DNA from: Acidimicrobiia bacterium
Lineage (GTDB): Bacteria; Actinomycetota; Acidimicrobiia; Acidimicrobiales; Aldehydirespiratoraceae
Reading direction: 5' to 3'
Assembly: GCA_022820805.1 (NCBI GenBank)
Contig: JAJEEV010000050.1
Coordinates: 22,215-86,214, forward strand
DNA length: 64,000 nt
Positions 1 to 64,000 of this stretch are shown in pieces. Both the position numbers and the translations under genes were made by a program. The notes beneath the pieces were generated by a model. That model worked only from the letters and a program-made list of their open reading frames with translations, had not been told where the DNA came from and did no database searches. The first letter of the stretch is position 1. Every line of letters begins with the position of its first letter.

Positions 1-1034
1 CCTACCAGCCGGGCCTGTCGGACTACAACATCGTGGTGGCCGACCAGTCCAAGATCTTCCTGGCCGGCCCGCCGCTGGTGAAGATGGCCACCGGCGAGGA
101 GTCCGATGACGAGACGCTGGGCGGCGCCCGCCTGCACGCCGAGGTCTCCGGCCTGGGCGACTACTTCGCGACCGACGAGATGGACGCCATCCGCATGTGC
201 CGCGAGGTCGTGTCGCACCTCAACCGGCAGAAGCCCCACCCGGGCCCGACCATGGCGGCCGATCCGCCGGTGCACGACCCCGAGGAGCTGCTCGGGCTGG
301 TGAGCCGGGACCTGCGCCAGCCCTTCGACATGCGCGAGGTGATCGCCCGGGTGGTGGACGGCTCCCGCTTCGAGGAGTACAAGGCCCTCTACGGCACCAC
401 CCTGGTGTGCGGCTGGGCGTCGATCTGCGGGTACCCGGTGGGGATCCTGGCCAACAACGGAGTGCTGTACCCCGATTCGTCCCAGAAAGGGGCCACGTTC
501 ATACAGCTGTGCAACCAGGCCGACGTTCCTCTGGTGTTCCTGCAGAACATCACCGGCTTCATGGTCGGGCGGGACTACGAGGCCGACGGCATGGTCAAGA
601 AGGGCTCGCAGATGATCAACGCGGTGACCAACTCGACCGTCCCGCACCTGACCGTGATCATCGGATCGTCCTACGGGGCCGGCACCTACGGCATGTCGGG
701 ACGGGCCTTCGGCAACCGCTTCACCTGGCTGTGGCCGACCGCCAAGATCGCGGTGATGGGTCCCAAGCAGATCGCCGGGGTGATGTCGCAGGTGCGACGG
801 GCCCGGGCGGCCCGCAAGGGAGAGCCCTTCGACGAGGACGAGGACGCCCGGATCGTGGCCCAGGCCGAGGCCATCCAGGAGAGGGGCTCGCTGGCGCTGC
901 GGGCCACCGGCGCCATCAGCGACGACGGCATCATCGACCCCCGCGACACCCGCAACGTGCTGGGAATGTGCCTCTCAGTCGTAGGGAACACAAAGATCGC
1001 CGGCGCGGAGGGTTACGGGGTGTTCCGGCTGTGA
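1..1034 (+). CDS. Acyl-CoA carboxylase, carboxyltransferase (beta) subunit, 5'-truncated
   Basis: This is the C-terminal 343 residues of a biotin-dependent carboxyltransferase. The reading frame is open from base 3 at the window edge, so the start lies upstream. The carboxyltransferase moves CO2 from carboxybiotin to an acyl-CoA. Visible motifs are IFLAGPPLVK near the left edge, LQNITGFMVG, the glycine-rich SSYGAGTYGMSGR and the terminal DGIIDPRDTRNVLG. These match the methylcrotonyl-CoA and geranyl-CoA carboxylase (MccB/AtuC) branch better than propionyl-CoA carboxylase. The stop overlaps the GTG start of the alpha-subunit gene (GTGA), so the two subunits are translationally coupled. Exact substrate is inferred from the AtuA-like neighbour and is uncertain. 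Confidence 0.93.
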   Translation, partial: YQPGLSDYNIVVADQSKIFLAGPPLVKMATGEESDDETLGGARLHAEVSGLGDYFATDEMDAIRMCREVVSHLNRQKPHPGPTMAADPPVHDPEELLGLVSRDLRQPFDMREVIARVVDGSRFEEYKALYGTTLVCGWASICGYPVGILANNGVLYPDSSQKGATFIQLCNQADVPLVFLQNITGFMVGRDYEADGMVKKGSQMINAVTNSTVPHLTVIIGSSYGAGTYGMSGRAFGNRFTWLWPTAKIAVMGPKQIAGVMSQVRRARAARKGEPFDEDEDARIVAQAEAIQERGSLALRATGAISDDGIIDPRDTRNVLGMCLSVVGNTKIAGAEGYGVFRL

Positions 1035-3022
1035 GCGGCATCGGCACGCTGCTGGTGGCCAACCGGGGCGAGATCGCCCGCCGGGTGTTCCGGACCGCGA
1101 GGGCGATGGGCATGCGCTGCGCGGCCGTGTTCTCCGACGCTGACGCAACAGCACCGTTCGTGGTGGAGGCCGATGTGGCGGTGCGCCTGCCGGGCGGCTA
1201 CCTCGACGGAGAGTCGGTGGTGGCGGCAGCCCACGCCGTCGGTGCCGACGCGGTGCATCCCGGGTACGGCTTCCTGGCTGAGAACGCCGGCTTCGCCCGA
1301 GCCGTGACCGGGGCCGGCCTGGCATGGGTGGGACCGAGCCCGGAGGCCATCGAGACCATGGGCGACAAGCTGGCCGCCAAGGCGGCAGCCGCGGCCGCGG
1401 GCGTCCCCACCCTGCCGTCCGCGGAGGATCCCGCCGACGCCGCCGATGTCGGCTTCCCGCTGATGGTCAAAGCGGCCGCGGGCGGGGGCGGCAAGGGAAT
1501 GCGGCTCGTCTCGGATCCCGCCGAACTGGCCGAGGCCGTCGCCGCGGCCCGCCGCGAGGCGCTGGGCGGCTTCGGCGACGACACCGTGTTCCTGGAGCGC
1601 TACCTGCCCAGGTGCCGCCACATCGAGGTCCAGATCCTCGGCGACGCCCACGGCAACATCGTCCATCTGGGCGAGCGGGAGTGCTCGATCCAGCGCCGCC
1701 ACCAGAAGATCATCGAGGAGTCGCCGTCCACTGCGGTCGGCGACGAGTTGCGGGCGGCCATCGGCGAGGCTGCGGTCGCTCTGGCCACCTCCATCGGCTA
1801 TCAGTCGGCGGGCACCGTGGAGATGCTGCTCGACGACTACACCGGCGAGTTCTTCTTCCTCGAGGTCAACACCCGCCTCCAGGTGGAGCACCCGGTTACC
1901 GAGGAGGTGACCGGGATCGACCTGGTTCGCGAGCAGCTGCGGATTGCCGAGGGCGACCGCCTCGGCTACAGCCAGGCCGACATAGCCATCGCGGGCCACG
2001 CCATCGAGGCCCGGCTGTACGCGGAGGACGCCGCCGCCGGGTTCCTCCCCGCGGTGGGCACCCTGTCGGCGTTCGCTCCGGCGCCCGAGCCAGCGGTGCG
2101 ATGGGACAGCGGCGTCGAGGCCGGCACCGAGGTCGGGCTCGACTTCGACCCGATGCTGGCCAAGGTGATAGTCCACGCTCCCACCCGCGCCGAGGCGGCC
2201 GGACGCCTGGCGCTCGCGCTGGAGCGGCTCCACATCGGGGGTGTGACCACGAACCGCCACTTCCTGGCCGCGGCCCTGCGGTCCGAGGCCTTCCTGTGCG
2301 GCGACACGACCACCGACTTCATCGAGAGGACCGAGCCGAGCAGGGCCGCGAACCTGTCGGAGACCGAGTGCCAGCACGCTGCGGTGGCGGCGGCCATGTG
2401 GCTGCAGGCTGCCGAACGGCGCGAGGCCCGCACGCTGGCATGGATGCCCAGTGGATGGCGTCATGGCCGCCTTCCGCCCGAGCGGGCGGACCTGGCTGTC
2501 GAGGCGGGCCCGGCTCCTGTCGAGGTGACCGTCTCGTACCGACCCCAGCGCGACGGCAGCTTCGCGGTGCGAGCCGAGTGCGGAGACGCCGAGACTGAGG
2601 CTCCGGCCCGGGTCACGGGCTGGTCGCCCGGCACGCTGGATGTCGAGTGGGACCGCCGGCTCGTGCGGTATGCGGTCACGGCAGAGGCCGGCAAGGTCCA
2701 TCTGACCGGCGACGCCGAGACGGTGACGGTGGCGGTTCTGGCTCGCTTCGGTGCTCCTGACCGCGGCCTGGCCGCAGGCGGGTTCGCGGCGCCGATGCCC
2801 GGAGTGATCGTGGAGGTGCGAGCCGCGGCCGGCGAGCATGTGACTGCGGGCACCACCCTGGTGGTGATGGAAGGCATGAAGATGGAGCACCACGTGAGCG
2901 CCCCCTGCGACGGCACGGTCGCCGAGGTACTGGTCGCGCCCGGAGACCAGGTGGACAACGGATCGGTGTTGCTTGTGTTCGAGCCCGCAGACTCTGCGGC
3001 CGGGAAGGACGGCGGTGGCTGA
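1031..3022 (+). CDS. Acyl-CoA carboxylase, biotin carboxylase/BCCP (alpha) subunit
   Basis: This 663-residue protein is the partner of the preceding beta subunit. It carboxylates biotin with ATP and bicarbonate. The N-terminal biotin carboxylase domain begins LLVANRGEIARRVFR and carries the ATP-grasp glycine loop GGGGKGM near residue 152 and FLEVNTRLQVEHPVTE near residue 275. The C-terminal biotinyl domain ends with VVMEGMKMEHH, where the lysine is the biotin site. Most homologues read EAMKM, so the EGMKM variant is slightly unusual. The GTG start is chosen because homology begins there and it overlaps the upstream stop by 4 nt; the frame stays open further upstream but that part is antisense or shadow sequence. 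The 3' end overlaps the AtuA-like gene by 8 bp. Confidence 0.94.
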   Translation: MSGIGTLLVANRGEIARRVFRTARAMGMRCAAVFSDADATAPFVVEADVAVRLPGGYLDGESVVAAAHAVGADAVHPGYGFLAENAGFARAVTGAGLAWVGPSPEAIETMGDKLAAKAAAAAAGVPTLPSAEDPADAADVGFPLMVKAAAGGGGKGMRLVSDPAELAEAVAAARREALGGFGDDTVFLERYLPRCRHIEVQILGDAHGNIVHLGERECSIQRRHQKIIEESPSTAVGDELRAAIGEAAVALATSIGYQSAGTVEMLLDDYTGEFFFLEVNTRLQVEHPVTEEVTGIDLVREQLRIAEGDRLGYSQADIAIAGHAIEARLYAEDAAAGFLPAVGTLSAFAPAPEPAVRWDSGVEAGTEVGLDFDPMLAKVIVHAPTRAEAAGRLALALERLHIGGVTTNRHFLAAALRSEAFLCGDTTTDFIERTEPSRAANLSETECQHAAVAAAMWLQAAERREARTLAWMPSGWRHGRLPPERADLAVEAGPAPVEVTVSYRPQRDGSFAVRAECGDAETEAPARVTGWSPGTLDVEWDRRLVRYAVTAEAGKVHLTGDAETVTVAVLARFGAPDRGLAAGGFAAPMPGVIVEVRAAAGEHVTAGTTLVVMEGMKMEHHVSAPCDGTVAEVLVAPGDQVDNGSVLLVFEPADSAAGKDGGG

Positions 3023-4781
3023 GCCGATCCGGGTCGCCAACTGCTCGGGCTTCTACGGCGATCGGCTGTCGGCCGCGGCCGAGATGGTGAACGACGGGCC
3101 CATCGACGTGCTCACCGGCGACTGGCTGGCCGAGTTGACCATGCTGATACTGGCCCGAACCCGCGAGAGACGGCCGGGAGGCGGTTACGCCCGCAGCTTC
3201 GTCAAGCAGATGGAGCAGGTGATGGGCGCCTGCCTCGAGGCGGGCATCAAGGTGGTCTCCAATGCTGGCGGGCTTGATCCCCGCGGCTGCGCGGCAGCCG
3301 TGGCGGAGGTGGCCGAGCGGCTCGGCCTCAGCCCGCGGATCGCCTGCGTGGACGGCGACGACCTCATGGCGCGGCTGGACCCCGGCGTGCCCGACGCGGT
3401 GGCCCTCCGTTCCTTCACCACTGGCGAGCCCATGGTCGACACGACCGAGCTGATCACCGCCAACGTCTACCTGGGAGGCTGGGGCATCGCCGAGGCGCTG
3501 CGCCGCGGCGCCGACATCGTGGTCACCGGGAGGGTGACCGACGCCGCGGTGGCCTGCGGTCCGGCGGCCTGGCATCACGACTGGGCTACTGACGACTGGG
3601 ATGCCCTGGCCGGCGCGGTGGCCGCCGGGCATGTGATCGAGTGCGGCACCCAGGCCACCGGCGGGAACTACTCGTTCTTCACCGAGGTGGGCGGCATGGC
3701 CCGCACCGGGTTCCCGTGGGCCGAGATCGAGGCCGACGGGTCGTCGGTGATCGGCAAGCACGATGGCACCGGAGGCGCGGTCACGGTGGGAACCGTGACC
3801 GCCCAGTTGCTCTACGAGATCGACGCCCCCCGGTACCTGGGACCCGATGTCACCACCCGTTTCGACACCATCCGGCTCACGCAGGCCGGCCCCGACCGCG
3901 TACGGATCGACTCGGTGCGGGGCGAGCCGCCGCCGTCCACGCTGAAGGTGGCCACCAACGAGATGGGCGGCTACCGCAGCCAGATCACGGTCGGGCTCAC
4001 CGGGTTGGACATCGAGGCCAAGGCCGCCCTGGTGCACGATGCCTTCTGGCGGGCCTGCCCCCATGACCCCGGCGATTACGCCAAGGTCACCGAGCGGGTG
4101 GTGCGCACCGACAAGACCGATCCGGCCACCAACGAGGAGGCCACCGCAGTGTGGCGGCTCAGCGTGTTCGACAATGACGAGAAGCGCCTCGGGCGCACCC
4201 TGTCCGACGCGATGAACGAGTTGGCGCTGGCCACCATCCCGGGCATGTTCTCGCCCGGGTCCGCGGCCCGGCCGAGAGCGTTCGGCGTCTACCGGCCCGC
4301 CACCGTGCCCGCGTCGGCGGTGCCCCAGTACGTCACGTTCCTCGATGGCGAGCGCACGGTGGTCGATCCGGTCCAGGCCCCGGACGGTGCGCGGCCGGCG
4401 ATCCCCTCCCCCGCCCCTCACGCCGGCGGTCGTGACTGGGGGACCATGTCGCCGTCGCCGCTGGGCCGGGTGGTGGGCACCCGCTCCGGGGACAAGGGCG
4501 GCAACGCCAACCTGGGAGTGTTCGCCCGCTCGGCTGAGGCGTTCGAGTGGCTCGACGGCTTCCTCAGCACCGAGCGGCTGCGGGAGCTGCTGCCAGAGGC
4601 CGCCCCGCTGCCGGTCGACCGGCACCGCCTCCCCAACATCTGGTCGCTCAACTTCGTGATCCACGGCCTCCTGGGCGAGGGGGTGGCCGCCTCGGACCGG
4701 CAGGATCCCCAGGCCAAGAGCCTGGGCGAGTGGCTCCGGGCCCGGGTGGTCGAGATCCCCGAGGTTTTGCTGGCCGGTTGA
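3015..4781 (+). CDS. AtuA-like acyclic terpene utilization protein (DUF1446)
   Basis: This 588-residue protein starts at a GTG that overlaps the end of the alpha-subunit gene. The N-terminal part (IRVANCSGFYGDRLSAAAEM, then LTGDWLAELTMLIL and VVSNAGGLDPRGC) is the DUF1446/AtuA domain. The last 110 residues (GRVVGTRSGDKGGNANLGVF to the end) match the ferredoxin-fold domain that follows AtuA in the full-length family. AtuA is required for citronellol/geraniol catabolism in Pseudomonas, but its biochemical role is unresolved. Its coupling to a two-subunit carboxylase and an enoyl-CoA hydratase supports a terpenoid or branched-chain acyl-CoA pathway. It is the last gene before a 94-bp gap that holds a putative operator. 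Confidence 0.88.
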   Translation: MAEPIRVANCSGFYGDRLSAAAEMVNDGPIDVLTGDWLAELTMLILARTRERRPGGGYARSFVKQMEQVMGACLEAGIKVVSNAGGLDPRGCAAAVAEVAERLGLSPRIACVDGDDLMARLDPGVPDAVALRSFTTGEPMVDTTELITANVYLGGWGIAEALRRGADIVVTGRVTDAAVACGPAAWHHDWATDDWDALAGAVAAGHVIECGTQATGGNYSFFTEVGGMARTGFPWAEIEADGSSVIGKHDGTGGAVTVGTVTAQLLYEIDAPRYLGPDVTTRFDTIRLTQAGPDRVRIDSVRGEPPPSTLKVATNEMGGYRSQITVGLTGLDIEAKAALVHDAFWRACPHDPGDYAKVTERVVRTDKTDPATNEEATAVWRLSVFDNDEKRLGRTLSDAMNELALATIPGMFSPGSAARPRAFGVYRPATVPASAVPQYVTFLDGERTVVDPVQAPDGARPAIPSPAPHAGGRDWGTMSPSPLGRVVGTRSGDKGGNANLGVFARSAEAFEWLDGFLSTERLRELLPEAAPLPVDRHRLPNIWSLNFVIHGLLGEGVAASDRQDPQAKSLGEWLRARVVEIPEVLLAG

Positions 4782-4831
4782 CCTGATGGACTGCTGCGGA
4801 GAAAGTTCGGCGCGACAGGGTCGCCACAAGG

Positions 4832-4862
4832 TATCTTCCTAGGAAGTTATCTTCCTGGGAAG
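4832..4862. promoter_or_regulatory. Tandem palindromic operator candidate
   Basis: Two 15-bp copies of TATCTTCCTRGGAAG lie head to tail, 4832-4846 and 4848-4862, differing at one base. The first contains the perfect 12-bp palindrome CTTCCTAGGAAG (4835-4846). The second is CTTCCTGGGAAG with a broken centre. They sit directly before the GTG at 4876, and the second copy also supplies the AAGGGA-like ribosome binding site. Such paired palindromes are typical of TetR-type or MarR-type repressor sites. No regulator gene lies nearby, so the binding protein is unknown. Confidence 0.6.
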
Positions 4863-4875
4863 GGACTAGCCGACT

Positions 4876-5700
4876 GTGGACCTGGCCGACCTGCTGGAGG
4901 ACCTGCTCGACGAGCAGGCAAGCCTCGACGAAGTAGTGGCCCCGCTGGAGGACCGCGACTGGGACCTGCCCACGGCCAGTCCCCGCTGGTCGGTCACCGA
5001 CCAGATCGGCCACCTGCGCTACTTCGATCGGGCAGCTGCGCTGGCCATACGCGATCCTGAGGCGTTCTCGGCGGAAGCGCGCAAGCTGATGGAGGCGTCG
5101 CTGGTTGGCGAGACCTCAGGCGACGACTTCACTCTCGGCGGGTTCCGCCGCCTGGTCCCCGCGGAGCGGCTGGCACGCTGGCGTCAGGGGCGTGCCGAGC
5201 TTGCGGAGGCGGCCGGCATGCTCGGTGAGCGGGACCGGGTGAGCTGGTACGGGCCCTCCATGGGGGCCAAGTCGTTCGTCACCGCTCGACTCATGGAGGC
5301 GTGGGCCCACGGAACCGACGTGTGTGACAGCGTGGGCGCGCGTCGTGAGCCCACTCACCGGCTCCGCCATGTGGCTCAACTGGGCTGCATCACCCGATCC
5401 TGGACCTTCCTAAACCGGGGCGAGCCCGCGCCGGAGGGGGACGTGCGGGTGCAGTTGACCGCCCCATCGGGCGAGACGTGGACCTGGGGCGACGCCGAGG
5501 CGGCCGGAGACAACGCAGTGACCGGACCGGCCCTGGACTTCTGCCTGGTGGTGACCCAGCGGCGCCATGTGGACGACACCGCCCTGGCAGTGACCGGCGA
5601 GCACGCCGCCGACTGGCTGTCGAAGGCCCAGGCCTTCGCCGGTCCACCCACCGACGGCCCCCGGGCCCGACAAGAGCGGACGACCGGGAGCCGGTCGTGA
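4876..5700 (+). CDS. TIGR03084-type DinB/maleylpyruvate isomerase-like metal-binding protein
   Basis: This 274-residue protein matches the actinobacterial TIGR03084 family, related to the metal-binding domain of mycothiol-dependent maleylpyruvate isomerase. The N-terminal four-helix bundle carries SPRWSVTDQIGHLRYFD (first metal histidine, about residue 48) and RLMEAWAHGTDVCD near residue 140 (second histidine). The function of the family is not established; a thiol-dependent isomerase or transferase is possible. The GTG start follows AAGGGA inside the second palindrome of the upstream operator. The stop overlaps the next gene's GTG by 4 nt, so this gene heads a coupled unit that continues through the hydratase and the first kinase. 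Confidence 0.82.
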   Translation: MDLADLLEDLLDEQASLDEVVAPLEDRDWDLPTASPRWSVTDQIGHLRYFDRAAALAIRDPEAFSAEARKLMEASLVGETSGDDFTLGGFRRLVPAERLARWRQGRAELAEAAGMLGERDRVSWYGPSMGAKSFVTARLMEAWAHGTDVCDSVGARREPTHRLRHVAQLGCITRSWTFLNRGEPAPEGDVRVQLTAPSGETWTWGDAEAAGDNAVTGPALDFCLVVTQRRHVDDTALAVTGEHAADWLSKAQAFAGPPTDGPRARQERTTGSRS

Positions 5701-6482
5701 GCCTCGTCGAGTCGGCCCGCGACGACCGGGGGGTGGTCACGGTCACGCTCGCCGACGAGGCCAACCGCAATGCGCTGAGCCGCGGCCTGCTCGCCGAGCT
5801 CACCACCGTGCTCGACGACATCGACGCCGACCCGGCAGCAAGGGTGGTTGTGCTCACCAACTCGGGCCGGGTGTTCTGCGCGGGCGCCGACCTGCGTGAG
5901 AGTTCCAGCCGGTGGGCGGGCGGCAATCCCGTAGGGGTCAGGGCCGGTGATCTCTACGGGCGGTTCCGGAAGTCCCCCAAGCCTTACGTTGGGCGCATCG
6001 CGGGCCATTGCGTGGCCGGCGGGATCGGGTTGGCCGCGGCCATGGACATAACTGTTGCCCGCGCCGACGCCAAGTTCGGGTTCACCGAGGTGCGGGTCGG
6101 GGTCGCTCCGGCCATGATCTCGGTGCTGTGTCTTCCCAGGATGCGCCGGTCCGATGCGGCGGCCGCCTTTCTGCGGGGCAACCGCTTCGATGCCGCTGAG
6201 GCGGCCCGCCTCGGAATCATCACCACGGCCGTACCCGCGGAGACCCTCGACGCGGAGGTGGAGTCGGTAGTGGCCGACCTGCTGGCGGGAGGCCCTTCGG
6301 CGCTGGCCGCGACCAAGCAACTCCTGGATCGGGTTCCCGAGATGCCCTTCGACGACGCCCTCGCGTGGGCGCAACGGCTCTCGGCCGAACTGTTCGCCAG
6401 CGACGAGGCCGCCGAGGGCATGGACGCGTTTCTCAACAAGCGCACCCCGAGATGGGTGCCCGACCCCAGGGAGGACCGATGA
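5697..6482 (+). CDS. Enoyl-CoA hydratase/isomerase family protein (LiuC/AtuE-like)
   Basis: This 261-residue crotonase-fold protein hydrates an enoyl-CoA. The oxyanion-hole segments are FCAGADLRES (about residue 62) and GHCVAGGIGLAAAMDI (about residue 104). The catalytic glutamate is in FTEVRVGVAP (about residue 125), a wording typical of 3-methylglutaconyl-CoA or isohexenylglutaconyl-CoA hydratases (LiuC/AtuE). That would be the step after the carboxylase encoded at the left edge. The GTG start overlaps the preceding stop (GTGA) and the stop overlaps the next ATG (ATGA), so translation is coupled on both sides. Pathway assignment is inference from context. Confidence 0.88.
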   Translation: MSLVESARDDRGVVTVTLADEANRNALSRGLLAELTTVLDDIDADPAARVVVLTNSGRVFCAGADLRESSSRWAGGNPVGVRAGDLYGRFRKSPKPYVGRIAGHCVAGGIGLAAAMDITVARADAKFGFTEVRVGVAPAMISVLCLPRMRRSDAAAAFLRGNRFDAAEAARLGIITTAVPAETLDAEVESVVADLLAGGPSALAATKQLLDRVPEMPFDDALAWAQRLSAELFASDEAAEGMDAFLNKRTPRWVPDPREDR

Positions 6483-7576
6483 CGGAGATCCTCAGTTCAG
6501 TGTCGGCGATGACCCCGCAATGGCTGGAGGAGGCGCTCGCCAGCGCCGGGCACTCACCTCCGCCGGTCTCGGCGGTGGACGTGCGCCCGATGGACGGCTT
6601 CGTCGGAGCCATGGGCGAGGTCGTCATCGTGTCGGTCACCTACGACGGTGAGACCGACCTTCCGGACGAGTTCGTGGCCAAGTGCCCCCTGGACGAGCAG
6701 TTCGCCCGCGACAACGCCATGGTGATGCTGTCTTACCAGCGCGAGGCCGGCTTCTACGGCCACCTGGCATCCGATGTGGCGGAGCGCGCGCAGATTGCCA
6801 TCCCCAGGTGCTACGTGAACCTGTTCGACCCCGAGACCCACGCAGCCACGCTGCTCATCGAACGGGTCCATCCGGCCAGCAAGGGCGACATCCTCGACGG
6901 GACGACCTTCGAGCGGATGCGCACCCTGGTCGGCGACCTCGCCCGGATGCACGGCGCCTACTGGATGGACCGCGGCCTGCTCGAGCACGGCTGGCTCATC
7001 GACTGGAACGCGCCGTCGCTGCTGCTGGGCATCCCCCGCACCCAGGCGAGCTGGCGCAGCATCCGCGAGCAGTACCCGCAGCACCACTCCGACGAGCTCG
7101 TGGCCATGGTGGATGTCTTCCTGGCCGACGTCCCGGGGTGGCTCGGACGGTTCTCGCAGCGGCCCTGGACGCTCATCCACCAGGACTACGAGCTCGACAA
7201 CGTCCTCTTCGCCGAGGGCGAGCCGGTGATCGTGGACTGGCAGTCGCCGATGCGGTCGTTTCCCGGCATGGACCTGGGCTGGCTGCTGATGGCCAGCCAC
7301 AATGACGAGACCCTCGCCCGCGAGGCCGAGCTGCTCGACCACTACCGGGCCGCGCTGGCGGCGGCCGGAGGGCCCCAGTGGAGCGCCGACGACCTGGCTG
7401 AGGATCTGGCCTGGGCCGCGTTCTTCTGGGTGTCGGTGTCTCACATCCCGTTCATGGACACGGTCAAGTACGGCGAGCAGGCCCGACCCCACCGCCGGTT
7501 CAAGGCCATGTTCGACGGCACCATCGCCGCCGCCGGGCGCTGGGACGCGGCCGAGCGCATGAGGGCCCACGTCTGA
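6479..7576 (+). CDS. APH-fold phosphotransferase family protein, copy 1
   Basis: This 365-residue kinase-like protein starts at an ATG overlapping the hydratase stop. The catalytic loop LIHQDYELDNVLF (about residue 231) has the H-x-D-x4-N pattern of aminoglycoside/choline kinases, and VIVDWQSPMRSFPGMDLGW supplies the metal-binding aspartate. The family includes LvaA and the kinase domain of ACAD10/11, which phosphorylate 4-hydroxyacyl-CoA; that substrate would fit this acyl-CoA operon but is only inferred. The next gene is a close paralogue of identical length, so this is a tandem duplication. Confidence 0.85.
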   Translation: MTEILSSVSAMTPQWLEEALASAGHSPPPVSAVDVRPMDGFVGAMGEVVIVSVTYDGETDLPDEFVAKCPLDEQFARDNAMVMLSYQREAGFYGHLASDVAERAQIAIPRCYVNLFDPETHAATLLIERVHPASKGDILDGTTFERMRTLVGDLARMHGAYWMDRGLLEHGWLIDWNAPSLLLGIPRTQASWRSIREQYPQHHSDELVAMVDVFLADVPGWLGRFSQRPWTLIHQDYELDNVLFAEGEPVIVDWQSPMRSFPGMDLGWLLMASHNDETLAREAELLDHYRAALAAAGGPQWSADDLAEDLAWAAFFWVSVSHIPFMDTVKYGEQARPHRRFKAMFDGTIAAAGRWDAAERMRAHV

Positions 7577-7602
7577 GGGCAGGCAACCGACTGGAGGGAG
7601 AT

Positions 7603-8700
7603 ATGGCTGAGATCCTCAATTCACTGTCGGCCATGAAGCCGGAATGGCTCGAGGAGGCGCTGACCGAGGCCGGGCACGCCTCGCCGCCGGTGGCTGCCGT
7701 CGAGGTGCGGCCGATGGACGGCTTCTCCGGGGCCATGGGCGAGGTCGGGATCGTGTCGGTCACATACGACGGTGACACCGACCTGCCTCCCGAGTTCGTG
7801 GCCAAGTGCCCCCTCGACGACGACCTCGCACGGCTGTACAACTCGGTGAGGCTGTCGTACCAGCGCGAGGCCGGCTTCTACGAGGACATGGCCATGCCGC
7901 TGGCGGCCGCCAGCGGCATGGGAATCCCCAAGTGCTTCGTGAACCTGTTCGACCCCGACACCCATTCCGCCACCCTGCTGCTGGAGCGGATCCACCCCGC
8001 CACCAAGGGCGACAACCTGGAGGGCACCACCTTCGAGAGGATGCACACCCTCGTCGGCGACCTGGCCCGGATGCACGGCGCCTACTGGATGGACGAGAGG
8101 CTGCTCGAGCACGAGTGGATACTCGACTGGCATGCACCGACGTTCCTGCTGGGGCTGCCGTTCGTCCGGCAGGCCTGGGTCGACATGCGCGAGACGTCCC
8201 CCGAGCACCATCCTGACGACATCGCCGCGCTGGTGGACGAATTCATGGCCGACATCGAGGGGTGGCTCGAACGCTTCAACCGGCGGCCGTGGACGTTCCT
8301 CCACCAGGACTACCAACTCGACAACATCCTGTTCCGGGCCGACGGCCCGGTGATAGTGGACTGGCAGACTCCGATGCGGTCCTTCCCGGGCGACGATCTG
8401 GGCTGGCTGCTCCTGACCAGCCACAACGACGGGACCCTGGCCCGCGAGGCCGAGCTTCTCGAGCACTACCGGCGCGAGCTGGCCGCGGCGGGCGGACCCG
8501 ACTGGAGCGCGGACGATCTGCTCGAGGATCTGGCCTGGGCCGCGTTCTACAGAGTGTCGACAGTGTTCGTGGTTTGGGTGCACGCGATGGCCGCCGGAGA
8601 GCGGGGCCGCCCTCTCCGACGTTGGGAGGCCATGATCGAGGGCTCCATCGCCGCGGCCCAGCGGTGGCAGACTGTCGGGCGCATGAAGGCCCACATCTGA
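7603..8700 (+). CDS. APH-fold phosphotransferase family protein, copy 2
   Basis: This is a 365-residue paralogue of the preceding kinase, with the same first residues (MAEILNSLSAM against MTEILSSVSAM) and no length change. The catalytic loop FLHQDYQLDNILF and VIVDWQTPMRSFPGDDLGW are intact, so both copies look active. A GGAGGGAGAT ribosome binding site precedes the ATG. Divergence is concentrated in the helix around residues 55-75 and near the C-terminus (VFVVWVHAM against SHIPFMDTV), which could reflect different acyl substrates. It is followed 39 bp later by the alcohol dehydrogenase. Confidence 0.86.
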   Translation: MAEILNSLSAMKPEWLEEALTEAGHASPPVAAVEVRPMDGFSGAMGEVGIVSVTYDGDTDLPPEFVAKCPLDDDLARLYNSVRLSYQREAGFYEDMAMPLAAASGMGIPKCFVNLFDPDTHSATLLLERIHPATKGDNLEGTTFERMHTLVGDLARMHGAYWMDERLLEHEWILDWHAPTFLLGLPFVRQAWVDMRETSPEHHPDDIAALVDEFMADIEGWLERFNRRPWTFLHQDYQLDNILFRADGPVIVDWQTPMRSFPGDDLGWLLLTSHNDGTLAREAELLEHYRRELAAAGGPDWSADDLLEDLAWAAFYRVSTVFVVWVHAMAAGERGRPLRRWEAMIEGSIAAAQRWQTVGRMKAHI

Positions 8701-8739
8701 CGACGGGGACCAACTGCCACGAGACACGGGAGACCGCGC

Positions 8740-9831
8740 GTGCAGGGACTGATTCTGGAAGGCACGACCGAGGACAGCGTCCGCCTGTCCGACGACCTGG
8801 AGCTGGTGGGGTCGCTGGCGCCCCGCCAGGTGCGGGTCGAGGTCCGGGCCGCCGGGGTCTGCGGCAGCGACCTGAGCTGCGTGCTGGGCAAGTACTACAT
8901 GCCCACCCCGCTCGTGCCCGGCCACGAGGCCGCCGGGGTGGTTCTTGAGGTCGGCTCGGCTGTCACCTACTGCTCGGTCGGCGACCACGTCATCCTCTCG
9001 ACGTTCGGCAACTGCGGCCACTGTCCCGACTGTGAGGGCGGCGATCCGGGCAACTGCACCAACGTCGCGCTGGGCTCGCTCAGCCAGCCCTTCGCCGAGA
9101 ACGGGAGCCCCGTCTACAACTTCGCCAACATCGGCGCCTTCGTGCAGCAGACCGTGGTCAGCGAGAACCAGTGCGTCCCGATCCCCGCGGAGATGCCGCT
9201 GGCCGCGGCCGCGCTGATCGGCTGCGGGGTGGTGACCGGAGCCGGAGCGGTGTTCAACCGGGCCAGAGTGCAGATCGGCGACACCGTGGCCGTGATCGGC
9301 GCGGGCGGGGTCGGCCTCAACGTGATACAGGCCGCCCGCCTTGTGGGAGCCTCCGCCATCATCGCCATCGACCGGGTGGCGGCCAAGGAGCCGCTGGCCC
9401 GCGAGTTCGGCGCCACCGACTTCGTGCTGGCCGAAGGCGACGACTTCGATCCGGTGGCCGCGGTCAAGTCGCTGTGCCCGGCCGGGGTGCATCACGCCTT
9501 CGAGGTGGTGGGCAGCACCGCTCTGCTGGCTCAGGCCATCTCGATGACCCGGCCCGGCGGCAACGTGTGCGCGGTCGGCGTGCCGGACCTGGGGGCCAAG
9601 GTCACCTACCCGTTCCTCGACCTGCACCAGAACAAGAGCCTTCTGGGAATCCGGGCCGGCGGCGCCCGTCCCCGCAAGGACTTCGGAATGCTGGCCGACC
9701 TCTACCTGCGGGGCCGCCTCAAGCTCGACGAGATGATCTCGCGGACTGCCGGCCTCGACGGCCTCCAGGGCGCCTTCGACGCCCTCAGGACCGGTGCCGA
9801 GGCCCGCACCGTCCTGCTTCCGAACGGCTGA
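8740..9831 (+). CDS. Zinc-dependent alcohol dehydrogenase (MDR family)
   Basis: This 363-residue medium-chain dehydrogenase oxidises an alcohol or reduces an aldehyde with NAD(P). The catalytic zinc ligands are Cys41 in GVCGSD and His62 in GHEAAG. The structural zinc cysteines are in FGNCGHCPDCEGGDPGNC (about residues 89-107). The Rossmann motif is GAGGVGLNVIQAA near residue 188. The translation start is GTG. It closes the catabolic operon and would fit oxidation of a terpenoid or hydroxy-acyl alcohol; the substrate cannot be read from sequence. It ends 13 bp from the convergent gene at 9845. Confidence 0.9.
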   Translation: MQGLILEGTTEDSVRLSDDLELVGSLAPRQVRVEVRAAGVCGSDLSCVLGKYYMPTPLVPGHEAAGVVLEVGSAVTYCSVGDHVILSTFGNCGHCPDCEGGDPGNCTNVALGSLSQPFAENGSPVYNFANIGAFVQQTVVSENQCVPIPAEMPLAAAALIGCGVVTGAGAVFNRARVQIGDTVAVIGAGGVGLNVIQAARLVGASAIIAIDRVAAKEPLAREFGATDFVLAEGDDFDPVAAVKSLCPAGVHHAFEVVGSTALLAQAISMTRPGGNVCAVGVPDLGAKVTYPFLDLHQNKSLLGIRAGGARPRKDFGMLADLYLRGRLKLDEMISRTAGLDGLQGAFDALRTGAEARTVLLPNG

Positions 9832-9844
9832 GCAGCCGGGCCAG

Positions 9845-10459
9845 TCAGGAGGGCGCCTCGTCGAGGCAGGCGCTGAACTGCTCCATCTCGGCGACCAGGC
9901 ATGCCGAGACCGCGGCTCTCGCGATGGCTTCGCAGCGGGTGGCGTCGTCGATCTCGCCCGGGCTGATGACCACCAGGGTGACGCCCAGGCCGTCGTCGCG
10001 GACGATGCTGACGCAGACCGCAGCCCCGTGGTCGCACGGAACGTCGGGTTCAGGCCTCACCCGTTCGCCGGCCAGGGCCGAGGGCAGGGTCAGCAGGACC
10101 TCGTCGACCTGGTCTGCGGAGATCGGCGTGGTGAAGGCGTAGGACGTGAACTCACAGCCCACCACCCGGTACAAACCCGCGCCGAGGTGGCTCATGTCGA
10201 CGCTGGAGGACGTCAGGGTCATGGTCGTCTCCTCCGGAAGGGCGAAGCCCATCAGCGTGCCCAGCAGTTCGCAGTTCCCGGCGGCGAGGACCAGCTCGCG
10301 GAACTCCGCTGGGTGCAGTGTGCAGCGAGGATCGGTCATCGGGCCGATCGAGCAGCGGTCGCCGCTCGAGCTGATCAGCTCGAGCCGGGCGCCCGGCAGG
10401 TGGAAGACCAGAGCGGCCGCTATCTGAAGGGGTCCGGCCAAGGGGGCGGGCAGAGTCAT
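9845..10459 (-). CDS. Hypothetical protein, 204 aa
   Basis: I do not recognise this family. The ATG at 10459 is preceded by a strong AAAGGAG at 7-nt spacing, which is why it is preferred over an in-frame TTG two codons upstream. The protein is soluble, with no signal peptide or membrane segment. It looks like alternating beta strands and helices, has scattered cysteines (CSIG, CTLH, CELL, CDHG) and ends with a helical CLVAEMEQFSACLDEAPS. It is convergent with the alcohol dehydrogenase and is a single-gene unit. The 245 bp upstream of it (10460-10704) hold no gene that I can see. Confidence 0.7.
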   Translation of the reverse strand: MTLPAPLAGPLQIAAALVFHLPGARLELISSSGDRCSIGPMTDPRCTLHPAEFRELVLAAGNCELLGTLMGFALPEETTMTLTSSSVDMSHLGAGLYRVVGCEFTSYAFTTPISADQVDEVLLTLPSALAGERVRPEPDVPCDHGAAVCVSIVRDDGLGVTLVVISPGEIDDATRCEAIARAAVSACLVAEMEQFSACLDEAPS

Positions 10460-10704
10460 GCGCAAGCTCCTTTCGCATGAGGGGTATGCCGCAGCGGTCG
10501 CTGGCGGCAGCGAAGGGAGCGAGGCTTCGTCCGGGCGCTCCGACCGGCGGCCGAGCCGGACGCGTTCGGGCGGCGGATCGGCGATGGCCCGCCGACTCTA
10601 ACCGTGGGCCGGAGCACGCGGGCAAGCCGACTTGCGGCGAGCCCGGTCTGGATCGCCCGTCCGGGGAGCGGCCTGGCTCTCCCCGGTGGCGGGCCGGTCG
10701 GCGG

Positions 10705-11601
10705 TCAGATGGTCGGAGCCCGCCGGGCGTCTCGCAGCTCCCGCATCCCGGTCAGGGAGTACGGCTGGGAGTCGAGCCATTGCTTCCACCGGACGGTGCG
10801 GAACAACTCGTACTCGTCGAGGCGGACGTGGCAGGTGCCGGGCTCGATGACCTCGATCTCGGCGCCTCCGGGAGCGTTGGGGTGGAACGCGCAGTAGACG
10901 AGTCCGGTGTCGAGGCCACCGAGCATCCGCTCATAGTCGGGGGGCTGTTCGCGGGGCCGGGAGAAGTCGGTCTCCAGCACTTCGGTGAACACGGGCATTC
11001 CGGCGGCCCTCGCCGCGGCGACCGCGTCGAGGTAGGGGGCCTCGTCGGCTCCGGCGAGGTGGTCGCCGGGCCCGTAGTCGCGCAGGCGGGAGGTGAGCAG
11101 CACCGGCACGCCGTAGTCGACGCCGACCGACACGTAGCGGTCGCACCACTCCGGGGCGAGCGCCGAGCCCATGTGGGCGTCGAGGTGGGTGACGTCGATG
11201 CCCGCGGCCAGGGCTCGGTCGACCTGGGCCCGCCACTCGGCCTCCACCGCTTCGGGGTGGGCGTGGCGACGCACCGAGGCGACGTCGGGCCATAGGTAGC
11301 CGTCGCCGTCGACGAGCCCGGAGGAGGCGCCGGGCCGGGTAATCGGTCCCCACCGGTAGTGGGTCATCTCGGAGTTGAGGGTCAGGTGAACGCCGCAGTC
11401 GAGGCCGGGATCGGCGGCGGCCGCCTCGGCGATCTCGCTGAACCAGGGGCACGGCACCATCACCGATCCCGCAGTGACGGTGCCGAAGTGGGACAGCTCC
11501 ATGAAGGCCCGGTTGGCGCCGTGGTTCATGCCTACATCGTCGGCGTGAACCACCAACCGGGTGGGCGCTCCGAGCGGTGGCGAAGCGGTTGCAGGAGACA
11601 C
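10705..11601 (-). CDS. ChbG/YdjC-family carbohydrate deacetylase-like protein
   Basis: This 298-residue protein belongs to the YdjC/ChbG metal-dependent deacetylase family, which removes acetyl groups from diacetylchitooligosaccharides and related sugars. Metal-binding motifs are VVHADDVGMN (Asp-Asp, about residue 20), CGVHLTLNSEM (about residue 69) and THLDAHMGS (about residue 140). No signal peptide is visible, so it should be cytosolic. The GTG start sits 7 nt behind TAACCT, a leaderless arrangement. It is divergent from the PhyH gene at 11779, with dispersed repeat copy 1 between them. Confidence 0.85.
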   Translation of the reverse strand: MSPATASPPLGAPTRLVVHADDVGMNHGANRAFMELSHFGTVTAGSVMVPCPWFSEIAEAAAADPGLDCGVHLTLNSEMTHYRWGPITRPGASSGLVDGDGYLWPDVASVRRHAHPEAVEAEWRAQVDRALAAGIDVTHLDAHMGSALAPEWCDRYVSVGVDYGVPVLLTSRLRDYGPGDHLAGADEAPYLDAVAAARAAGMPVFTEVLETDFSRPREQPPDYERMLGGLDTGLVYCAFHPNAPGGAEIEVIEPGTCHVRLDEYELFRTVRWKQWLDSQPYSLTGMRELRDARRAPTI

Positions 11602-11608
11602 GCCGCTG

Positions 11609-11614
11609 AGGTTA
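11609..11614 (-). promoter_or_regulatory. -10 box TAACCT, leaderless promoter of the ChbG-like gene
   Basis: TAACCT on the minus strand ends 7 nt before the GTG at 11601. The spacing would place the transcript start at or next to the start codon. No -35 match is evident. Confidence 0.5.
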
Positions 11615-11625
11615 GACGCACGGCT

Positions 11626-11776
11626 CTAGAGGCCGAGCGGATAGGCGGCGCAACGCGGCCCATACGGCGCGAGGCCGTGGCCCGAGCGGCCCGTGAGCGC
11701 AGCGAACAAGAGCGGGAATGACACCACTGCGACGCGACCGGCGCTCGCCTATCCGCGTGGCCCCCTAGCCTTCTCG
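11626..11776 (+). repeat. Dispersed repeat, copy 1 of 3
   Basis: This element aligns without gaps to copies at 30382 and 31252. Terminal inverted arms are GCGGATAGGC (11637-11646) and GCCTATCCGC (11747-11756), extended outward by GGCC/GGCC and CTAG/CTAG. The distance across the arms is 120 nt in all copies. The central 62 nt (11661-11722) are identical to copy 2. Here it separates the divergent starts at 11601 and 11779, and its right edge supplies the TAGCCT -10 box of the PhyH gene. It could be a MITE-like element or a structured RNA. Confidence 0.85.
11766..11771 (+). promoter_or_regulatory. -10 box TAGCCT, leaderless promoter of the PhyH gene
   Basis: TAGCCT ends 7 nt before the GTG at 11779. 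Its first three bases are the terminal CTAG of repeat copy 1, so the repeat contributes part of this promoter. Confidence 0.5.
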
Positions 11777-11778
11777 CG

Positions 11779-12669
11779 GTGGGGCTGCACCACTTCGCTG
11801 CTGACACCGATCCTGCCGAGGTCAGCGAGCATCTGCGCCGCTTCGGGTATGCCATCGTCGATGATGTCGCCGACATGGAGCTTCTGGACCGGCTGGAGGC
11901 CGAGGCCCTGCCCCACATCGACGCGTCGGCCGCCGGGCGCGACACCTACGACGGGCGCTTCACCCGGCGCACCGGGGCACTGGTGGCCCGCTGCCCGTCG
12001 GTCCGCCCGCTGGTGATGCATCCCCTGGTGGTCGGCGCGGTACGCCACTTCCTGAGCCACGTCACCGAGGTGCAGCTCCACCTCACCCAGATCATCTCGG
12101 TCGAGCCGGGCGAGACCGCACAGAAACTGCACCGCGACGAGATGGCCTTCGACTTCTTCCCGTTCGGTCCCGACTACCACGTGCAGTGCAACACCATGTG
12201 GGCGTTGACCGACTTCACCTGCGACAACGGGGCCACCTGGATCCTGCCCGGCACCTCCGGGATGGACGACGCAGCCGCCGGGGCGGTCGCGGGTGCTCAG
12301 GCCGAGATGGGCCGGGGAAGCGTGCTGTTCTACGAGGGCAAGGTGCTCCACGGCGCCGGGGCGAACACCTCCGGTGGCGTGCGCCGGGGGGTGAACATCA
12401 CCTATGCGGTCGGCTGGGTGCGCCAGGAGGAGAACCAGTACCTGGCCTGCCCGCCGGAGATCGCCCGCACGCTCGACGACGACCTGCTGCGCATGATGGG
12501 CTACACCCAGGGCGCGTTCGCGCTGGGATACGTGGGCGACCAGACCGACCCGCTGGCCGCGCTGCGGGGCGGCACCGCCAAGGCCAGGACCATCGGCGCG
12601 GTGGCCGAGAACAACACCGACGCCCGGCGCTTCGTCGCCGACATCGACGATCTGGAGGGTGCCGGCTAG
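11779..12669 (+). CDS. Phytanoyl-CoA dioxygenase (PhyH) family protein
   Basis: This 296-residue protein has the double-stranded beta-helix of Fe(II)/2-oxoglutarate dioxygenases. The iron ligands appear as HRDE (His-x-Asp, about residue 120) and the distal histidine in KVLHGAGANTSG (about residue 195), followed by the arginine in GGVRRGVN that binds 2-oxoglutarate. It hydroxylates an unknown small substrate. It shares the C-terminal pattern GWVRQEENQYLA with the PhyH protein at 25109-26023 (GWLRQEENQYLA), so the two are paralogues. The GTG start is leaderless and divergent from the ChbG-like gene. Confidence 0.87.
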   Translation: MGLHHFAADTDPAEVSEHLRRFGYAIVDDVADMELLDRLEAEALPHIDASAAGRDTYDGRFTRRTGALVARCPSVRPLVMHPLVVGAVRHFLSHVTEVQLHLTQIISVEPGETAQKLHRDEMAFDFFPFGPDYHVQCNTMWALTDFTCDNGATWILPGTSGMDDAAAGAVAGAQAEMGRGSVLFYEGKVLHGAGANTSGGVRRGVNITYAVGWVRQEENQYLACPPEIARTLDDDLLRMMGYTQGAFALGYVGDQTDPLAALRGGTAKARTIGAVAENNTDARRFVADIDDLEGAG

Positions 12670-12765
12670 CCCCGACGCCGGTCCGAGGAGGCCTGCATGG
12701 CGATGACGCTGCGGATCGCCTCACCCCTCTTGACCTCGCCACACCAGCACGTTCTCGGGAGGGTT

Positions 12766-12784
12766 GTGCGGCATGGCACCGCAC
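12766..12784. terminator. Candidate bidirectional stem-loop between convergent genes
   Basis: GTGCGG and CCGCAC form a perfect 6-bp stem around a 7-nt loop, in the 145-bp gap between the convergent PhyH and amidohydrolase genes. There is no U tract, so termination is inferred from position only. Confidence 0.3.
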
Positions 12785-12814
12785 AGACTGCACCCGGAAA
12801 TCTAAAACGAGGTG

Positions 12815-14539
12815 CTAGTCGAGGCTGGGGCCAGTGGTGTGGGTGCCCGAGCGCAGCAGGGTGCCGGGGCGGGCGCCGGTGAACTCGCCGCCGCGGACGA
12901 TCTCGGTGCCGTTGCAGACCACGTGCTCGATGCCGGTGGCCTCGGCGTACAGGCGGGACGCGCCCGCGGGCAGGTCCGAGCGGAACGTCGTCGGAGCCGA
13001 GCCGACGGTGGCCTCGTCCAGCACCACGACGTCGGCATAGGCCCCCTCGGCGAGCACTCCCCGGTCGACCAGGCCGTAGAGGTCGGCCTGCACCTTGGTG
13101 AGCAGGTGCACGGCCTCCTCCAGCGGGAGCAGCCCCCGCCGGACGACAGCCTCGCCCAGCATGGTGGTCGCATAGTTGGAGGACAGGAACAGGTCGAGGT
13201 GCGCCCCGGCGTCGGAGGCGCCGATCACAGCCCGCCGGTCACGCCAGATCTCGAGCCGGGCCTCCCAGTCGGCGGTGGGCTCGGGCATGGCCGGATTCCC
13301 GAAGGATGTCTCGAGGTCGTCGGCCAGGGCCATGTCGCACAGCGTGTCCCAGGGGTCCTGGCCCCGCTCCTCGGCGATGTCCCCGATCATGCGGCCGGTG
13401 CAGCCGTCGTTCTCCGGCGACGGGGAGTGGAACACCACCTTGCGGGCCCAATGGGCCAGCGGCCGCAACGGGTGGTCTCCCTGAGCCAGTTCGTTGAGGC
13501 GGCGCCGCTCGGCCCGGTCGGCCAGGGCTTTGAGCTTCTCCTCCTTGGGCAGGAGCATCACCTCCTCCCAGCCGGGCAGGGCGTCCAGCACGAAGCCGCT
13601 GTTGAAGTTCAGGTGCAGCGACAGGGCCAAGGGCACGGTGAGGGCCACCACCTTGCCGCCGCGGGCCGCGGCGTGGTCCCCGGCGGCCAGCTTGGCCTGG
13701 TTCATCTCCAGCGAGCGGGCGTTCACCGTCATCACGTTCCAGTTGAGCGGGCGGCGGGCCGCGGCCGACATGTCGGACATGAGCTCCAGCGCCCAGTCCT
13801 CGAACGGCCCCAGCGCGGGGATGAACTCCACCGACGTGCCGTCGAAGTCGGACAGCACCGAGCACAGCGCCACCAACTCGTCACGTTCCGCGCAGCGGCT
13901 GGGAACCATGTTGCCCATCGGGTCGTTGTGGGTGCGCGACCACGACGACGAGAAGCCCAGCGCCCCGGCCTCCAGACCGTCGCGCAGCAGCGCCTTCATG
14001 GCCTCGAGCTCGTCGCCGGTGCTGGGCCGGCTCACGCTGTCCGGTCCCATCACCACCCGGCGCAGCGCCGAGTGGCCCACCTTGAACCCGGCGTTGACAG
14101 CCACGTTGCCGTCGATGGCGTCGAAGTACTCGGCTGTCGTCTGCCAGCTCCAGGGCACGCCCTGCTGCAGCGACTCCAGGGGAATGCCCTCCACCCGGGC
14201 CAGCATCCGCATCAGGTAGTCGCCATGGGCGGGGTCGTCGCCGAGGGGGGCGATGGTGAAGCCGCAGTTGCCGCCGATGACTGTGGTCACGCCGTGGAGC
14301 GGCGACGGCGACAGGTCCGGGTCCCAGAACACCTGGGCGTCGAGGTGGGTGTGCACGTCGACGAACCCGGGGGTCACGGCCCGGCCGCTGGCGTCGATGG
14401 TTGCCGTGGCCTGGGCGCCGCCGCCGATGAGGTCGCCGATGGCGGAGATGCGGTCGCCGACGATGCCCACATCGGCCCGCTGCCGGGGCCCGCCCCGGCC
14501 GTCGATCACATCGCCGCCGCTGATGAGCAGGTCGAACAT
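12815..14539 (-). CDS. N-acyl-D-amino-acid deacylase-type amidohydrolase
   Basis: This 574-residue amidohydrolase belongs to the D-aminoacylase group (DAN), which hydrolyses N-acyl-D-amino acids or related amides. Metal ligands are in PGFVDVHTHLDAQVFWDP (His-x-His, about residue 66) and in VGHSALRR (about residue 163). A cysteine stands in GGNCGFTIAP, as in known D-aminoacylases. The C-terminal aspartate is in GASDAGAHLD (about residue 465). It is cytosolic by absence of a signal peptide. The ATG follows TAGCGT by 7 nt, so it is probably leaderless and separate from the lipoprotein gene upstream. Confidence 0.87.
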   Translation of the reverse strand: MFDLLISGGDVIDGRGGPRQRADVGIVGDRISAIGDLIGGGAQATATIDASGRAVTPGFVDVHTHLDAQVFWDPDLSPSPLHGVTTVIGGNCGFTIAPLGDDPAHGDYLMRMLARVEGIPLESLQQGVPWSWQTTAEYFDAIDGNVAVNAGFKVGHSALRRVVMGPDSVSRPSTGDELEAMKALLRDGLEAGALGFSSSWSRTHNDPMGNMVPSRCAERDELVALCSVLSDFDGTSVEFIPALGPFEDWALELMSDMSAAARRPLNWNVMTVNARSLEMNQAKLAAGDHAAARGGKVVALTVPLALSLHLNFNSGFVLDALPGWEEVMLLPKEEKLKALADRAERRRLNELAQGDHPLRPLAHWARKVVFHSPSPENDGCTGRMIGDIAEERGQDPWDTLCDMALADDLETSFGNPAMPEPTADWEARLEIWRDRRAVIGASDAGAHLDLFLSSNYATTMLGEAVVRRGLLPLEEAVHLLTKVQADLYGLVDRGVLAEGAYADVVVLDEATVGSAPTTFRSDLPAGASRLYAEATGIEHVVCNGTEIVRGGEFTGARPGTLLRSGTHTTGPSLD

Positions 14540-14546
14540 GCCGGTG

Positions 14547-14552
14547 ACGCTA
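14547..14552 (-). promoter_or_regulatory. -10 box TAGCGT, leaderless promoter of the amidohydrolase
   Basis: TAGCGT on the minus strand ends 7 nt before the ATG at 14539. No -35 element stands out. Confidence 0.5.
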
Positions 14553-14575
14553 GCCGCGGCCGGGCCGGCGGTCGC

Positions 14576-15787
14576 TCAGGAGATCTCCAACTGCAGCAGC
14601 AAGCGGCCCGAGCCCTCGAGCTCTACTTCGAAGACGCCGGGTATCTCGGCCGTGAACGCGAAGTGGGCCGGGTGTCCCTCGGACACGACTCTCAGGATGT
14701 CGTAGCCGTGCACGTGCACCTCCTCGGCCGTGTCCGAGGTGACCTGCAGGGCGACCACCGAGCCGCGGTCGACGGCCACCCGCCGCACGCCGCCTTGGGG
14801 GCCGCCGTCGACGACATCCACGGTGATGGTCTGATCGGCGTCGGTCACGTCTGCGTCGTATTGAGTGGCCGCGCCGGCGTCGCCGTCGTGCTCGTGGCCG
14901 CCCGCCGGGGTTGGGTCGTCCGCGGACACCTCCAGGGTGGTCGTTGCCTCGACGGGGAGGCCGTTCACCGTGATCGGTGCGTGGTCGTTGGACCCCAGGT
15001 CGACCCGGATCTCGTGAGTCCCGGCCTCCAGGGGCGGCATCTGGTGCCAGGTCTCGTAGACCCGGGCCACCTGCTCCCCGTCGATGTAGAGGCGCATGTG
15101 GCCCTCGCCGTCCACGTGCGGGGTGGAGGCATTCTCGGGTGCCAGGCGGAAGTTGGAGGGCACGGCGCGCAGGCTCCAGCCCCCGGCGGGGTCGTCCACA
15201 ATCTCGATACTCAGCGACGGGTGGGGCTCGATGGCCTCGACGGGCTCGGTCCGGACAGCATCGAGATCTGTGCGCCTGTCCTGGAAGATCTCAGCTCTGG
15301 CGTCGATGATCCGGCCGTCGACAGCCATCGCCGAGTGGTCGTTGGACGACAACTCGACACGCACATCGTGATTGCCGGCCTCCAGCCCGCCGATGTGGTG
15401 CCACTCACCGTAGAGCCGTGACACCTTCTCCCCGTCCACGTAGATGTGCATGTGGCCCTCGCCGTCGACGTGGGAGGTGGAGACGCTCTCGGGCACGACC
15501 CGGAAGTCGGTTGTGCTCACCCTCAGGTTCCACCCCTCCACCGGGTCCGCGGCGATCTCGATGGCGATCGTGGGCACGGCCACCCTGTCGGCAACCTCAC
15601 GGACGGTGCTGTGGTCGTGGTCGCCGCCGGTCGTGCCGGAATTCTCCTGGCCGTGGACAGTCTCCGCGGTGTCGGCTGCGCCCGCACTCTCAGTGCCGGC
15701 GTCGTCGGTGTCGGCGTTTCCGCAGGCTGCGACCAGCAGGATCAGGACCGCAGCCGTCGGCGGCAACCTTCGAAGGGTGAAGGTCAT
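14576..15787 (-). CDS. His-rich lipoprotein with two tandem repeats and a cupredoxin-like C-terminus
   Basis: This 403-residue protein begins with a lipoprotein signal peptide (MTFTLRRLPPTAAVLILL, lipobox LVAAC), so it should be anchored outside the membrane. An acidic and His-rich linker follows (GGDHDHS). Two homologous repeats of about 110 residues come next, each with the pattern HVDGEGHMxxYxDGExVxRxY, a WH, LEAGxHxxRV and SNDH. After a second His-rich linker (GGHEHDGD) comes a cupredoxin-like domain with EEVHVHGYDI and AHFAFTAEIPGVFEV. The repeated histidines suggest copper or another metal at the cell surface. I do not know a characterised homologue; role is unassigned. Confidence 0.8.
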   Translation of the reverse strand: MTFTLRRLPPTAAVLILLVAACGNADTDDAGTESAGAADTAETVHGQENSGTTGGDHDHSTVREVADRVAVPTIAIEIAADPVEGWNLRVSTTDFRVVPESVSTSHVDGEGHMHIYVDGEKVSRLYGEWHHIGGLEAGNHDVRVELSSNDHSAMAVDGRIIDARAEIFQDRRTDLDAVRTEPVEAIEPHPSLSIEIVDDPAGGWSLRAVPSNFRLAPENASTPHVDGEGHMRLYIDGEQVARVYETWHQMPPLEAGTHEIRVDLGSNDHAPITVNGLPVEATTTLEVSADDPTPAGGHEHDGDAGAATQYDADVTDADQTITVDVVDGGPQGGVRRVAVDRGSVVALQVTSDTAEEVHVHGYDILRVVSEGHPAHFAFTAEIPGVFEVELEGSGRLLLQLEIS

Positions 15788-15852
15788 AGAGCGTTTGAAC
15801 TCTGGCTCGGGGACTCAAGGATGTGCAAGAACACACGCTAACGACCTCGGCC

Positions 15853-15858
15853 TAGATT
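15853..15858 (+). promoter_or_regulatory. -10 box TAGATT, leaderless promoter of the Rieske oxygenase gene
   Basis: TAGATT ends 7 nt before the GTG at 15866. This spacing is the reason the GTG is preferred to an in-frame TTG at 15857, which lies inside the -10 box. Confidence 0.5.
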
Positions 15859-15865
15859 GGGCCGT

Positions 15866-17044
15866 GTGACGGACATCGGCAGACGCCCATCCGAACTCGT
15901 CTCGTCGTCCAAGGGCGGCGAAGGCCGCGAGGCGTCGATCGCGGCGGGCTACGACCCGGACCCGGCCTGGTCGATGTCGCTGCACGCCGACGCCTACACC
16001 GAGCCCCGATGGCACGCGGTCGAGCAGCGGGAGGTCTTCGCCCGGACCTGGCAGTGGGTGTGCCACATCGAGTCGCTGCGCGACCCCGGCTCCTATGTGG
16101 CTCTGGATGTCGCCGGGATGCCGGTGGCGCTGGTGCGGGGCCACGACGGCGAGCTGCGGGCCTTCTACAACGTGTGCCAGCACCGGGCCCACCACCTGCT
16201 GGCGGGTACGGGCCGGACCGACAGCATCGTGTGCCCCTATCACGGCTGGACCTACGAGCTGACGGGCCGGCTGGCCCAGGCCCGGCGCACCGCGGACGTG
16301 ACCGGGTTCGATCGATCGAGCGTCTGCCTCAGCGAGATCCGGGCCGAGGAGTTCGGCGGCTTCGTGTACGTGAACCTCGACCCCGCCGCGGTGTCGCTGG
16401 CGGAGCAGTCCGAGGGCCTCGGCGCGGAGATAGCCCGGTGCGCGCCCGACGTGGAGGAACTCACCCACGTGCGGCGCATCCACTACGACATCGCCTCCAA
16501 CTGGAAGAACGTGGTCGACAACTTCCTCGAGTGCTACCACTGCCACGTCGCCCACCCCGACTTCGTCACCCTAGTGGAGATGGACACCTACGAGGTGGCC
16601 ACCCACGGCATCTACTCCAGCCAGATGGCGAGGGCCGGCTACTCGGCCAACGCGGCCTACGACGTCGCCGGATCCACCGTCAAGGACCTGGCGGTGTGGT
16701 GGGTGTGGCCCAACACCTGCCTGATGCGCTATCCGGGGCGGGGCAACTTCAGCGTGATGCAGATGGTCCCGGCCGGGCCGGAGCGAACGTTGGAGACCCT
16801 CGACTTCTACCTGGAGACCGCTGAGCTGACCGAGGCCGACGAGGAGTCGATCCGCTACATGGACGAGGTGCTGCAGCCCGAGGACATCGGCCTGGTGGAG
16901 AGCGTGCAGCGGGGTATGCGTACCCCGGCGTTCACCCAGGGACGGCTGGTGTGCGACCCCGGTGGTTCAGGGCTCTCCGAGCACGGTGTGCACCACTTCC
17001 ACGGACTCGTTCTCGACGCCTACCGCCGCGCCGGCGCCGTCTAA
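15866..17044 (+). CDS. Rieske non-haem iron oxygenase, alpha subunit
   Basis: This 392-residue protein is a ring-hydroxylating-type oxygenase subunit. The Rieske [2Fe-2S] ligands are Cys104-x-His106 (NVCQHRAHH) and Cys123-x2-His126 (VCPYHGW). The mononuclear iron histidines sit in ECYHCHVAHPDF (about residue 222), after the conserved NWKNVVDNF. The overall layout resembles the CntA/GbcA group that demethylates or cleaves quaternary amines, but aromatic substrates cannot be excluded. No reductase or ferredoxin gene is adjacent. It is convergent with the SDR gene, with a 5-bp gap. Confidence 0.88.
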   Translation: MTDIGRRPSELVSSSKGGEGREASIAAGYDPDPAWSMSLHADAYTEPRWHAVEQREVFARTWQWVCHIESLRDPGSYVALDVAGMPVALVRGHDGELRAFYNVCQHRAHHLLAGTGRTDSIVCPYHGWTYELTGRLAQARRTADVTGFDRSSVCLSEIRAEEFGGFVYVNLDPAAVSLAEQSEGLGAEIARCAPDVEELTHVRRIHYDIASNWKNVVDNFLECYHCHVAHPDFVTLVEMDTYEVATHGIYSSQMARAGYSANAAYDVAGSTVKDLAVWWVWPNTCLMRYPGRGNFSVMQMVPAGPERTLETLDFYLETAELTEADEESIRYMDEVLQPEDIGLVESVQRGMRTPAFTQGRLVCDPGGSGLSEHGVHHFHGLVLDAYRRAGAV

Positions 17045-17049
17045 TTCGG

Positions 17050-17838
17050 CTAGCGGGCGGTCCAGCCGCCGTCGACGACGATCGTCTGGCCGGTGATGTA
17101 GCTGCCCGCGTCGGAGGCCAGCAGCAGCAGCGCCCCGTCGAACTCGTCGACCTCGCCGGCGCGGCGCATGAGGGTGTTGCGCTGGATGTGGCGCAGGCCG
17201 GGGGCGTCGTCGGAGGAGAACATCTCCTCGGTCAGCTCGCTGCGGAAGTAGCCCGGGGCGATGGCGTTGACCCGTATGCCCTCGGTCGCCCACTGCTTGG
17301 CCAGCTCGCGGGTGAGCCCGATCAGACCGGTCTTGGAGGCCACGTAGCCGGCCTGGTGGTTCCCGCCGGAGGCCACGATGCCCAGCATCGAGGCCACGTT
17401 GATGATGCTGCCGCCCCGGCCGTGGCCGATCATCTCTCGGGCCGCAGCCGACGACAGCACGAACGCTGAGGTCAGGTTGATGTCCAGCACCCGCCGGAAC
17501 TGGGCTGGGTCCTGCTCGTGGGCCCGAACCACGGCGTCGCTGGTTCCTGCGTTGTTGACCACGATGTCGGGACCGCCGTGCTCGGCGGCCACCTCCACCA
17601 GCCGCTGGAGCTGGGAGTCGTCGGTGACGTCACAGCCCACCGGCACAACCCCGGTGACCTCGCCGGCCAGAGCCTCCAGGCGGTCCACCCTGCGGGCCGC
17701 GGCCACCACGGTGGCTCCCCCCGACGCCAGAAGCCGGCAGTAACGCTCGCCCAGGGTCCCGCTGGCGCCAGTGACGATCGCGACCCGGCCCTGCACCGAG
17801 AAGGTGTTCTCGGCTCCCCCCGTGCTCGCTGGGCTCAT
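17050..17838 (-). CDS. SDR family NAD(P)-dependent oxidoreductase
   Basis: This 262-residue classical short-chain dehydrogenase has the cofactor motif VTGASGTLGERYC (about residue 23), NNAG (about residue 96), the catalytic serine in NVASMLG and Tyr-x3-Lys in YVASK (about residue 167). The end VDGGWTAR is typical. It follows the PPOX gene at 17845-18267 by 6 bp on the same strand, so the two may be cotranscribed. Substrate is unknown. Confidence 0.88.
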   Translation of the reverse strand: MSPASTGGAENTFSVQGRVAIVTGASGTLGERYCRLLASGGATVVAAARRVDRLEALAGEVTGVVPVGCDVTDDSQLQRLVEVAAEHGGPDIVVNNAGTSDAVVRAHEQDPAQFRRVLDINLTSAFVLSSAAAREMIGHGRGGSIINVASMLGIVASGGNHQAGYVASKTGLIGLTRELAKQWATEGIRVNAIAPGYFRSELTEEMFSSDDAPGLRHIQRNTLMRRAGEVDEFDGALLLLASDAGSYITGQTIVVDGGWTAR

Positions 17839-17844
17839 GGCCAG

Positions 17845-18267
17845 CTAGCCGCGGATGTGGCCGGCTGCGCTCGTCGGGGTGAACCGGGCGATCAGGCGGC
17901 CCTCGTCGATCATGGCCTGGCGGTACTCGTCCCAGTCGGGGTGCGGGCCTCCGGTCACTCGCTCGTAGTAGGCGACCAGCGCGTCGCTGCTTGCGTCGCC
18001 CGGGCTGGTGGTGGCCGGCATGAGTTCGACGGTTCCGTCGAGCGACGCGTACGACCACGCCTTCTCATCGGAGATGTGCAGCACCGCTCGCCGGTCGCGT
18101 CGCAGGTTGGCCGTCTTGGCTCGGCCCGCGGTGACCGAGATCATGAAGACGCCGTCGTCGATGTCGTAGACGATGTCGGAGGACTGGGGCCGGCCGTCGG
18201 CCCGGATGGTGATCAGCACGCCGAGCCTGCGGTCGGCCGCCCAGTCGATTGCCTCTGAGAGTTCCAT
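17845..18267 (-). CDS. PPOX-class flavin/F420-dependent protein, 140 aa
   Basis: This small split-barrel protein resembles TIGR03618-type PPOX enzymes, which bind F420 or FMN and reduce or oxidise small molecules. Typical features are the N-terminal GVLITIRADGRPQSSDIVYD, the strand-turn ANLRRDRRAVLHIS that contacts the cofactor and the C-terminal RLIARFTPTS. The ATG at 18267 is preceded by AGGAAGG and is preferred because homology begins there; the frame is open further upstream but without family similarity. It lies between a second PPOX-type gene and the SDR gene. Confidence 0.82.
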   Translation of the reverse strand: MELSEAIDWAADRRLGVLITIRADGRPQSSDIVYDIDDGVFMISVTAGRAKTANLRRDRRAVLHISDEKAWSYASLDGTVELMPATTSPGDASSDALVAYYERVTGGPHPDWDEYRQAMIDEGRLIARFTPTSAAGHIRG

Positions 18268-18301
18268 GCCCGCCTTCCTAGCGGCCCGGCCCGCGTATCG
18301 C

Positions 18302-18826
18302 TCAGCCGGGCCCCGGAAGGCCGGGACCGTCGATGTGAGGACCGGTCGTGCCGCCGACCTCGGTGACGCCCATTCCCAGCTTGCGGTGGTCCCAGGTGCG
18401 GGTTCGCTCCACGTCGAGGCGCACGGCCACGCGCTTGCGCAGCATGGTCTCCACGAACGGTCTGAGATCCTCTGAATAGGGGCCGGTGTAGCGCTCCCAC
18501 ACGTTGACCCCGACCCGCCAGATCTCGTCGGGATCCTCCACAATCACGCCGCGGCCCTCCAGCGACACGCCCCGCAGCGTCTCGTAGGTGTTGCCCGCCT
18601 CGACCATCACCGCCAGGCGGTCATCGCGGCGCAGGTTGACGATCTTCTGGGCCTTGGCCTTGGACTCCAGCCAGACCTGCCCGTCGATCCAGCCGTACCA
18701 CATGGCCACCACATGCGGCATCCCGCCCGGTCCGACGGTCGCCATCGTGCAGGTGCGCGACTGCTCCAGGAATCGGGACACCTCCTCGCCGGTCATCTCG
18801 ATCTGTGACCGCTGGTTCTTGCCCAC
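18302..18826 (-). CDS. PPOX family (pyridoxamine 5'-phosphate oxidase-like) protein
   Basis: This split-barrel protein of about 174 residues has the PPOX layout CTMATVGPGGMPHVVAMWYG, then QKIVNLRRDDRLAVMVEAG and LEGRGVIVEDP. It is a second, divergent PPOX protein in the same cluster. The GTG at 18826 is chosen because GGGAG precedes it by 5 nt; an in-frame ATG at 18865 would add 13 residues but lacks a ribosome binding site. It is divergent from the ABM-family gene at 18928. Confidence 0.8.
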   Translation of the reverse strand: MGKNQRSQIEMTGEEVSRFLEQSRTCTMATVGPGGMPHVVAMWYGWIDGQVWLESKAKAQKIVNLRRDDRLAVMVEAGNTYETLRGVSLEGRGVIVEDPDEIWRVGVNVWERYTGPYSEDLRPFVETMLRKRVAVRLDVERTRTWDHRKLGMGVTEVGGTTGPHIDGPGLPGPG

Positions 18827-18927
18827 GCTGGCTCCCTTCGGTCTCGGGCCGACGACTCTAGCCATCTGCCCGGTAGCTTCTCGGCGCAGGCGTGCTAGTC
18901 ACGAAGGTCACCGGAAGGGGCAGGGTC

Positions 18928-19233
18928 ATGTCGAAGGTCTCTGTGTTCGCGAAGTTCTCCTGCCAGGAGGGCAAGGGCGACGAGATGGACGCGGCCCTGC
19001 GGGCTGTGGTGGCCGCCAGCGAGTCGGTGGACGGGGTCGAGTCGTACTCCTACCACCGCGGCGAGGACGGCACCTACTGGTTCTTCGCCCTCATGTCGAG
19101 CATGGAGGCGGCCCAGCAGCACGCCGGCAACGAGGCCATGCAGGCGGCCATGCCCACGATGATGGCACTGCTGGACGGCCCGCCCGACATGGCCATGACC
19201 ACCCCCGTGGCGGCCAACGGCTTCGACTTCTAA
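18928..19233 (+). CDS. Antibiotic biosynthesis monooxygenase (ABM) domain protein
   Basis: This 101-residue single-domain protein has the dimeric ferredoxin-like ABM fold. Visible features are VFAKFSCQEGKGDEMDAALR, GVESYSYHRGEDGTYWFFAL and the C-terminal GPPDMAMTTPVAANG. Such proteins are quinol or small-molecule monooxygenases, or simple dimerising stress proteins. The ATG at 18928 follows GGAAGGGG. An earlier in-frame GTG at 18892 is possible but less supported. Confidence 0.8.
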   Translation: MSKVSVFAKFSCQEGKGDEMDAALRAVVAASESVDGVESYSYHRGEDGTYWFFALMSSMEAAQQHAGNEAMQAAMPTMMALLDGPPDMAMTTPVAANGFDF

Positions 19234-19262
19234 GAGGCCGGGAGTTCAGTCCGCTAGCGCCG

Positions 19263-19649
19263 TCAGGCGACGAGGACGTCGGTCTGGGCGAAGTCATCGC
19301 CCACGAACAGCAGCGGAAGGCCCATGCGGCGGGCCAGCGCGTAGGAGAACGTGTCGCCGTAGTTGAGCCCCGCGGGATGCCGTCCCTTGCCGAAGCGGCG
19401 CCAGCACACCAGGGCCTCGTTCGCCGCCTCGGCATCGACTGGCTCGATCCTCATCTCAACGCGCGCCAGCAGTTCGTCGAGCAGCTGAGCGCCCGCGGGC
19501 CCGGCTCGCGCCTCGACGACGATCCCGAGCTCGACGCGAGTTGCGGCCGACATGATGCAGGGAGAGCCGACGAGCTCGCGCTCGATCTCGGAGCCGCCGG
19601 GCTCACCGAACAGCGCCGCGACGATGGCTGAGGTGTCGACCACGTTCAC
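19263..19649 (-). CDS. vapC: VapC-type PIN-domain toxin
   Basis: This 128-residue PIN ribonuclease carries the four acidic residues of the family: Asp5 in VVDTSAIVA, a Glu in ATRVELGI (about residue 40), an Asp in NYGDTFSYALA (about residue 98) and an Asp in VGDDFAQTD. VapC toxins cleave RNA, often tRNA, in the cytosol. Its start overlaps the VapB stop by 4 nt, the usual antitoxin-first order. It is intact. Confidence 0.9.
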   Translation of the reverse strand: MNVVDTSAIVAALFGEPGGSEIERELVGSPCIMSAATRVELGIVVEARAGPAGAQLLDELLARVEMRIEPVDAEAANEALVCWRRFGKGRHPAGLNYGDTFSYALARRMGLPLLFVGDDFAQTDVLVA

Positions 19650-19888
19650 GAGGGCAGTCCGTGCTCGTCGTAACCGATGACCTCGTCGGGTTCCCGCTCA
19701 TCCAGTCGCGGCAGCTGCTGGAACCGTTCGATGATGTCGTCGAGCCTTCGGTCGCGCTGGCGCCGCCTCTCCGCGTCGAGCCGGGCCCGCAGCGACGCAA
19801 CAACCGCCTCGGTGATGGACTCCCCCGTCAGCTCGGCCAACTCTCGGGCGAGTTGATCAGCGGCAGCGCTCTTGATGCTGAGCACCAT
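19646..19888 (-). CDS. vapB: VapB-type antitoxin
   Basis: This 80-residue protein begins MVLSIKSAAADQLARELAEL, the N-terminal DNA-binding strand and helix of the Psk/VapB family. A basic helix rich in arginine (ARLDAERRRQRDRRLDDII) follows. The acidic C-terminus (DEREPDEVIGYDEHGLPS) would wrap the VapC toxin. The ATG is leaderless, 7 nt behind TATTCT. An operator-like inverted repeat lies upstream. Confidence 0.88.
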   Translation of the reverse strand: MVLSIKSAAADQLARELAELTGESITEAVVASLRARLDAERRRQRDRRLDDIIERFQQLPRLDEREPDEVIGYDEHGLPS

Positions 19889-19895
19889 AGGTACC

Positions 19896-19928
19896 AGAAT
19901 ACCAGTCTAGGTAGAAAGGTGTCCTAGA
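19896..19928 (-). promoter_or_regulatory. vapBC promoter and operator
   Basis: The -10 box TATTCT (complement of 19896-19901) ends 7 nt before the vapB ATG. Just upstream, TCTAGG (19906-19911) and CCTAGA (19923-19928) form a perfect 6-bp inverted repeat with an 11-nt spacer. It sits where a VapBC complex would bind for autorepression. Confidence 0.5.
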
Positions 19929-19977
19929 GACCTCTCGACGCCATTCTCGACCGTGCGGGTGGAGCGTGTTCGAGGCA

Positions 19978-20154
19978 TCAGGCCTGACTGCTGCTGGCTG
20001 AGTCGGACAACTCGTCAGTCGAGTTGAGGATCTCCTCGAGCCGGGCTGCGGGCGCGGGACTCCGGGAAGAAGGTAGCGAGTCGGTGTCAACGGGGTTGGC
20101 CTGGCGCAAATCGCCAAGCACCTCCTCGTCAAGTCTTGGAAACTCACAGATCAC
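19978..20154 (-). pseudogene. Short remnant resembling the N-terminus of an actinobacterial membrane protein
   Basis: A GTG at 20154, 6 nt behind AAGGGGG, opens a 58-residue frame. It begins VICEFPRLDEEVLGDLRQAN and continues PVDTDSLPSSRSPAPAARLE. As I recall it, this composition is typical of the cytosolic N-terminus of anti-sigma-like or uncharacterised actinobacterial membrane proteins, which then continue into a transmembrane helix. Here the frame stops after DELSDSASSSQA without any membrane segment. It is therefore likely a truncated remnant, or else a genuine small soluble protein. It lies upstream of vapBC on the same strand. Confidence 0.4.
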
Positions 20155-20296
20155 TATTGCCCCCTTGGTATTGGAAGATTCGCGGTTCAATCTCGGTCGT
20201 CAACTCGGATCGGCGCTCATCTCTAGTGTCCTGTCCGCCGGCCGCGCTTTCTTTCGTGTCACCGCCGGGTGGCCGCGCCTGGGGGCGGGTGGGGGT

Positions 20297-20722
20297 TCAG
20301 GGGCAGTTGTCGCTCAGCGTCTGCCGCGCGATCCGGGCGGCTTCGCCGGCCGCGGAGAGTTGGCCGACCCGGGCACACAGCGCATCGGAACCGGACACGA
20401 GTTCTGTGCAGCCGACGGCGCGGGCGTCGCGGGTCTGTTCGATCATCGCGTTGGCGAGCCACTGGCCGGCGCTCGCGACGGCTGGGCTCGCCTCGGCGAG
20501 ATCCGCGGCAGTCGCCGTGCCGAGGCGGTCGAGGTACTCCTGTTGCAGCGCGGCCCACCTGTCGGCCAGAGCCTCGCATCCGAGCGCAGCCTCGAACCGC
20601 GTCGCGGTCAACTCGCCGGTCATCGCGGGCTCGTCGCTGACGGTGCCGCACGCTGAGGCGAGGACCGCAAGAAGCGCCACCACGCAGCGGCGGACGGGCC
20701 AGCCTCTGACAATCGCTCTCAT
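20297..20722 (-). CDS. Small hypothetical lipoprotein
   Basis: This 141-residue protein starts MRAIVRGWPVRRCVVALLAV and has the lipobox LASAC, so it should be a membrane-anchored exported lipoprotein. The mature part is helical, with three further cysteines (ALGCEAL, VGCTEL, DALCAR and a terminal DNCP) that could form disulphides. I do not recognise the family. The frame is open 26 codons upstream, but the signal peptide fixes the start at 20722. Confidence 0.68.
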   Translation of the reverse strand: MRAIVRGWPVRRCVVALLAVLASACGTVSDEPAMTGELTATRFEAALGCEALADRWAALQQEYLDRLGTATAADLAEASPAVASAGQWLANAMIEQTRDARAVGCTELVSGSDALCARVGQLSAAGEAARIARQTLSDNCP

Positions 20723-20750
20723 CGGTTCTCGGGTGCCGATCACGTTGAGC

Positions 20751-20828
20751 GATCCCTCGTTAGTCTCGTCGACGAGGCCCCACAGGGCTGAAGGCAGCAA
20801 GCGAATCTACCGGCGTCGGCGTCAGCGC
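20751..20828 (+). ncRNA. Candidate small bacterial SRP (4.5S-like) RNA
   Basis: The stretch 20783-20799 reads CAGGGCTGAAGGCAGCA, close to the conserved SRP domain IV hairpin CAGGGCCGGAAGGCAGCA found in actinobacteria, with the tetraloop shortened. Flanking arms 20759-20777 and 20810-20826 can pair imperfectly with several G-U pairs, as in the long SRP rod. The inner helix next to the symmetric loop pairs poorly here. This may be a genuine SRP RNA with local divergence, or a degenerate copy. Confidence 0.35.
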
Positions 20829-20845
20829 CTAGATTCGGCTCCGCG

Positions 20846-21373
20846 ATGAATGACGCGGACTCCGTTCCCGATCCGGGCGAGGCGCCCCCGCCGGCCAAGG
20901 GGTTCCGTGTGCCTGGCCGGGTTCTGGTGTCGCCGCCCTTCAGGGCCATCGGTCCCCGGGTCATTCCACCATTCCATCGGGCCATCAACCGGCTCACAGG
21001 TGGCCGCACCCTGCTCGACTCGGCCGCCCAGCCCATGCTCATGCTCATCACGAAGGGCGCCCGCACGGGCCGGCGCCGCGAGACGCCATTGGCAGCCGTC
21101 CCACTGGAGGAGGGTCGCTTCCTGGTGGTGGGCAGCAACTTCGCTCGGGAACATCACCCGGCCTGGACGGCCAACCTCATCGCCAACCCCGACGCCGAGA
21201 TCGTGTTCCGCGGGGAGCGGATGCCGGTGCGGGCCCGGCTCCTCGACGGTGCCGAGCGCCGGGGGCGTTGGGAGACCGCAGTGGCCTGGTTCCCGGGCTG
21301 GACCGACTACGTCACCGTCACCGAGCGCGAGTTCCGCTTGTTCGAACTCGAACCGGTCTCGGGACCGCCATAG
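20846..21373 (+). CDS. Nitroreductase/deazaflavin (F420)-dependent oxidoreductase, DDN family
   Basis: This 175-residue split-barrel protein matches the Ddn-type deazaflavin-dependent nitroreductase family. Diagnostic segments are LMLITKGARTGRRRETPLAAV (F420-binding loop), VVGSNFAREHHPAWTANLIANPDAEI and VAWFPGWTDYV. F420H2 would be the electron donor for reduction of quinones or nitro compounds. A TAGATT box (20830-20835) lies 10 nt before the ATG, so the leader would be very short. It is upstream of the MOSC and DMSP-lyase-like genes. Confidence 0.87.
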   Translation: MNDADSVPDPGEAPPPAKGFRVPGRVLVSPPFRAIGPRVIPPFHRAINRLTGGRTLLDSAAQPMLMLITKGARTGRRRETPLAAVPLEEGRFLVVGSNFAREHHPAWTANLIANPDAEIVFRGERMPVRARLLDGAERRGRWETAVAWFPGWTDYVTVTEREFRLFELEPVSGPP

Positions 21374-21394
21374 GGGATGGTTTCCGGTCGCGCC

Positions 21395-21400
21395 TACCGT
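21395..21400 (+). promoter_or_regulatory. -10 box TACCGT, leaderless promoter of the MOSC gene
   Basis: TACCGT ends 6 nt before the GTG at 21407. It marks the start of a transcript that probably includes the DMSP-lyase-like gene 30 bp downstream of the MOSC stop. Confidence 0.45.
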
Positions 21401-21406
21401 AGAACG

Positions 21407-22132
21407 GTGGCGAAACCTCCCGCACTGGAAGGAACGGTCCGCGCCGTGAGCGTGGGCGCGGTGGGCGAACTGGACCCGACAGGTCGGCGGATCCGGTCCG
21501 CGTTCATCAAGCGGCCGGTTGCCGGACGCGTCTCGCTCGGGCCGCTCGGGTTGCCTGGAGACGAGCATGTCTACGAGGATCACGGCGGTCCGGACATGGC
21601 GCTGCTCGCCTATCCGGGCGAGCACTACCAGTATTGGCGAGACCTCGGTCTGGATCTTCCCCCAGCCGCGGCGATGGGCGAGAACCTCACAACCGAGGGG
21701 CTGCTTGAGACCGACATCCATCTTGGCGATGTGTTCGGGATTGGATCAGCGGTGGTCCAGGCATGCCAGACTCGCAGCCCGTGTCTGAAGCTCGCGGCAA
21801 GGTTCGGCCGCAAGGACATGGCGGTCCTGGTGCAGGACACCGGGTTCACCGGCTACCTGCTCAGGGTTCTCGTCCCCGGAGAGATAGGTGCCGGAGATGC
21901 GATGACGCTGTTGCGGCGCGACCCATTCCATGAGGTGAGCATCGCGGAGGCGGGTCGGATAATGAACGTGAATCGCAAGGATCTGCAAGGGGCGCAGCGG
22001 CTGCTGGCGATTCCTGCCCTGGGGTCGTCGACTCGCCGGATGATGGCGGCACGGATCGACAAGGGGGTCGCCGACCTGGACGGCCTCGATGTCGGGCGCC
22101 TGTTCCATCCCGACGACAAGCCCAGCGAATAG
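21407..22132 (+). CDS. MOSC domain-containing protein (YiiM-like)
   Basis: This 241-residue protein has the MOSC beta barrel of molybdenum-cofactor sulfurases and mARC-like enzymes. Conserved parts are GPLGLPGDEHVYEDHGGPDMALLAY, MGENLTTEGL and the cysteine loop VQACQTRSPCLKLAARFG. A three-helix C-terminal domain follows (EAGRIMNVNRKDLQGAQRLL), as in YiiM. YiiM reduces N-hydroxylated compounds with Moco. The GTG start is set by homology and by the TACCGT box 6 nt upstream. Confidence 0.88.
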   Translation: MAKPPALEGTVRAVSVGAVGELDPTGRRIRSAFIKRPVAGRVSLGPLGLPGDEHVYEDHGGPDMALLAYPGEHYQYWRDLGLDLPPAAAMGENLTTEGLLETDIHLGDVFGIGSAVVQACQTRSPCLKLAARFGRKDMAVLVQDTGFTGYLLRVLVPGEIGAGDAMTLLRRDPFHEVSIAEAGRIMNVNRKDLQGAQRLLAIPALGSSTRRMMAARIDKGVADLDGLDVGRLFHPDDKPSE

Positions 22133-22162
22133 CGGGCACGATCCCCGAGGGTTGGTGCCGAG

Positions 22163-22783
22163 ATGAGCGTGCCCGGCAGCGCCGTTGACGGGCTCCTTCG
22201 ACGGATAGCCCAGTTTCACCGGAGCCGTCCGCTAGTACCGGAGTTCCCGATGGTGGCTGCGGTGCTCGACGCGCTCGACGACGCTCGCTGTCCCGCCGAC
22301 GTCGAGCTGAACCTCCTGCCGGTGGTCCGCCACCTCGACGCGGTCGGGTCCAGCGGCGATGCCGCCATCGACGCGGTTCTTGAGGAATTCCTCCGTCTCG
22401 GTCCGGCGCTGCCGTGGCACCGGACCGCCGGCTACCTCGACGTGCTGAGCCGGGACTACCTGGACAACTACGGGTACGTCCAGTTGCTGGGTCCGAATTC
22501 CATCGTCGAGCACGCCACCGTGAGGGTCGGGATCGGCCTGTGGGGCCCTCACCTCCACTACCCGGCCCACAAGCACGAGGCCGAGGAGCTGTACCACGTG
22601 CTGGCTGGGGAGCCGTCGTTCAGCAGCGGCGACGGCAACGCTCGCGCCACCCGGCCGGGCGACGCCGTCCACCATGCGCCCTGGCAGGAGCACAGCCAGG
22701 ACTTCGGTCCCACGCCGACCGTGCTCCTGTACTGCTGGACCGGCGCGGTCGAACCCGACGCGGTCCTGGTGAGCGACCGCTGA
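22163..22783 (+). CDS. DMSP lyase-like cupin protein (DddL/DddQ family)
   Basis: This 206-residue protein matches the dimethylsulfoniopropionate lyase cupins. The metal motif is HYPAHKHEAEELYHVLAG (about residues 130-147), with two histidines, a glutamate and the tyrosine that acts in catalysis in DddQ. The second motif GDAVHHAPWQEHSQDF (about residue 165) gives the last histidine. An N-terminal helical region (FPMVAAVLDALDDARCPADV) is typical of the family. Activity would release dimethyl sulfide and acrylate from DMSP. No acrylate-detoxifying gene (acuI, acuN) is visible in the window, so in vivo DMSP use is not certain. It probably shares a transcript with the MOSC gene. Confidence 0.75.
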   Translation: MSVPGSAVDGLLRRIAQFHRSRPLVPEFPMVAAVLDALDDARCPADVELNLLPVVRHLDAVGSSGDAAIDAVLEEFLRLGPALPWHRTAGYLDVLSRDYLDNYGYVQLLGPNSIVEHATVRVGIGLWGPHLHYPAHKHEAEELYHVLAGEPSFSSGDGNARATRPGDAVHHAPWQEHSQDFGPTPTVLLYCWTGAVEPDAVLVSDR

Positions 22784-22808
22784 CCCTGGCCAGGGTTCAA
22801 GACGCCGA

Positions 22809-22833
22809 GCGCAGCCCGGTCAGCCGTGGACGT
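22809..22833. repeat. 25-bp direct repeat, left copy, flanking parDE
   Basis: This 25-bp segment is identical to 23526-23550. On the minus strand both encode the same gene end (VHG, stop, then CCGGGCTGCGC). The right copy is the true 3' end of the CMD/AhpD-like gene. The left copy therefore looks like a duplicated gene end on the far side of the toxin-antitoxin module. Confidence 0.85.
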
Positions 22834-22855
22834 GCTGGGGGAGGACCGCCGGACA

Positions 22856-22887
22856 TGCGTTGGCAAGGTTTGCCAACGCACTATGCT
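22856..22887 (+). promoter_or_regulatory. parDE operator and promoter
   Basis: An 11-bp perfect inverted repeat, TGCGTTGGCAA (22856-22866) and TTGCCAACGCA (22870-22880), with a 3-nt spacer, lies directly before a TATGCT -10 box (22882-22887). The box ends 8 nt before the parD ATG. This is the expected place for a ParD ribbon-helix-helix dimer to repress its own operon. Confidence 0.7.
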
Positions 22888-22895
22888 CGGATGCC

Positions 22896-23129
22896 ATGAC
22901 CACGATGAACGTGTCGCTCCCGGAGGAACTCAAGACCTTCGTCGACTCGCAGGTCGACCTCGGCCACTACGGATCAACGAGCGAGTACGTGCGTGATCTG
23001 ATCCGACGGGATCACGACCGCCGCCGTCTCCGAGCCGCACTCCTCGAGGGAGCCCGCGCCCCGGTCGCCGGCACGGCGGACGCCGCCTATTTCGCATCGC
23101 TCCGACATCAAGCCCGAGCCGACGCCTGA
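22896..23129 (+). CDS. parD: ParD-family ribbon-helix-helix antitoxin
   Basis: This 77-residue protein begins MTTMNVSLPEELKTFVDSQV, the beta strand and first helix of ParD/CopG repressors, followed by YGSTSEYVRDLIRRDHDR. The C-terminal tail (GTADAAYFASLRHQARADA) is the toxin-binding part. The ATG at 22896 is the first in-frame start after the -10 box and operator. ParE starts 10 bp after its stop. Confidence 0.88.
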   Translation: MTTMNVSLPEELKTFVDSQVDLGHYGSTSEYVRDLIRRDHDRRRLRAALLEGARAPVAGTADAAYFASLRHQARADA

Positions 23130-23139
23130 ACTCGAGTCG

Positions 23140-23457
23140 GTGCAGGTCGAAGTCCGCACCCTTGCCGCCGCCGACATCGAGGCCGCGGTCACCCTCTATC
23201 GCGCCGAAGCCGGCTCGGAGACTGCACTGGACTTCGTGGACGCGCTCGAGGCCGCCATCGACCATCTCCGCCACTATCCGAACTCCGGATCCCTCCGGTT
23301 TGCCTTCGAACTCGAGATCCCGGAGCTACGGAGTTGGTCTCTCCAGAAGTTCCCCTACCTGATCTTCTACGTGCCCCAACACGACTGCTTCGACGTCTGG
23401 CGCGTCCTGCACGCGAGGCGAGACATCCCCGCCTACCTGTCGTCTGATCCTCCCTGA
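23140..23457 (+). CDS. parE: ParE/RelE-superfamily toxin
   Basis: This 105-residue protein has the RelE/ParE fold: LAAADIEAAVTLYRAEAG helices, LRHYPNSGSLRF turn, then SWSLQKFPYLIFYVPQHDCFDVWRV strands and a final LHARRDIPAYL. ParE toxins poison gyrase, while RelE-type members cut mRNA; the order after ParD favours ParE. The translation start is GTG. It ends 69 bp before the right copy of the 25-bp repeat. Confidence 0.87.
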   Translation: MQVEVRTLAAADIEAAVTLYRAEAGSETALDFVDALEAAIDHLRHYPNSGSLRFAFELEIPELRSWSLQKFPYLIFYVPQHDCFDVWRVLHARRDIPAYLSSDPP

Positions 23458-23525
23458 TGATCCGGGCGTCAACGGACCCGGGGAGGCCCATTGCCACATG
23501 CGCCCAGGAGTGCCCTGAGCACGGG

Positions 23526-23550
23526 GCGCAGCCCGGTCAGCCGTGGACGT
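23526..23550. repeat. 25-bp direct repeat, right copy, flanking parDE
   Basis: This copy is identical to 22809-22833. It contains the last codons and the TGA (complement of 23537-23539) of the CMD/AhpD-like gene. The two copies bracket the whole ParDE module. Confidence 0.85.
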
Positions 23551-24067
23551 AGTGGGAGGGGTCTTGGCGGGGGTCGGGGGTCTGGTTGATGGGGCAGTCG
23601 TTGGCGATCTCCAGTATCGCCAACGTCCGCCCGATGCCGACGCAGTAGCCGATCAGGGTGATCAGCTCCAGGATCTGCTGGTCGGTGAAGTGCTGCTTCA
23701 TCCGGGCCCAGTAGTCCTCGTCGTGCATCATGGCCTCGTGGTCCCAGCAGAACCGCTCGGCCGTCTCGGCCGCCAGCTTCTCGGCCTCGCTGAAGTCGTC
23801 GCTCTCGGCGTAGGTGGAGACCTGCTGGTAGAGGTCCTCTTCAAGTCCTTGCTGCATCGCCGATGCAGACCGGGTGTCGATTCAAATGTGGCACTGGTTG
23901 ATCTGGGCCACCCGCATGCGGGCGATCTCGCGGACCCGCACGTCCAGGGAGACCTTGGTGTAGAGCGCCTGGGCGGCGGCTCCCATGGCCATCCCCACGT
24001 CGGGCTGGAGGCTCCACATCCGGATGCGCTCGAGCCCTTCGCCGTCGGGGAAGTCGATGCGTGCCAT
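23537..24067 (-). CDS. CMD/AhpD-like protein with in-frame TGA at the second active-site Cys (candidate selenoprotein)
   Basis: Read through one TGA (complement of 23882-23884), this is a 176-residue carboxymuconolactone decarboxylase/AhpD-family protein of normal length. The first 61 residues end VREIARMRVAQINQCHI, then TGA, then IDTRSASAMQQGL and a complete C-terminal half. Homologues have CxxC here, so TGA replaces the second cysteine: C59-H-I-U62. Frame is continuous on both sides (no frameshift, no other stop). A perfect 7-bp hairpin starts 13 nt after the TGA. AhpD-like selenoproteins with CxxU are known from marine metagenomes. The alternative is a single nonsense mutation giving a pseudogene. 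It follows the DUF4242 gene by 28 bp. Confidence 0.72.
23852..23868 (-). promoter_or_regulatory. Candidate bacterial SECIS hairpin
   Basis: On the minus strand CTGCATC pairs with GATGCAG around a GGC loop, a perfect 7-bp stem. The stem starts 13 nt after the TGA, and the apical loop starts 20 nt after it, with G as its first base. Those values fit the published bacterial SECIS pattern (short stem, apical G, loop about 16-37 nt from UGA). CC and GG outside a 3x3 internal loop could extend the stem. Confidence 0.62.
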
Positions 24068-24095
24068 CGGCGGCTCTGTCCTGTCCGCTCAGCCG

Positions 24096-24380
24096 CTAGG
24101 GCTTCTCGGTCGTCGGGTCGATGATCTTGCCGACCTCGGTGACCACCGTCGCCGGGAAGCCGCTTCGCTCGGCGTGCTCGTCGATCAGCTCGGGGCTGTC
24201 GCACACATAGATGCAGAACGTCTTGTCGCCGGCGACGTAGCTGTGCTCCCACTGGATGGACTTGCCCTCGGACTGCATCGCCTTCAGGACCGAGTTGGAC
24301 TGCCCGGCCGCGGCCCGCAGCTGCTCGCGCTCGGCCGAGCCGATGTCAGGGATGTCCCGTTCGATTACGAAGCGCCGCAT
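24096..24380 (-). CDS. DUF4242 domain protein (SCO4226-like)
   Basis: This 94-residue protein begins MRRFVIERDIPDIGSAEREQ and has WEHSYVAGDKTFCIYVCDSP and IDEHAERSGFPATVV, the pattern of DUF4242. SCO4226 of Streptomyces, a member, binds nickel. It has a ferredoxin-like dimeric fold and probably acts in the cytosol. GGGGAGG precedes the ATG by 3-4 nt. A TAGAGT box about 26 nt before that suggests a leadered promoter. It is the first gene of a unit with the AhpD-like gene. Confidence 0.82.
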   Translation of the reverse strand: MRRFVIERDIPDIGSAEREQLRAAAGQSNSVLKAMQSEGKSIQWEHSYVAGDKTFCIYVCDSPELIDEHAERSGFPATVVTEVGKIIDPTTEKP

Positions 24381-24450
24381 AGTCCTCCCCTTCGGTACTC
24401 CTGGCCCGCGACTCTAATCCCCTGGAAGGTGTTGGAGCATCCTTCGGATG

Positions 24451-24479
24451 TAGACAACTACGCATGCATTTTGTAGACT
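24451..24479 (+). promoter_or_regulatory. Promoter of the MazEF-like operon
   Basis: TAGACA (24451-24456) and TAGACT (24474-24479) are separated by 17 nt, a standard -35/-10 layout, and the -10 ends 7 nt before the ATG at 24487. TGTAGAC occurs twice (24450-24456 and 24473-24479), a possible direct-repeat operator for the antitoxin. Confidence 0.6.
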
Positions 24480-24486
24480 CAACTGG

Positions 24487-24723
24487 ATGGCGACCACGAC
24501 GATCCGTATCGACACCGACACCCACGCCCGGCTCGTCGAGCTCAGCGATGCGGCCGGCGCCTCACTCATCGACACGGTGCGCGACGCCGTCGAGGCGCTG
24601 CGGCGCCAGCGGTTCGCCCGCCGGGTGATGGCCGAGATCGCCGAGTTGCGCAGCGATCCCGCAGCGTGGGCGGCGTATCTGGCCGATGCCGAGAGCACGT
24701 CGGTGACCGATGGCCTCGGTTGA
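24487..24723 (+). CDS. Ribbon-helix-helix antitoxin of a MazEF-like pair
   Basis: This 78-residue protein begins MATTTIRIDTDTHARLVELS, a ribbon-helix-helix DNA-binding strand and helix. It then has GASLIDTVRDAVEALRRQRF and an acidic tail with LRSDPAAWAAYLADAEST that should bind the toxin. It overlaps the toxin gene by 14 bp. The start is leaderless, 7 nt after TAGACT. Confidence 0.87.
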   Translation: MATTTIRIDTDTHARLVELSDAAGASLIDTVRDAVEALRRQRFARRVMAEIAELRSDPAAWAAYLADAESTSVTDGLG

Positions 24724-25048
24724 CGATCTCTGGCTGGTCGACTTTGGTGACCCCTATCCCGGTGAGCCCGCCACCGTTCGTCCCGCGCTCGTGATCGGGC
24801 CGCCGGACACGTTCGGCCCCGACTTCCCGTTCGTGATCGTGGCACCGCTGACGACAACCCGGCGCGGCCTGTCGCTGCATGTCGAGATCGAGTCGGACGT
24901 CGAAACTGGTCTCGACGAGACCAGCTATGCCCAGTGCGAGTTGATCCGGTCCATCAACCGCCGCCGTCTCGTGCACCGCCTGGGCCAGATCGACTCCAGC
25001 GCAAGCCATCAGGTCACTTCAGTCGTCAAGACGCTGCTCAACCACTGA
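24710..25048 (+). CDS. MazF/PemK-type endoribonuclease toxin
   Basis: This 112-residue protein matches the MazF/PemK family. It has the N-terminal WLVDFGDPYPGEPATVRPALVI (active-site arginine in the VRPALVI strand), then VIVAPLTTTRRG (Thr/Ser of the active site) and SYAQCELIRSINRRRL, and ends HQVTSVVKTLLNH. It would cleave single-stranded RNA at short sequence motifs. The partner antitoxin is encoded immediately upstream with overlap. Confidence 0.9.
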   Translation: MASVDDLWLVDFGDPYPGEPATVRPALVIGPPDTFGPDFPFVIVAPLTTTRRGLSLHVEIESDVETGLDETSYAQCELIRSINRRRLVHRLGQIDSSASHQVTSVVKTLLNH

Positions 25049-25108
25049 ACGTCGCCACCGCTCCCCCGCTGCGAGCCGGCGCTCCCGGGTTGCCAGCGGC
25101 CCGATGCC

Positions 25109-26023
25109 TCAGTCGGTGTCGATGTCGTAGTGGCGGGCCGGGCCTCGGGCGGTGTGGCTGACGTGGAAGCGCTGCAGCCCGTCGACCCGCTCGCTCATCC
25201 CGGCCGGGCTGAGGTCGCTCTCGGACGGATCGCGCACGCCGCGGAGGTAGTCCTTGGGGGCGATGTGGTCGACGAAGCCGAAGTTGGCCGAGCCGAGGGA
25301 GTATCCCATCAGCTCCTGGAGCTCGTCGGGCAGCGTTCGGGCCACCTCCTGGGTGGCGGCCAGGTACTGGTTCTCCTCCTGGCGCAGCCAGCCCAGCGAG
25401 TAGTGCAACGCCACGCCGGTGCGGGCTCGGTCCGACCGATTCGACCCTCCGCCGTGAATGGTGTTGCCGAGGTAGATGAGCACCGAGCCGGCCGACATCT
25501 CGGTGGCGACCACGTCGGATCGATTCGGCACCCGGTCGCTGGGCCAGCGATGGCTGCCCGGGCATACCCGGGTGCCGCCGTTCAGTCGGGTGAAGTCCGA
25601 GATCGCCCACATCGTGGCCACCGTCAGCGGTGGGCACGGGTTGGCGAAGGGATACACGGAGGTGTCTCGATGCAGCACCTGCGGGCGCTCGCCCGGCTCG
25701 AGGTGCATCACGCCGGTGTAGTGGAGCTGGTACCGCGCGCAGCTCGGCAGCAGGGCGTGATCGGCGACTGCGAGCACAAGGGGATGCATGATCAGCGCCT
25801 GCACTGCGGTCGACTTCGCGACGAGGGCTCCGAATCGCTTGGTGAGGCTGCCCATGAAATCCTCGTGACCGGTGTGGGCGGCATCGAGGAACGGCTGGAG
25901 GTCGGCGGCAACCGCGGCCACAGTGCCGGTGTCGACGGCATCGCGCACCACGGCGTACCCGTCGCGGGTCACCGCAGCGGCAACGTCGGAAGGGTCGGTG
26001 TCCGGTCCGAATACGGTCTCCAT
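25109..26023 (-). CDS. Phytanoyl-CoA dioxygenase (PhyH) family protein
   Basis: This 304-residue Fe(II)/2-oxoglutarate dioxygenase has the iron motif VLHRDTSVYPF (His-x-Asp, about residue 119) and the distal histidine in NTIHGGGSNRSDRART (about residue 194). The sequence GWLRQEENQYLA near residue 214 is shared with the PhyH protein at 11779, so the two are paralogues. It lies 2 bp after a cupin gene on the same strand and was probably cotranscribed with it. Substrate is unknown. Confidence 0.87.
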   Translation of the reverse strand: METVFGPDTDPSDVAAAVTRDGYAVVRDAVDTGTVAAVAADLQPFLDAAHTGHEDFMGSLTKRFGALVAKSTAVQALIMHPLVLAVADHALLPSCARYQLHYTGVMHLEPGERPQVLHRDTSVYPFANPCPPLTVATMWAISDFTRLNGGTRVCPGSHRWPSDRVPNRSDVVATEMSAGSVLIYLGNTIHGGGSNRSDRARTGVALHYSLGWLRQEENQYLAATQEVARTLPDELQELMGYSLGSANFGFVDHIAPKDYLRGVRDPSESDLSPAGMSERVDGLQRFHVSHTARGPARHYDIDTD

Positions 26024-26025
26024 GA

Positions 26026-26508
26026 TCAGCCCTGGGACTCCGCTCCGGTGCGCTCACCGGCCGGAATCCGCCGCCCCGTCGCGAACTGGTCGAGGATCCA
26101 GGTCGTCGCCGGGGAGTACACGTCGAGGAACACTGCGGGCTCGTCGCCGAGCACTCTGCCCCCGTGGGGCACGCCGCCTGGCGCGTACCAGCCGTCGCCC
26201 GGTCCGATCTCGCGGGTCTCGTCGCCGACCGTCAGCAGAAGGCGTCCCGACAGCAGCAGGCTGAACTGCTCATGGGGATGGCTGTGCATCTCATAGGTCG
26301 CGCCCGGCGCGTAGACCGCCCGGATGAGGTGCATGTGCTCGCCGGTCACGATCTGGGCGTCCACCTGCTCGTCGTCCCAGCGCACCGCATCGACTTCGTT
26401 CCAGCTGAAGATCCGCTGCGACGTGATCTCGGCACCGTGCTCGTTCAACCGCAGCTCGCTCGTGGTGCCCCCCTCGTCTGGCTGGTCATTGTCGCTGCCT
26501 GCCGACAA
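26026..26508 (-). CDS. Cupin domain-containing protein
   Basis: This protein of up to 160 residues has a single cupin barrel. Motif 1 is YEMHSHPHEQFSLLLSGRLLL (two histidines and Glu-like position) and motif 2 is GDGWYAPGGVPHGGRVLGDE. The start is uncertain: the TTG at 26508 gives the full length, but no ATG/GTG precedes the domain. It may bind a metal and act as a sugar, amine or acid isomerase or sensor. It is 2 bp upstream of the PhyH gene. The 286 bp between this gene and the sulfatase (26509-26794) contain no well-supported gene. Confidence 0.78.
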   Translation of the reverse strand: MSAGSDNDQPDEGGTTSELRLNEHGAEITSQRIFSWNEVDAVRWDDEQVDAQIVTGEHMHLIRAVYAPGATYEMHSHPHEQFSLLLSGRLLLTVGDETREIGPGDGWYAPGGVPHGGRVLGDEPAVFLDVYSPATTWILDQFATGRRIPAGERTGAESQG

Positions 26509-26721
26509 TACAGCCCGGGTCTTGGGGGTGCGGAGCGCCGTGGTGGCCTGGAAGCCCGAGCCTGGCCGCGCCCGCTCTGAGGCAGGCTGCGCTTGGCTGT
26601 CGTGCGGTGACCGGCGTCAACGGCGGGTGCGCGGTGCTCGACGCGATCATCGAGGGCGACACCGCCTTGGTTGACTCGGTCGACATGGGCGTCGCGCAGT
26701 GGGGCGAGTACTGGATCCCGC

Positions 26722-26749
26722 CGGCGCCGTTGCAGTGGGGTCCCGCGCA
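26722..26749. repeat. 28-bp direct repeat, left copy, flanking the sulfatase gene
   Basis: This segment is identical over 28 bp to 29252-29279 inside the rhodanese gene. On the minus strand both encode CAGPHCNGA, the rhodanese active-site loop. Only this loop is shared here, so it is a fragment of a rhodanese gene. Confidence 0.85.
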
Positions 26750-26794
26750 CTTCGATACCCTGCCCCGAGAGCTGAAGGGAGCGACTGGCGACCG

Positions 26795-29077
26795 ATGCCC
26801 GGGAGTGATCCTGAGATGCAGATCGGCCTGACGCTGGCCGATTCGTCGGCGTCGCGGCCACCGGACCCGTTCCGCCCGGGCGGGCCCAATGTCCTGCTGG
26901 TGGTGCTCGACGACTGCGGCTTCGCCCAGCTGGGGTGCTACGGCAGCCCCATCGCCACGCCCACCATCGACCGGCTCGCTGCCGAGGGGCTGCGGTACAC
27001 CAACTTCCACACCACCGCGTTCTGCTCTCCCACCCGGGCCTGCGTCCTCACCGGCCGCAACCACCACCGGGTCGGCATGGGAGGGTTCCCTGACCTGCCG
27101 CTCCCGTTCCCCGGATACACGGGAGTGATCCCGCCCGAGGCGGCTTCCCTTCCGGCGGTGCTCCGCGAGTCGGGCTGGGTGACGTGGGCCGTCGGCAAGT
27201 GGCATCTGACGCCGCGCGACCACCGCGGCCCCGCCGGGCCGTTCCACACCTGGCCCACCGGGCAGGGATTCGACCGGTACTACGGATTCCTCGGCGGCGA
27301 GGAGTCGCAGTGGACCCCCGACCTGGTGCGCGACCAGAGCTATGTCGACCCGCCCCGAACGCCGGAGCAGGGTTACCACTTCACCGAGGACATGGCCGAT
27401 GAGGCCATCGGCATGATCCGCGAACTGCGGCTGCACCAGCCCAGCCGGCCGTTCCTGCTCTACTGGGCCACCGCGGCGGTCCACGCCCCCCACCATGTGC
27501 ACGACGAGTGGATCAAGCCGTACGAGGGCGCGTTCGACGACGGCTGGGACGCGCTCCGTGAACGCACCCTGGCCCGCCAGATCGAGCTCGGCGTGGTGCC
27601 CGGCGGGACCGAGTTGAGCCCGCGGCCGGACTGGATCGAGGCTTGGGACGACCTCGACGCCAGCACCAAGCGGCTGTACGCGCGGCTCCAGGAGGTGTTC
27701 GCGGGCTTCCTGACCCATACCGATGCGCAACTGGGCCGGATCATCGACTGCCTCGACGATCTCGGCGAGCTCGACAACACCATCGTCATGGTGATGTCCG
27801 ACAACGGCGCTTCGGGTGAGGGCGGCCCCTACGGCTCGACCAACTACTTGACCCAGATCAACGGGGGAATCGAATCGCTCGATCGGCTGAAGGACACCGT
27901 GGACACCGCGGGCGGCCACCGGGGCTACAGCCACTACCCGTGGGGCTGGGCCCACGCCGGCAACACACCCCTGCGGCGCTGGAAGCGCTACACCCTGGAA
28001 GGCGGCGTCCGCGATCCGCTGATCGTCCGCTGGCCCGCGGCTGTCGCCGATCCTGGCGGGTTCCGCTCCCAGTACTGCCACGCCGTCGATGTCCTGCCGA
28101 CCGTGCTCGACCTGCTCGACGTCGAGATGCCGCCGTCCGTGCGCAGCGTGCCGCAGATGTCGCTGGACGGCCGCTCCATGGTCCCGTCGATCGCGGACGC
28201 CGGTTCAGGTGAGTTCCGCCCCACCCAGTACTACGAGTGCTGGGGCAGCCGGGCCATCTACCACGACGGCTGGAAGGCCGTGACCAACCACGTCAACCAG
28301 TTCAGCTCCTACGAGCGGGACATGATCGACGGCAGCGTCGACTTCCATGCCGATGAGTGGATGCTGTTCGACTCAGACCGGGACTTCGCCGAGTCCACGG
28401 ACCTGGCCGGCGCCCACCCGGAGCGGCTGGCCGAGCTTCAGGCCCGTTGGGATGCGGAGGCCGAGCGGAACGACGTGCTCCCTCTCCAGGACAGCCCGGC
28501 TTATCTCGAGCACCCGCACCTGATCTACATGCCCTTCGCGGGGTTCCGGCGCACCTATGAACTCCGCTGCGGGGAGCGCCTGAACTTCCAGGCCGGGCCG
28601 TTGATCCTCGGTGGTCTCAACATTGCGGCCGAACTCGACGGCGCCCTCGGCGACCGTGACGGGGTCATCGTCGAGCACGGCGACTGGACGGCCGGATGGG
28701 CGTGGGCAGCCCTGGGCGACGAGTTGGTGGCGTTCGTTCTCGCCCCCGACCGCGGGCTCCGCCGGTTCGCCGTGCCCCGGCCGGTGGGCGCCACCGAACT
28801 GGGGCTGAGGATCGCCGAAGTCGACGGCGGCAGCACGGTCGAGCAGTTCGCCGACGGCTCGTCGCTGGGGTCGACGACGATCGACGCCACCATCCCGTTC
28901 ATCTCCACCGCCAACGGCACCTGGACCACGGCCGGCTACAGCACCCCGTTCCCGGTCAGCGACGAGTACGAGCCGCCCCTGTCGATGCCCCATCTCCGGC
29001 GCATAATGATCGACACCGACACATCGAGTCTCCCGGGCCTCGACGACCTGTTCGACGACGTCATGCGCCACCAGTGA
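26795..29077 (+). CDS. Type I sulfatase (arylsulfatase family)
   Basis: This 760-residue protein is a formylglycine sulfatase. The FGly motif is Cys77-Ser-Pro-Thr-Arg81 in FCSPTRACVLTG. The metal-binding Asp-Asp is in LLVVLDDCGF (residues 39-40), and further ligands lie in GKWHLTP and VMSDNGASGEGGP. It would hydrolyse a sulfate ester. There is no signal peptide, so it acts in the cytosol; an FGly-generating enzyme must be encoded elsewhere. ATG 26795 (GAAGGGAG upstream) is preferred; ATG 26816 is an alternative. The last 170 residues form a beta-rich C-terminal extension. The gene is flanked by a 28-bp direct repeat. Confidence 0.9.
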   Translation: MPGSDPEMQIGLTLADSSASRPPDPFRPGGPNVLLVVLDDCGFAQLGCYGSPIATPTIDRLAAEGLRYTNFHTTAFCSPTRACVLTGRNHHRVGMGGFPDLPLPFPGYTGVIPPEAASLPAVLRESGWVTWAVGKWHLTPRDHRGPAGPFHTWPTGQGFDRYYGFLGGEESQWTPDLVRDQSYVDPPRTPEQGYHFTEDMADEAIGMIRELRLHQPSRPFLLYWATAAVHAPHHVHDEWIKPYEGAFDDGWDALRERTLARQIELGVVPGGTELSPRPDWIEAWDDLDASTKRLYARLQEVFAGFLTHTDAQLGRIIDCLDDLGELDNTIVMVMSDNGASGEGGPYGSTNYLTQINGGIESLDRLKDTVDTAGGHRGYSHYPWGWAHAGNTPLRRWKRYTLEGGVRDPLIVRWPAAVADPGGFRSQYCHAVDVLPTVLDLLDVEMPPSVRSVPQMSLDGRSMVPSIADAGSGEFRPTQYYECWGSRAIYHDGWKAVTNHVNQFSSYERDMIDGSVDFHADEWMLFDSDRDFAESTDLAGAHPERLAELQARWDAEAERNDVLPLQDSPAYLEHPHLIYMPFAGFRRTYELRCGERLNFQAGPLILGGLNIAAELDGALGDRDGVIVEHGDWTAGWAWAALGDELVAFVLAPDRGLRRFAVPRPVGATELGLRIAEVDGGSTVEQFADGSSLGSTTIDATIPFISTANGTWTTAGYSTPFPVSDEYEPPLSMPHLRRIMIDTDTSSLPGLDDLFDDVMRHQ

Positions 29078-29147
29078 CCTGGGTGGTGACGACGCAAGCA
29101 GCGCGTCGCTCACGCCGTCGCATCTACCCGGAGAGCGGTGCGGCGAG

Positions 29148-29555
29148 TCAAACCTGGGCGAGTTCGAAGCCCTCGTCGAGCCAGCCGATCTTGCCGCCGA
29201 TCATCTTCTTGACCGGCCGTCCCAGCCTGGCCAGGCGGGCGGCGGCCCTGTCGGCGCCGTTGCAGTGGGGTCCCGCGCAGTAGACCACGAACAGCGTGTC
29301 GACCGGATAGGGCGCAAGCGTCTGTTCATTCATGGTCGAGTGGTGCATGAAGATCGCCCCCGGGACATGGCCGGCGTCGAAGCCGGCCTGGTCGCCGTTG
29401 ACGTGAAGCAGGACGAAGTCCGGCGGGCCGTCCTTCATGGCCTCGTGCACATCCCAGCAGTCGGTCTCCAGCGCCAACAGCCGCTCGAAGTGTTCGGCCG
29501 CCACCGCAGGGCTCGCGGCCGGAATCTCGGACACGCTCGATGTCTTGGTGCTCAC
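29148..29555 (-). CDS. Single-domain rhodanese-like protein
   Basis: This 135-residue sulfurtransferase has the rhodanese fold: AHFERLLALETDCWDVHEAM, FVLLHVNGDQAGFDAGHVPGA and the active loop VVYCAGPHCNGADRA with the catalytic cysteine. The GTG at 29555, behind GGGAG, is preferred because family similarity begins there; a GTG at 29621 would add 22 residues. It would transfer sulfane sulfur to cyanide or a thiol acceptor in the cytosol. Its active-site codons are duplicated at 26722-26749 on the other side of the sulfatase. Confidence 0.86.
   Translation of the reverse strand: MSTKTSSVSEIPAASPAVAAEHFERLLALETDCWDVHEAMKDGPPDFVLLHVNGDQAGFDAGHVPGAIFMHHSTMNEQTLAPYPVDTLFVVYCAGPHCNGADRAAARLARLGRPVKKMIGGKIGWLDEGFELAQV
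29252..29279. repeat. 28-bp direct repeat, right copy (inside rhodanese gene)
   Basis: Identical to 26722-26749. This copy is in its natural place, encoding the rhodanese active-site loop, so it is probably the source of the left copy. Confidence 0.85.
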
Positions 29556-29652
29556 TTGGCCGGGTCTCCCTTCGAATATGGCTCTGATCGCATCGACCGT
29601 TCCTTCCTGGCGATCGAACACCGACGGCAGGAATGAGATTGAACGTCTGCGG

Positions 29653-29737
29653 TGTCGGAGGGGGGACTTGAACCCCCACGCCCTATTAGGGCACTAGCCC
29701 CTCAAGCTAGCGCGTCTGCCAATTCCGCCACTCCGAC
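29653..29737 (-). tRNA. tRNA-Leu (anticodon GAG)
   Basis: The minus strand folds as a class II tRNA. Acceptor arms GTCGGAG (5') and CTCCGAC (3') pair over 7 bp with discriminator A. The D arm has TGGCGGAATTGGCAGACGC. The anticodon stem is CTAGC/GCTAG with loop TTGAGGG, giving anticodon GAG. A long variable arm (GTGCCCTAATAGGGC) and the T arm GGGGGTTCAAGTCCCCC follow. CCA is not encoded. It lies between the rhodanese and DUF3467 genes. Confidence 0.95.
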
Positions 29738-29786
29738 GTGGGCGTCCGATGCTAGCGGCGGGCGTGCCCGCCACCACGGGCCGCGC

Positions 29787-29889
29787 TCAGCCGCAGCAGG
29801 TGTGCTCGAGGGAGTCGGCCCGCCACACCGACACGGTCTCGTAGCCCGCCAGCGAGGCGATGAACAGACCCGCCAGCGGGTGGGTTGCA
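29787..29889 (-). pseudogene. Possible C-terminal gene fragment
   Basis: A minus-strand frame reads HPLAGLFIASLAGYETVSVW and then RADSLEHTCCG before a TGA. It has a coding-like composition but no start codon that would give a complete protein. It is cut off near the promoter of the DUF3467 gene. It may be the end of a gene lost by deletion. Support is limited to composition. Confidence 0.25.
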
Positions 29890-29928
29890 CAAGGAGATGT
29901 CAACCCTGTAGAGTGCATGACATGACAT
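29885..29928 (+). promoter_or_regulatory. Promoter and ATGACAT-type operator of the DUF3467 gene
   Basis: TTGCAC (29885-29890) and TAGAGT (29909-29914) are 18 nt apart, and the -10 ends 7 nt before the ATG at 29922. ATGTCA (29897-29902) and two overlapping ATGACAT sites (29917-29928) form inverted and direct half-sites around the -10 box, suggesting an operator. Confidence 0.45.
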
Positions 29929-30215
29929 CAGACGATATAGTCATGAATGTCACATTCAATGAGTCAGTGCCCGCCGGAGGCACGTACGCCAACGGCGCGC
30001 TCGTATGGAACACACCCCATGAGTTCACCATCGACTTCACCTCGCACCGGTCGCCCACTCACGACGGCGACGCCCACGATGTGCTGGTGGTGGCCCGCAT
30101 GAAGATCCCGACCAGCGCCATGTTCCGGATCGTGCAGGCCATGTCGGCCAACATCGACCGGTACGAGCAGCAGTACGGGCCCATAACTCCGAGACCACCG
30201 AAGGAGGCACCATGA
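29922..30215 (+). CDS. DUF3467 domain-containing protein
   Basis: This 97-residue protein matches DUF3467: it has TYANGALVWNTPHEFTIDF, then VLVVARMKIPTSAMFRIVQA and NIDRYEQQYGPITPRPP at the end. The family is widespread and uncharacterised. The ATG at 29922 is set by the TAGAGT box 7 nt upstream; the longer open frame upstream runs over the tRNA region. It overlaps the next small gene by 4 nt (ATGA). Confidence 0.83.
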   Translation: MTSDDIVMNVTFNESVPAGGTYANGALVWNTPHEFTIDFTSHRSPTHDGDAHDVLVVARMKIPTSAMFRIVQAMSANIDRYEQQYGPITPRPPKEAP

Positions 30216-30385
30216 GCAACAACGGCAGCGGTCCGGCCTTCGCCGGTGCCGGACGCTTCGACTTCACCGTCAGGACTGGCGACAACCACGTCACGATCTC
30301 GCGGCCCGTCAGCCCCGAGGACGTCGACCGGGTGCGTCGCCAGCTCGCGGAGTGGGAGCGCCGCCGCCCCGCACAGCCCGCCTAG
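30212..30385 (+). CDS. Small hypothetical protein, 57 aa
   Basis: An ATG overlapping the DUF3467 stop, with a strong AAGGAGG 4 nt upstream, opens a 57-residue frame. The protein begins MSNNGSGPAFAGAGRFDFTV and ends [20 protein letters not shown]. It has a beta strand followed by one amphipathic helix. The family is not recognised. Its TAG stop is the first CTAG of repeat copy 2, so the repeat provides the end of this gene. Confidence 0.65.
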   Translation: MSNNGSGPAFAGAGRFDFTVRTGDNHVTISRPVSPEDVDRVRRQLAEWERRRPAQPA

Positions 30386-30532
30386 AGGCCGAGCGGATAG
30401 GCACGCGAATCCCGCTCATACGGCGCGAGGCCGTGGCCCGAGCGGCCCGTGAGCGCAGCGAACAAGAGCGGGAATGACACCGCAGCACGGCGACCGATTC
30501 TCACCTATCCGCGTAGCCCCTTAGCCGTCTCG
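30382..30532 (+). repeat. Dispersed repeat, copy 2 of 3
   Basis: This copy aligns without gaps to copies 1 and 3. Arms are GCGGATAGG (30393-30401) and CCTATCCGC (30504-30512). The 62-nt core is 30417-30478. The left CTAG gives the stop codon of the upstream small gene. The copy lies just before the Phd-PIN operon. Confidence 0.85.
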
Positions 30533-30558
30533 ACCGCGGGAAGCCGAGTGAGCAGAGT

Positions 30559-30577
30559 TGTGCTACCGTGTAGCACA
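30559..30577 (+). promoter_or_regulatory. phd-PIN operator with embedded -10 box
   Basis: TGTGCTA and TAGCACA form a perfect 7-bp inverted repeat around CCGTG. The TACCGT -10 box (30564-30569) lies inside it and ends 7 nt before the ATG at 30577. Binding of a Phd/YefM dimer here would block transcription. Confidence 0.6.
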
Positions 30578-30864
30578 TGGAGCAGATCGGAGTGCGCGAA
30601 CTGCGTCAGCACGCCAGTCGCTGGCTGCGGCGCGTCGCGGAGGGCGAGACCTATGAGATCACGGTGCGGGGGGTGCCCGTGGCCCGACTGAGTCCTGTGG
30701 CACCGCCGGACGGCGTCCTGGAGCGACTGGCCGCCGAGGGGCTGGTCACGCTCGCGACCGCGAATCTCGATGAGGTGATGGAGAGGATCGGACCGATAGA
30801 GCTCCCGCCCGGCGAGCAAACGCCCACCGAGCGACTGGCCGAACTCCGCCGCGATGAGCGGTGA
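30577..30864 (+). CDS. Phd/YefM-family antitoxin
   Basis: This 95-residue protein begins MEQIGVRELRQHASRWLRRV and continues EGETYEITVRGVPVARLSPV, the Phd/YefM dimerisation and DNA-binding fold. The C-terminal part (LDEVMERIGPIELPPGEQT) would neutralise the PIN toxin. It overlaps the toxin gene by 11 bp. The whole pair is bracketed by two direct copies of the dispersed repeat. Confidence 0.88.
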   Translation: MEQIGVRELRQHASRWLRRVAEGETYEITVRGVPVARLSPVAPPDGVLERLAAEGLVTLATANLDEVMERIGPIELPPGEQTPTERLAELRRDER

Positions 30865-31270
30865 TCTGTGGTTCGTGGATGCTTCGGCGTTCCTCAAACT
30901 ACTGGTCATAGCGCCGGAGTCCGCCGAACTCAGGCGATGGGCGTTCGGACGTCGACTGGCTTCGTCGGACTTGCTCCGCACCGAGGCCCGGCGCGGGGTC
31001 GCTCACACGGCGCCCTCCGTGTTGCGAAGCTGCGAAGAGCACCTGGCCGGGGTCCACAAGGTCCGGCTGACTCCCGCTCTGCTGGACCGGGCCGGCCGCA
31101 TTCCTAGTCCTGGACTGCGCGCGCTCGATGCGATCTACGTCGCCTGCGCCGAGCAACTCGGTGACGACCTGGCCGGCTTCGTCAGCTACGACCGCCGCCA
31201 GCTCGCCGCCGCCGAGCGCCTCGGTCTCCGCACCCTCTCCCCCGGCATGTCGCAGAGGCCGAGCGAATAG
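30854..31270 (+). CDS. PIN-domain toxin partner of Phd
   Basis: This 138-residue PIN ribonuclease has the acidic residues Asp9 (WFVDASAFLKLL), a Glu in LLRTEARRGV (about residue 44), an Asp in RALDAIYVACAEQ (about residue 95) and an Asp in VSYDRRQLAAAERLG. The last residues (QRPSE) and the TAG stop are encoded by repeat copy 3, so the natural C-terminus was altered when the repeat arrived, or the repeat was recruited as the gene end. Confidence 0.88.
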   Translation: MSGDLWFVDASAFLKLLVIAPESAELRRWAFGRRLASSDLLRTEARRGVAHTAPSVLRSCEEHLAGVHKVRLTPALLDRAGRIPSPGLRALDAIYVACAEQLGDDLAGFVSYDRRQLAAAERLGLRTLSPGMSQRPSE

Positions 31271-31394
31271 GCACCCGAATCCGGCACATACGGCGCGAGG
31301 CCGTGGCCCGAGCGGCCCGTGAGCGAAGCGAACAAGAGCGGGAATGACCCCGCTGCGACGCGACGGACTCTCACCTATTTGCGGGCGCTCAGAG
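31252..31394 (+). repeat. Dispersed repeat, copy 3 of 3
   Basis: Arms are GCGAATAGG (31263-31271) and CCTATTTGC (31374-31382). Relative to copies 1 and 2, a G-C pair became A-T by changes on both arms, and another became G-T, so pairing is kept. The core is 31287-31348, with one change from the other copies. The outer ends have decayed. It overlaps the 3' end of the PIN gene. Confidence 0.83.
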
Positions 31395-31447
31395 ACCGCA
31401 CCGTCAGCACGACCGCTGCGCTCCGCAGGACGCCATAGCCCTGCCGG

Positions 31448-31453
31448 TAGGTT
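31448..31453 (+). promoter_or_regulatory. -10 box TAGGTT, leaderless promoter of the methyltransferase
   Basis: TAGGTT ends 7 nt before the GTG at 31461. No convincing -35 is visible. Confidence 0.45.
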
Positions 31454-31460
31454 CTAGCCG

Positions 31461-32165
31461 GTGACCGAGGAGCCTTCACGCCAGGAGTCCGGCGACGAGC
31501 GGGCGGCGTTGTTGAAGGCTGCGTATGCGGTCAAGAGTCCTGACGACAATCGGGAGCTGTACGCGAAGTGGGCGGCCACCTACGAGCAGTTCCTCGAGGA
31601 CAATCGCTACATCTACGCCCGTCAGGTGGCCGAGATCTTCGCCGAGAGCTCCCCGGCTGAGGGGATTCCCGTGCTCGACGCAGGATGCGGCACCGGCCGG
31701 GTGGGGCTGGAGTTGTGCCGGCTCGGCGTCTCGCCGGTCGACGGCATGGACATCTCGCCGGAGATGCTGGACAGGGCCCGCACCATGTCGGGGCCTGCGG
31801 GCGTGCCTGCCTACCGCCGCCTTATCGAGGCCGACCTCACCGGCCCCATCGACATCGACAGCGGAAGCTACAGGGGCGTGGTCAGCTCCGGCGCGTTCAC
31901 ACACGGGCACCTCGGGCCCGACGTGCTGTCGGAACTGCTGCGCGTGGTGAGCCCCGGCTCGGTCGGAGTGGTCGGTGTCAACGCGTCCATCTTCGAGTCG
32001 AACGGCTTCAGGGATCGGTTCGAGCGCTACGCCGCCGACGGCGTGATCGACGGTCTGGAGGTGCAGTTGCGCCAGGTGTACGAGGAGACTGACGACGGCA
32101 ACGCCAACCACTTCGCCCACATCGCCGTCTTCACCGTCGCCGACCGGCCGCCGGCCCCGGGCTGA
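31461..32165 (+). CDS. Class I SAM-dependent methyltransferase
   Basis: This 234-residue protein has the SAM-binding motif VLDAGCGTGRVGLELC (about residue 72), then GMDISPEML and a fourth strand GVVSSGAFTHGHLGPD. The N-terminal helix region (DNRELYAKWAATYEQFLEDN) resembles the YdaC/UbiE-like group. It methylates an unknown small substrate. The GTG start is leaderless. It is convergent with secG. Confidence 0.87.
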   Translation: MTEEPSRQESGDERAALLKAAYAVKSPDDNRELYAKWAATYEQFLEDNRYIYARQVAEIFAESSPAEGIPVLDAGCGTGRVGLELCRLGVSPVDGMDISPEMLDRARTMSGPAGVPAYRRLIEADLTGPIDIDSGSYRGVVSSGAFTHGHLGPDVLSELLRVVSPGSVGVVGVNASIFESNGFRDRFERYAADGVIDGLEVQLRQVYEETDDGNANHFAHIAVFTVADRPPAPG

Positions 32166-32227
32166 TCCCCGCCCCTGCTTGATCCCGGCAAGCCTGAGTC
32201 GCGCCGCGGTGCTCAGGCGCCCCGGGC

Positions 32228-32452
32228 TCAGGCGACCAGCGAGTAGGAGATCGACGAGAAGGTGAAGACCAGCGCGGCGATGACGGTGATGCGATCCAGG
32301 TTCCGCTCCACCACCGTGGATCCGGCCGCCTGGGCGCCGAGCCCGCCGCCGAACATGTCCGAAAGGCCACCGCCCTTGCCGCTGTGCAGCAGCACGAGGA
32401 ATACCAGCGTCAGCGCGGAGAGCACCTGCACCGGGGCGATGAACCAGATCAC
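32228..32452 (-). CDS. secG: Preprotein translocase subunit SecG
   Basis: This 74-residue membrane protein has two transmembrane helices (VQVLSALTLVFLVLLHS and ITVIAALVFTFSSISYSLV) joined by the glycine-rich GKGGGLSDMFGGGLG loop typical of SecG. It stabilises SecYE during export. It is the last gene of the gap-pgk-tpiA-secG series, as in most actinobacteria. The GTG is leaderless, 7 nt after TAGCCT, so it also has its own promoter. Confidence 0.93.
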   Translation of the reverse strand: MIWFIAPVQVLSALTLVFLVLLHSGKGGGLSDMFGGGLGAQAAGSTVVERNLDRITVIAALVFTFSSISYSLVA

Positions 32453-32459
32453 GGTGGCG

Positions 32460-32465
32460 AGGCTA
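32460..32465 (-). promoter_or_regulatory. -10 box TAGCCT, leaderless promoter of secG
   Basis: TAGCCT on the minus strand ends 7 nt before the secG GTG at 32452, inside the 51-bp gap after tpiA. Confidence 0.5.
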
Positions 32466-32503
32466 CCAGTCCACTGCGCCGGCGCCGCCGTCGCGACGGC
32501 CCC

Positions 32504-33329
<826 letters not shown>

Positions 33330-33340
<11 letters not shown>

Positions 33341-34475
33341 TTGTCTCTCCTCTGAGCGCTGCCAGTCCCGGCAGGTCGCCCTTCTCTATCAGTTCCAGCG
33401 ACGCTCCCCCGCCGGTGGACACATGGTCCATGTCGCGGTCCACCCCGAAGCGCCGGGCGGCGGCCGCGCTGTCACCCCCGCCGACCACAGTGAAGGCTCG
33501 GGTCTCGGCCATGGCCGCGGCCACCGCGCCGGTGCCTCCGCCGAAGCGGGGATCCTCGAACACGCCCATCGGGCCGTTCCACAGCACGGTGCCCGCCTTG
33601 TGGATCACGTCGCCGAAGGCGGCCGCGCTCCCCGGGCCGATGTCGACGCCCATCCAGCCGTCGGGGACGCTCGCTCCGATCTGGCGGACATCCCCGCCCG
33701 CGCTCGGGTCTCCGGGCACGCCGCCGGGACCGAGGGCGGTGAGGTCATAGGGCAGATGGATCGGCGTTCCGCCGTCGAGGAGCTCCCGGCAGCGCTCCAC
33801 CATCGAGTCCTCGCACAGCGAGGCCCCAACCCCGTGCCCCTGGGCCTTGAGGAACGTGAAGCACATGGCGCCACCGATCACGAGGCTGTCCACCATCTCC
33901 AGCAGCGCGTCGATCACGCCGAGCTTGTCCGACACCTTGGCGCCACCCAGCACGGCCACGAACGGCCGCCGCGGTGACTGTCGCAGGCCGCCGAGCACCT
34001 CCATCTCCCGGGCCAGCAGCCTCCCCGCGGCCGACGGCAGCCGCTGCGGCGGACCGACGATGGATGCGTGAGCCCGGTGCGACGCCCCGAAGGCGTCGTT
34101 CACGTAGGCGTCGTGGCCCTCGACGAGCCGGTCGACGAAGGCCGGGTCTCCGGCGGTCTCGCCCGGGTCGAAGCGCAGGTTCTCCAGCAGCTCCACCCCT
34201 GGGGCCAGCTCGGCCAGCCGGCGGCGCACCGGCTCCACCGAGTACCGGGGGTCGGGCCGGCCCTGGGGGCGGCCCAGGTGGGTGCAGGCCGTGACCTCGG
34301 CTCCCTGCTTGTGGAGCCAGCGCAGGGTCGGCAGCGCGGCCCGGATGCGCAGGTCGTCGGCGATCTCCGCTGAGGCCCCGGCCTTGTTGCTGAGGGGCAC
34401 GTTGAAGTCGACCCGCACCAGTACCGAACGGCCTTCGAGCGGGGCTAGGTCCTCCAGCTGGGGAACGGGAAGCAC
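33330..34475 (-). CDS. pgk: Phosphoglycerate kinase
   Basis: This 381-residue glycolytic kinase has VLVRVDFNVPL near the N-terminus, the hinge ENLRFDPGETAGDP, the helix VLGGAKVSDKLGVID and the nucleotide loop VVGGGDSAAAARRFG, then MDHVSTGGGASLELI. It is slightly short for the family but complete. It lies 21 bp downstream of gap on the same strand. Confidence 0.96.
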
Positions 34476-34496
34476 AGAGCGGACGCGGCCGGGCGT

Positions 34497-35507
34497 TCAG
34501 CGGTTGGCCGCGCCGACGATCATCGCCATGTCGACCAGGCGGTTCGAGTACCCCCACTCGTTGTCGTACCAGCCGTTGACCTTCACGAGGTCGCCCATGG
34601 CCATCGTCAGCCCGGAGTCGAACACGCACGACGCCGGCGAGCCCACGATGTCGGCCGACACCAGCGGCGCCTCGCTGTAGTCGAGCACGCCGGCCAGGGG
34701 GCCGTCGGCAGCCGCTTCGGCGAAGGCGTCGTTGATCTCGGCGACGCTGGGCTCCGATGCCAGCTTGGCGGTGAAGTCGGTGATGGACCCGTCGGGGATG
34801 GGAACCCTCAGCGAGATCCCGTCTAGGTGCCCCTGCATGGCCTCCAGCACCAGCCCGGTGGCCCGAGCCGCGCCGGTGGAAGTGGGCACGATGTTCACCG
34901 CGGCGCCCCGCGCCCGCCGTAGATCGGAGTGGGGGCCGTCCACCAGGGCCTGATCGCCGGTGTAGGCGTGCACAGTGGTCATCAGACCCCGCTGCACCCC
35001 GAAGGCGTCGTCCAGCACCTTGACCATGGGCACGAAGCAGTTGGTGGTGCACGACGCGTTCGACACCACGGTGTGCGCGGCCGGATCGAAGTCGGAGTCG
35101 TTCACGCCGACCACGAAGGTGGCGTCGGCGCCCGAGCATGGTGCCGACACCAGCACCCGGGGCGCACCGCCGTCGAGATGGCGGGCCGCGGCGTCGCGCT
35201 TGGTGAAGATGCCGGTGGACTCCACCACGACGTCCACTCCGAGATCGCCCCACGGGAGCTCCTCGGGGTTGCGCACCGACAGCACCCGCAGCGAGTCGTC
35301 GCCGACGCTCAGCACGTCCCCGTCGACCGTGACACTGGAACCGAGGCGGCCATGGACCGAGTCGAAGGCCAGTAGATGGGCCATGGTCCCGATCGATCCG
35401 AGGTCGTTGACCGCCACTACGTCGAGGTCCGCGCCCTGGCTCCGCGCAGCCCGGTAGAAGTTCCTGCCGATGCGGCCGAAGCCGTTGATGCCCACTCGAA
35501 TGCTCAT
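34497..35507 (-). CDS. gap: Type I glyceraldehyde-3-phosphate dehydrogenase
   Basis: This 336-residue enzyme has the NAD-binding INGFGRIGRNFYRAA start, the catalytic cysteine in SNASCTTNC (about residue 153) and the C-terminal WYDNEWGYSNRLVDMA. It follows directly after rapZ on the same strand. An own leaderless promoter (TAGCCT 7 nt before ATG) is visible in the 28-bp gap. Confidence 0.96.
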   Translation of the reverse strand: MSIRVGINGFGRIGRNFYRAARSQGADLDVVAVNDLGSIGTMAHLLAFDSVHGRLGSSVTVDGDVLSVGDDSLRVLSVRNPEELPWGDLGVDVVVESTGIFTKRDAAARHLDGGAPRVLVSAPCSGADATFVVGVNDSDFDPAAHTVVSNASCTTNCFVPMVKVLDDAFGVQRGLMTTVHAYTGDQALVDGPHSDLRRARGAAVNIVPTSTGAARATGLVLEAMQGHLDGISLRVPIPDGSITDFTAKLASEPSVAEINDAFAEAAADGPLAGVLDYSEAPLVSADIVGSPASCVFDSGLTMAMGDLVKVNGWYDNEWGYSNRLVDMAMIVGAANR

Positions 35508-35514
35508 GGGCCAG

Positions 35515-35520
35515 AGGCTA
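35515..35520 (-). promoter_or_regulatory. -10 box TAGCCT, leaderless promoter of gap
   Basis: TAGCCT on the minus strand ends 7 nt before the ATG at 35507. It would drive the gap-pgk-tpiA operon separately from rapZ. Confidence 0.5.
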
Positions 35521-35535
35521 GGCCGGATCGAGGGT

Positions 35536-36393
35536 CTACTTGTCGATGTCGCGATGCATGACCGCCGGCTCGTGGCCCATGGTCGCCAGCACCTGGGCGA
35601 AGTGCTCGGTCACCGCCACCGAGCGGTGCCGCCCGCCGGTGCATCCGAAGGCGACCGTGAGGTACGACTTGCCCTCGGCCACGTACTGGGGCACCAGCAG
35701 CGCCAGCAGCGACTCCATGCGGTCGAGGAACTCGGCGGTCACCGGCTGGCCCATCAGGTAGTCGACCACCGGGGCGTCCCGACCGCTCAGCGGTCTCAGC
35801 TCCTCCACCCAATGGGGATTGGGCAGGAAGCGGCAGTCGATCACCATGTCGACGTCGAGCGGCAGGCCGTGGGTGTAGCCGAACGACACCACCGTGGCCC
35901 GCATGGACTGTCCCTCGCCGGCGTCGAACAGCTCGCTCATGCGGTCCCGCAGCTGGTGGACGTTCAACTCGGTGGTGTCGATGACAACGTCGGCGGTGGC
36001 CCGCACCGGCTCCAGCGCGGCCCTCTCGGCCTCGATGGCGTCGGCCAGCGTGCCGGCCTCCGAGAACGGATGGCGGCGCCGGGTCGACTCGTAGCGGCGG
36101 ACCAGCACGTCGGTGGCGGCGTCGAGGAACAGGATCCGCAGACCCGGGATCTGGGCCCGCAGGTCGTCGATCATGCCCACCGCCTCGTCGTGGTAGCGGC
36201 CGGTGCCCACCACCAGCGCCAGCTGGTCGATGCCGGTGCCGGGCGGTCCGGCCACCTCGGCCAATTCGGCCACCTTGGGGATGAGCGACGGCGGGAGGTT
36301 GTCCATCACGAACCAGCCGAGGTCCTCGAGGTTGTTGGCGGCGTGGCTGCGGCCCGCTCCCGACATCCCCGCGATGACTATGAAGGCACTCAC
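35536..36393 (-). CDS. rapZ: RNase adapter protein RapZ (YvcJ family)
   Basis: This 285-residue P-loop protein starts VSAFIVIAGMSGAGRSHAAN; the Walker A loop is GMSGAGRS. The C-terminal RapZ domain has VSFGYTHGLPLDVDMVIDCRFLPNP and AFGCTGGRHRSVAV. It hydrolyses GTP/ATP and binds small RNA or signals cell-wall precursor state. The GTG at 36393 gives the normal length; the frame is open 39 codons further but without similarity. In most actinobacteria yvcK and whiA come next, but here gap follows after 28 bp. Confidence 0.93.
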   Translation of the reverse strand: MSAFIVIAGMSGAGRSHAANNLEDLGWFVMDNLPPSLIPKVAELAEVAGPPGTGIDQLALVVGTGRYHDEAVGMIDDLRAQIPGLRILFLDAATDVLVRRYESTRRRHPFSEAGTLADAIEAERAALEPVRATADVVIDTTELNVHQLRDRMSELFDAGEGQSMRATVVSFGYTHGLPLDVDMVIDCRFLPNPHWVEELRPLSGRDAPVVDYLMGQPVTAEFLDRMESLLALLVPQYVAEGKSYLTVAFGCTGGRHRSVAVTEHFAQVLATMGHEPAVMHRDIDK

Positions 36394-36460
36394 TCGGCCG
36401 CCATCGTAGTTGCGGGCCCCGCCCCGCTCAGCCAGGGCCCGGATCGGGCCCGGCCGAGTC

Positions 36461-37690
36461 TCAGATGATGGCCGTCTCCACGAACGGCTCGTCCCGGGCG
36501 ATGCGCTCATAGCCCAGTGCGGTGAGGTCGAGCGTCCGGTACCCGCCGTAGGCGACCAGCTCCGAGACGGCCCGCCCCATCGCCGGGGACTGCTGCATGC
36601 CGTGGCCGGAGAAGCCGTTGACGAACAGGAAGTTCGGCACCTCGGGATGGGGGCCGATCACCGCGTTGTGGTCGAAGCGGTTGTAGGCGTAGTGCCCGGC
36701 CCAGCGGCTCGTGACCCTGATCCGCTCGAAGGCGGGTATGCGGTGGGCCAGCGCAGGCCACACCTTGTCCTCGAATATTTCGTGGTCCATGGTGAGATCG
36801 TCGGGGTCCACCGCCGGGTCGACGTCGGGCGGGCAGCCGGCCATGTAGGCGGCGCCGTCGCTGCGCACATGGACGCCGGTGGGGTCGATGGTCAAGGGCA
36901 GGACCTGCCCGAGCGGTTCGGCCGCCTCGAACACGAAGGTGAAGCGCTTGCGGGGCTCCACCGGCAGGTCGAGTCCAGCCATGCGCGCGGTCAGCGCCGC
37001 CCGGGGACCGGTGGCGTTCACCAGGACGCCACAACCGACGGTGCCGCCGGACGCGAGCGAGACTCCGGTCACTGCGTCACCGGCGCGGGAGATGCCGACC
37101 ACCTCGTCGGCCAGGTACTCCACCCCGCCGCTTCGGGCCTGGCGGCGCCACCACTCGAAGATGGTCCCCGAGTCGAACCAGCCCTCGTCGAGCGGGTTGT
37201 GGCTGCCGCACACGATCCCGTCGAGGCTGTAGAAGGGATAGGCGGCTGCGATCTCGTCGGGCGCCATGATCACGGTGCCCGCGCCGAGCGAGGCCTGCAC
37301 CCGCTGGTTGGCCCGCAGCACCGCGGCGGTGGCCTCGTCGGCGGCCAGGTAGAGGTACCCGAAATGGTCGACTGCGAGCTCCGGCGCCTCCGGGTCGTCC
37401 ATCCAGGCCGGGAAGTCCCGCACGAACTCGGCGCCGAACTGCGAGATGCGGATGTTCACCTCGGTCGAGAACTGCTGGCGCATGCAGCTGTTGGTCCGGG
37501 CTGTGGAGCTTTGCTGGTAGGACGGGTCGCGTTCCACCACCAGCACCGTGCCGTCGAAGTCGGGATTGCGGGCCAGGAACCAGGCGGCGCCCGATCCCAT
37601 CATCGCCCCGCCCACGATGACCACGTCGTAGGAGGATCCGGCAGGCGCCGACGACAGCCCTCGCCCGGTTCCCGATGGGCGGAGGCTCAA
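36461..37690 (-). CDS. FAD-dependent oxidoreductase (DAO family)
   Basis: This 409-residue protein has the dinucleotide fold YDVVIVGGAMMGSGAAWFLA near its start, the second FAD segment LVVERDPSYQQSST, VLVNATGPRA and the C-terminal NFLFVNGFSGHGMQQSPAMG. It resembles sarcosine/dimethylglycine dehydrogenase-like and FOXRED1-like enzymes, which oxidise secondary or tertiary amines. The TTG at 37690 overlaps the upstream stop (TTGA) and is the best start, since no ATG or GTG precedes the FAD motif. It forms an operon with the hydantoinase gene. Confidence 0.83.
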   Translation of the reverse strand: MSLRPSGTGRGLSSAPAGSSYDVVIVGGAMMGSGAAWFLARNPDFDGTVLVVERDPSYQQSSTARTNSCMRQQFSTEVNIRISQFGAEFVRDFPAWMDDPEAPELAVDHFGYLYLAADEATAAVLRANQRVQASLGAGTVIMAPDEIAAAYPFYSLDGIVCGSHNPLDEGWFDSGTIFEWWRRQARSGGVEYLADEVVGISRAGDAVTGVSLASGGTVGCGVLVNATGPRAALTARMAGLDLPVEPRKRFTFVFEAAEPLGQVLPLTIDPTGVHVRSDGAAYMAGCPPDVDPAVDPDDLTMDHEIFEDKVWPALAHRIPAFERIRVTSRWAGHYAYNRFDHNAVIGPHPEVPNFLFVNGFSGHGMQQSPAMGRAVSELVAYGGYRTLDLTALGYERIARDEPFVETAII

Positions 37691-40600
37691 GTCACGTAGC
37701 CCTGGGCGATGTCGTTGGCGACCGCGGCCGGGTCGCGCTCGGCCGGGTCGCCGAAGCCGCCGCCGCCGGGAAGTTCGAGGATGAGGCGCCGGCCCGCGGG
37801 CACGGTCTGCTTGCCCTTGGACCCGAACGGCGTGCCGTCGTCGAGCCGCACGTCGCCGCGGGCGCCGTCGCGGCCGCCGGCCCTTCCCCGGGCCGGGTTG
37901 TCGACCCGGTCGAACATGGCCGAGAACTCGAACTGGTAGCCCTCGGCGGGGGCGAGCTCGATCACCTGCCCCAGGCCGCCTCGGAACCGGCCCGCGCCCG
38001 CGCTGTCGTCGCGGATCTCCTTGCGCCACACCACGATCGGGCCGACCTGCTCGGTCGCCTCAGCGCTCATCGTGCGCACGCCCGACGGGAAGGCGGTGGC
38101 GGTCAGCCCGTCACGGTCGGGCCGGGCGCCGCTGCCGCCGCTGTTGAACATCAGTATCTCCACCGGGGGCCGGGGGTCGGTGACATCGGCGCTGCGGGCG
38201 CTGGCCTGGAAGTTCCACAGCGCGCCCGAGCCCTCGGCCGGGATCACATCGGGCAGGGCCTCGGCGATCGCGCCCATGCAGAGGTCGGTCACGAAGTGGC
38301 CGATCACGTGGCGCACCGCCACCGGGTCGGGCTCCACCGCGTTGAGGATGGTGCCCGGCGGGGAGCTGACCGTGAACGGCTCCAGCGACGCGAAGTTGTT
38401 GGGCAGCTCCGGGGCCAGCGCCACCAGCATCCCGTAGGTGAAGTAGGCCTGCGCGTAGGTGATCGGGACGTTGATGCCGAAGGGGCTCACCGGCGACGTC
38501 CCCGAGAAGTCGGCGTGCATGCCGTCGCCGGTGACGGTCACCGTCGTCGACAGGGTCACCGGGTCGCCGTAGCCGTCGACCCGCATGGTGTTGCGGTAAA
38601 CGCCCTCGGGCACGCGGCGAAGCGCCGCGAGGGTGGCCCTTCGGGTGCGGTCGAACACGAAGCCGGCCAGTCCGTGCAGGTCGGTCAGCCCGAACTCGGC
38701 CAGCATGTCCAGCAGCCGCCGCCGGCCGGTCTCGTTGGAGGCGGCCAGGCCGAAGATGTCGCCGATCACCTGGTCGGGCTCGCGCACGTTGGCCCGCACG
38801 ATCTCGATCAGGTCGCGGTTCAGCCGGCCCCGGTCGGCCCACCTCATGATCGGGATGCGGATGCCCTCCTCGTACAGCTCACGGGCGTCGGGGCCGAAAC
38901 CCCGCCCGCCGATGTCGACGACGTGCGCGGTCGACGCGAAGAGGCCGATCAGCTCGGAGTCGTCGGAATCCTCGCCGGCGAACACCGGCGTGGCCACGGT
39001 GATGTCGTGCAGGTGGCCGGTGCCCTTCCACGGATCGTTGGTCAGGTAGACGTCGCCGGGGTGGATGCTCTCGGGGCCGATCTCGTTGATGAAGTGGCCC
39101 ACGGCCGCGGCCATGGTGTTGACGTGGCCGGGCGTGCCGGTCACCGCCTGCGCGATCATCCGGCCGGAGCGGTCGAAGATCCCCGCCGACAGGTCGCCGG
39201 CCTCGCGCACCGAGGTCGAGAAGGCGGTCCGCACCAGCGTGAGGGCCTGCTCCTCCACGACCGAGATCAGCCGGTTCCACATGATCTGCATCGGGACCAC
39301 CCGGCTCGCGGCCTCGGGCCGGCCCGACTGCTCTGCGGATCTCGATGCCGACTGGGCCTCGCGGTCGTGGTGGGCCGCCCTCGCTACCCGCAGGGTCAGG
39401 TCCGGCTGGACCACCGCCTCGTGGCCGGAGCCGACCACGGTGGTGGTCTGCTCCTCGATGATCAGCGCCGGGCCGGCAACGGTGTCCCCCGCTGACAGAG
39501 CCGAGCGCTCGAACAGCGCGGTCGGCACCTTGGCCCCGGCGGTGGGGTCGTGCGCCAGCCGGGTCCCAGCCGCCGCGAGAGGCCGGCCGGCCGCGGTCGG
39601 TTCCACCAGCGGCGGCGCGTCCCGCCCCGAGGAGACCGTCACCGACCAGCTCACCGCCTCGATGGTCAGACCGTCGATGGCCCGCCCGAAGAACGCCTCG
39701 TAGGCCTTGACGAAGGCGTTGATCAGCTCCTGGGCGGCGATCTCGTCGAACTCGCCGAGCGGCAGCGTCACCGGGATCTCCCAGCCCTGGCCCCGGTACC
39801 GCATCGACACCTCCCGCTCGACGGTCACCGCGCCGGACGTTCCCGTCCGCACGAACGCCTCCGCCTCCGCGGCAAGCTCGTCGAGCAGGGATCTCACGCC
39901 TTCGGTGTCGAAGCTGTCGGACGTGGTGTAGAAGCTCCTGGTCGCCTCGTAGGAGAACGGTGCGAGCAGGAAGCCGATGGCCGAGCCGACCCCGGCTCCC
40001 ACCGGCACCAGCACCTCGTCGATTCCGAGCTTGTCGATCAGACGGGAGGCGTGCAGGGGCGCTGCACCTCCGAAGGCGACCATCGAATAGCCGGCCAGGT
40101 CCTTGCCGCTCTCCACCGCGTGGGTGCGGGCCGCGTTGGCCATGTTCTCGTCCACCACCTCGACCACACCGACCGCGCCCGCGTCGGTGTCGAGGCCGAG
40201 CGGTTCGCCCACATCGGAGCCGATGGCATCGGCAGCCTGCGAGGGCGACAGTGAGATGCCGGTCGCTCCGAAGGTGTCGGGATGCAGCCGGCCCAGCTGC
40301 ACGTTTGCGTCGGTGACGGTGGCGGCCGTGCCGCCCTGACCGTAGGAGGCGGGCCCCGGGTCGGCGCCCGCGCTGTGCGGTCCCACCCGGATCTGGCCCA
40401 GGGCGTCGACGGTGGCGATGGAGCCGCCGCCCGCCCCGATCTCGATCATCTCGATGGTCGGCACCGAGATGGGCATCCCGCTGCCCTTCTTGAACCGGGC
40501 GGTCCGGGCTGTCTCGAAGGTCTTGGCTGTGCGGGGCGAGCAGTCCTCGATCAGGGCGATCTTGGCGGTGGTGCCGCCCATGTCGTAGGACACGATCCGG

Positions 40601-41442
40601 TCGCGGCGATGGATCCGGGCCAGATGGGCGGCGAAGATCGCTCCCCCCGCCGGCCCCGACTCGATCAGCCTCACCGGGAACGAGGCCGCCGCCGAGCTGC
40701 TCATCAGCCCGCCGCCGGAGTGGATCAGCAGCAGCGGGCACCCCGCACCCATCCGGCGCAGCTCAGCCTCGAGTCTCCGCAGATAGGAGGCGATGAGCGG
40801 CTGGACGTAGGCGTTGGCGCACACCGTGTTGAACCGCTCGAACTCCCGCATCTGGGGCGACACCTCGCAGCTCAGCGACACGGCGATGTCGGGGTCGGCC
40901 GCACCGAGCAGGTCGCGGAAGCGGCGCTCGTGGTCGCCGTTGCGGTAGCTGTGCATGAACCCCACCGCCACCGAGGCGTACCCGCCGTCGACCAGCCGCT
41001 CGACCACCGCTCGGGCGGCGCCCTCGTCGAAGGCCAGCAGCACCTCCCCGGAGGCGCCGACCCGTTCGGGGACCACGTAACGGTCCTTGCGCTCGATCAG
41101 GGCAGCCGGCAGCACGATGTTCAGGTCATATTGCTCGAAGCGGCTCTCGGTGCGGGTCTCGATCACGTCGCGGAATCCCGCGGTGGTCACCAGCGCGGTG
41201 CGGGCGCCCCGGCGCTCGATCAGGGCGTTGGTGGCCAGGGTGGTGCCGTGGATGATCTGCGCGATCTCCCGCAGGGCCAAGCCCTCGCGGCCGACGACGG
41301 ACGCGATTCCCGCGAGAATCCCCTCCTCGGGCCGCTCGTGGGTGGTGAGCACCTTGATGGACGAAAAGCTGCCGTCGTCCCGCTCGAGGGCGATGTCGGT
41401 GAACGTCCCCCCGACGTCGACTCCAATGCGTGACCCTGACAC
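37687..41442 (-). CDS. Hydantoinase/oxoprolinase, fused A and B subunits
   Basis: This 1251-residue protein joins HyuA (residues 1 to about 690) and HyuB (about 700 to the end). HyuA begins RIGVDVGGTFTDIALERDDG and has IIHGTTLATNALIERRG, SYDMGGTTAKIALI and GGGSIATVD. HyuB begins MQIMWNRLISVVEEQALTLV and has NDPWKGTGHLHDI and MFNSGGSGARPDRDG. Such ATP-dependent enzymes open hydantoins or 5-oxoproline or carboxylate ketones. The same fusion occurs in eukaryotic 5-oxoprolinase and some bacterial homologues. It is 2 bp from the SDR gene upstream. Confidence 0.92.
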   Translation of the reverse strand: MSGSRIGVDVGGTFTDIALERDDGSFSSIKVLTTHERPEEGILAGIASVVGREGLALREIAQIIHGTTLATNALIERRGARTALVTTAGFRDVIETRTESRFEQYDLNIVLPAALIERKDRYVVPERVGASGEVLLAFDEGAARAVVERLVDGGYASVAVGFMHSYRNGDHERRFRDLLGAADPDIAVSLSCEVSPQMREFERFNTVCANAYVQPLIASYLRRLEAELRRMGAGCPLLLIHSGGGLMSSSAAASFPVRLIESGPAGGAIFAAHLARIHRRDRIVSYDMGGTTAKIALIEDCSPRTAKTFETARTARFKKGSGMPISVPTIEMIEIGAGGGSIATVDALGQIRVGPHSAGADPGPASYGQGGTAATVTDANVQLGRLHPDTFGATGISLSPSQAADAIGSDVGEPLGLDTDAGAVGVVEVVDENMANAARTHAVESGKDLAGYSMVAFGGAAPLHASRLIDKLGIDEVLVPVGAGVGSAIGFLLAPFSYEATRSFYTTSDSFDTEGVRSLLDELAAEAEAFVRTGTSGAVTVEREVSMRYRGQGWEIPVTLPLGEFDEIAAQELINAFVKAYEAFFGRAIDGLTIEAVSWSVTVSSGRDAPPLVEPTAAGRPLAAAGTRLAHDPTAGAKVPTALFERSALSAGDTVAGPALIIEEQTTTVVGSGHEAVVQPDLTLRVARAAHHDREAQSASRSAEQSGRPEAASRVVPMQIMWNRLISVVEEQALTLVRTAFSTSVREAGDLSAGIFDRSGRMIAQAVTGTPGHVNTMAAAVGHFINEIGPESIHPGDVYLTNDPWKGTGHLHDITVATPVFAGEDSDDSELIGLFASTAHVVDIGGRGFGPDARELYEEGIRIPIMRWADRGRLNRDLIEIVRANVREPDQVIGDIFGLAASNETGRRRLLDMLAEFGLTDLHGLAGFVFDRTRRATLAALRRVPEGVYRNTMRVDGYGDPVTLSTTVTVTGDGMHADFSGTSPVSPFGINVPITYAQAYFTYGMLVALAPELPNNFASLEPFTVSSPPGTILNAVEPDPVAVRHVIGHFVTDLCMGAIAEALPDVIPAEGSGALWNFQASARSADVTDPRPPVEILMFNSGGSGARPDRDGLTATAFPSGVRTMSAEATEQVGPIVVWRKEIRDDSAGAGRFRGGLGQVIELAPAEGYQFEFSAMFDRVDNPARGRAGGRDGARGDVRLDDGTPFGSKGKQTVPAGRRLILELPGGGGFGDPAERDPAAVANDIAQGYVT

Positions 41443-41444
41443 GG

Positions 41445-42248
41445 CTAGAGGCCCTCGACGGCGGGGAAGGTCTCGGGCCTGACGATGTCGACCGTGGCCG
41501 AGCGCTGCTGGGCCAGCATGCCGCCGTCCACCCGCAACGTCTCGCCGGTGATGTAGCCGGCGTCGTCGGAGGCCAGGAACAGCGCCGCTCCGGTCATGTC
41601 GAGCGGCTCACCGATCCGTCCCAGCGGCACGTTCTCGCCCCGGTGGGTGCGCTCGTCGGCCGTCATGCCGCTGGTGTCGATCGCGCCGGGCACCAGCGCG
41701 TTGACCCGGACGTTGTAGGGACCGAGGTCCAGCGCCATCGCCCGGGTGAGAGCCTCGATGCCGCCCTTGGTGGCGTCGTAGGCGGTGAAGGACCGGTGGG
41801 CCCGGGTGGCGCCGCCCGAGCTCATGTTGATGATCGCGCCGCCGCCCTGTTCGGCCATGATGCGAGCGATCGGGTGCGACACCAGGAAGTGCCCGGTGAG
41901 GTTGACGTCGACGATGCGCCGCCACCACGCCTCGTCGGCCTCGAGGAAGTGCAGCATCGGGCTGATCAGCGCGGCGTTGTTCACCAGCACGTCGATGCGG
42001 CCGTGCTCGGCCATCACCGCGTCGACCATGGCGGCCACCTGGGCGCTGTCGGACACGTCGGCCGGCGCGGCCATGGCCGTGCCCCCGGCGTCGGTGATGG
42101 CGGCCGCGGTCCCGGCCGCAGTCTCAGGGTCGATGTCGTTGGCTGCGACCGCGGATCCGGCTCCGGCGAAGCGCTCGGCGATGGCCCGGCCGATCCCGCG
42201 CCCGGCCCCGGTGACGACCACGACCTTGCCCCTCAAGGAGTCGTGCAT
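41445..42248 (-). CDS. SDR family oxidoreductase
   Basis: This 267-residue classical SDR has VVVTGAGRGIGRAIAERF near residue 11, NNAALISP for the NNAG position, the catalytic serine in NMSSGGATRAH and Tyr-x3-Lys in YDATKGG. It ends LRVDGGML plus a short tail. A GAGGAGG ribosome binding site precedes the ATG. It is the first gene of the SDR-hydantoinase-oxidoreductase operon, which lies between rapZ and uvrC. Confidence 0.9.
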   Translation of the reverse strand: MHDSLRGKVVVVTGAGRGIGRAIAERFAGAGSAVAANDIDPETAAGTAAAITDAGGTAMAAPADVSDSAQVAAMVDAVMAEHGRIDVLVNNAALISPMLHFLEADEAWWRRIVDVNLTGHFLVSHPIARIMAEQGGGAIINMSSGGATRAHRSFTAYDATKGGIEALTRAMALDLGPYNVRVNALVPGAIDTSGMTADERTHRGENVPLGRIGEPLDMTGAALFLASDDAGYITGETLRVDGGMLAQQRSATVDIVRPETFPAVEGL

Positions 42249-42284
42249 GTGTTCGCCCTCCTCGCCGCCGGGGAGCCCATTCTA

Positions 42285-42333
42285 CGAATTGGCAGCACTG
42301 CGCACGCCAGCCGTGCACAACGCTGCCAATTCG
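42285..42333. terminator. Long hairpin downstream of uvrC
   Basis: CGAATTGGCAGC (42285-42296) and GCTGCCAATTCG (42322-42333) form a perfect 12-bp stem. Inside it TGCGCAC and GTGCACA pair with one G-T. It lies 13 bp after the uvrC stop and 36 bp before the SDR start. There is no U tract. It may stop uvrC transcripts or be a copy of a dispersed palindrome. Confidence 0.5.
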
Positions 42334-42346
42334 CGGAAGTGAGGGA

Positions 42347-44209
42347 TCAACCGCTCGGGTGGAAGGCAGCGTGGACGTTCTCGGCCACTGCGTCGGGCAG
42401 CCAGCCCAGGGCCTTGAGCTCGCGCAGGTCGGCCCGCTGCACGGCCCTGACCCCGCCGAGCTCCTTGGTCAGGCGGGCCTTGCGCACGGGGCCGAGCCCG
42501 GCGATCCCGTCGAGGGCCGAGCCCGTCATGCGCCTGCCCCGCAGCGTGCGATGGTACGAGATCGCGAAGCGGTGGCTCTCGTCGCGGATGCGCTGCAGCA
42601 TGTACAGGGCCTCGGACTGGCGCGGCAGGCGCACCGGCTCGGCCCGGCCCGGCACGAACACCTCCTCGAACTGCTTGGCCAGCGCCGCCGCTGGGATCTC
42701 GTCCTCGAGGCCCAGTTCCTCCAGGACCCGCACCGCCACCCCCAGCTGCCCCTTGCCGCCGTCCACCAGCAGAAGCTGCGGCGGGTACGAGAAGCGGCCG
42801 TCGCGCTCGGTGACCGGCCGGGCCCGTTGCTCCAGGTAGCCGCTCAGCCGCCGGGTCAGGACCTCGTGCATGGCTGCGAAGTCGTCGTTGCCGGGCACTG
42901 AGCGCAGCCGGAACCGCCGGTAGTCGGATTTCTTGGGCAGGCCGTCCTCGAGCACCACCATCGAGCCCACGTAGTCCTGCCCCGACAGGTGGCTCATGTC
43001 GTAGCACTCGATGCGCAGCGGGGCCTCGGCCAGCGCCAGGTGTTCCTGGAGCTCGTTGAGGGCCCGGGCCCGGCTGTTGTGGTCGGTGCTGCGCTTGAGC
43101 CGGTGCCGGGTGAACGACTCCTCCGCGTTGCGGGTCACCGTCTCCTGCAGGGCCCGCTTGGGACCGCGTTGAGGCACGCGGACCTGCACCCGCGAGCCCC
43201 GCATCTCGGTGAGCCACTCGGTGTAGAGCCCGGCCTCGGCGGGCATGTCCGGCACCAGCACCAGCTTGGGCCAGCCCAGCGGGTTGTCGTCGAAGTAGAG
43301 CCGCTCCAGGGTCCGGCTGACCAACTCGGCCCGGTCGAGCTCCTCGGCCTTGTCGATCATGAAGCCCCGACGTCCCATCACCCGGCCCCGGCGCACGAAG
43401 AAGACCTGCACGGCCGCCTCCAGGGCGTCCTCCACCAGGCCGATGACGTCGAAGTCCTCGCTTCTGGAGCCCACCATCTGCTGGGTCTCGACCGCTTTGC
43501 GGACCGAGTCGAGCCGGTCCCTCAGCCGGGCGGCCCGCTCGTACTCCAGCTCGTCGGCCGCCGCGGTCATCTCGGCGTTGAGGCGGTCGATGACCGGGTC
43601 GGTGTCGCCCTCCAGGAACTCCAGCAGATCGGACACCATGGCCGCGTACTCGTCGGCGGAGACCTCGCCGACGCACGGTCCCGAGCACTTCTCGATGTGG
43701 TACAGCAGGCAGGGCTTGCCCAGGCTGGCGTAGCGGCGGAACTTGCCGTCGGTGCAGGTGCGGATCGGGAACGTGCGCAGCAGCAGGTCGAGGGTGTCCC
43801 GGATGGCGTAGGCGTGGCCGTAGGGACCGAAGTAGCGGTTGCCCTTGCGGCGCCGGCCCCGCATGACCATGGCCCGGGGCCACTCGTCGACCATGGTGAC
43901 GCACAGGAACGGGTAGGACTTGTCGTCGGTGTAGCGGACGTTGAACCGGGGCCGGTGCCGCTGGATCAGCGAGAACTCCAGCATCAGCGCCTCGACCTCG
44001 TTGGCCACCTGGATCCACTCCACCAACGCGGCCGCCTCGACCATCTGGCGGGTGCGCAGCGGCAGGTGCGAGCCGAAGTAGTTGTTGAGGCGCGACCGCA
44101 GGCTCTTGGCCTTGCCTACGTAGATGACCCGCCCCTCGGCGTCGAGGAACTGGTACGACCCGGGGGCGTCGGGGATGGACCCCGCCGCCGGGCGGGTCAG
44201 CGCGCCCAT
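42347..44209 (-). CDS. uvrC: Excinuclease ABC subunit C
   Basis: This 620-residue endonuclease makes both incisions in nucleotide excision repair. The GIY-YIG domain is in PGSYQFLDAEGRVIYVGKAK (about residue 20). The UVR motif is in the middle (INRLNAEMTAAADELEYERA region). The RNase H-like C-terminal domain has RIECYDMSHLSGQDYVGSMV and LLLVDGGKGQLGVA, and two helix-hairpin-helix motifs end the protein (LDGIAGLGPVRKARLTKELGG). It is 79 bp after uvrA on the same strand. Confidence 0.96.
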   Translation of the reverse strand: MGALTRPAAGSIPDAPGSYQFLDAEGRVIYVGKAKSLRSRLNNYFGSHLPLRTRQMVEAAALVEWIQVANEVEALMLEFSLIQRHRPRFNVRYTDDKSYPFLCVTMVDEWPRAMVMRGRRRKGNRYFGPYGHAYAIRDTLDLLLRTFPIRTCTDGKFRRYASLGKPCLLYHIEKCSGPCVGEVSADEYAAMVSDLLEFLEGDTDPVIDRLNAEMTAAADELEYERAARLRDRLDSVRKAVETQQMVGSRSEDFDVIGLVEDALEAAVQVFFVRRGRVMGRRGFMIDKAEELDRAELVSRTLERLYFDDNPLGWPKLVLVPDMPAEAGLYTEWLTEMRGSRVQVRVPQRGPKRALQETVTRNAEESFTRHRLKRSTDHNSRARALNELQEHLALAEAPLRIECYDMSHLSGQDYVGSMVVLEDGLPKKSDYRRFRLRSVPGNDDFAAMHEVLTRRLSGYLEQRARPVTERDGRFSYPPQLLLVDGGKGQLGVAVRVLEELGLEDEIPAAALAKQFEEVFVPGRAEPVRLPRQSEALYMLQRIRDESHRFAISYHRTLRGRRMTGSALDGIAGLGPVRKARLTKELGGVRAVQRADLRELKALGWLPDAVAENVHAAFHPSG

Positions 44210-44288
44210 GCCTTGGCCCCTATTGCGTCAGCGGCGTTTGATCGCGCCCTCCCGTCAATGCAACCGGGGAACGCGACGAGAGCGCCGG

Positions 44289-47168
<2,880 letters not shown>

Positions 47169-47174
47169 GCTCAG

Positions 47175-47216
47175 ACTCTACCCGCTGGGCCTGTCCGTGC
47201 AGCGAACAGTTGTTCG
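47175..47216 (-). promoter_or_regulatory. uvrA promoter with LexA/SOS box
   Basis: The -10 box TAGAGT (complement of 47175-47180) ends 6 nt before the uvrA GTG. CGAACAGTTGTTCG (47203-47216) matches the actinobacterial SOS box CGAAC-N4-GTTCG and overlaps the -35 position. This predicts LexA repression and damage induction of uvrA. Confidence 0.78.
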
Positions 47217-47237
47217 TAATCCGGCGGATTGCGGGGA

Positions 47238-48020
47238 TCAGCGCCAGAGAGCTACCGCGTAGGTCGTGTTGTCGTTGAGACCGAGGCTGCGGGCCTCGTT
47301 CAGGATGTGCGCGGCGATGTCCTCGGCGGTCTCTGCGCCGGACCCGCACGCTGCTCCGATGCCGCCGGTCACAGAGTCGTCCGACAGCCACTCGACGCCG
47401 TGGGCGTACACGAACGGCTCCCAGCCGCCGTCGCTGGCCAGGACCACCGCGTCGGGCTGAGTCCCGTCGCCGGACTCGCCGACAATCTCCACCTCGACCA
47501 GCCCGGTGCCTGCGCTGGCATCGGCGGGTGGCATGCCCAGGCAGATCTCGATGCTGCCGCCCGGGATGCGGTGGGGGCGGCCGCAGCAGAACCCGCGGAA
47601 CCCGTCAGGCCCCTCAGTGGCTATGAACGGCAGCGTGTCGCCCATCCAGCCGATCAGCAGCCCGTCCTCGGGGGTCCAGGCAGCCACGGTGAGGGTGCTC
47701 ATCGGGAACATGAACAGCGGCAGGTTCCGCTGCCACGACTCCGGACCGGTCAGAGCCAGGACCCGCTCGTTGGCCTCCCCGAAGGCGACCGCCATCTCGT
47801 CGGCCCCGGCGATGCGCCGCGGCAGTCCCTCAATCGCAGCCTGGGCGGCCTCGTCGCCTCGGGTGTGTCCCCCGAGTCCGTCGGCCACCGCGATGACCCA
47901 GCTCCCGTCGCCGTCCGACACTGTCGCCGACGCCCGGTCCTCGTTCACCCGCCGAGGCCCGATCTCGCTCACCCAAGCAACGGAGGCTCCCCGCCCCGGA
48001 CGATCCTCGAGCTCCTCCAC
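47238..48020 (-). CDS. PP2C-family serine/threonine protein phosphatase
   Basis: This 260-residue protein has PP2C motifs: RRVNEDRAS (metal Asp/Glu), VIAVADGLGGHTRGDEAA, VVLASDGGWEPFV and the final LNDNTTYAVALWR. The family dephosphorylates proteins using Mn/Mg. It is cytosolic with no membrane segment or sensory domain. Its GTG lies 7 bp after the upstream gene, so it is probably cotranscribed with the HNH-domain gene and the small helical gene. Confidence 0.87.
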   Translation of the reverse strand: MEELEDRPGRGASVAWVSEIGPRRVNEDRASATVSDGDGSWVIAVADGLGGHTRGDEAAQAAIEGLPRRIAGADEMAVAFGEANERVLALTGPESWQRNLPLFMFPMSTLTVAAWTPEDGLLIGWMGDTLPFIATEGPDGFRGFCCGRPHRIPGGSIEICLGMPPADASAGTGLVEVEIVGESGDGTQPDAVVLASDGGWEPFVYAHGVEWLSDDSVTGGIGAACGSGAETAEDIAAHILNEARSLGLNDNTTYAVALWR

Positions 48021-48027
48021 GCCAAGA

Positions 48028-48324
48028 TCATGCCACCGCGGCGCCGTCGCCGCCCTGACGCTCGATTAGGGCGAGGATGGCTTCTGCTCGTCCCTCGAAC
48101 TCCGCCAACTTCTCCGAGAACGCTTGACACCTCTCCATGAACTCGCGGAGTTCCGCGGTGGGAGTCCGTTTGATGTCGACGAGGGAGACCATCGCCTCCA
48201 CATCGGCCTCCACCTGCCGGATGGCCTTGAGTGCTTCCGTGCTGCTGACGCTGCCGTCCGTCACGCTGGCCAGAATGGTCGCGATCCCGGCGTCAATCCG
48301 CTGAGCGGCGTCCCTCCACGTCAT
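48028..48324 (-). CDS. Small helical hypothetical protein, 98 aa
   Basis: This protein is almost entirely alpha-helical and probably coiled coil: MTWRDAAQRIDAGIATILAS, STEALKAIRQVEADVEAMV, then LREFMERCQAFSEKLAEFEG. I do not recognise the family. It lies 4 bp after the HNH gene and 7 bp before the phosphatase gene. Its helical pattern is like the N-terminal DUF222 region of the HNH protein, so the two may be related or interact; that is speculative. Confidence 0.65.
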   Translation of the reverse strand: MTWRDAAQRIDAGIATILASVTDGSVSSTEALKAIRQVEADVEAMVSLVDIKRTPTAELREFMERCQAFSEKLAEFEGRAEAILALIERQGGDGAAVA

Positions 48325-48328
48325 GCGC

Positions 48329-49666
48329 TCATGTGACCGCGAAGCGCGCGTCAGTCGCGTGCGAGGTGGAAGCGGCGTCAGCCTGATCGCAGGGAGTCAT
48401 CGTCGGTCGGACGGTCCGAATGCGCGCTTGGCGTTGGTTGCTTGAGCTGCCCGGTCCGTGTGAGCGCGGCGGGCCGTGAATCGGTGGCGGATCGGGAGCG
48501 CGGGCCGGCCCGTGGCGGATGCGCTCCGGCGGTGCGATCGTGTGCAGGTCGCCGCTGGGCACGACTCGCCAGCCGTGGTGATGGACCTTGTCGTGACATC
48601 CCCAGCACAGCAGCATCAGGTTGTCGATGTCGTTGGGGCCGCCCTGAGACCGGGGCCGGATGTGGTGGGCTTGGCACACGGCATAGTGCTCGCCGCAGGC
48701 GCCGTAGCGGGCGATCAGCGCGTCCATCTGAGCCCTGGTAGGTCGCGGCAGCGCCGAGCCGCGCCACAGCGGCACGCCCTTGCTGCTGTACACCACGCCC
48801 ACGATCCTGGCGTTGCAGAAGTGCTCCTCGAGCACGCTCTGAGGAATCACTCCCCCGCCGGCCACCTCCGCGAACGCCTTGTCGCCGTCACGGTCCAGAT
48901 GCTGCACGATGGCGATTTCGGCCGAAGGCGCTCCCCTGCTCCCTTCGCCTGAGTCAGTCTCGGTGAGTGTGTCGAGCGCATCGGCGAGACGCTGCCGGAG
49001 GCTGCGCTTCTCGCCGCCGGGGTTGTTGAGGTCTAGTCGCCGCAACCGCTCGGCCTCCTCAAGGAGCCGCTTGTTCAGCTTGGCCCCGACCACCGGGTCG
49101 AACTCGCCCCGCAGATGGACCATGCCGTCGTCGTTGTCCTTCCACACGCTGAGCCGTCGCCGGGCCCGCTGCCGTCTGTACTGTCCCTCGCCGCCGTCAT
49201 CCTGACGCTGAGCCACCCATCGCCCCGTCTCTCTGGCGAACTGCTCCGGCGACAGCGAAGCCGCCTTCTCCAGCAGGCCGGTGTCCTGGCTGACCTGAGC
49301 GACGCTGGTCTTCTTCGAGGCTTGGGCGAGGGCCTTGGCGTTCGCCAGAGAGATGTCGCCGTCCGTCAACGCGTCCCGCACTTCGGGCATCGATTGCAGT
49401 TGCCCGACCGCTCTGACCTGCCCTTCGGCGTCTCGCCGGAACACCCCAGCCGCCTGGGCCAGCACCCCGGCACCTCCGTCGCCGTGCTGCTCACTGGTCG
49501 CTACTAGCGCAGCCGCGTCAGCCTGCAGCACCGCCACCTGCGCTGCGAACGCCTTCGACTCCGACAGCACCTGTCGTGCATCCGCGGTCGAAGCGCTCTC
49601 GGAGTTGACCAGGCGGATCAACTCTGCCAGTCCTTCCCGCACTCGCTGGGTCATCTCCACAAGCAT
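48329..49666 (-). CDS. DUF222/HNH endonuclease domain protein
   Basis: This 445-residue protein has a long helical N-terminal half (DUF222 type: LAQAAGVFRRDAEG, DGDISLANAKALAQASK) and a C-terminal HNH nuclease motif, CQAHHIRPRSQGGPNDIDNL followed by LLCWGCHDKVHHHGW. The cysteines bind zinc. Such proteins are abundant and repeated in actinobacterial genomes; several are linked to mobile DNA but functions are unknown. The last 70 residues are low-complexity and proline-rich. ATG 49666 is chosen over an in-frame TTG at 49672. Confidence 0.85.
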   Translation of the reverse strand: MLVEMTQRVREGLAELIRLVNSESASTADARQVLSESKAFAAQVAVLQADAAALVATSEQHGDGGAGVLAQAAGVFRRDAEGQVRAVGQLQSMPEVRDALTDGDISLANAKALAQASKKTSVAQVSQDTGLLEKAASLSPEQFARETGRWVAQRQDDGGEGQYRRQRARRRLSVWKDNDDGMVHLRGEFDPVVGAKLNKRLLEEAERLRRLDLNNPGGEKRSLRQRLADALDTLTETDSGEGSRGAPSAEIAIVQHLDRDGDKAFAEVAGGGVIPQSVLEEHFCNARIVGVVYSSKGVPLWRGSALPRPTRAQMDALIARYGACGEHYAVCQAHHIRPRSQGGPNDIDNLMLLCWGCHDKVHHHGWRVVPSGDLHTIAPPERIRHGPARAPDPPPIHGPPRSHGPGSSSNQRQARIRTVRPTMTPCDQADAASTSHATDARFAVT

Positions 49667-49857
49667 GGTCAAAGCATGACATGGGGGTATGACATCTGTA
49701 GAGCATCGTCAATAAATCTTAGATACTGTTGTTGGTCCACCTGGTCGGAAGACGAAGCCGGCTGGGGCTTGCCGGACTCGCGGCCCCCGCAGTGGACACC
49801 CCGCGAAGTCAGCCGGGTCGCCCCTGCGGGCACTCCTACACATGTGAGGAGGAGCCC

Positions 49858-50301
49858 ATGACGGGCACCATCCCCTTCGGGCGCGACTCGTGGGTCGCAG
49901 TGAACCTGTACTCGATGCGCACCGACGGTCGCCAGACCTTGACGTTGGACGGCAAACCGCCGCCCGACTACAACCCGCAGCGCACTGTGGCCTACCTCGA
50001 CAGGTATGAGGACGGGCCGCATGAGCTAGGCATCGGCGGGACGTTCTACCTGATCAAGACCAACGAACCCCCACCGCCGGACCTGGTCTCGGCACTGGTA
50101 GAAGCCTTGACCGCCCGAGGCCGCGGCCGGTGGCTCAGAGTCGTGCGCGAGCCTGTGCGCGAGCACACGTTCCAACTGTGGGACGCCGACGGCCATCTTC
50201 TCGATGACGAGCGCCCCAAGTGCACCTGCGGCGGCGGCATAGCCGTAGACCCCGACACAGTGACCTGCTGGTCCGGCGCCGAGATCTTCGAAGCAACCTG
50301 A
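49858..50301 (+). CDS. Hypothetical protein, 147 aa
   Basis: This protein is not recognised. It begins MTGTIPFGRDSWVAVNLYSM with a GGAGGAG ribosome binding site 4-5 nt upstream. The middle (PQRTVAYLDRYEDGPHELGI) and FYLIKTNEPPPPDLV look beta-rich, followed by one helix. Near the C-terminus CTCGGGIAVDPDTVTC has three cysteines that may bind a metal. It is convergent with hicAB. The upstream 190 bp hold ATGACAT motifs shared with the promoter at 29885. Confidence 0.62.
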   Translation: MTGTIPFGRDSWVAVNLYSMRTDGRQTLTLDGKPPPDYNPQRTVAYLDRYEDGPHELGIGGTFYLIKTNEPPPPDLVSALVEALTARGRGRWLRVVREPVREHTFQLWDADGHLLDDERPKCTCGGGIAVDPDTVTCWSGAEIFEAT

Positions 50302-50395
50302 GCCCTGCCGTGCTTGCCGGTGTCGGAGGCTGAGCCTGCCGAGGATCAATACCGAGACGCCGGCGGGACTCGCCGACGGCACGTCGTGGGAGGTG

Positions 50396-50794
50396 CTACT
50401 GGGCGAGGATCTGGCTGATGCGCTGATGGGACACTCCCAGGAGGTGTCCGATATCGCGCATCGGGAAGCCAGCGTCCCTGAGCAACTTCGCGGCCTCGCG
50501 CCTCGCCCTCGCCGCGGCCGCACTCGCTTCCTCGGCGACGGACACGGAATGGTGAAGCTCATTCAGCAGTCCGGCTACCTCGTGGGGAGGTTGCACATGC
50601 ACGTCGACCGGCCCGACTTCCGACTCGTCAACGTCAAGCATCATGGCTATCGCCTCGCGAGCGGTCGGCTCCACCTGGTTGAGGCGCCTTGCCTGCGAGA
50701 AGACTCCCCTCAGGTCAGGCACGGTGATCGCCCACCAGTCGCCCGAGCGAACCGCGTCGACTCGATAGCCCTGAAGCGGTGAATCCATCGTCAT
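50396..50794 (-). CDS. hicB: HicB-family antitoxin with C-terminal HTH
   Basis: This 132-residue protein has the HicB partial RNase H fold in its first half (MTMDSPLQGYRVDAVRSGDW, WAITVPDLRGVFSQAR, TAREAIAMMLDV). A helix-turn-helix follows at the C-terminus (LLRDAGFPMRDIGHLLGVSH, then QRISQILAQ), which is the DNA-binding part for autoregulation. The ATG at 50794 overlaps the hicA stop (ATGA). Confidence 0.85.
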   Translation of the reverse strand: MTMDSPLQGYRVDAVRSGDWWAITVPDLRGVFSQARRLNQVEPTAREAIAMMLDVDESEVGPVDVHVQPPHEVAGLLNELHHSVSVAEEASAAAARARREAAKLLRDAGFPMRDIGHLLGVSHQRISQILAQ

Positions 50795-50991
50795 CGTCCA
50801 GTGATTCTCCTCGCGTCGGCGAGGATTCCCGCAGCGGTCCGTTCGTTGATCTCCCGGTGACGCGGGATCACGAGTCTCTCGCCTCCCAGCACCCATATCT
50901 CGTGGCTGCCACCCTGGCGTACGAGGGTGAGGTCGACTCCACCAGCCTTGGCCATCGATCTGATGCGACTCATCAGCTCTCGCTTCTTCAC
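50791..50991 (-). CDS. hicA: HicA-family mRNA interferase toxin
   Basis: This 66-residue dsRNA-binding-fold toxin has the catalytic histidine in VRQGGSHEIWVLGG. It begins MKKRELMSRIRSMAKAGGVD and ends INERTAAGILADARRITGR. HicA cleaves mRNA. The GTG is leaderless. The toxin-first order with HicB overlapping is the classic hicAB arrangement. Confidence 0.87.
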   Translation of the reverse strand: MKKRELMSRIRSMAKAGGVDLTLVRQGGSHEIWVLGGERLVIPRHREINERTAAGILADARRITGR

Positions 50992-50998
50992 CTGAGGT

Positions 50999-51027
50999 TG
51001 GCTACAAGCCTAGACACTCTAAGTCAA
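50999..51027 (-). promoter_or_regulatory. hicAB promoter
   Basis: On the minus strand TTGACT (complement of 51022-51027) and TAGCCA (complement of 50999-51004) are 17 nt apart. The -10 ends 7 nt before the hicA GTG at 50991. Confidence 0.55.
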
Positions 51028-51032
51028 GCACA

Positions 51033-51152
51033 CTAGCCGTCCGATGGAAGGGCCGGGATGCGGCGGGCATGCTCCTTGGCGATCAGCGCACACGATGCAC
51101 GTGCGGCCTCGGCTTCGTCACATCCCGTCTCGGTGTTCTGCCGGTCTCGCAC
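51033..51152 (-). other. Possible 39-aa open frame or gene remnant
   Basis: A frame with a GTG at 51152 reads VRDRQNTETGCDEAEAARAS and then CALIAKEHARRIPALPSDG before TAG. Composition is coding-like (helical, acidic/basic balance), but there is no clear ribosome binding site. The rest of the 180-bp stretch between hicA and the DUF429 gene shows nothing else. Confidence 0.2.
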
Positions 51153-51213
51153 CTTGAGCCAGCAGCGTGCCTACCACTACAACGGTGGTCAGGAACTGAG
51201 CGTCTTCTCCCGG

Positions 51214-51981
51214 TCAAACCCAGATGTTCATCGGGTAGCCGGTCTCGTCAACTTCTCCCTCGCCAAGACACCGAGCCTCGCCGGAGTACACGCGCCGACA
51301 GGTCCAGGCCGCGGCGGCCGCGTCGAGAAGGTCGTCCAACGAAGCGTGAGGCGGGCCGGGCACCGGAGTGAGTGCCGCTGCGTCGACGATGTTCGGGAAC
51401 ACGCCGGTCAGAGTCTCGAGCCGCTCAGCAAGGCCGGCCTGGTAGCGCTTGCCGACGGACATGGGGGCTCCGGCGAGCACCGCGAGGCTGGTTTCTGGAT
51501 GGAGTTCCACTGCGCGAGGTCGCGCGTCGGCCCGAAGGTCTGATGCACTGAGGGTGCTGCGCACCTCTCGAATCTTCGGCATCAGCGCGAAGCCTTGAGC
51601 AGAAAGGCCTCGACCGGTGGACTCCCTTGCCAGACGGTTGGCCTCAGCATGAGTGGCGGCACCGAGAGTGCGCAGTGGAGGTGACCAGAAGATCGACGAT
51701 CTCCGAGGCCCAAGCAGTTGGCGGGCCTCGACCTCGGCGCTCCGCAGCTGTGGTCCGGGCAACCCAACGGGCATGTCCACGCCCACTACCAGCACGCCGA
51801 TCGATTGGGCGTGAGCCCATAAGCCAGCGAGAGTCGGCCATACCGAGAATCGAATGGGCGAGTCGTGATCCACCGCGGTGAGGGCCATAGCCCATCCCTT
51901 GCCGGCAGCGTCGACGCCGGCCACAAGATCGGGTTCGGCTATGAACCCGTCACCGGGGTAGCGACTACCGGCGGTTGGCAT
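51214..51981 (-). CDS. DUF429 domain-containing protein
   Basis: This protein of up to 255 residues matches DUF429, an RNase H-like fold family. Motifs are LVAGVDAAGKGWAMAL (Asp near residue 23), VLVVGVDMPVGLPG (second Asp), AQGFALMPKIREV and VELHPETSLAVLAG, then LDDLLDAAAAAWTCRR. The family is predicted to be nuclease-like. The ATG at 51981 overlaps the antitoxin gene by 43 bp; a GTG at 51924 is an alternative start without overlap. Confidence 0.82.
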   Translation of the reverse strand: MPTAGSRYPGDGFIAEPDLVAGVDAAGKGWAMALTAVDHDSPIRFSVWPTLAGLWAHAQSIGVLVVGVDMPVGLPGPQLRSAEVEARQLLGPRRSSIFWSPPLRTLGAATHAEANRLARESTGRGLSAQGFALMPKIREVRSTLSASDLRADARPRAVELHPETSLAVLAGAPMSVGKRYQAGLAERLETLTGVFPNIVDAAALTPVPGPPHASLDDLLDAAAAAWTCRRVYSGEARCLGEGEVDETGYPMNIWV

Positions 51982-52220
51982 TGACCTTCGGCGGCTTCCC
52001 GTTGTGACTCCCGTATCGACTCCATCAACTCCGCGTCGCTCATGATGTCGAGGGTCTCCTCGAGCGACGCGAGGTCGTCGGGACTCATGAGAACGAACGA
52101 GGGCCGGCCATTACGGGTCACCAGGATGCGATCGTGCTGACGCTCCACCCGATCGGCCACCTCGGAGAGATGAGCCTTCACCTCGGAGAACGGGAGCGTG
52201 TCAGTCACGAAGGGGGGCAT
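51939..52220 (-). CDS. Phd/YefM-family antitoxin without usual toxin partner
   Basis: This 93-residue protein has the Phd/YefM fold: LPFSEVKAHLSEVADRVERQ, RILVTRNGRPSFVLMSPDDL and LDIMSDAELMESIRES. The last 15 residues (QCQPPVVATPVTGS) do not look like the usual C-terminus. No RelE, Doc or PIN gene follows; instead a DUF429 gene overlaps its end. It is either an orphan antitoxin or part of an unusual pair. A TATCGT box (complement of 52226-52231) lies 5 nt before the ATG. Confidence 0.83.
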   Translation of the reverse strand: MPPFVTDTLPFSEVKAHLSEVADRVERQHDRILVTRNGRPSFVLMSPDDLASLEETLDIMSDAELMESIRESQREAAEGQCQPPVVATPVTGS

Positions 52221-52249
52221 AGTTCACGATAATGAGTTGACAACCCATG

Positions 52250-54322
<2,073 letters not shown>

Positions 54323-54330
54323 GTGACCCG

Positions 54331-54336
54331 ATCGTA
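54331..54336 (-). promoter_or_regulatory. -10 box TACGAT, promoter of uvrB
   Basis: TACGAT on the minus strand ends 8 nt before the uvrB ATG at 54322, within the 30-bp gap after coaE. Confidence 0.4.
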
Positions 54337-54352
54337 CCGACGCGGCCGGGGA

Positions 54353-54973
54353 TCAGCCGAGGGAGGCCGCCCAGCGGTAGCAGGCGTCGATCTGGGGCTC
54401 CAGGTCGGCGACGGTGCCGCTGTTGTCGATCACGAAGTCGGCGACCTCCAGGCGCGACTCACGGCTGGCCTGGTTGGCGATGCGGGCCCGGGCATCGTCG
54501 GCCGACAGGCCCCGCTGGGCCACGAGGCGCTGTAGTGCCATCTCCGGGTCGGCGTCCACCACGACGATCCCGGCCAGGTCCCGGTAGCGCTTCGCGATCG
54601 GCTCGCCGTCGGGGCGGACCAGCAGCGGGATGTCGAGGACCACCACCGCGCCGGGCGACTGCTCGGCTGCCGCCGCCCTGCGCTTCACCATCTCGTCGCC
54701 CACCGCGGGATGGACGATGGAGTTGAGGGCGGCCAGCTCGTCGGCGTCCTTGAACACCACTGCAGCCACCGCGGCCCGGTCGAGGGTGCCGTCCTCGGCC
54801 ACCACCGCCGATCCCCAACGCTCCAAGATGGCGTTGAACACCGGCTCGCCGGGCTGCTGGAGGTCCCGCACGATCTCGTCGGCGTCGATCAGGATCGCGC
54901 CCCGCTCGACCAGCCCGGCGCCCACCGTCGTCTTGCCGGCGCCGATCCCCCCTGTGAGTGCTATCTCGGGCAG
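54353..54973 (-). CDS. coaE: Dephospho-CoA kinase
   Basis: This P-loop kinase phosphorylates dephospho-CoA, the last step of CoA synthesis. Family similarity begins LPEIALTGGIGAGKTTVGAG (Walker A) and includes GAILIDADEIVRDLQQPGEP, IVHPAVGDEM and VVVLDIPLLV. No ATG, GTG or TTG lies between the rpsA stop and the Walker motif. The best normal-length start is a CTG at 54973, one base after the rpsA stop, giving 206 residues. Otherwise an in-frame GTG (55087) or ATG (55177) inside rpsA would add a low-complexity Thr/Pro/Ser/Arg tail. The start is unresolved. Confidence 0.85.
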   Translation of the reverse strand: MPEIALTGGIGAGKTTVGAGLVERGAILIDADEIVRDLQQPGEPVFNAILERWGSAVVAEDGTLDRAAVAAVVFKDADELAALNSIVHPAVGDEMVKRRAAAAEQSPGAVVVLDIPLLVRPDGEPIAKRYRDLAGIVVVDADPEMALQRLVAQRGLSADDARARIANQASRESRLEVADFVIDNSGTVADLEPQIDACYRWAASLG

Positions 54974-54974
54974 G

Positions 54975-56372
54975 TCAGGTCTCGTCGTCGGCGGAGTCGG
55001 CGTCGCCGGCTGCGGCCGCGACTTCGACCGGGTCGCCGGCTGTGTCCGCGTCGACGTCCTCGCCCCCGTCGTCGGTGTACTCGTCACCGCTCTCGGAGAA
55101 GTAGTCCTCCCAGGCCTGCTGGCCCTCGGAGCCGCCGGTGCCGATGTAGTTGCCCTCTTCGTCGTAGGCGTGGTCACCGAAGTGCTCCTGGTACTCGGCC
55201 GCGACCACGCCGCCCTCGGCGGCCTGCTTGATCGACAGGCTGATGCGGCGGCGCTGGAGGTCGAGGTCGATGATCTTCACCCACAGCTCCTCGCCGGGGG
55301 TGACCACCTGCTCGGGGAGCTCCACATGGTGCGCCGACATCTCCGAGATGTGCACCAGGCCCTCGATGCCGTCGCCGACCTGCACGAATGACCCGAACGG
55401 CACCAGCTTGGTGATCCGCCCGTAGACCAGCTCCCCCACCCGGTGGCTGGCCGCGAACTCCTGCCAGGGGTCCTGCTGGGTGGCCTTGAGCGACAGGCTG
55501 ATCCGCTCCCGCTCCAGGTCCACCTCCAGCACCTGGACGTCGATGCGGTCGCCGGCCGACACCACCGCGCTGGGGTGGTCGACATGCTTCCAGGACAGCT
55601 CCGACACGTGGACGAGGCCGTCCATGCCGCCGAGGTCGACGAATGCGCCGAAGTTCACCACCGACGACACCACGCCGCTGCGGATCTCGCCGGGGCGGAG
55701 GTTGTCGAGGAACGCTTCGCGCTGCTCGCGCTGGGTCTCCTCCAGCCATGCCCGCCGGCTCAGCACCACGTTGTTGCGGTTCTTGTCGAGCTCGATGATC
55801 TTGGCGTCGAGCTCGCGCCCTACGTAGGGCTGGAGGTCGCGCACCCGGCGCAGTTCCACCAGCGAGGCCGGCAGGAAGCCCCGCAGGCCGATGTCGACGA
55901 TCAAGCCGCCCTTGACGACCTCGATCACCATGCCCTTGACCGCGGCGTTGGACTCCCGTAGATCCTCTATGCGGCCCCAGGCCCGCTCGTACTGGGCCCG
56001 CTTCTTGGACAGGACCAGGCGGCCCTCCTTGTCCTCGCGGGTTATGACCAGGGCCTCGATCTCCTCGCCGAGCGCGACCACCTCGCCGGGGTCGACGTCG
56101 TGGCGGATGCTCAGCTCCCGCGCCGGTATGACGCCCTCGGACTTGTAGCCGATGTCGAGCAGGACCTCTTCCTTGTCGATGCGGACGACGGTGCCCGCCA
56201 CGATCTGTCCGTCCTCGACGACCACCATGGTTGAGGCGTAGGCGTCGTCGAGGCTGATGTCGCCGAGATCGTCCTCGACGATCTGGCGCGGGATGTAGGT
56301 GCCGTCCTCGGCGAAGGTGCCCATGTCGGCGGGCGGTGTCGGGTCGAGGATGGCGGTTGCGGTGTCGGTCAC
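54975..56372 (-). CDS. rpsA: 30S ribosomal protein S1
   Basis: This 465-residue protein has four S1 RNA-binding repeats: IVAGTVVRIDKEEVLLDIGY, GMVIEVVKGGLIVDIGLRG, GVVSSVVNFGAFVDLGGMDG and YGRITKLVPFGSFVQVGDG. A long acidic tail ends it (EYTDDGGEDVDADTAGDPVE). Four repeats are typical for actinobacteria. A GGAAAG lies 5 nt before the GTG. It is 84 bp after polA, and coaE follows at once. Confidence 0.96.
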   Translation of the reverse strand: MTDTATAILDPTPPADMGTFAEDGTYIPRQIVEDDLGDISLDDAYASTMVVVEDGQIVAGTVVRIDKEEVLLDIGYKSEGVIPARELSIRHDVDPGEVVALGEEIEALVITREDKEGRLVLSKKRAQYERAWGRIEDLRESNAAVKGMVIEVVKGGLIVDIGLRGFLPASLVELRRVRDLQPYVGRELDAKIIELDKNRNNVVLSRRAWLEETQREQREAFLDNLRPGEIRSGVVSSVVNFGAFVDLGGMDGLVHVSELSWKHVDHPSAVVSAGDRIDVQVLEVDLERERISLSLKATQQDPWQEFAASHRVGELVYGRITKLVPFGSFVQVGDGIEGLVHISEMSAHHVELPEQVVTPGEELWVKIIDLDLQRRRISLSIKQAAEGGVVAAEYQEHFGDHAYDEEGNYIGTGGSEGQQAWEDYFSESGDEYTDDGGEDVDADTAGDPVEVAAAAGDADSADDET

Positions 56373-56456
56373 GGTGTCTTTCCGGGCAGGGTTGATGGGC
56401 GGATGGGACCCGGTGAGGCTACCGGCCCGAGGGCCGGACCGGTTCGGCCCGGACCC

Positions 56457-59198
56457 TCAGCCCTTGGCTCCGGCCCAGGTGTCGGCCACCTGGAGGTCGA
56501 CCTCCAGAGGCACCCGCAGCTCGAACGCGCCCCGCATCACGTCGCGGGTCAGGTCCGAGGCCGGCCCGACCTCGGCGTCGGGCGCCTCCAGGATGATCTC
56601 GTCGTGGACCTGGAGCACGATGCGGGAGGCCAGCCTCTCGGCCTCCAGGGCCCGGTCGAGACGCACCAGAGCCACCTTGAAGATGTCGGCGGCCAACCCC
56701 TGGATCCCCGCGTTCATGGCTTGACGCTCGCCGGCCTGGCGCAGCCGCACGTTGGGGCTGGCCAGCTCAGGTATCTGCCGGCGGCGCCCGAACAGGGTCT
56801 CGGTGTAGCCCTTGCTGCGGGCCTCGGCCACGGTGTGGTCCATGTAGTCGCGCACAGCGGGGAACGCCTCGAAGTAGGCGTCGAGGATCTCGGCGGCCTC
56901 GCCGGTGGCAATGTTGAGCCGCTGGGCCAGGCCGTAGGCCTCCATCCCGTAGGCCAGGCCGTAGGACACCATCTTGGCGGTGGCCCGCTCCTCCACGCCC
57001 ACATCTGAAGGGGCGATGTCGAACACCCGGGCCGCGGTGGCGGTGTGGATGTCGTCGCCGGCCTCGAACGCGGTGATCAGGCCGGGGTCCTCGGCGAGGT
57101 GGGCGATGCAGCGGAGCTCGATCTGGTCGTAGTCGGCGACCAGCAGCTTGCAGCCGGCCGGAGCCACGAAGGCGGTGCGGAACACCCGGCCGCGCTCGGA
57201 GCGCACCGGGATGTTGTGCAGGTTGGGGGCGTCGGAGCTGAGCCGGCCGGTGCGGGCCACCGTCTGGTTGAAGGTGGCCCGGATGCGCTCGTCCGGACCG
57301 ACCTCGGCCAGCAGGCCGACCCCGTAGGTGGAGCGCAGCTTCTCCACCTCGCGGTAGCCGAGAAGGTGATCCACGATGGGGTGCTCGCCCCGCAGCTTCT
57401 CCAGGGACTGGGCATCGGTGGAGTAGCCGGTCTTGGTGCGTTTCGTGGGGGTGAGCTCGAGGTCCTCGAAGAGCACCTCGGCGAGCTGCTTGGGCGAGTT
57501 GACGTTGATGGGGCGACCCGCGTCGGCCAGCACCTGGCTGCGCAGCTCCTCGGCTTCGGTGTCGAGCTCGTCGCGGATCTGTTCCAGGACCGAGCGGTCC
57601 ACCCCGATCCCGATGTGCTCCATGCGGGCCAGCACTCGGACCAGCGGCACCTCCACGTCGTCGTTGAGGCTTTCCAGGCCCTGGGCGGCCAGCGCCTCCC
57701 GCAGGGGTGTGACCAGGCGGTCGATGGCCAGCGCAGCCCATCCGGCCTGTTCGTGGGGCTCGATGGAGCCGCCGTCGAGGTCTAGCCGTCCCTCCGGCGG
57801 AGCGTGCGACGGCGGGTCGATGCCGGCGTAGCGGCCGGCCAGGTCGCTGAGGTCGTAGCGGGCGTCGGCGGGGTCGAGGAGGTAGGCGGCCAGCATGGTG
57901 TCGATCAGCGGGTCGCGCATCTCGATGCCGCGGTCCAGCAGCGGGCCCATCATGGTCTTGGCCCCGTGGGCGGCCAGCGACCGGCTCGAGCCGGGATCGG
58001 CGCCGCCGGCCGGTGCGGTCAGCAGATCGGTGAGCGCGGCCGAGACCGCGGCGTCGCCGAGGAGAGCGCCGCCGGCGAAGGCCACCTTGCCGGCGGCCGC
58101 GTCGACCACCCACGCCAGACCGCTGTCGAGCCCCCCGGCCGGCGCCGCCAGTGCCAGGGGCGGCGCCGACGCCCCGTCCGCAGCCGCGGCTCGCAGGGCT
58201 TCGGCTGCCGCCGCGGGGGTCTGAAGCACGTCGATGTCGGGCACGAGGACCGTCGTCGATGGATCCGCGCCGGTGGCGTCCTCGCCGAGCTTGTCGCCGA
58301 GGACCTCGGCCAGGCGGGTGTGCAGCGTGCGGAACTCCAGGAAGTCGAACAGTTTGCGAACCGCCTGTGCGTCGACCTCGCCCAGGGAGAGATCGTCGAG
58401 CCCGGCCTCCAGCGGTACGTCGCGCACCAGCAGCATGACCTCCGCGTTGGTGCGGACCTGGTCCTCGGCGGCCGCCAGGTTCTCTCTCAGCTTGGGTGTC
58501 AGCTCATCGAGGGAGGCGAAGATCCCGTCCAGGCCGCCCTTGGTGTTGACTAGCTTGGCCGCGGTCTTCTCCCCCACCCCGGGCACGCCGGGCAGGTTGT
58601 CGCTGCTGTCGCCCCTCAGGGCCGCGTACTGCACGTAGTCGGCGGGCCGCACGCCCGTGCGCTCGGCGATGCCGGCCTCGTCGTACAGCTTGTAGTCCGA
58701 CACGCCGCGCACGTTGTAGAGCACCCTCACCGACGGGTCCTCCACCAGCTGGTAGGTGTCGCGGTCGCCGGTGACCACGATCACTTCATGGCCGGCGTCG
58801 CGCCCTTCGGTCGCCAGGGTGGCTATCACGTCGTCGGCCTCGAAGCCGGGGGCATCGACGGTGGGCACGGCCAGAGCCTCCAGCACCTCGCGGACCAGGC
58901 CCATCTGCTGGCGCAGGATGTCGGGCGCGGAGTCTCGGGTGCCCTTGTAGGTGGGGACCATGGTGTGCCTGAAGGTCGGCTCGGGCCGGTCGAAGGCGAC
59001 CACCACCTTGTCGGGCTGGTGGTCGCGCCACAGGTTGATGAGCATCGACGTGAAGCCGAACACCGCGTTGGTGATCTGGCCCGAGGCGGTGGCCATGTCG
59101 GTGGGCAGGGCGAAGAAGGCCCGGTACGCCAGCGAGTTGCCGTCGATCAGCATCACCTTCGAGCGCGGGTGAGCAGACGGTGGCACCTCACTTCCCAT
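56457..59198 (-). CDS. polA: DNA polymerase I
   Basis: This 913-residue polymerase has the 5'-3' exonuclease domain at the N-terminus (KVMLIDGNSLAYRAFFALP, VVAFDRPEPTFRH, VTGDRDTYQL), a middle region and the polymerase domain (LLVADYDQIELRCIAH, KMVSYGLAYGMEAYGLAQRL, VLQVHDEIILEAPD). In the proofreading domain the usual Asp-x-Glu motif is missing (the segment reads LDSGLAWVVDAAAGKVAF), so 3'-5' exonuclease is probably inactive, as in other actinobacteria. It serves repair and Okazaki fragment processing. Confidence 0.97.
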   Translation of the reverse strand: MGSEVPPSAHPRSKVMLIDGNSLAYRAFFALPTDMATASGQITNAVFGFTSMLINLWRDHQPDKVVVAFDRPEPTFRHTMVPTYKGTRDSAPDILRQQMGLVREVLEALAVPTVDAPGFEADDVIATLATEGRDAGHEVIVVTGDRDTYQLVEDPSVRVLYNVRGVSDYKLYDEAGIAERTGVRPADYVQYAALRGDSSDNLPGVPGVGEKTAAKLVNTKGGLDGIFASLDELTPKLRENLAAAEDQVRTNAEVMLLVRDVPLEAGLDDLSLGEVDAQAVRKLFDFLEFRTLHTRLAEVLGDKLGEDATGADPSTTVLVPDIDVLQTPAAAAEALRAAAADGASAPPLALAAPAGGLDSGLAWVVDAAAGKVAFAGGALLGDAAVSAALTDLLTAPAGGADPGSSRSLAAHGAKTMMGPLLDRGIEMRDPLIDTMLAAYLLDPADARYDLSDLAGRYAGIDPPSHAPPEGRLDLDGGSIEPHEQAGWAALAIDRLVTPLREALAAQGLESLNDDVEVPLVRVLARMEHIGIGVDRSVLEQIRDELDTEAEELRSQVLADAGRPINVNSPKQLAEVLFEDLELTPTKRTKTGYSTDAQSLEKLRGEHPIVDHLLGYREVEKLRSTYGVGLLAEVGPDERIRATFNQTVARTGRLSSDAPNLHNIPVRSERGRVFRTAFVAPAGCKLLVADYDQIELRCIAHLAEDPGLITAFEAGDDIHTATAARVFDIAPSDVGVEERATAKMVSYGLAYGMEAYGLAQRLNIATGEAAEILDAYFEAFPAVRDYMDHTVAEARSKGYTETLFGRRRQIPELASPNVRLRQAGERQAMNAGIQGLAADIFKVALVRLDRALEAERLASRIVLQVHDEIILEAPDAEVGPASDLTRDVMRGAFELRVPLEVDLQVADTWAGAKG

Positions 59199-59271
59199 GG
59201 ACTACTGCCTTTCCGCTCGGCCTCCTGGCCATAGCGCAGAATCTACGGCAATCCCGCCGACGGCCGGAGGG

Positions 59272-59865
59272 TCACGGCGCGACGCGGCCCGCGAGCACCT
59301 CGCCGGCCACGTCTCGCATGGTGCGGCGCTGAGACATGGCGGTGCGCTGGATGAACACGAAGGCGTCCTGCTCGCTCATGCCGTGGCCGTCGATGAGCAG
59401 TCCCTTGGCCCGGTCGAGCAGCTTGCGCACCTCCAGGCGGTCCTCCAGATCGCCGACCCGGCCCTCGAGCGCCTCCATCTCCCTGAACCGGGCCAGAGCC
59501 AGTTCCACAGCAGGCACCAGGGCGTCTCGCCGGTACGGCTTCACCAGGTAGGTCATGGCTCCGGCCTCGCGGGCCTCCTCGATCAGCTCACGCTGGCTGA
59601 AGGCGGTGAGGATCACGACCGCCGTCCCGCGCTGGGGCGCGATCCGGCGGGCCGCCTCGATCCCGTCGATGCCGGGCATCTTCACGTCGAGGATGGCCAC
59701 GTCGGGGCGGTGCTCGGCCACCAGCCCCACCGCCTCGTCGCCCCGGCCGGTGTCGGCCACCACGTCGAAGCCCTCCTCGCGCAGGGTCTCGACCAGGTCG
59801 AGGCGGATGATGGCCTCGTCCTCGGCCACCAACACCCGCACCGCGCCCGGCGGGTCCGCGCTCAC
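59272..59865 (-). CDS. ANTAR-domain response regulator
   Basis: This 197-residue protein has a receiver domain with the phosphorylated Asp in DVAILDVKMPGIDG (about residue 57), VVILTAFSQRE and the lysine in YLVKPYRRD. The C-terminal ANTAR RNA-binding domain has LLDRAKGLLIDGHGMSEQDA and FVFIQRTAMSQRRTMRDVA. It resembles PdtaR, which binds RNA hairpins to control antitermination; a matching PdtaS kinase is not in the window. The GTG overlaps the upstream gene's stop by 4 nt. Confidence 0.92.
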   Translation of the reverse strand: MSADPPGAVRVLVAEDEAIIRLDLVETLREEGFDVVADTGRGDEAVGLVAEHRPDVAILDVKMPGIDGIEAARRIAPQRGTAVVILTAFSQRELIEEAREAGAMTYLVKPYRRDALVPAVELALARFREMEALEGRVGDLEDRLEVRKLLDRAKGLLIDGHGMSEQDAFVFIQRTAMSQRRTMRDVAGEVLAGRVAP

Positions 59866-60149
59866 GACGCGCTGAACCGATCCAGCAGGGCGTCCTGATC
59901 CGCTTCCAAGCGGGCGATGCGCTCTGCGATCTCCTCGCGGTGGCGCCGGAGCCTCTCGGCGTGACGGCTGGTCTCCCGGTACTCGCGCTCGGCCAGCGGC
60001 GTCTCCGACACCAGGGCCCGCAGCCGGCTTTCGTCGGCTTCGTCGCTGACCTGCAGGAGCTGCTCCTCGCACACTCGCAGGTCGGTCCTCAGGGCACTCA
60101 ACTGCCGTCCGATTCCCCGCAGACGACGCTCGATCCGGTCCCGGGACAT
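59862..60149 (-). CDS. Coiled-coil hypothetical protein, 95 aa
   Basis: This small protein is predicted as one long coiled coil, starting MSRDRIERRLRGIGRQLSAL and ending LEADQDALLDRFSAS, with heptad-like leucines and many arginines. I do not know its function. It is translationally coupled to the ANTAR regulator downstream (GTGA overlap), which suggests a shared role. The ATG is leaderless, 6 nt after TAGACT. Confidence 0.75.
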   Translation of the reverse strand: MSRDRIERRLRGIGRQLSALRTDLRVCEEQLLQVSDEADESRLRALVSETPLAEREYRETSRHAERLRRHREEIAERIARLEADQDALLDRFSAS

Positions 60150-60155
60150 CCGCCC

Positions 60156-60161
60156 AGTCTA
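60156..60161 (-). promoter_or_regulatory. -10 box TAGACT, leaderless promoter
   Basis: TAGACT on the minus strand ends 6 nt before the ATG at 60149 and would drive the coiled-coil and ANTAR genes. Confidence 0.5.
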
Positions 60162-60270
60162 GGGGCCGCCCCCTCTCACCCTGCCGGGCGTGGACCACTT
60201 CGCCGGATGCGTCGGCATCGGCTCGGCTTTCTTTGAACTATTCTGCAAATACCACCCAATAATGTATTTT

Positions 60271-60312
60271 TCACTATTTCTAGTGAGTTGTCACTGCAGA
60301 TGGCGATACCGT
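60271..60312 (+). promoter_or_regulatory. Palindrome and -10 box before the AbiEi-like gene
   Basis: TCACTA-TTTC-TAGTGA (60271-60286) is a perfect 6-bp inverted repeat inside an AT-rich patch. TACCGT (60307-60312) ends 8 nt before the ATG at 60321. The palindrome may be an operator. It is not followed by a U tract on either strand, so it is not a terminator. Confidence 0.45.
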
Positions 60313-60320
60313 AGCGGCCG

Positions 60321-61277
60321 ATGGCAGCACGCAGTCGAGCAGCCGGTCCGCCTCACGCGGAGAGCGCCGAGAGCAAGGTGCTCGCCCTGATGGCCCGACA
60401 GCATGGACTCATCTCGAGAGCCCAAGCACTGGCGGCCGGTATGACCATCGGTCAGGTGTACTGGCGTGTGCGGACGGACCGGTGGGTGCGTGCGGCGCCC
60501 GGCGTGTACCGGAGCGCGGCGGTGCCGTCCACGCCGCGATCGAGGTTGCTGGCCGCCTGCATGGCGTACGAGGCCCTGGCCAGCCACCGATCCGCCGCCG
60601 CCCTTCTGGGCATTGACGGCTATTGGCTCGACAAGGCGGAGATTGTGGTCGCCACGGGCCGGGTCAGCCGGGTGCCGGGGGTACGACTCCATCACTCGTC
60701 CCAGATGGGTCTCGCCCGCCTCGTGGTCCGGGACGGGATTCCCTGCACGGATCCAGCCAGGACGGTCCTCGACCTTGCCGGCGTGGTGAGCGGGAAACGC
60801 CTGGACGGCACCATCGACGCTGTCCTGCGAGACGGACTCGTGCGGCCCCGCGATCTATGGGCGGTGCTGGCGTCGCACGCAAGGCCGGGACGCAACGGCA
60901 CTGCGGCGCTCCGGGCCGCGCTCGAGGCTCGGGCTGTCGAGGGCGGCGTCCCGTTGAGCGACTGGAGCCGGATGGTGGCGGATCTACTGGAAGGCTACGG
61001 CCTGCGCCGCCCGCGCTTCGAGCATCGGGTCGAGGACGCGGGCGGTGCGCTGGTGGCCCAGGTCGATCTCGCCTATCCGGCCGAGCGCCTGGCCATCGAG
61101 CTCGACAGCGTGAAGTGGCACTTCAACATGAAGTCATTCAGGGAAGATCCCAGGCGTCGCAACGCGACGCTGCTCGCAGGGTGGACCGTCCTGACGTTCA
61201 CGTGGGACGACTACGCCAAGCGGCCGGACGTGCTGTGTGCCACGGTGGCCGCCGCGCTCAGCCGACTGGCTGCCTGA
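60321..61277 (+). CDS. AbiEi-like antitoxin/DUF559-type nuclease-fold protein
   Basis: This 318-residue protein has an N-terminal AbiEi-type winged helix (ALMARQHGLISRAQALAAGM, then VRTDRWVRAAPGVYRSAAVP) and a C-terminal Vsr-like DUF559 part (AQVDLAYPAERLAIELDSVK, then WTVLTFTWDDY). Proteins of this layout are common in actinobacteria and often annotated as type IV antitoxins, although no AbiEii toxin gene is next to it. The DUF559 acidic residues (VDLAYP, IELDS) are kept, so a nuclease role is also possible. Confidence 0.82.
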   Translation: MAARSRAAGPPHAESAESKVLALMARQHGLISRAQALAAGMTIGQVYWRVRTDRWVRAAPGVYRSAAVPSTPRSRLLAACMAYEALASHRSAAALLGIDGYWLDKAEIVVATGRVSRVPGVRLHHSSQMGLARLVVRDGIPCTDPARTVLDLAGVVSGKRLDGTIDAVLRDGLVRPRDLWAVLASHARPGRNGTAALRAALEARAVEGGVPLSDWSRMVADLLEGYGLRRPRFEHRVEDAGGALVAQVDLAYPAERLAIELDSVKWHFNMKSFREDPRRRNATLLAGWTVLTFTWDDYAKRPDVLCATVAAALSRLAA

Positions 61278-61519
61278 CGGTCCCCGAGCACGGCGAGAGA
61301 CTCTCGCGTCGCTTGGTCCGGCGGCCGACTTGGCAGCCTTCTTCGTAGCTTTTGTCGATAGTCACCAATTTTCGCAATCTTTGCTGGTGCTCAGGCTGTA
61401 CGTTTGGCTGAGCTGATCCCGACAGCAGGGAGGGTGCATCGCCGCGCCTGGCCGTCCAGCATGGGTGACGCCCGGATGGCTTGGCCGACCGGCTCAGAGT
61501 CGCGACGGAGGTATGGCAC

Positions 61520-61984
61520 ATGACGGAACCGAGGAGCGAGAAGGCGCATTGGATGCCACCGCGTTGGTTTGTTCGTCTCGCTTGGTGGATTCATGCTCAG
61601 CTGTACCGGCTCACGAGTGGGAGGCGGGGGCTCCGTCGGCCGCGGCCTGATCAATACGGCTTGATGCATCTGACGGCCATCGGACGCCGTTCTGGACAGA
61701 AGCGCGCTGTGATGCTGGCCTACGTCGAGGACGGTCCCAACCTGGTGACCATGGCCATGAACGGCTGGGATCCTGCTGAGCCTGCGTGGTGGTTGAACCT
61801 CCAGGCCAACCCGGAGGCGCACGTCGAGCTGGTCGATGGCGATCGTGATGTGATCGCGCGTCCGGCGACCGAAGAGGAACAACACCGCTTCTGGCAACGA
61901 TGGACCGACGTGAACCGAAAGCTTGACGAGTTCGCAGTCCGCCGTACGAACGGAACCACCGTCGTCATTCTCGAGCCCGCCTAG
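61520..61984 (+). CDS. Nitroreductase/deazaflavin-dependent oxidoreductase, DDN family
   Basis: This 154-residue protein is a second DDN-type enzyme. It has LMHLTAIGRRSGQKRAVMLA, VTMAMNGWDPAEPAWWLNLQ and ANPEAHVELVDGDRDVIA. F420H2 or a flavin would be the cofactor. The ATG at 61520 follows GGAGG by 8 nt; an ATG at 61481 is in frame but lacks a ribosome binding site. The 240 bp before it hold no other gene. Confidence 0.85.
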   Translation: MTEPRSEKAHWMPPRWFVRLAWWIHAQLYRLTSGRRGLRRPRPDQYGLMHLTAIGRRSGQKRAVMLAYVEDGPNLVTMAMNGWDPAEPAWWLNLQANPEAHVELVDGDRDVIARPATEEEQHRFWQRWTDVNRKLDEFAVRRTNGTTVVILEPA

Positions 61985-62074
61985 GGGTAATCAAATGCAA
62001 TATTCTCTCAATATATAGTGTTCAAAGCTATTTGTTGATATTTCATGGTGCCGGAGAGGGAATCACACTCGACC

Positions 62075-62177
62075 GTGACAGCCCGTGTCACAGGGTGCCG
62101 TAGCGGGCCAAAACTCCAAGGTCAAAGCCGACTTCAGAGCGGGTGGACGCGGGCCTGCTTGTGTCAGCGTTTGACAC
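62075..62177. promoter_or_regulatory. Paired GTGNCA palindromes upstream of the integrase
   Basis: GTGACA-GCCCG-TGTCAC (62075-62091) and GTGTCA-GCGTT-TGACAC (62161-62177) are two 6-bp inverted repeats, each with a 5-nt spacer. A further TGTCA half-site lies near 62192. They follow an AT-rich stretch (about 61990-62050). They may be arm-type integrase, excisionase or repressor sites. The 335 bp from 61985 to 62319 contain no protein gene. Confidence 0.4.
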
Positions 62178-62203
62178 CCGGTATCGTCCATTGTCAGACG
62201 AGA

Positions 62204-62299
62204 AGTGGTAACTAGACCGGTTACCAAGAGTCGCAGAGTTCGAGTCCCGCGGGGCACGAACCGGCCGCGAAACGGCGATGAACCGGTCCTGTTACCACT
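62204..62299. repeat. 19-bp inverted repeat flanking the att-like site
   Basis: AGTGGTAAC-TAG-ACCGGTT (62204-62222) and AACCGGT-CCT-GTTACCACT (62281-62299) match as inverted repeats at 17 of 19 positions. The right arm lies just upstream of the integrase ribosome binding site. They enclose the tRNA-3'-like sequence and could be integrase or excisionase binding sites. Confidence 0.6.
62238..62259 (+). other. tRNA 3'-end-like attachment site candidate
   Basis: GTTCGAGTCCCGCGGGGCAC reads like the T loop, 3' T stem and 3' acceptor strand of a tRNA. The matching 5' halves are absent: the bases before the T loop do not pair and no GTGCCCC occurs upstream. This is what remains at one end of an element integrated into a tRNA gene. 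The integrase starts 60 bp downstream. Confidence 0.5.
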
Positions 62300-62319
62300 C
62301 CGGGCGAGAGGAACGACCG

Positions 62320-63465
62320 GTGCAGCGACCACGGACACTGACAGCAGCATACGTGAGGACGATCAACAAGCCGGGCCGCTACGGCGACGGCCGGGGCAGC
62401 CACGGACTGTCATTGCTCGTGAAGCGCACCGTCAACGGTCGATGGTCCAAGACCTGGAGCCAGCGCCTCCGCATCGGCGGCAAGACCGTCAGTCTCGGCC
62501 TCGGCTCCTACCCCGCCGTGTCGTTGGCCCTGGCCCGTGAACGGGCACTCTCGAACCGCCAAGCCGTCGAGGAAGGACGCGATCCCCGCCGACGCCACAC
62601 CGTCACCTTCGCCGAGGCGATGGAGGCCGTGATCGACTTGCACCGCCCCAACTGGAAGCCCACTTCTAACACCGAGCAGCAGTGGCGATCGCTGCTCGCC
62701 CACCACATCGACCCGACCATCGGCCCGATGCCTGTCGCGGACGTGGCTGCCGCAGATGTGGTGGCGGTGCTCGACCGGGTGTGGGACCGCCCGGAACTGG
62801 CCCGCCGCACCGCGCGCCGGATCTCAACAACCATGAAGTGGGCGATGGGCCGCGGCCTGCGCGAGATCGACCCCACATCGGCGGCTGTCGCCGCGATGCC
62901 CAAGCACCGCCACCGCCCGAACCATCATCGGGCTTTGCACCACGGCGAAGTCGCCGACGCGCTGAAGAAGATCCGAGCATCGGAGGCAGCCGCCGCCACG
63001 AAGCAGGCCCTTGAATTGTTGGCGCTGACCGCGACCAGACCCGGAGAGGTTCGTCACGCCACCTGGGACGAGTTCGACCTCGACACCGCTGTGTGGACAA
63101 TCCCGGCGTCTCGTTACAAGACCGACACCGAGTTTCGGGTGCCGCTCAGTCGACGGGCTGTCGAGCTGCTCGCCAAGGCCCGCAGCGCCAACAACACTGA
63201 GTTGGTGTTCCCCTCGCCGGTCACGGGGCGAGCGGTGTCGGAGAACACCTACGTGAAGCTGCTGCGCGACCTGGACATTCCCAGCTCGGCTCACGGGCTG
63301 AGAGCCACGTTCCGTTCGTGGTGCTCAGACGCCGGCGTGCCGAGGGATCTCGCGGAGATGGCGCTGGGTCATGCCGTGCGCGGCGTCGAGGGTGCCTACG
63401 CCCGCTCCGACATGCTGCAGCGCCGCCGCGCACTCATGCAACAATGGGACGACTACATCACATAG
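62320..63465 (+). CDS. P4-type tyrosine recombinase/integrase
   Basis: This 381-residue site-specific recombinase has an N-terminal DUF4102-like arm-binding domain (LLVKRTVNGRWSKTWSQRLR, GKTVSLGLGSYPAVSLALAR), a SAM-like core and a catalytic domain. Catalytic residues appear as the Arg in ATRPGEVRHATWDE, His-x2-Arg in AHGLRATFRSWC, the His in LGHAVRGVEGAYARSD and its Tyr. The GTG at 62320 with GAGAGGA upstream is preferred; an in-frame ATG at 62278 lies in the att region. It should integrate or excise an element at the tRNA-like site. Confidence 0.9.
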   Translation: MQRPRTLTAAYVRTINKPGRYGDGRGSHGLSLLVKRTVNGRWSKTWSQRLRIGGKTVSLGLGSYPAVSLALARERALSNRQAVEEGRDPRRRHTVTFAEAMEAVIDLHRPNWKPTSNTEQQWRSLLAHHIDPTIGPMPVADVAAADVVAVLDRVWDRPELARRTARRISTTMKWAMGRGLREIDPTSAAVAAMPKHRHRPNHHRALHHGEVADALKKIRASEAAAATKQALELLALTATRPGEVRHATWDEFDLDTAVWTIPASRYKTDTEFRVPLSRRAVELLAKARSANNTELVFPSPVTGRAVSENTYVKLLRDLDIPSSAHGLRATFRSWCSDAGVPRDLAEMALGHAVRGVEGAYARSDMLQRRRALMQQWDDYIT

Positions 63466-63534
63466 GCACACATGCCACTTGGTCGCAGTCTCCGGGGCGT
63501 CAACCTCCACTCCCGCTGAGATCGTCGAGCAGTT

Positions 63535-63561
63535 GGGGTCGAGGGGGCCCGGGACGACCCC
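63535..63561 (+). terminator. Stem-loop after the integrase gene
   Basis: GGGGTCG (63535-63541) and CGACCCC (63555-63561) form a perfect 7-bp stem with a 13-nt GC-rich loop, 70 bp after the integrase stop. There is no U tract. It overlaps a possible IS right end, so it may belong to that instead. Confidence 0.3.
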
Positions 63562-63582
63562 TCCAAGAAGCCGGGCGGTTTA
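63562..63582 (-). mobile_element. Remnant end of an IS3-family element
   Basis: The complement of this segment reads TAAACCGCCCGGCTTCTTGG, which resembles the left end of the IS at 63749 (TGAACCGCCCTGGCTTTCCC) in inverted orientation. No transposase frame precedes it, so it would be a leftover terminal repeat. The 339 bp from 63466 to 63804 hold this, the stem-loop and otherwise nothing that I can identify. Confidence 0.35.
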
Positions 63583-63748
63583 GGACAGGAGTTTCGGCGG
63601 GGGCGTTACTACCGGTCGGCGAGGTACGCGAATGGGCGCGTGGGTTGTAGCGCCCATGGCATCGCGCGCCGATTCGGATCCGCTGGCACGCAACCTGCAC
63701 GAAACACAGCGGGGCATGTGCTTCATTTGTGGCGATCCCAGGCGACGG

Positions 63749-64000
63749 TGAACCGCCCTGGCTTTCCCGGAGGATCTTGACCTTGGGAAAGCGAGGATGT
63801 GGCTATGCCTACACAGAAGATGCCGGGGAGTCCTTCGACGAGGAGGTACTCGGTGGAGAAGAAGGCCCAGGCGGTGCGGCTGGTTCGCCAGCTGCGCGCC
63901 GAGTTGGGCACCGATCACGGGACCGTGAGGCGGGTGGCGACCCAGTTGGGCTATGGGGTGGAGTCGGTGCGGGCGTGGGTGCGCCAGGCCGACATCGACG
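63749..64000 (+). mobile_element. IS3-family insertion sequence, left part (cut by window edge)
   Basis: The element probably begins TGAACCGCCCTGGCTTTCCC at 63749, a form typical of IS3-family terminal repeats in actinobacteria. The OrfA transposase gene starts 56 bp inside. The right end and OrfB lie beyond the window. Confidence 0.6.
63805..64000 (+). CDS. IS3-family transposase OrfA, 3'-truncated by window edge
   Basis: The first 65 residues are visible: after a start MPTQKMPGSPSTRRYSVEKK come AQAVRLVRQLRAELGTDHGT and VRRVATQLGYGVESVRAWVR. This is the helix-turn-helix of IS3 OrfA (HTH_Tnp_1), which binds the terminal repeats. GAGGA lies about 8 nt before the ATG. In IS3 elements OrfA is joined to OrfB by a -1 frameshift; that part is not visible here. 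Confidence 0.88.
   Translation, partial: MPTQKMPGSPSTRRYSVEKKAQAVRLVRQLRAELGTDHGTVRRVATQLGYGVESVRAWVRQADID

What the first reader, a model, noticed from the sequence alone, without database searches (positions are those of the whole stretch)
23537..24067. Candidate CxxU selenoprotein of the CMD/AhpD family with a SECIS-like hairpin
Seen: two halves of one CMD/AhpD-like protein are in the same frame and separated by a single TGA (complement of 23882-23884), which stands at the second Cys of the CxxC redox site (QCHI-TGA-IDTRS). No other lesion is present. A perfect 7-bp hairpin (CTGCATC-GGC-GATGCAG) starts 13 nt after the TGA, and its loop begins with G at 20 nt. Known: bacterial SECIS elements sit just downstream of UGA with an apical G, and AhpD-like selenoproteins occur in marine metagenomes. 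Inference: the gene encodes a 176-residue selenoprotein that automatic annotation would split in two. It sits next to a DUF4242 gene, which could be a partner.
Basis: partly seen in the sequence, partly recalled or inferred. Interest (0 to 1): 0.9.

Follow-up and report, generated by a model that had tools for sequence, protein, structure and literature searches.

The report
CMD-family selenocysteine redox enzyme
A redox-enzyme gene interrupted by a TGA codon in an Acidimicrobiia genome very likely makes one selenocysteine-containing protein of an already known type, while the protein database searched here holds its close relatives mostly as cut-off pieces.

Summary
One CMD-fold (PF02627) frame, 23537-24067 (-), is broken only by TGA 23882-23884 at the second Cys of CxxC; a 7-bp hairpin follows 13 nt later. 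The own genome encodes SelA, SelB, SelD (itself with TGA) and tRNA-Sec. Of 98 homologue rows (96 different genes), 83 have TGA and 15 Cys at that codon; Glu -15, Cys -3 and Arg +4 are kept in 98 of 98. After TGA the peptide ASAM is spelt GCA TCG GCG ATG in 74 of 74 rows; four Cys orthologues with the same peptide never use that spelling. The stem has both-sided changes in 6 of 8 pairs (shuffles 2.2); the loop G is invariant in 72 of 72 distinct stretches. So this is very probably a bacterial selenoprotein; incorporation itself is untested. CxxU CMD/AhpD-like selenoproteins have been known since 2005: this is a new member of a known kind, under the cut-off of every NCBIfam model that matched it, with an invariant Arg where AhpD has its catalytic His. 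The DUF4242 neighbour is a genus-level association, not a conserved partner. The named strain Ilumatobacter nonamiensis YM16-303 carries gene and machinery and could serve for a test.

The parts
23537..24067 (-). Complete selenoprotein gene: 176 codons with TGA read as Sec at codon 62, then TGA stop
   Evidence: full-length conservation
23882..23884 (-). In-frame TGA, Sec codon 62, at the second Cys of CxxC
   Evidence: TGA in 83, Cys in 15 of 98 homologue rows
23882..23893 (-). Redox motif C59-H-I-U62 (CxxU)
   Evidence: C59 in 98 of 98 rows
23852..23868 (-). SECIS-like hairpin, 7-bp stem CTGCATC/GATGCAG, loop GGC; an eighth outer pair (23869/23851) is a T-C mismatch here but G-C in 45 of 72 distinct stretches
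23861..23861 (-). First loop base G, invariant in 72 of 72 distinct stretches
23927..23929 (-). Glu47 codon, equivalent of the AhpD proton-relay Glu by spacing (12 residues before the first Cys)
   Evidence: E in 98 of 98 rows; spacing from PMC3141380 (passages)
23870..23872 (-). Arg66 codon, in place of the AhpD catalytic His (CxxCxxxH)
   Evidence: R in 98 of 98 rows; alignment with PA0269 and Atu0492
23537..23539 (-). True stop codon TGA
   Evidence: TAA or TAG at this place in L021 and L028-L031
24096..24380 (-). SCO4226-like (DUF4242, PF14026) gene just upstream, probably cotranscribed; genus-level neighbour only

Best explanation
This is very likely a single selenoprotein gene of the CMD (PF02627) fold, in which the TGA at codon 62 would be read as selenocysteine with the help of the hairpin that follows it, giving a CxxU redox site. 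Shown: the conserved reading frame, the TGA/Cys exchange, the conserved hairpin, and genes for SelA, SelB, SelD and tRNA-Sec in the genome. Inferred: SelB with Sec-tRNA binds the hairpin at the ribosome and puts Sec in at 62; Sec62, with Cys59, then works as the attacking residue of a peroxide- or disulfide-reducing site (selenenylsulfide Cys59-Sec62, recycled by a cellular thiol). Glu47 stands where AhpD has its proton-relay Glu, and Arg66 where AhpD has His; Arg66 may help to hold the selenolate. The substrate is unknown; a peroxidase or thiol-disulfide oxidoreductase role is my best guess (about 0.6), while selenocysteine insertion is close to certain from the genomic evidence.
For: Machinery: tRNA-Sec (68.3 bits, anticodon TCA), SelA 377.8 and SelB 296.5 bits, both over their cut-offs, from genes 15 nt apart, SelD 358.4 bits with TGA in HGAGUGCK. 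Homologues: TGA in 83 and Cys in 15 of 98 rows at the same codon. In the protein database all 14 hits that span the position have Cys, and the other 88 of 102 are pieces on one side of it. Codon-level constraint: ASAM spelt GCA TCG GCG ATG in 74 of 74 TGA rows (72 different genes) against 0 of 4 Cys rows with the same peptide; relative codon entropy 0.14 over 5 hairpin columns against a mean of 0.87 over 145 others, the lowest of which is 0.22. Covariation: 6 of 8 pairs with changes on both sides (shuffled mean 2.2, 1 of 500 as high), 22 such cells (shuffled 2.8, 0 of 500), slid controls at most 2 pairs. Specificity: 17 of 17 pattern matches in this gene. Of the 21 genomes whose TGA copy I read, 16 have both tRNA-Sec and SelB, 5 have one, none has neither; in genomes with neither, 1 of 22 listed matches holds a TGA, and in that one (G187) the TGAs are the terminal stop and beyond. 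Fold: AF2 pLDDT 87.5, pTM 0.83; best PDB matches by E-value 7xw1/2ijc (PA0269 AhpD) and 2gmy.
Against: No protein-level evidence. RNAalifold's own default consensus on the 72 stretches found only 3 other pairs at -0.92 kcal/mol; evaluated directly, the named stem gives -8.4 (7 pairs) to -11.2 (8 pairs), and a ribosum run recovers all 8 pairs. The outer pair is broken in 26 of 72 stretches, this one included, pair 19-31 in 8, pair 23-27 in 6 and pair 18-32 in 2; one of five measures, further pair types, was reached by 13 of 500 shuffles, and shuffles ignore relatedness. The related-loci scan used the peptide [SA]ASAMQQG as one of two patterns (any codons) and kept the best 80 of 109 relatives, so rows with that peptide are over-represented. 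The gene is accessory: 6 of 15 same-genus genomes have no match and 1 only a fragment. Cys orthologues live in genomes that still have Sec machinery, so Sec is dispensable here. The catalytic role is inferred from fold and motif only, and the AhpD His is missing.
Confidence: 0.93

Rival explanations
1. Pseudogene or sequencing error: a nonsense mutation in a gene that once had Cys at this place.
For: Taken alone, the window shows one stop codon in one frame.
Against: The same TGA is in 83 of 98 rows from many assemblies; the 21 TGA copies printed in full have no other stop before their ends; both halves are under purifying selection, dN/dS 0.07-0.29 in the 6 of 8 comparisons that could be computed; the hairpin is conserved.
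Confidence: 0.01
2. Two separate genes: a 61-aa protein and a 106-aa protein started by re-initiation at the ATG that lies in the hairpin.
For: Gene finders call it so: 74 of 102 database hits begin exactly at that Met, and the ATG is in 74 of 83 TGA rows.
Against: 9 of 83 TGA rows lack the ATG, and two of these (L133, L034) have no ATG, GTG or TTG within 39 codons after the TGA. The two halves together make one CMD domain. In 15 rows the same frame is joined by a Cys codon.
Confidence: 0.02
3. TGA is read as another residue (Trp or stop suppression) and not as Sec.
For: The read-through frame is open; TGA=Trp codes exist elsewhere.
Against: The gene itself ends in TGA; no row has Trp, only TGA or Cys; the genome has SelA, SelB, tRNA-Sec and a Sec-type SelD.
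Confidence: 0.02
4. Sec is inserted, but the protein is not a peroxidase: it could be a thiol-disulfide or other reductase working with clade-specific catabolic neighbours.
For: The AhpD His is replaced by an invariant Arg. Neighbours differ by clade: a molybdopterin oxidoreductase ends about 15-52 nt upstream in 25 of the 27 loci where its homologue was found; CoA-transferase and hydrolase (L064), or AMP-ligase, EthD and glyoxalase genes (L105) elsewhere.
Against: Fold, Glu and CxxC/U spacing match AhpD-like proteins, and PA0269 of that fold has weak peroxidase activity (PMC3141380, passages).
Confidence: 0.35

Closest known systems
AhpD-like 2 / CMD domain-containing selenoproteins (PF02627, CxxU) of the GOS and Sargasso Sea metagenomes (PMC2398784, PMC1088965) and CMD-like selenoprotein MBW1767730.1 listed in PMC13188914
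   Same: CMD fold, Sec at the second position of CxxU, hairpin directly downstream; may include this lineage.
   Different: Their sequences were not compared here. 'Actinobacteri' occurs 0 times in the main texts of PMC13188914, PMC2398784, PMC1088965 and PMC9312934.
AhpD-like 1 / YciW-type selenoproteins (COG2128; TIGR01926 in the 2026 review)
   Same: CMD/AhpD fold with CxxU.
   Different: Window protein scores 31.6 bits against cut-off 81.8 and lacks the His of CxxUxxxH; the second CMD selenoprotein candidate of the same genome (L053, CHYUIVHH) scores 137.2 and is of this type.
NCBIfam NF053654 (GroundWater_YciW, YciW-related (seleno)protein)
   Same: Best NCBIfam match.
   Different: 48.7 bits, cut-off 310.
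AhpD-like protein PA0269 of Pseudomonas aeruginosa (2o4d, 2ijc, 7xw1)
   Same: Best solved relative by sequence (34 bits) and by fold E-value (TMq 0.66-0.71); Glu and CxxC at the same spacing.
   Different: Cys instead of Sec; His55 where this lineage has Arg66.

Membership tests
Bacterial selenoprotein | In-frame TGA inside a conserved domain, with Cys homologues at the same place | tested here: met
   83 TGA and 15 Cys of 98 rows
Bacterial selenoprotein | Stem-loop immediately downstream with a small apical loop containing G | tested here: met
   feature as stated in PMC1088965 (passages). RNAalifold default run alone did not find it, examined
Bacterial selenoprotein | SelA, SelB, SelD and tRNA-Sec in the genome | tested here: met
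Bacterial selenoprotein | Selenium shown in the protein | not testable with these tools
   needs 75Se labelling or mass spectrometry
CMD family (Pfam PF02627) | Score over the curated cut-off and CMD fold | tested here: met
   46.3 bits, cut-off 23; all-helical model with AhpD-like PDB matches
AhpD-like peroxidases | Glu and CxxC (here CxxU) of the proton relay | tested here: met
   E47, C59, U62 at AhpD spacing; E and C in 98 of 98 rows
AhpD-like peroxidases | Invariant His four residues after the second Cys | tested here: not met
   Arg in 98 of 98 rows; His stated invariant in PMC3141380 (passages)
NCBIfam models of known CMD/AhpD (seleno)proteins (NF053654, TIGR01926, NF041238, NF041047) | Curated cut-off reached | tested here: not met
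   (48.7 of 310; 31.6 of 81.8; the other two not listed at E 0.001); the homologues L091, L037, L038 and L133 do not reach them either
GOS AhpD-like 2 / CMD-like selenoproteins | Sequence kinship with the published members | not tested

The most novel reading that the evidence does not exclude
An Acidimicrobiia-centred lineage of CMD selenoenzymes in which an invariant Arg has replaced the catalytic His of AhpD, so that a selenolate-arginine pair runs a redox chemistry different from alkylhydroperoxidase; in freshwater and Ilumatobacter lineages it serves the molybdopterin oxidoreductase encoded just upstream, and some lineages have recently gone back to Cys while dissolving the hairpin by mostly synonymous changes.
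Probability: 0.3. Interest if true: 0.6.

Novelty: new member of a known kind. Interest (0 to 1): 0.42.

Why it matters
The protein database searched here holds the close relatives as cut pieces (88 of 102 hits), so a redox selenoenzyme of many Acidimicrobiia goes unseen. It also offers a clean natural experiment: orthologues in the same genomic place, some with Sec and hairpin, some with Cys and no hairpin, in genomes that keep the Sec machinery. That makes the question why Sec is kept or given up directly testable, and a named strain (Ilumatobacter nonamiensis YM16-303) carries gene, tRNA-Sec and SelB.

Tried and rejected
DUF4242 as a conserved functional partner: rejected as general; passages of PMC4186839 (SCO4226, nickel binding) gave no link to selenium. 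Viral carriers: none confirmed among 66 pattern matches. Plasmids: 59 records, all under 60% identity, not followed. Wider spread: in 296 genomes of the phylum, 2 of 21 listed matches outside the order list a TGA; read, one (G384) is a Cys form whose TGA is its stop, the other (G385, 32% identity, 50 bits) has TGA in a CGYU motif, so distant CxxU relatives exist outside the order. RNAalifold's default consensus contradicted the hairpin and was examined. Ten neighbour proteins from seven loci were typed by Pfam without a common theme; the rest of the context rests on BLAST clusters. Paper searches that gave nothing to the point: selenocysteine with Acidimicrobi- (3 papers, listing only), with Ilumatobacter (1 paper, listing only), and (2 papers, listing only).

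Rows and counts: the 98 rows are the 80 loci plus 18 of the 30 loci; the other 12 were left out as repeats of named records. Two of the 98 still repeat a gene (L033 = L123, L040 = L131), so there are 96 different genes, 81 with TGA. L030 was left out of the tree as a supposed repeat, which one search shows it is not (28 differences); the tree therefore has 95 rows. The stem count uses 72 distinct stretches. In one search only the 150 matches listed entered. Of its weaker matches and those, I later read 12: 10 have TGA in the motif and 2 (G384, G174) have Cys with a terminal TGA, so 'TGA inside' in those lists overcounts; all 12 have Arg at +4.

Full report
WHAT IS THERE. On the minus strand, 24067 to 23537 reads as one 176-residue frame interrupted once, by TGA at 23882-23884, and ended by TGA at 23537-23539. 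Read through, it is a CMD-family protein (PF02627, 46.3 bits, cut-off 23); the first half alone is just under the cut-off and the second matches nothing. The TGA stands at the second Cys of CxxC. A perfect 7-bp hairpin with loop GGC starts 13 nt later. Such a hairpin follows 7 of 1355 TGA triplets of the window, so by itself it proves little.

MACHINERY. The window's genome (3.40 Mb, 53 contigs, 94.8% complete) encodes tRNA-Sec (Rfam 68.3 bits, ARAGORN anticodon TCA), SelA and SelB 15 nt apart on one contig (377.8 and 296.5 bits, both over NCBIfam cut-offs) and SelD (358.4 bits), which itself carries a TGA in HGAGUGCK. Of the six CMD genes found in the genome, a second one also has TGA, in a CHYU-IVHH motif, and matches TIGR01926 over its cut-off. 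So at least three selenoprotein genes are likely in this genome.

TGA AND CYS. Among 198 related genomes, eight same-genus genomes hold full-length copies at 85-95% identity with one TGA, and further families hold TGA copies at lower identity (69% and less). A scan of the named species genomes gave 109 relatives, of which the best 80 loci were kept. Of 98 rows read from both sources (96 different genes), 83 have TGA and 15 have Cys at this codon. In the protein database, 87 of 102 hits are C-terminal pieces (74 of them beginning at the Met inside the hairpin), one is an N-terminal piece and 14 span the position, all with Cys; lone first halves are too short to be candidates in that search. In the 21 genomes whose TGA copy I read, 16 have both tRNA-Sec and SelB, two tRNA-Sec only, three SelB only and none neither; tRNA-Sec was found in 127 and SelB in 130 of the 198 genomes (126 over cut-off). 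In genomes with neither, 21 of 22 listed matches have no TGA, and the one that does (G187) has Cys in the motif and TGA only at and after its end.

THE HAIRPIN. The peptide ASAM that covers the stem is spelt GCA TCG GCG ATG in 74 of 74 TGA rows (72 different genes); background codon use in these genes gives 0.0085 for the first three codons. Four Cys rows with the same peptide (L109, L119, L121, L132) use other spellings in 4 of 4, one of them differing in a single codon. Codon entropy relative to its maximum is 0.14 over five hairpin columns against 0.87 over 145 others. Over 72 distinct stretches, 92.7% of stem cells pair; 6 of 8 pairs have changes on both sides (22 cells; shuffles mean 2.8, none of 500 as high), and sliding the partners leaves at most 2 such pairs. 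Examples: A-U to G-C at one pair in 9 stretches, U-A to C-G at another in 5. The first loop base G is invariant in 72 of 72. Against this, 26 stretches break the outer pair and 8 an inner one, and the default RNAalifold run found other pairs; evaluation showed that the named stem is far more stable than its answer, and 71 of 72 stretches have at least 5 of 7 stem pairs in their own fold. A degenerate pattern of TGA plus hairpin, made from the alignment, occurs 17 times in 198 genomes, each time in this gene; it misses 4 of the 21 copies read.

SEC GIVEN UP. In a tree of 95 rows with motif and hairpin masked, the four Cys rows are nested in a Sec group (starred set of 22 rows: 17 Sec, 5 Cys). 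This tree needs 5 Sec/Cys changes in all; the starred branches alone force 2 (quick tree, SH-aLRT only, several long branches). These four, and L124, keep a homologue of the same molybdopterin oxidoreductase gene just upstream, and their genomes have tRNA-Sec and SelB (5 of 5). Of seven Sec-form genomes tested alongside, five have both and two have one; the Cys form of Solimonas (L134) has neither. So here the hairpin follows the codon and not the genome's Sec trait. The direction Sec to Cys is inferred from the nesting; the root was not tested.

NOT TWO GENES. Nine of 83 TGA rows lack the internal ATG, and two of these have no ATG, GTG or TTG within 39 codons. Both halves show dN/dS of 0.07-0.29 in the six of eight comparisons that could be computed.

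FOLD AND SITE. The AlphaFold2 model (33-row alignment, Cys in place of Sec) has pLDDT 87.5 and pTM 0.83. Its nearest solved folds by E-value are PA0269 (7xw1, 2ijc, 2o4d) and Atu0492 (2gmy); the debrominase Bmp8 comes lower. PMC3141380 (passages) names Glu36, Cys48, Tyr50, Cys51 and His55 as the proton relay and Cys48, Cys51 and His55 as invariant. Here Glu47, Cys59 and Sec62 have the same spacing, but the His is Arg66; Glu, Cys and Arg are kept in 98 of 98 rows, and Arg also in the 12 more distant relatives read later. Hence it works like an AhpD-type site in outline, but is not filed as AhpD. That Sec62 is the attacking residue is inference.

CONTEXT. The SCO4226-like gene lies directly upstream in 7 of 9 same-genus loci (in one more it is cut by a contig end), but not in G008, where the MazF-type region lies directly upstream, nor in the other 21 loci tested. 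Other clades have other neighbours: a molybdopterin oxidoreductase (typed in L091; homologues in 27 loci, ending about 15-52 nt upstream in 25), CoA-transferase III and hydrolase (L064), or AMP-ligase, EthD and glyoxalase genes (L105). No neighbour common to all clades was seen within about 4 kb.

WHAT IS KNOWN. CxxU CMD and AhpD-like selenoproteins were described from the Sargasso Sea (PMC1088965, passages) and GOS data (PMC2398784, passages: AhpD-like 1, 299 sequences; AhpD-like 2, pfam02627, 70 sequences) and are listed in reviews (PMC9312934, PMC13188914, passages). This lineage may be part of AhpD-like 2; I could not compare. None of the three NCBIfam models that match this protein at E 0.001 reaches its cut-off. 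The records are titled mainly Acidimicrobiia or Actinomycetota; a distant relative with TGA in CGYU lies outside the order (G385). Selenocysteine together with Acidimicrobi- or Ilumatobacter gave three papers and one paper, none with the terms in title or abstract (listings only). I therefore call it a new member of a known kind, with a divergent active site.

Noticed in passing
G000:C44, locus L053 1375-1920 (+): A second CMD/AhpD-like gene of the same genome has a TGA in CHYU-IVHH, matches TIGR01926 (137.2 bits) and has a hairpin after the TGA: a likely AhpD-like 1 selenoprotein.
   Followed up: partly
G000:C44, locus L017 1501-2415 (+): SelD is itself a likely selenoprotein (HGAGUGCK).
   Followed up: partly
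window 22860-23457 (+) and 24487-25048 (+): The DUF4242-CMD pair is flanked on both sides by toxin-antitoxin-type genes: ParD/ParE, and a PemK/MazF-like toxin with a small gene before it that matches no Pfam family.
   Followed up: partly
window 22163-22783 (+): Cupin protein matching Pfam DMSP_lyase (100.1 bits, cut-off 27), which would fit a marine host.
   Followed up: no
L109, L119, L121, L132 (with L124): Cys orthologues in genomes that keep tRNA-Sec and SelB, with the hairpin dissolved.
   Followed up: yes
L091 1759-3957 (+) and homologues in 24 further loci at the same place: Molybdopterin oxidoreductase (PF00384) ending about 15-52 nt upstream of the CMD gene in freshwater and Ilumatobacter lineages; a possible functional link.
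   Followed up: partly
L157 (G385:C176:2503-3501): A distant CMD relative outside the order (32% identity) has TGA in CGYU-SGVR; a further candidate selenoprotein.
   Followed up: no
L159-L167: Second-copy CMD relatives in genomes of the same order with TGA in CVVU, CLTU, CPIU, CPVU or CHYU motifs: several paralogous CxxU proteins per genome are likely.
   Followed up: partly
L069, L090, L105: Records titled Euryarchaeota, Bifidobacterium breve and Planctomycetaceae carry copies nested among Acidimicrobiia ones; the titles are probably wrong or the bins mixed.
   Followed up: no
G199 (genome of L119); G139: G199 (Baikal) has two tRNA-Sec and two SelB genes, and G139 has two tRNA-Sec genes.
   Followed up: no
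protein P0101: A database protein of 162 aa carries a DUF4242 domain and the N-terminal part of this protein before the TGA, which suggests a fusion or a frame shift in that assembly.
   Followed up: no
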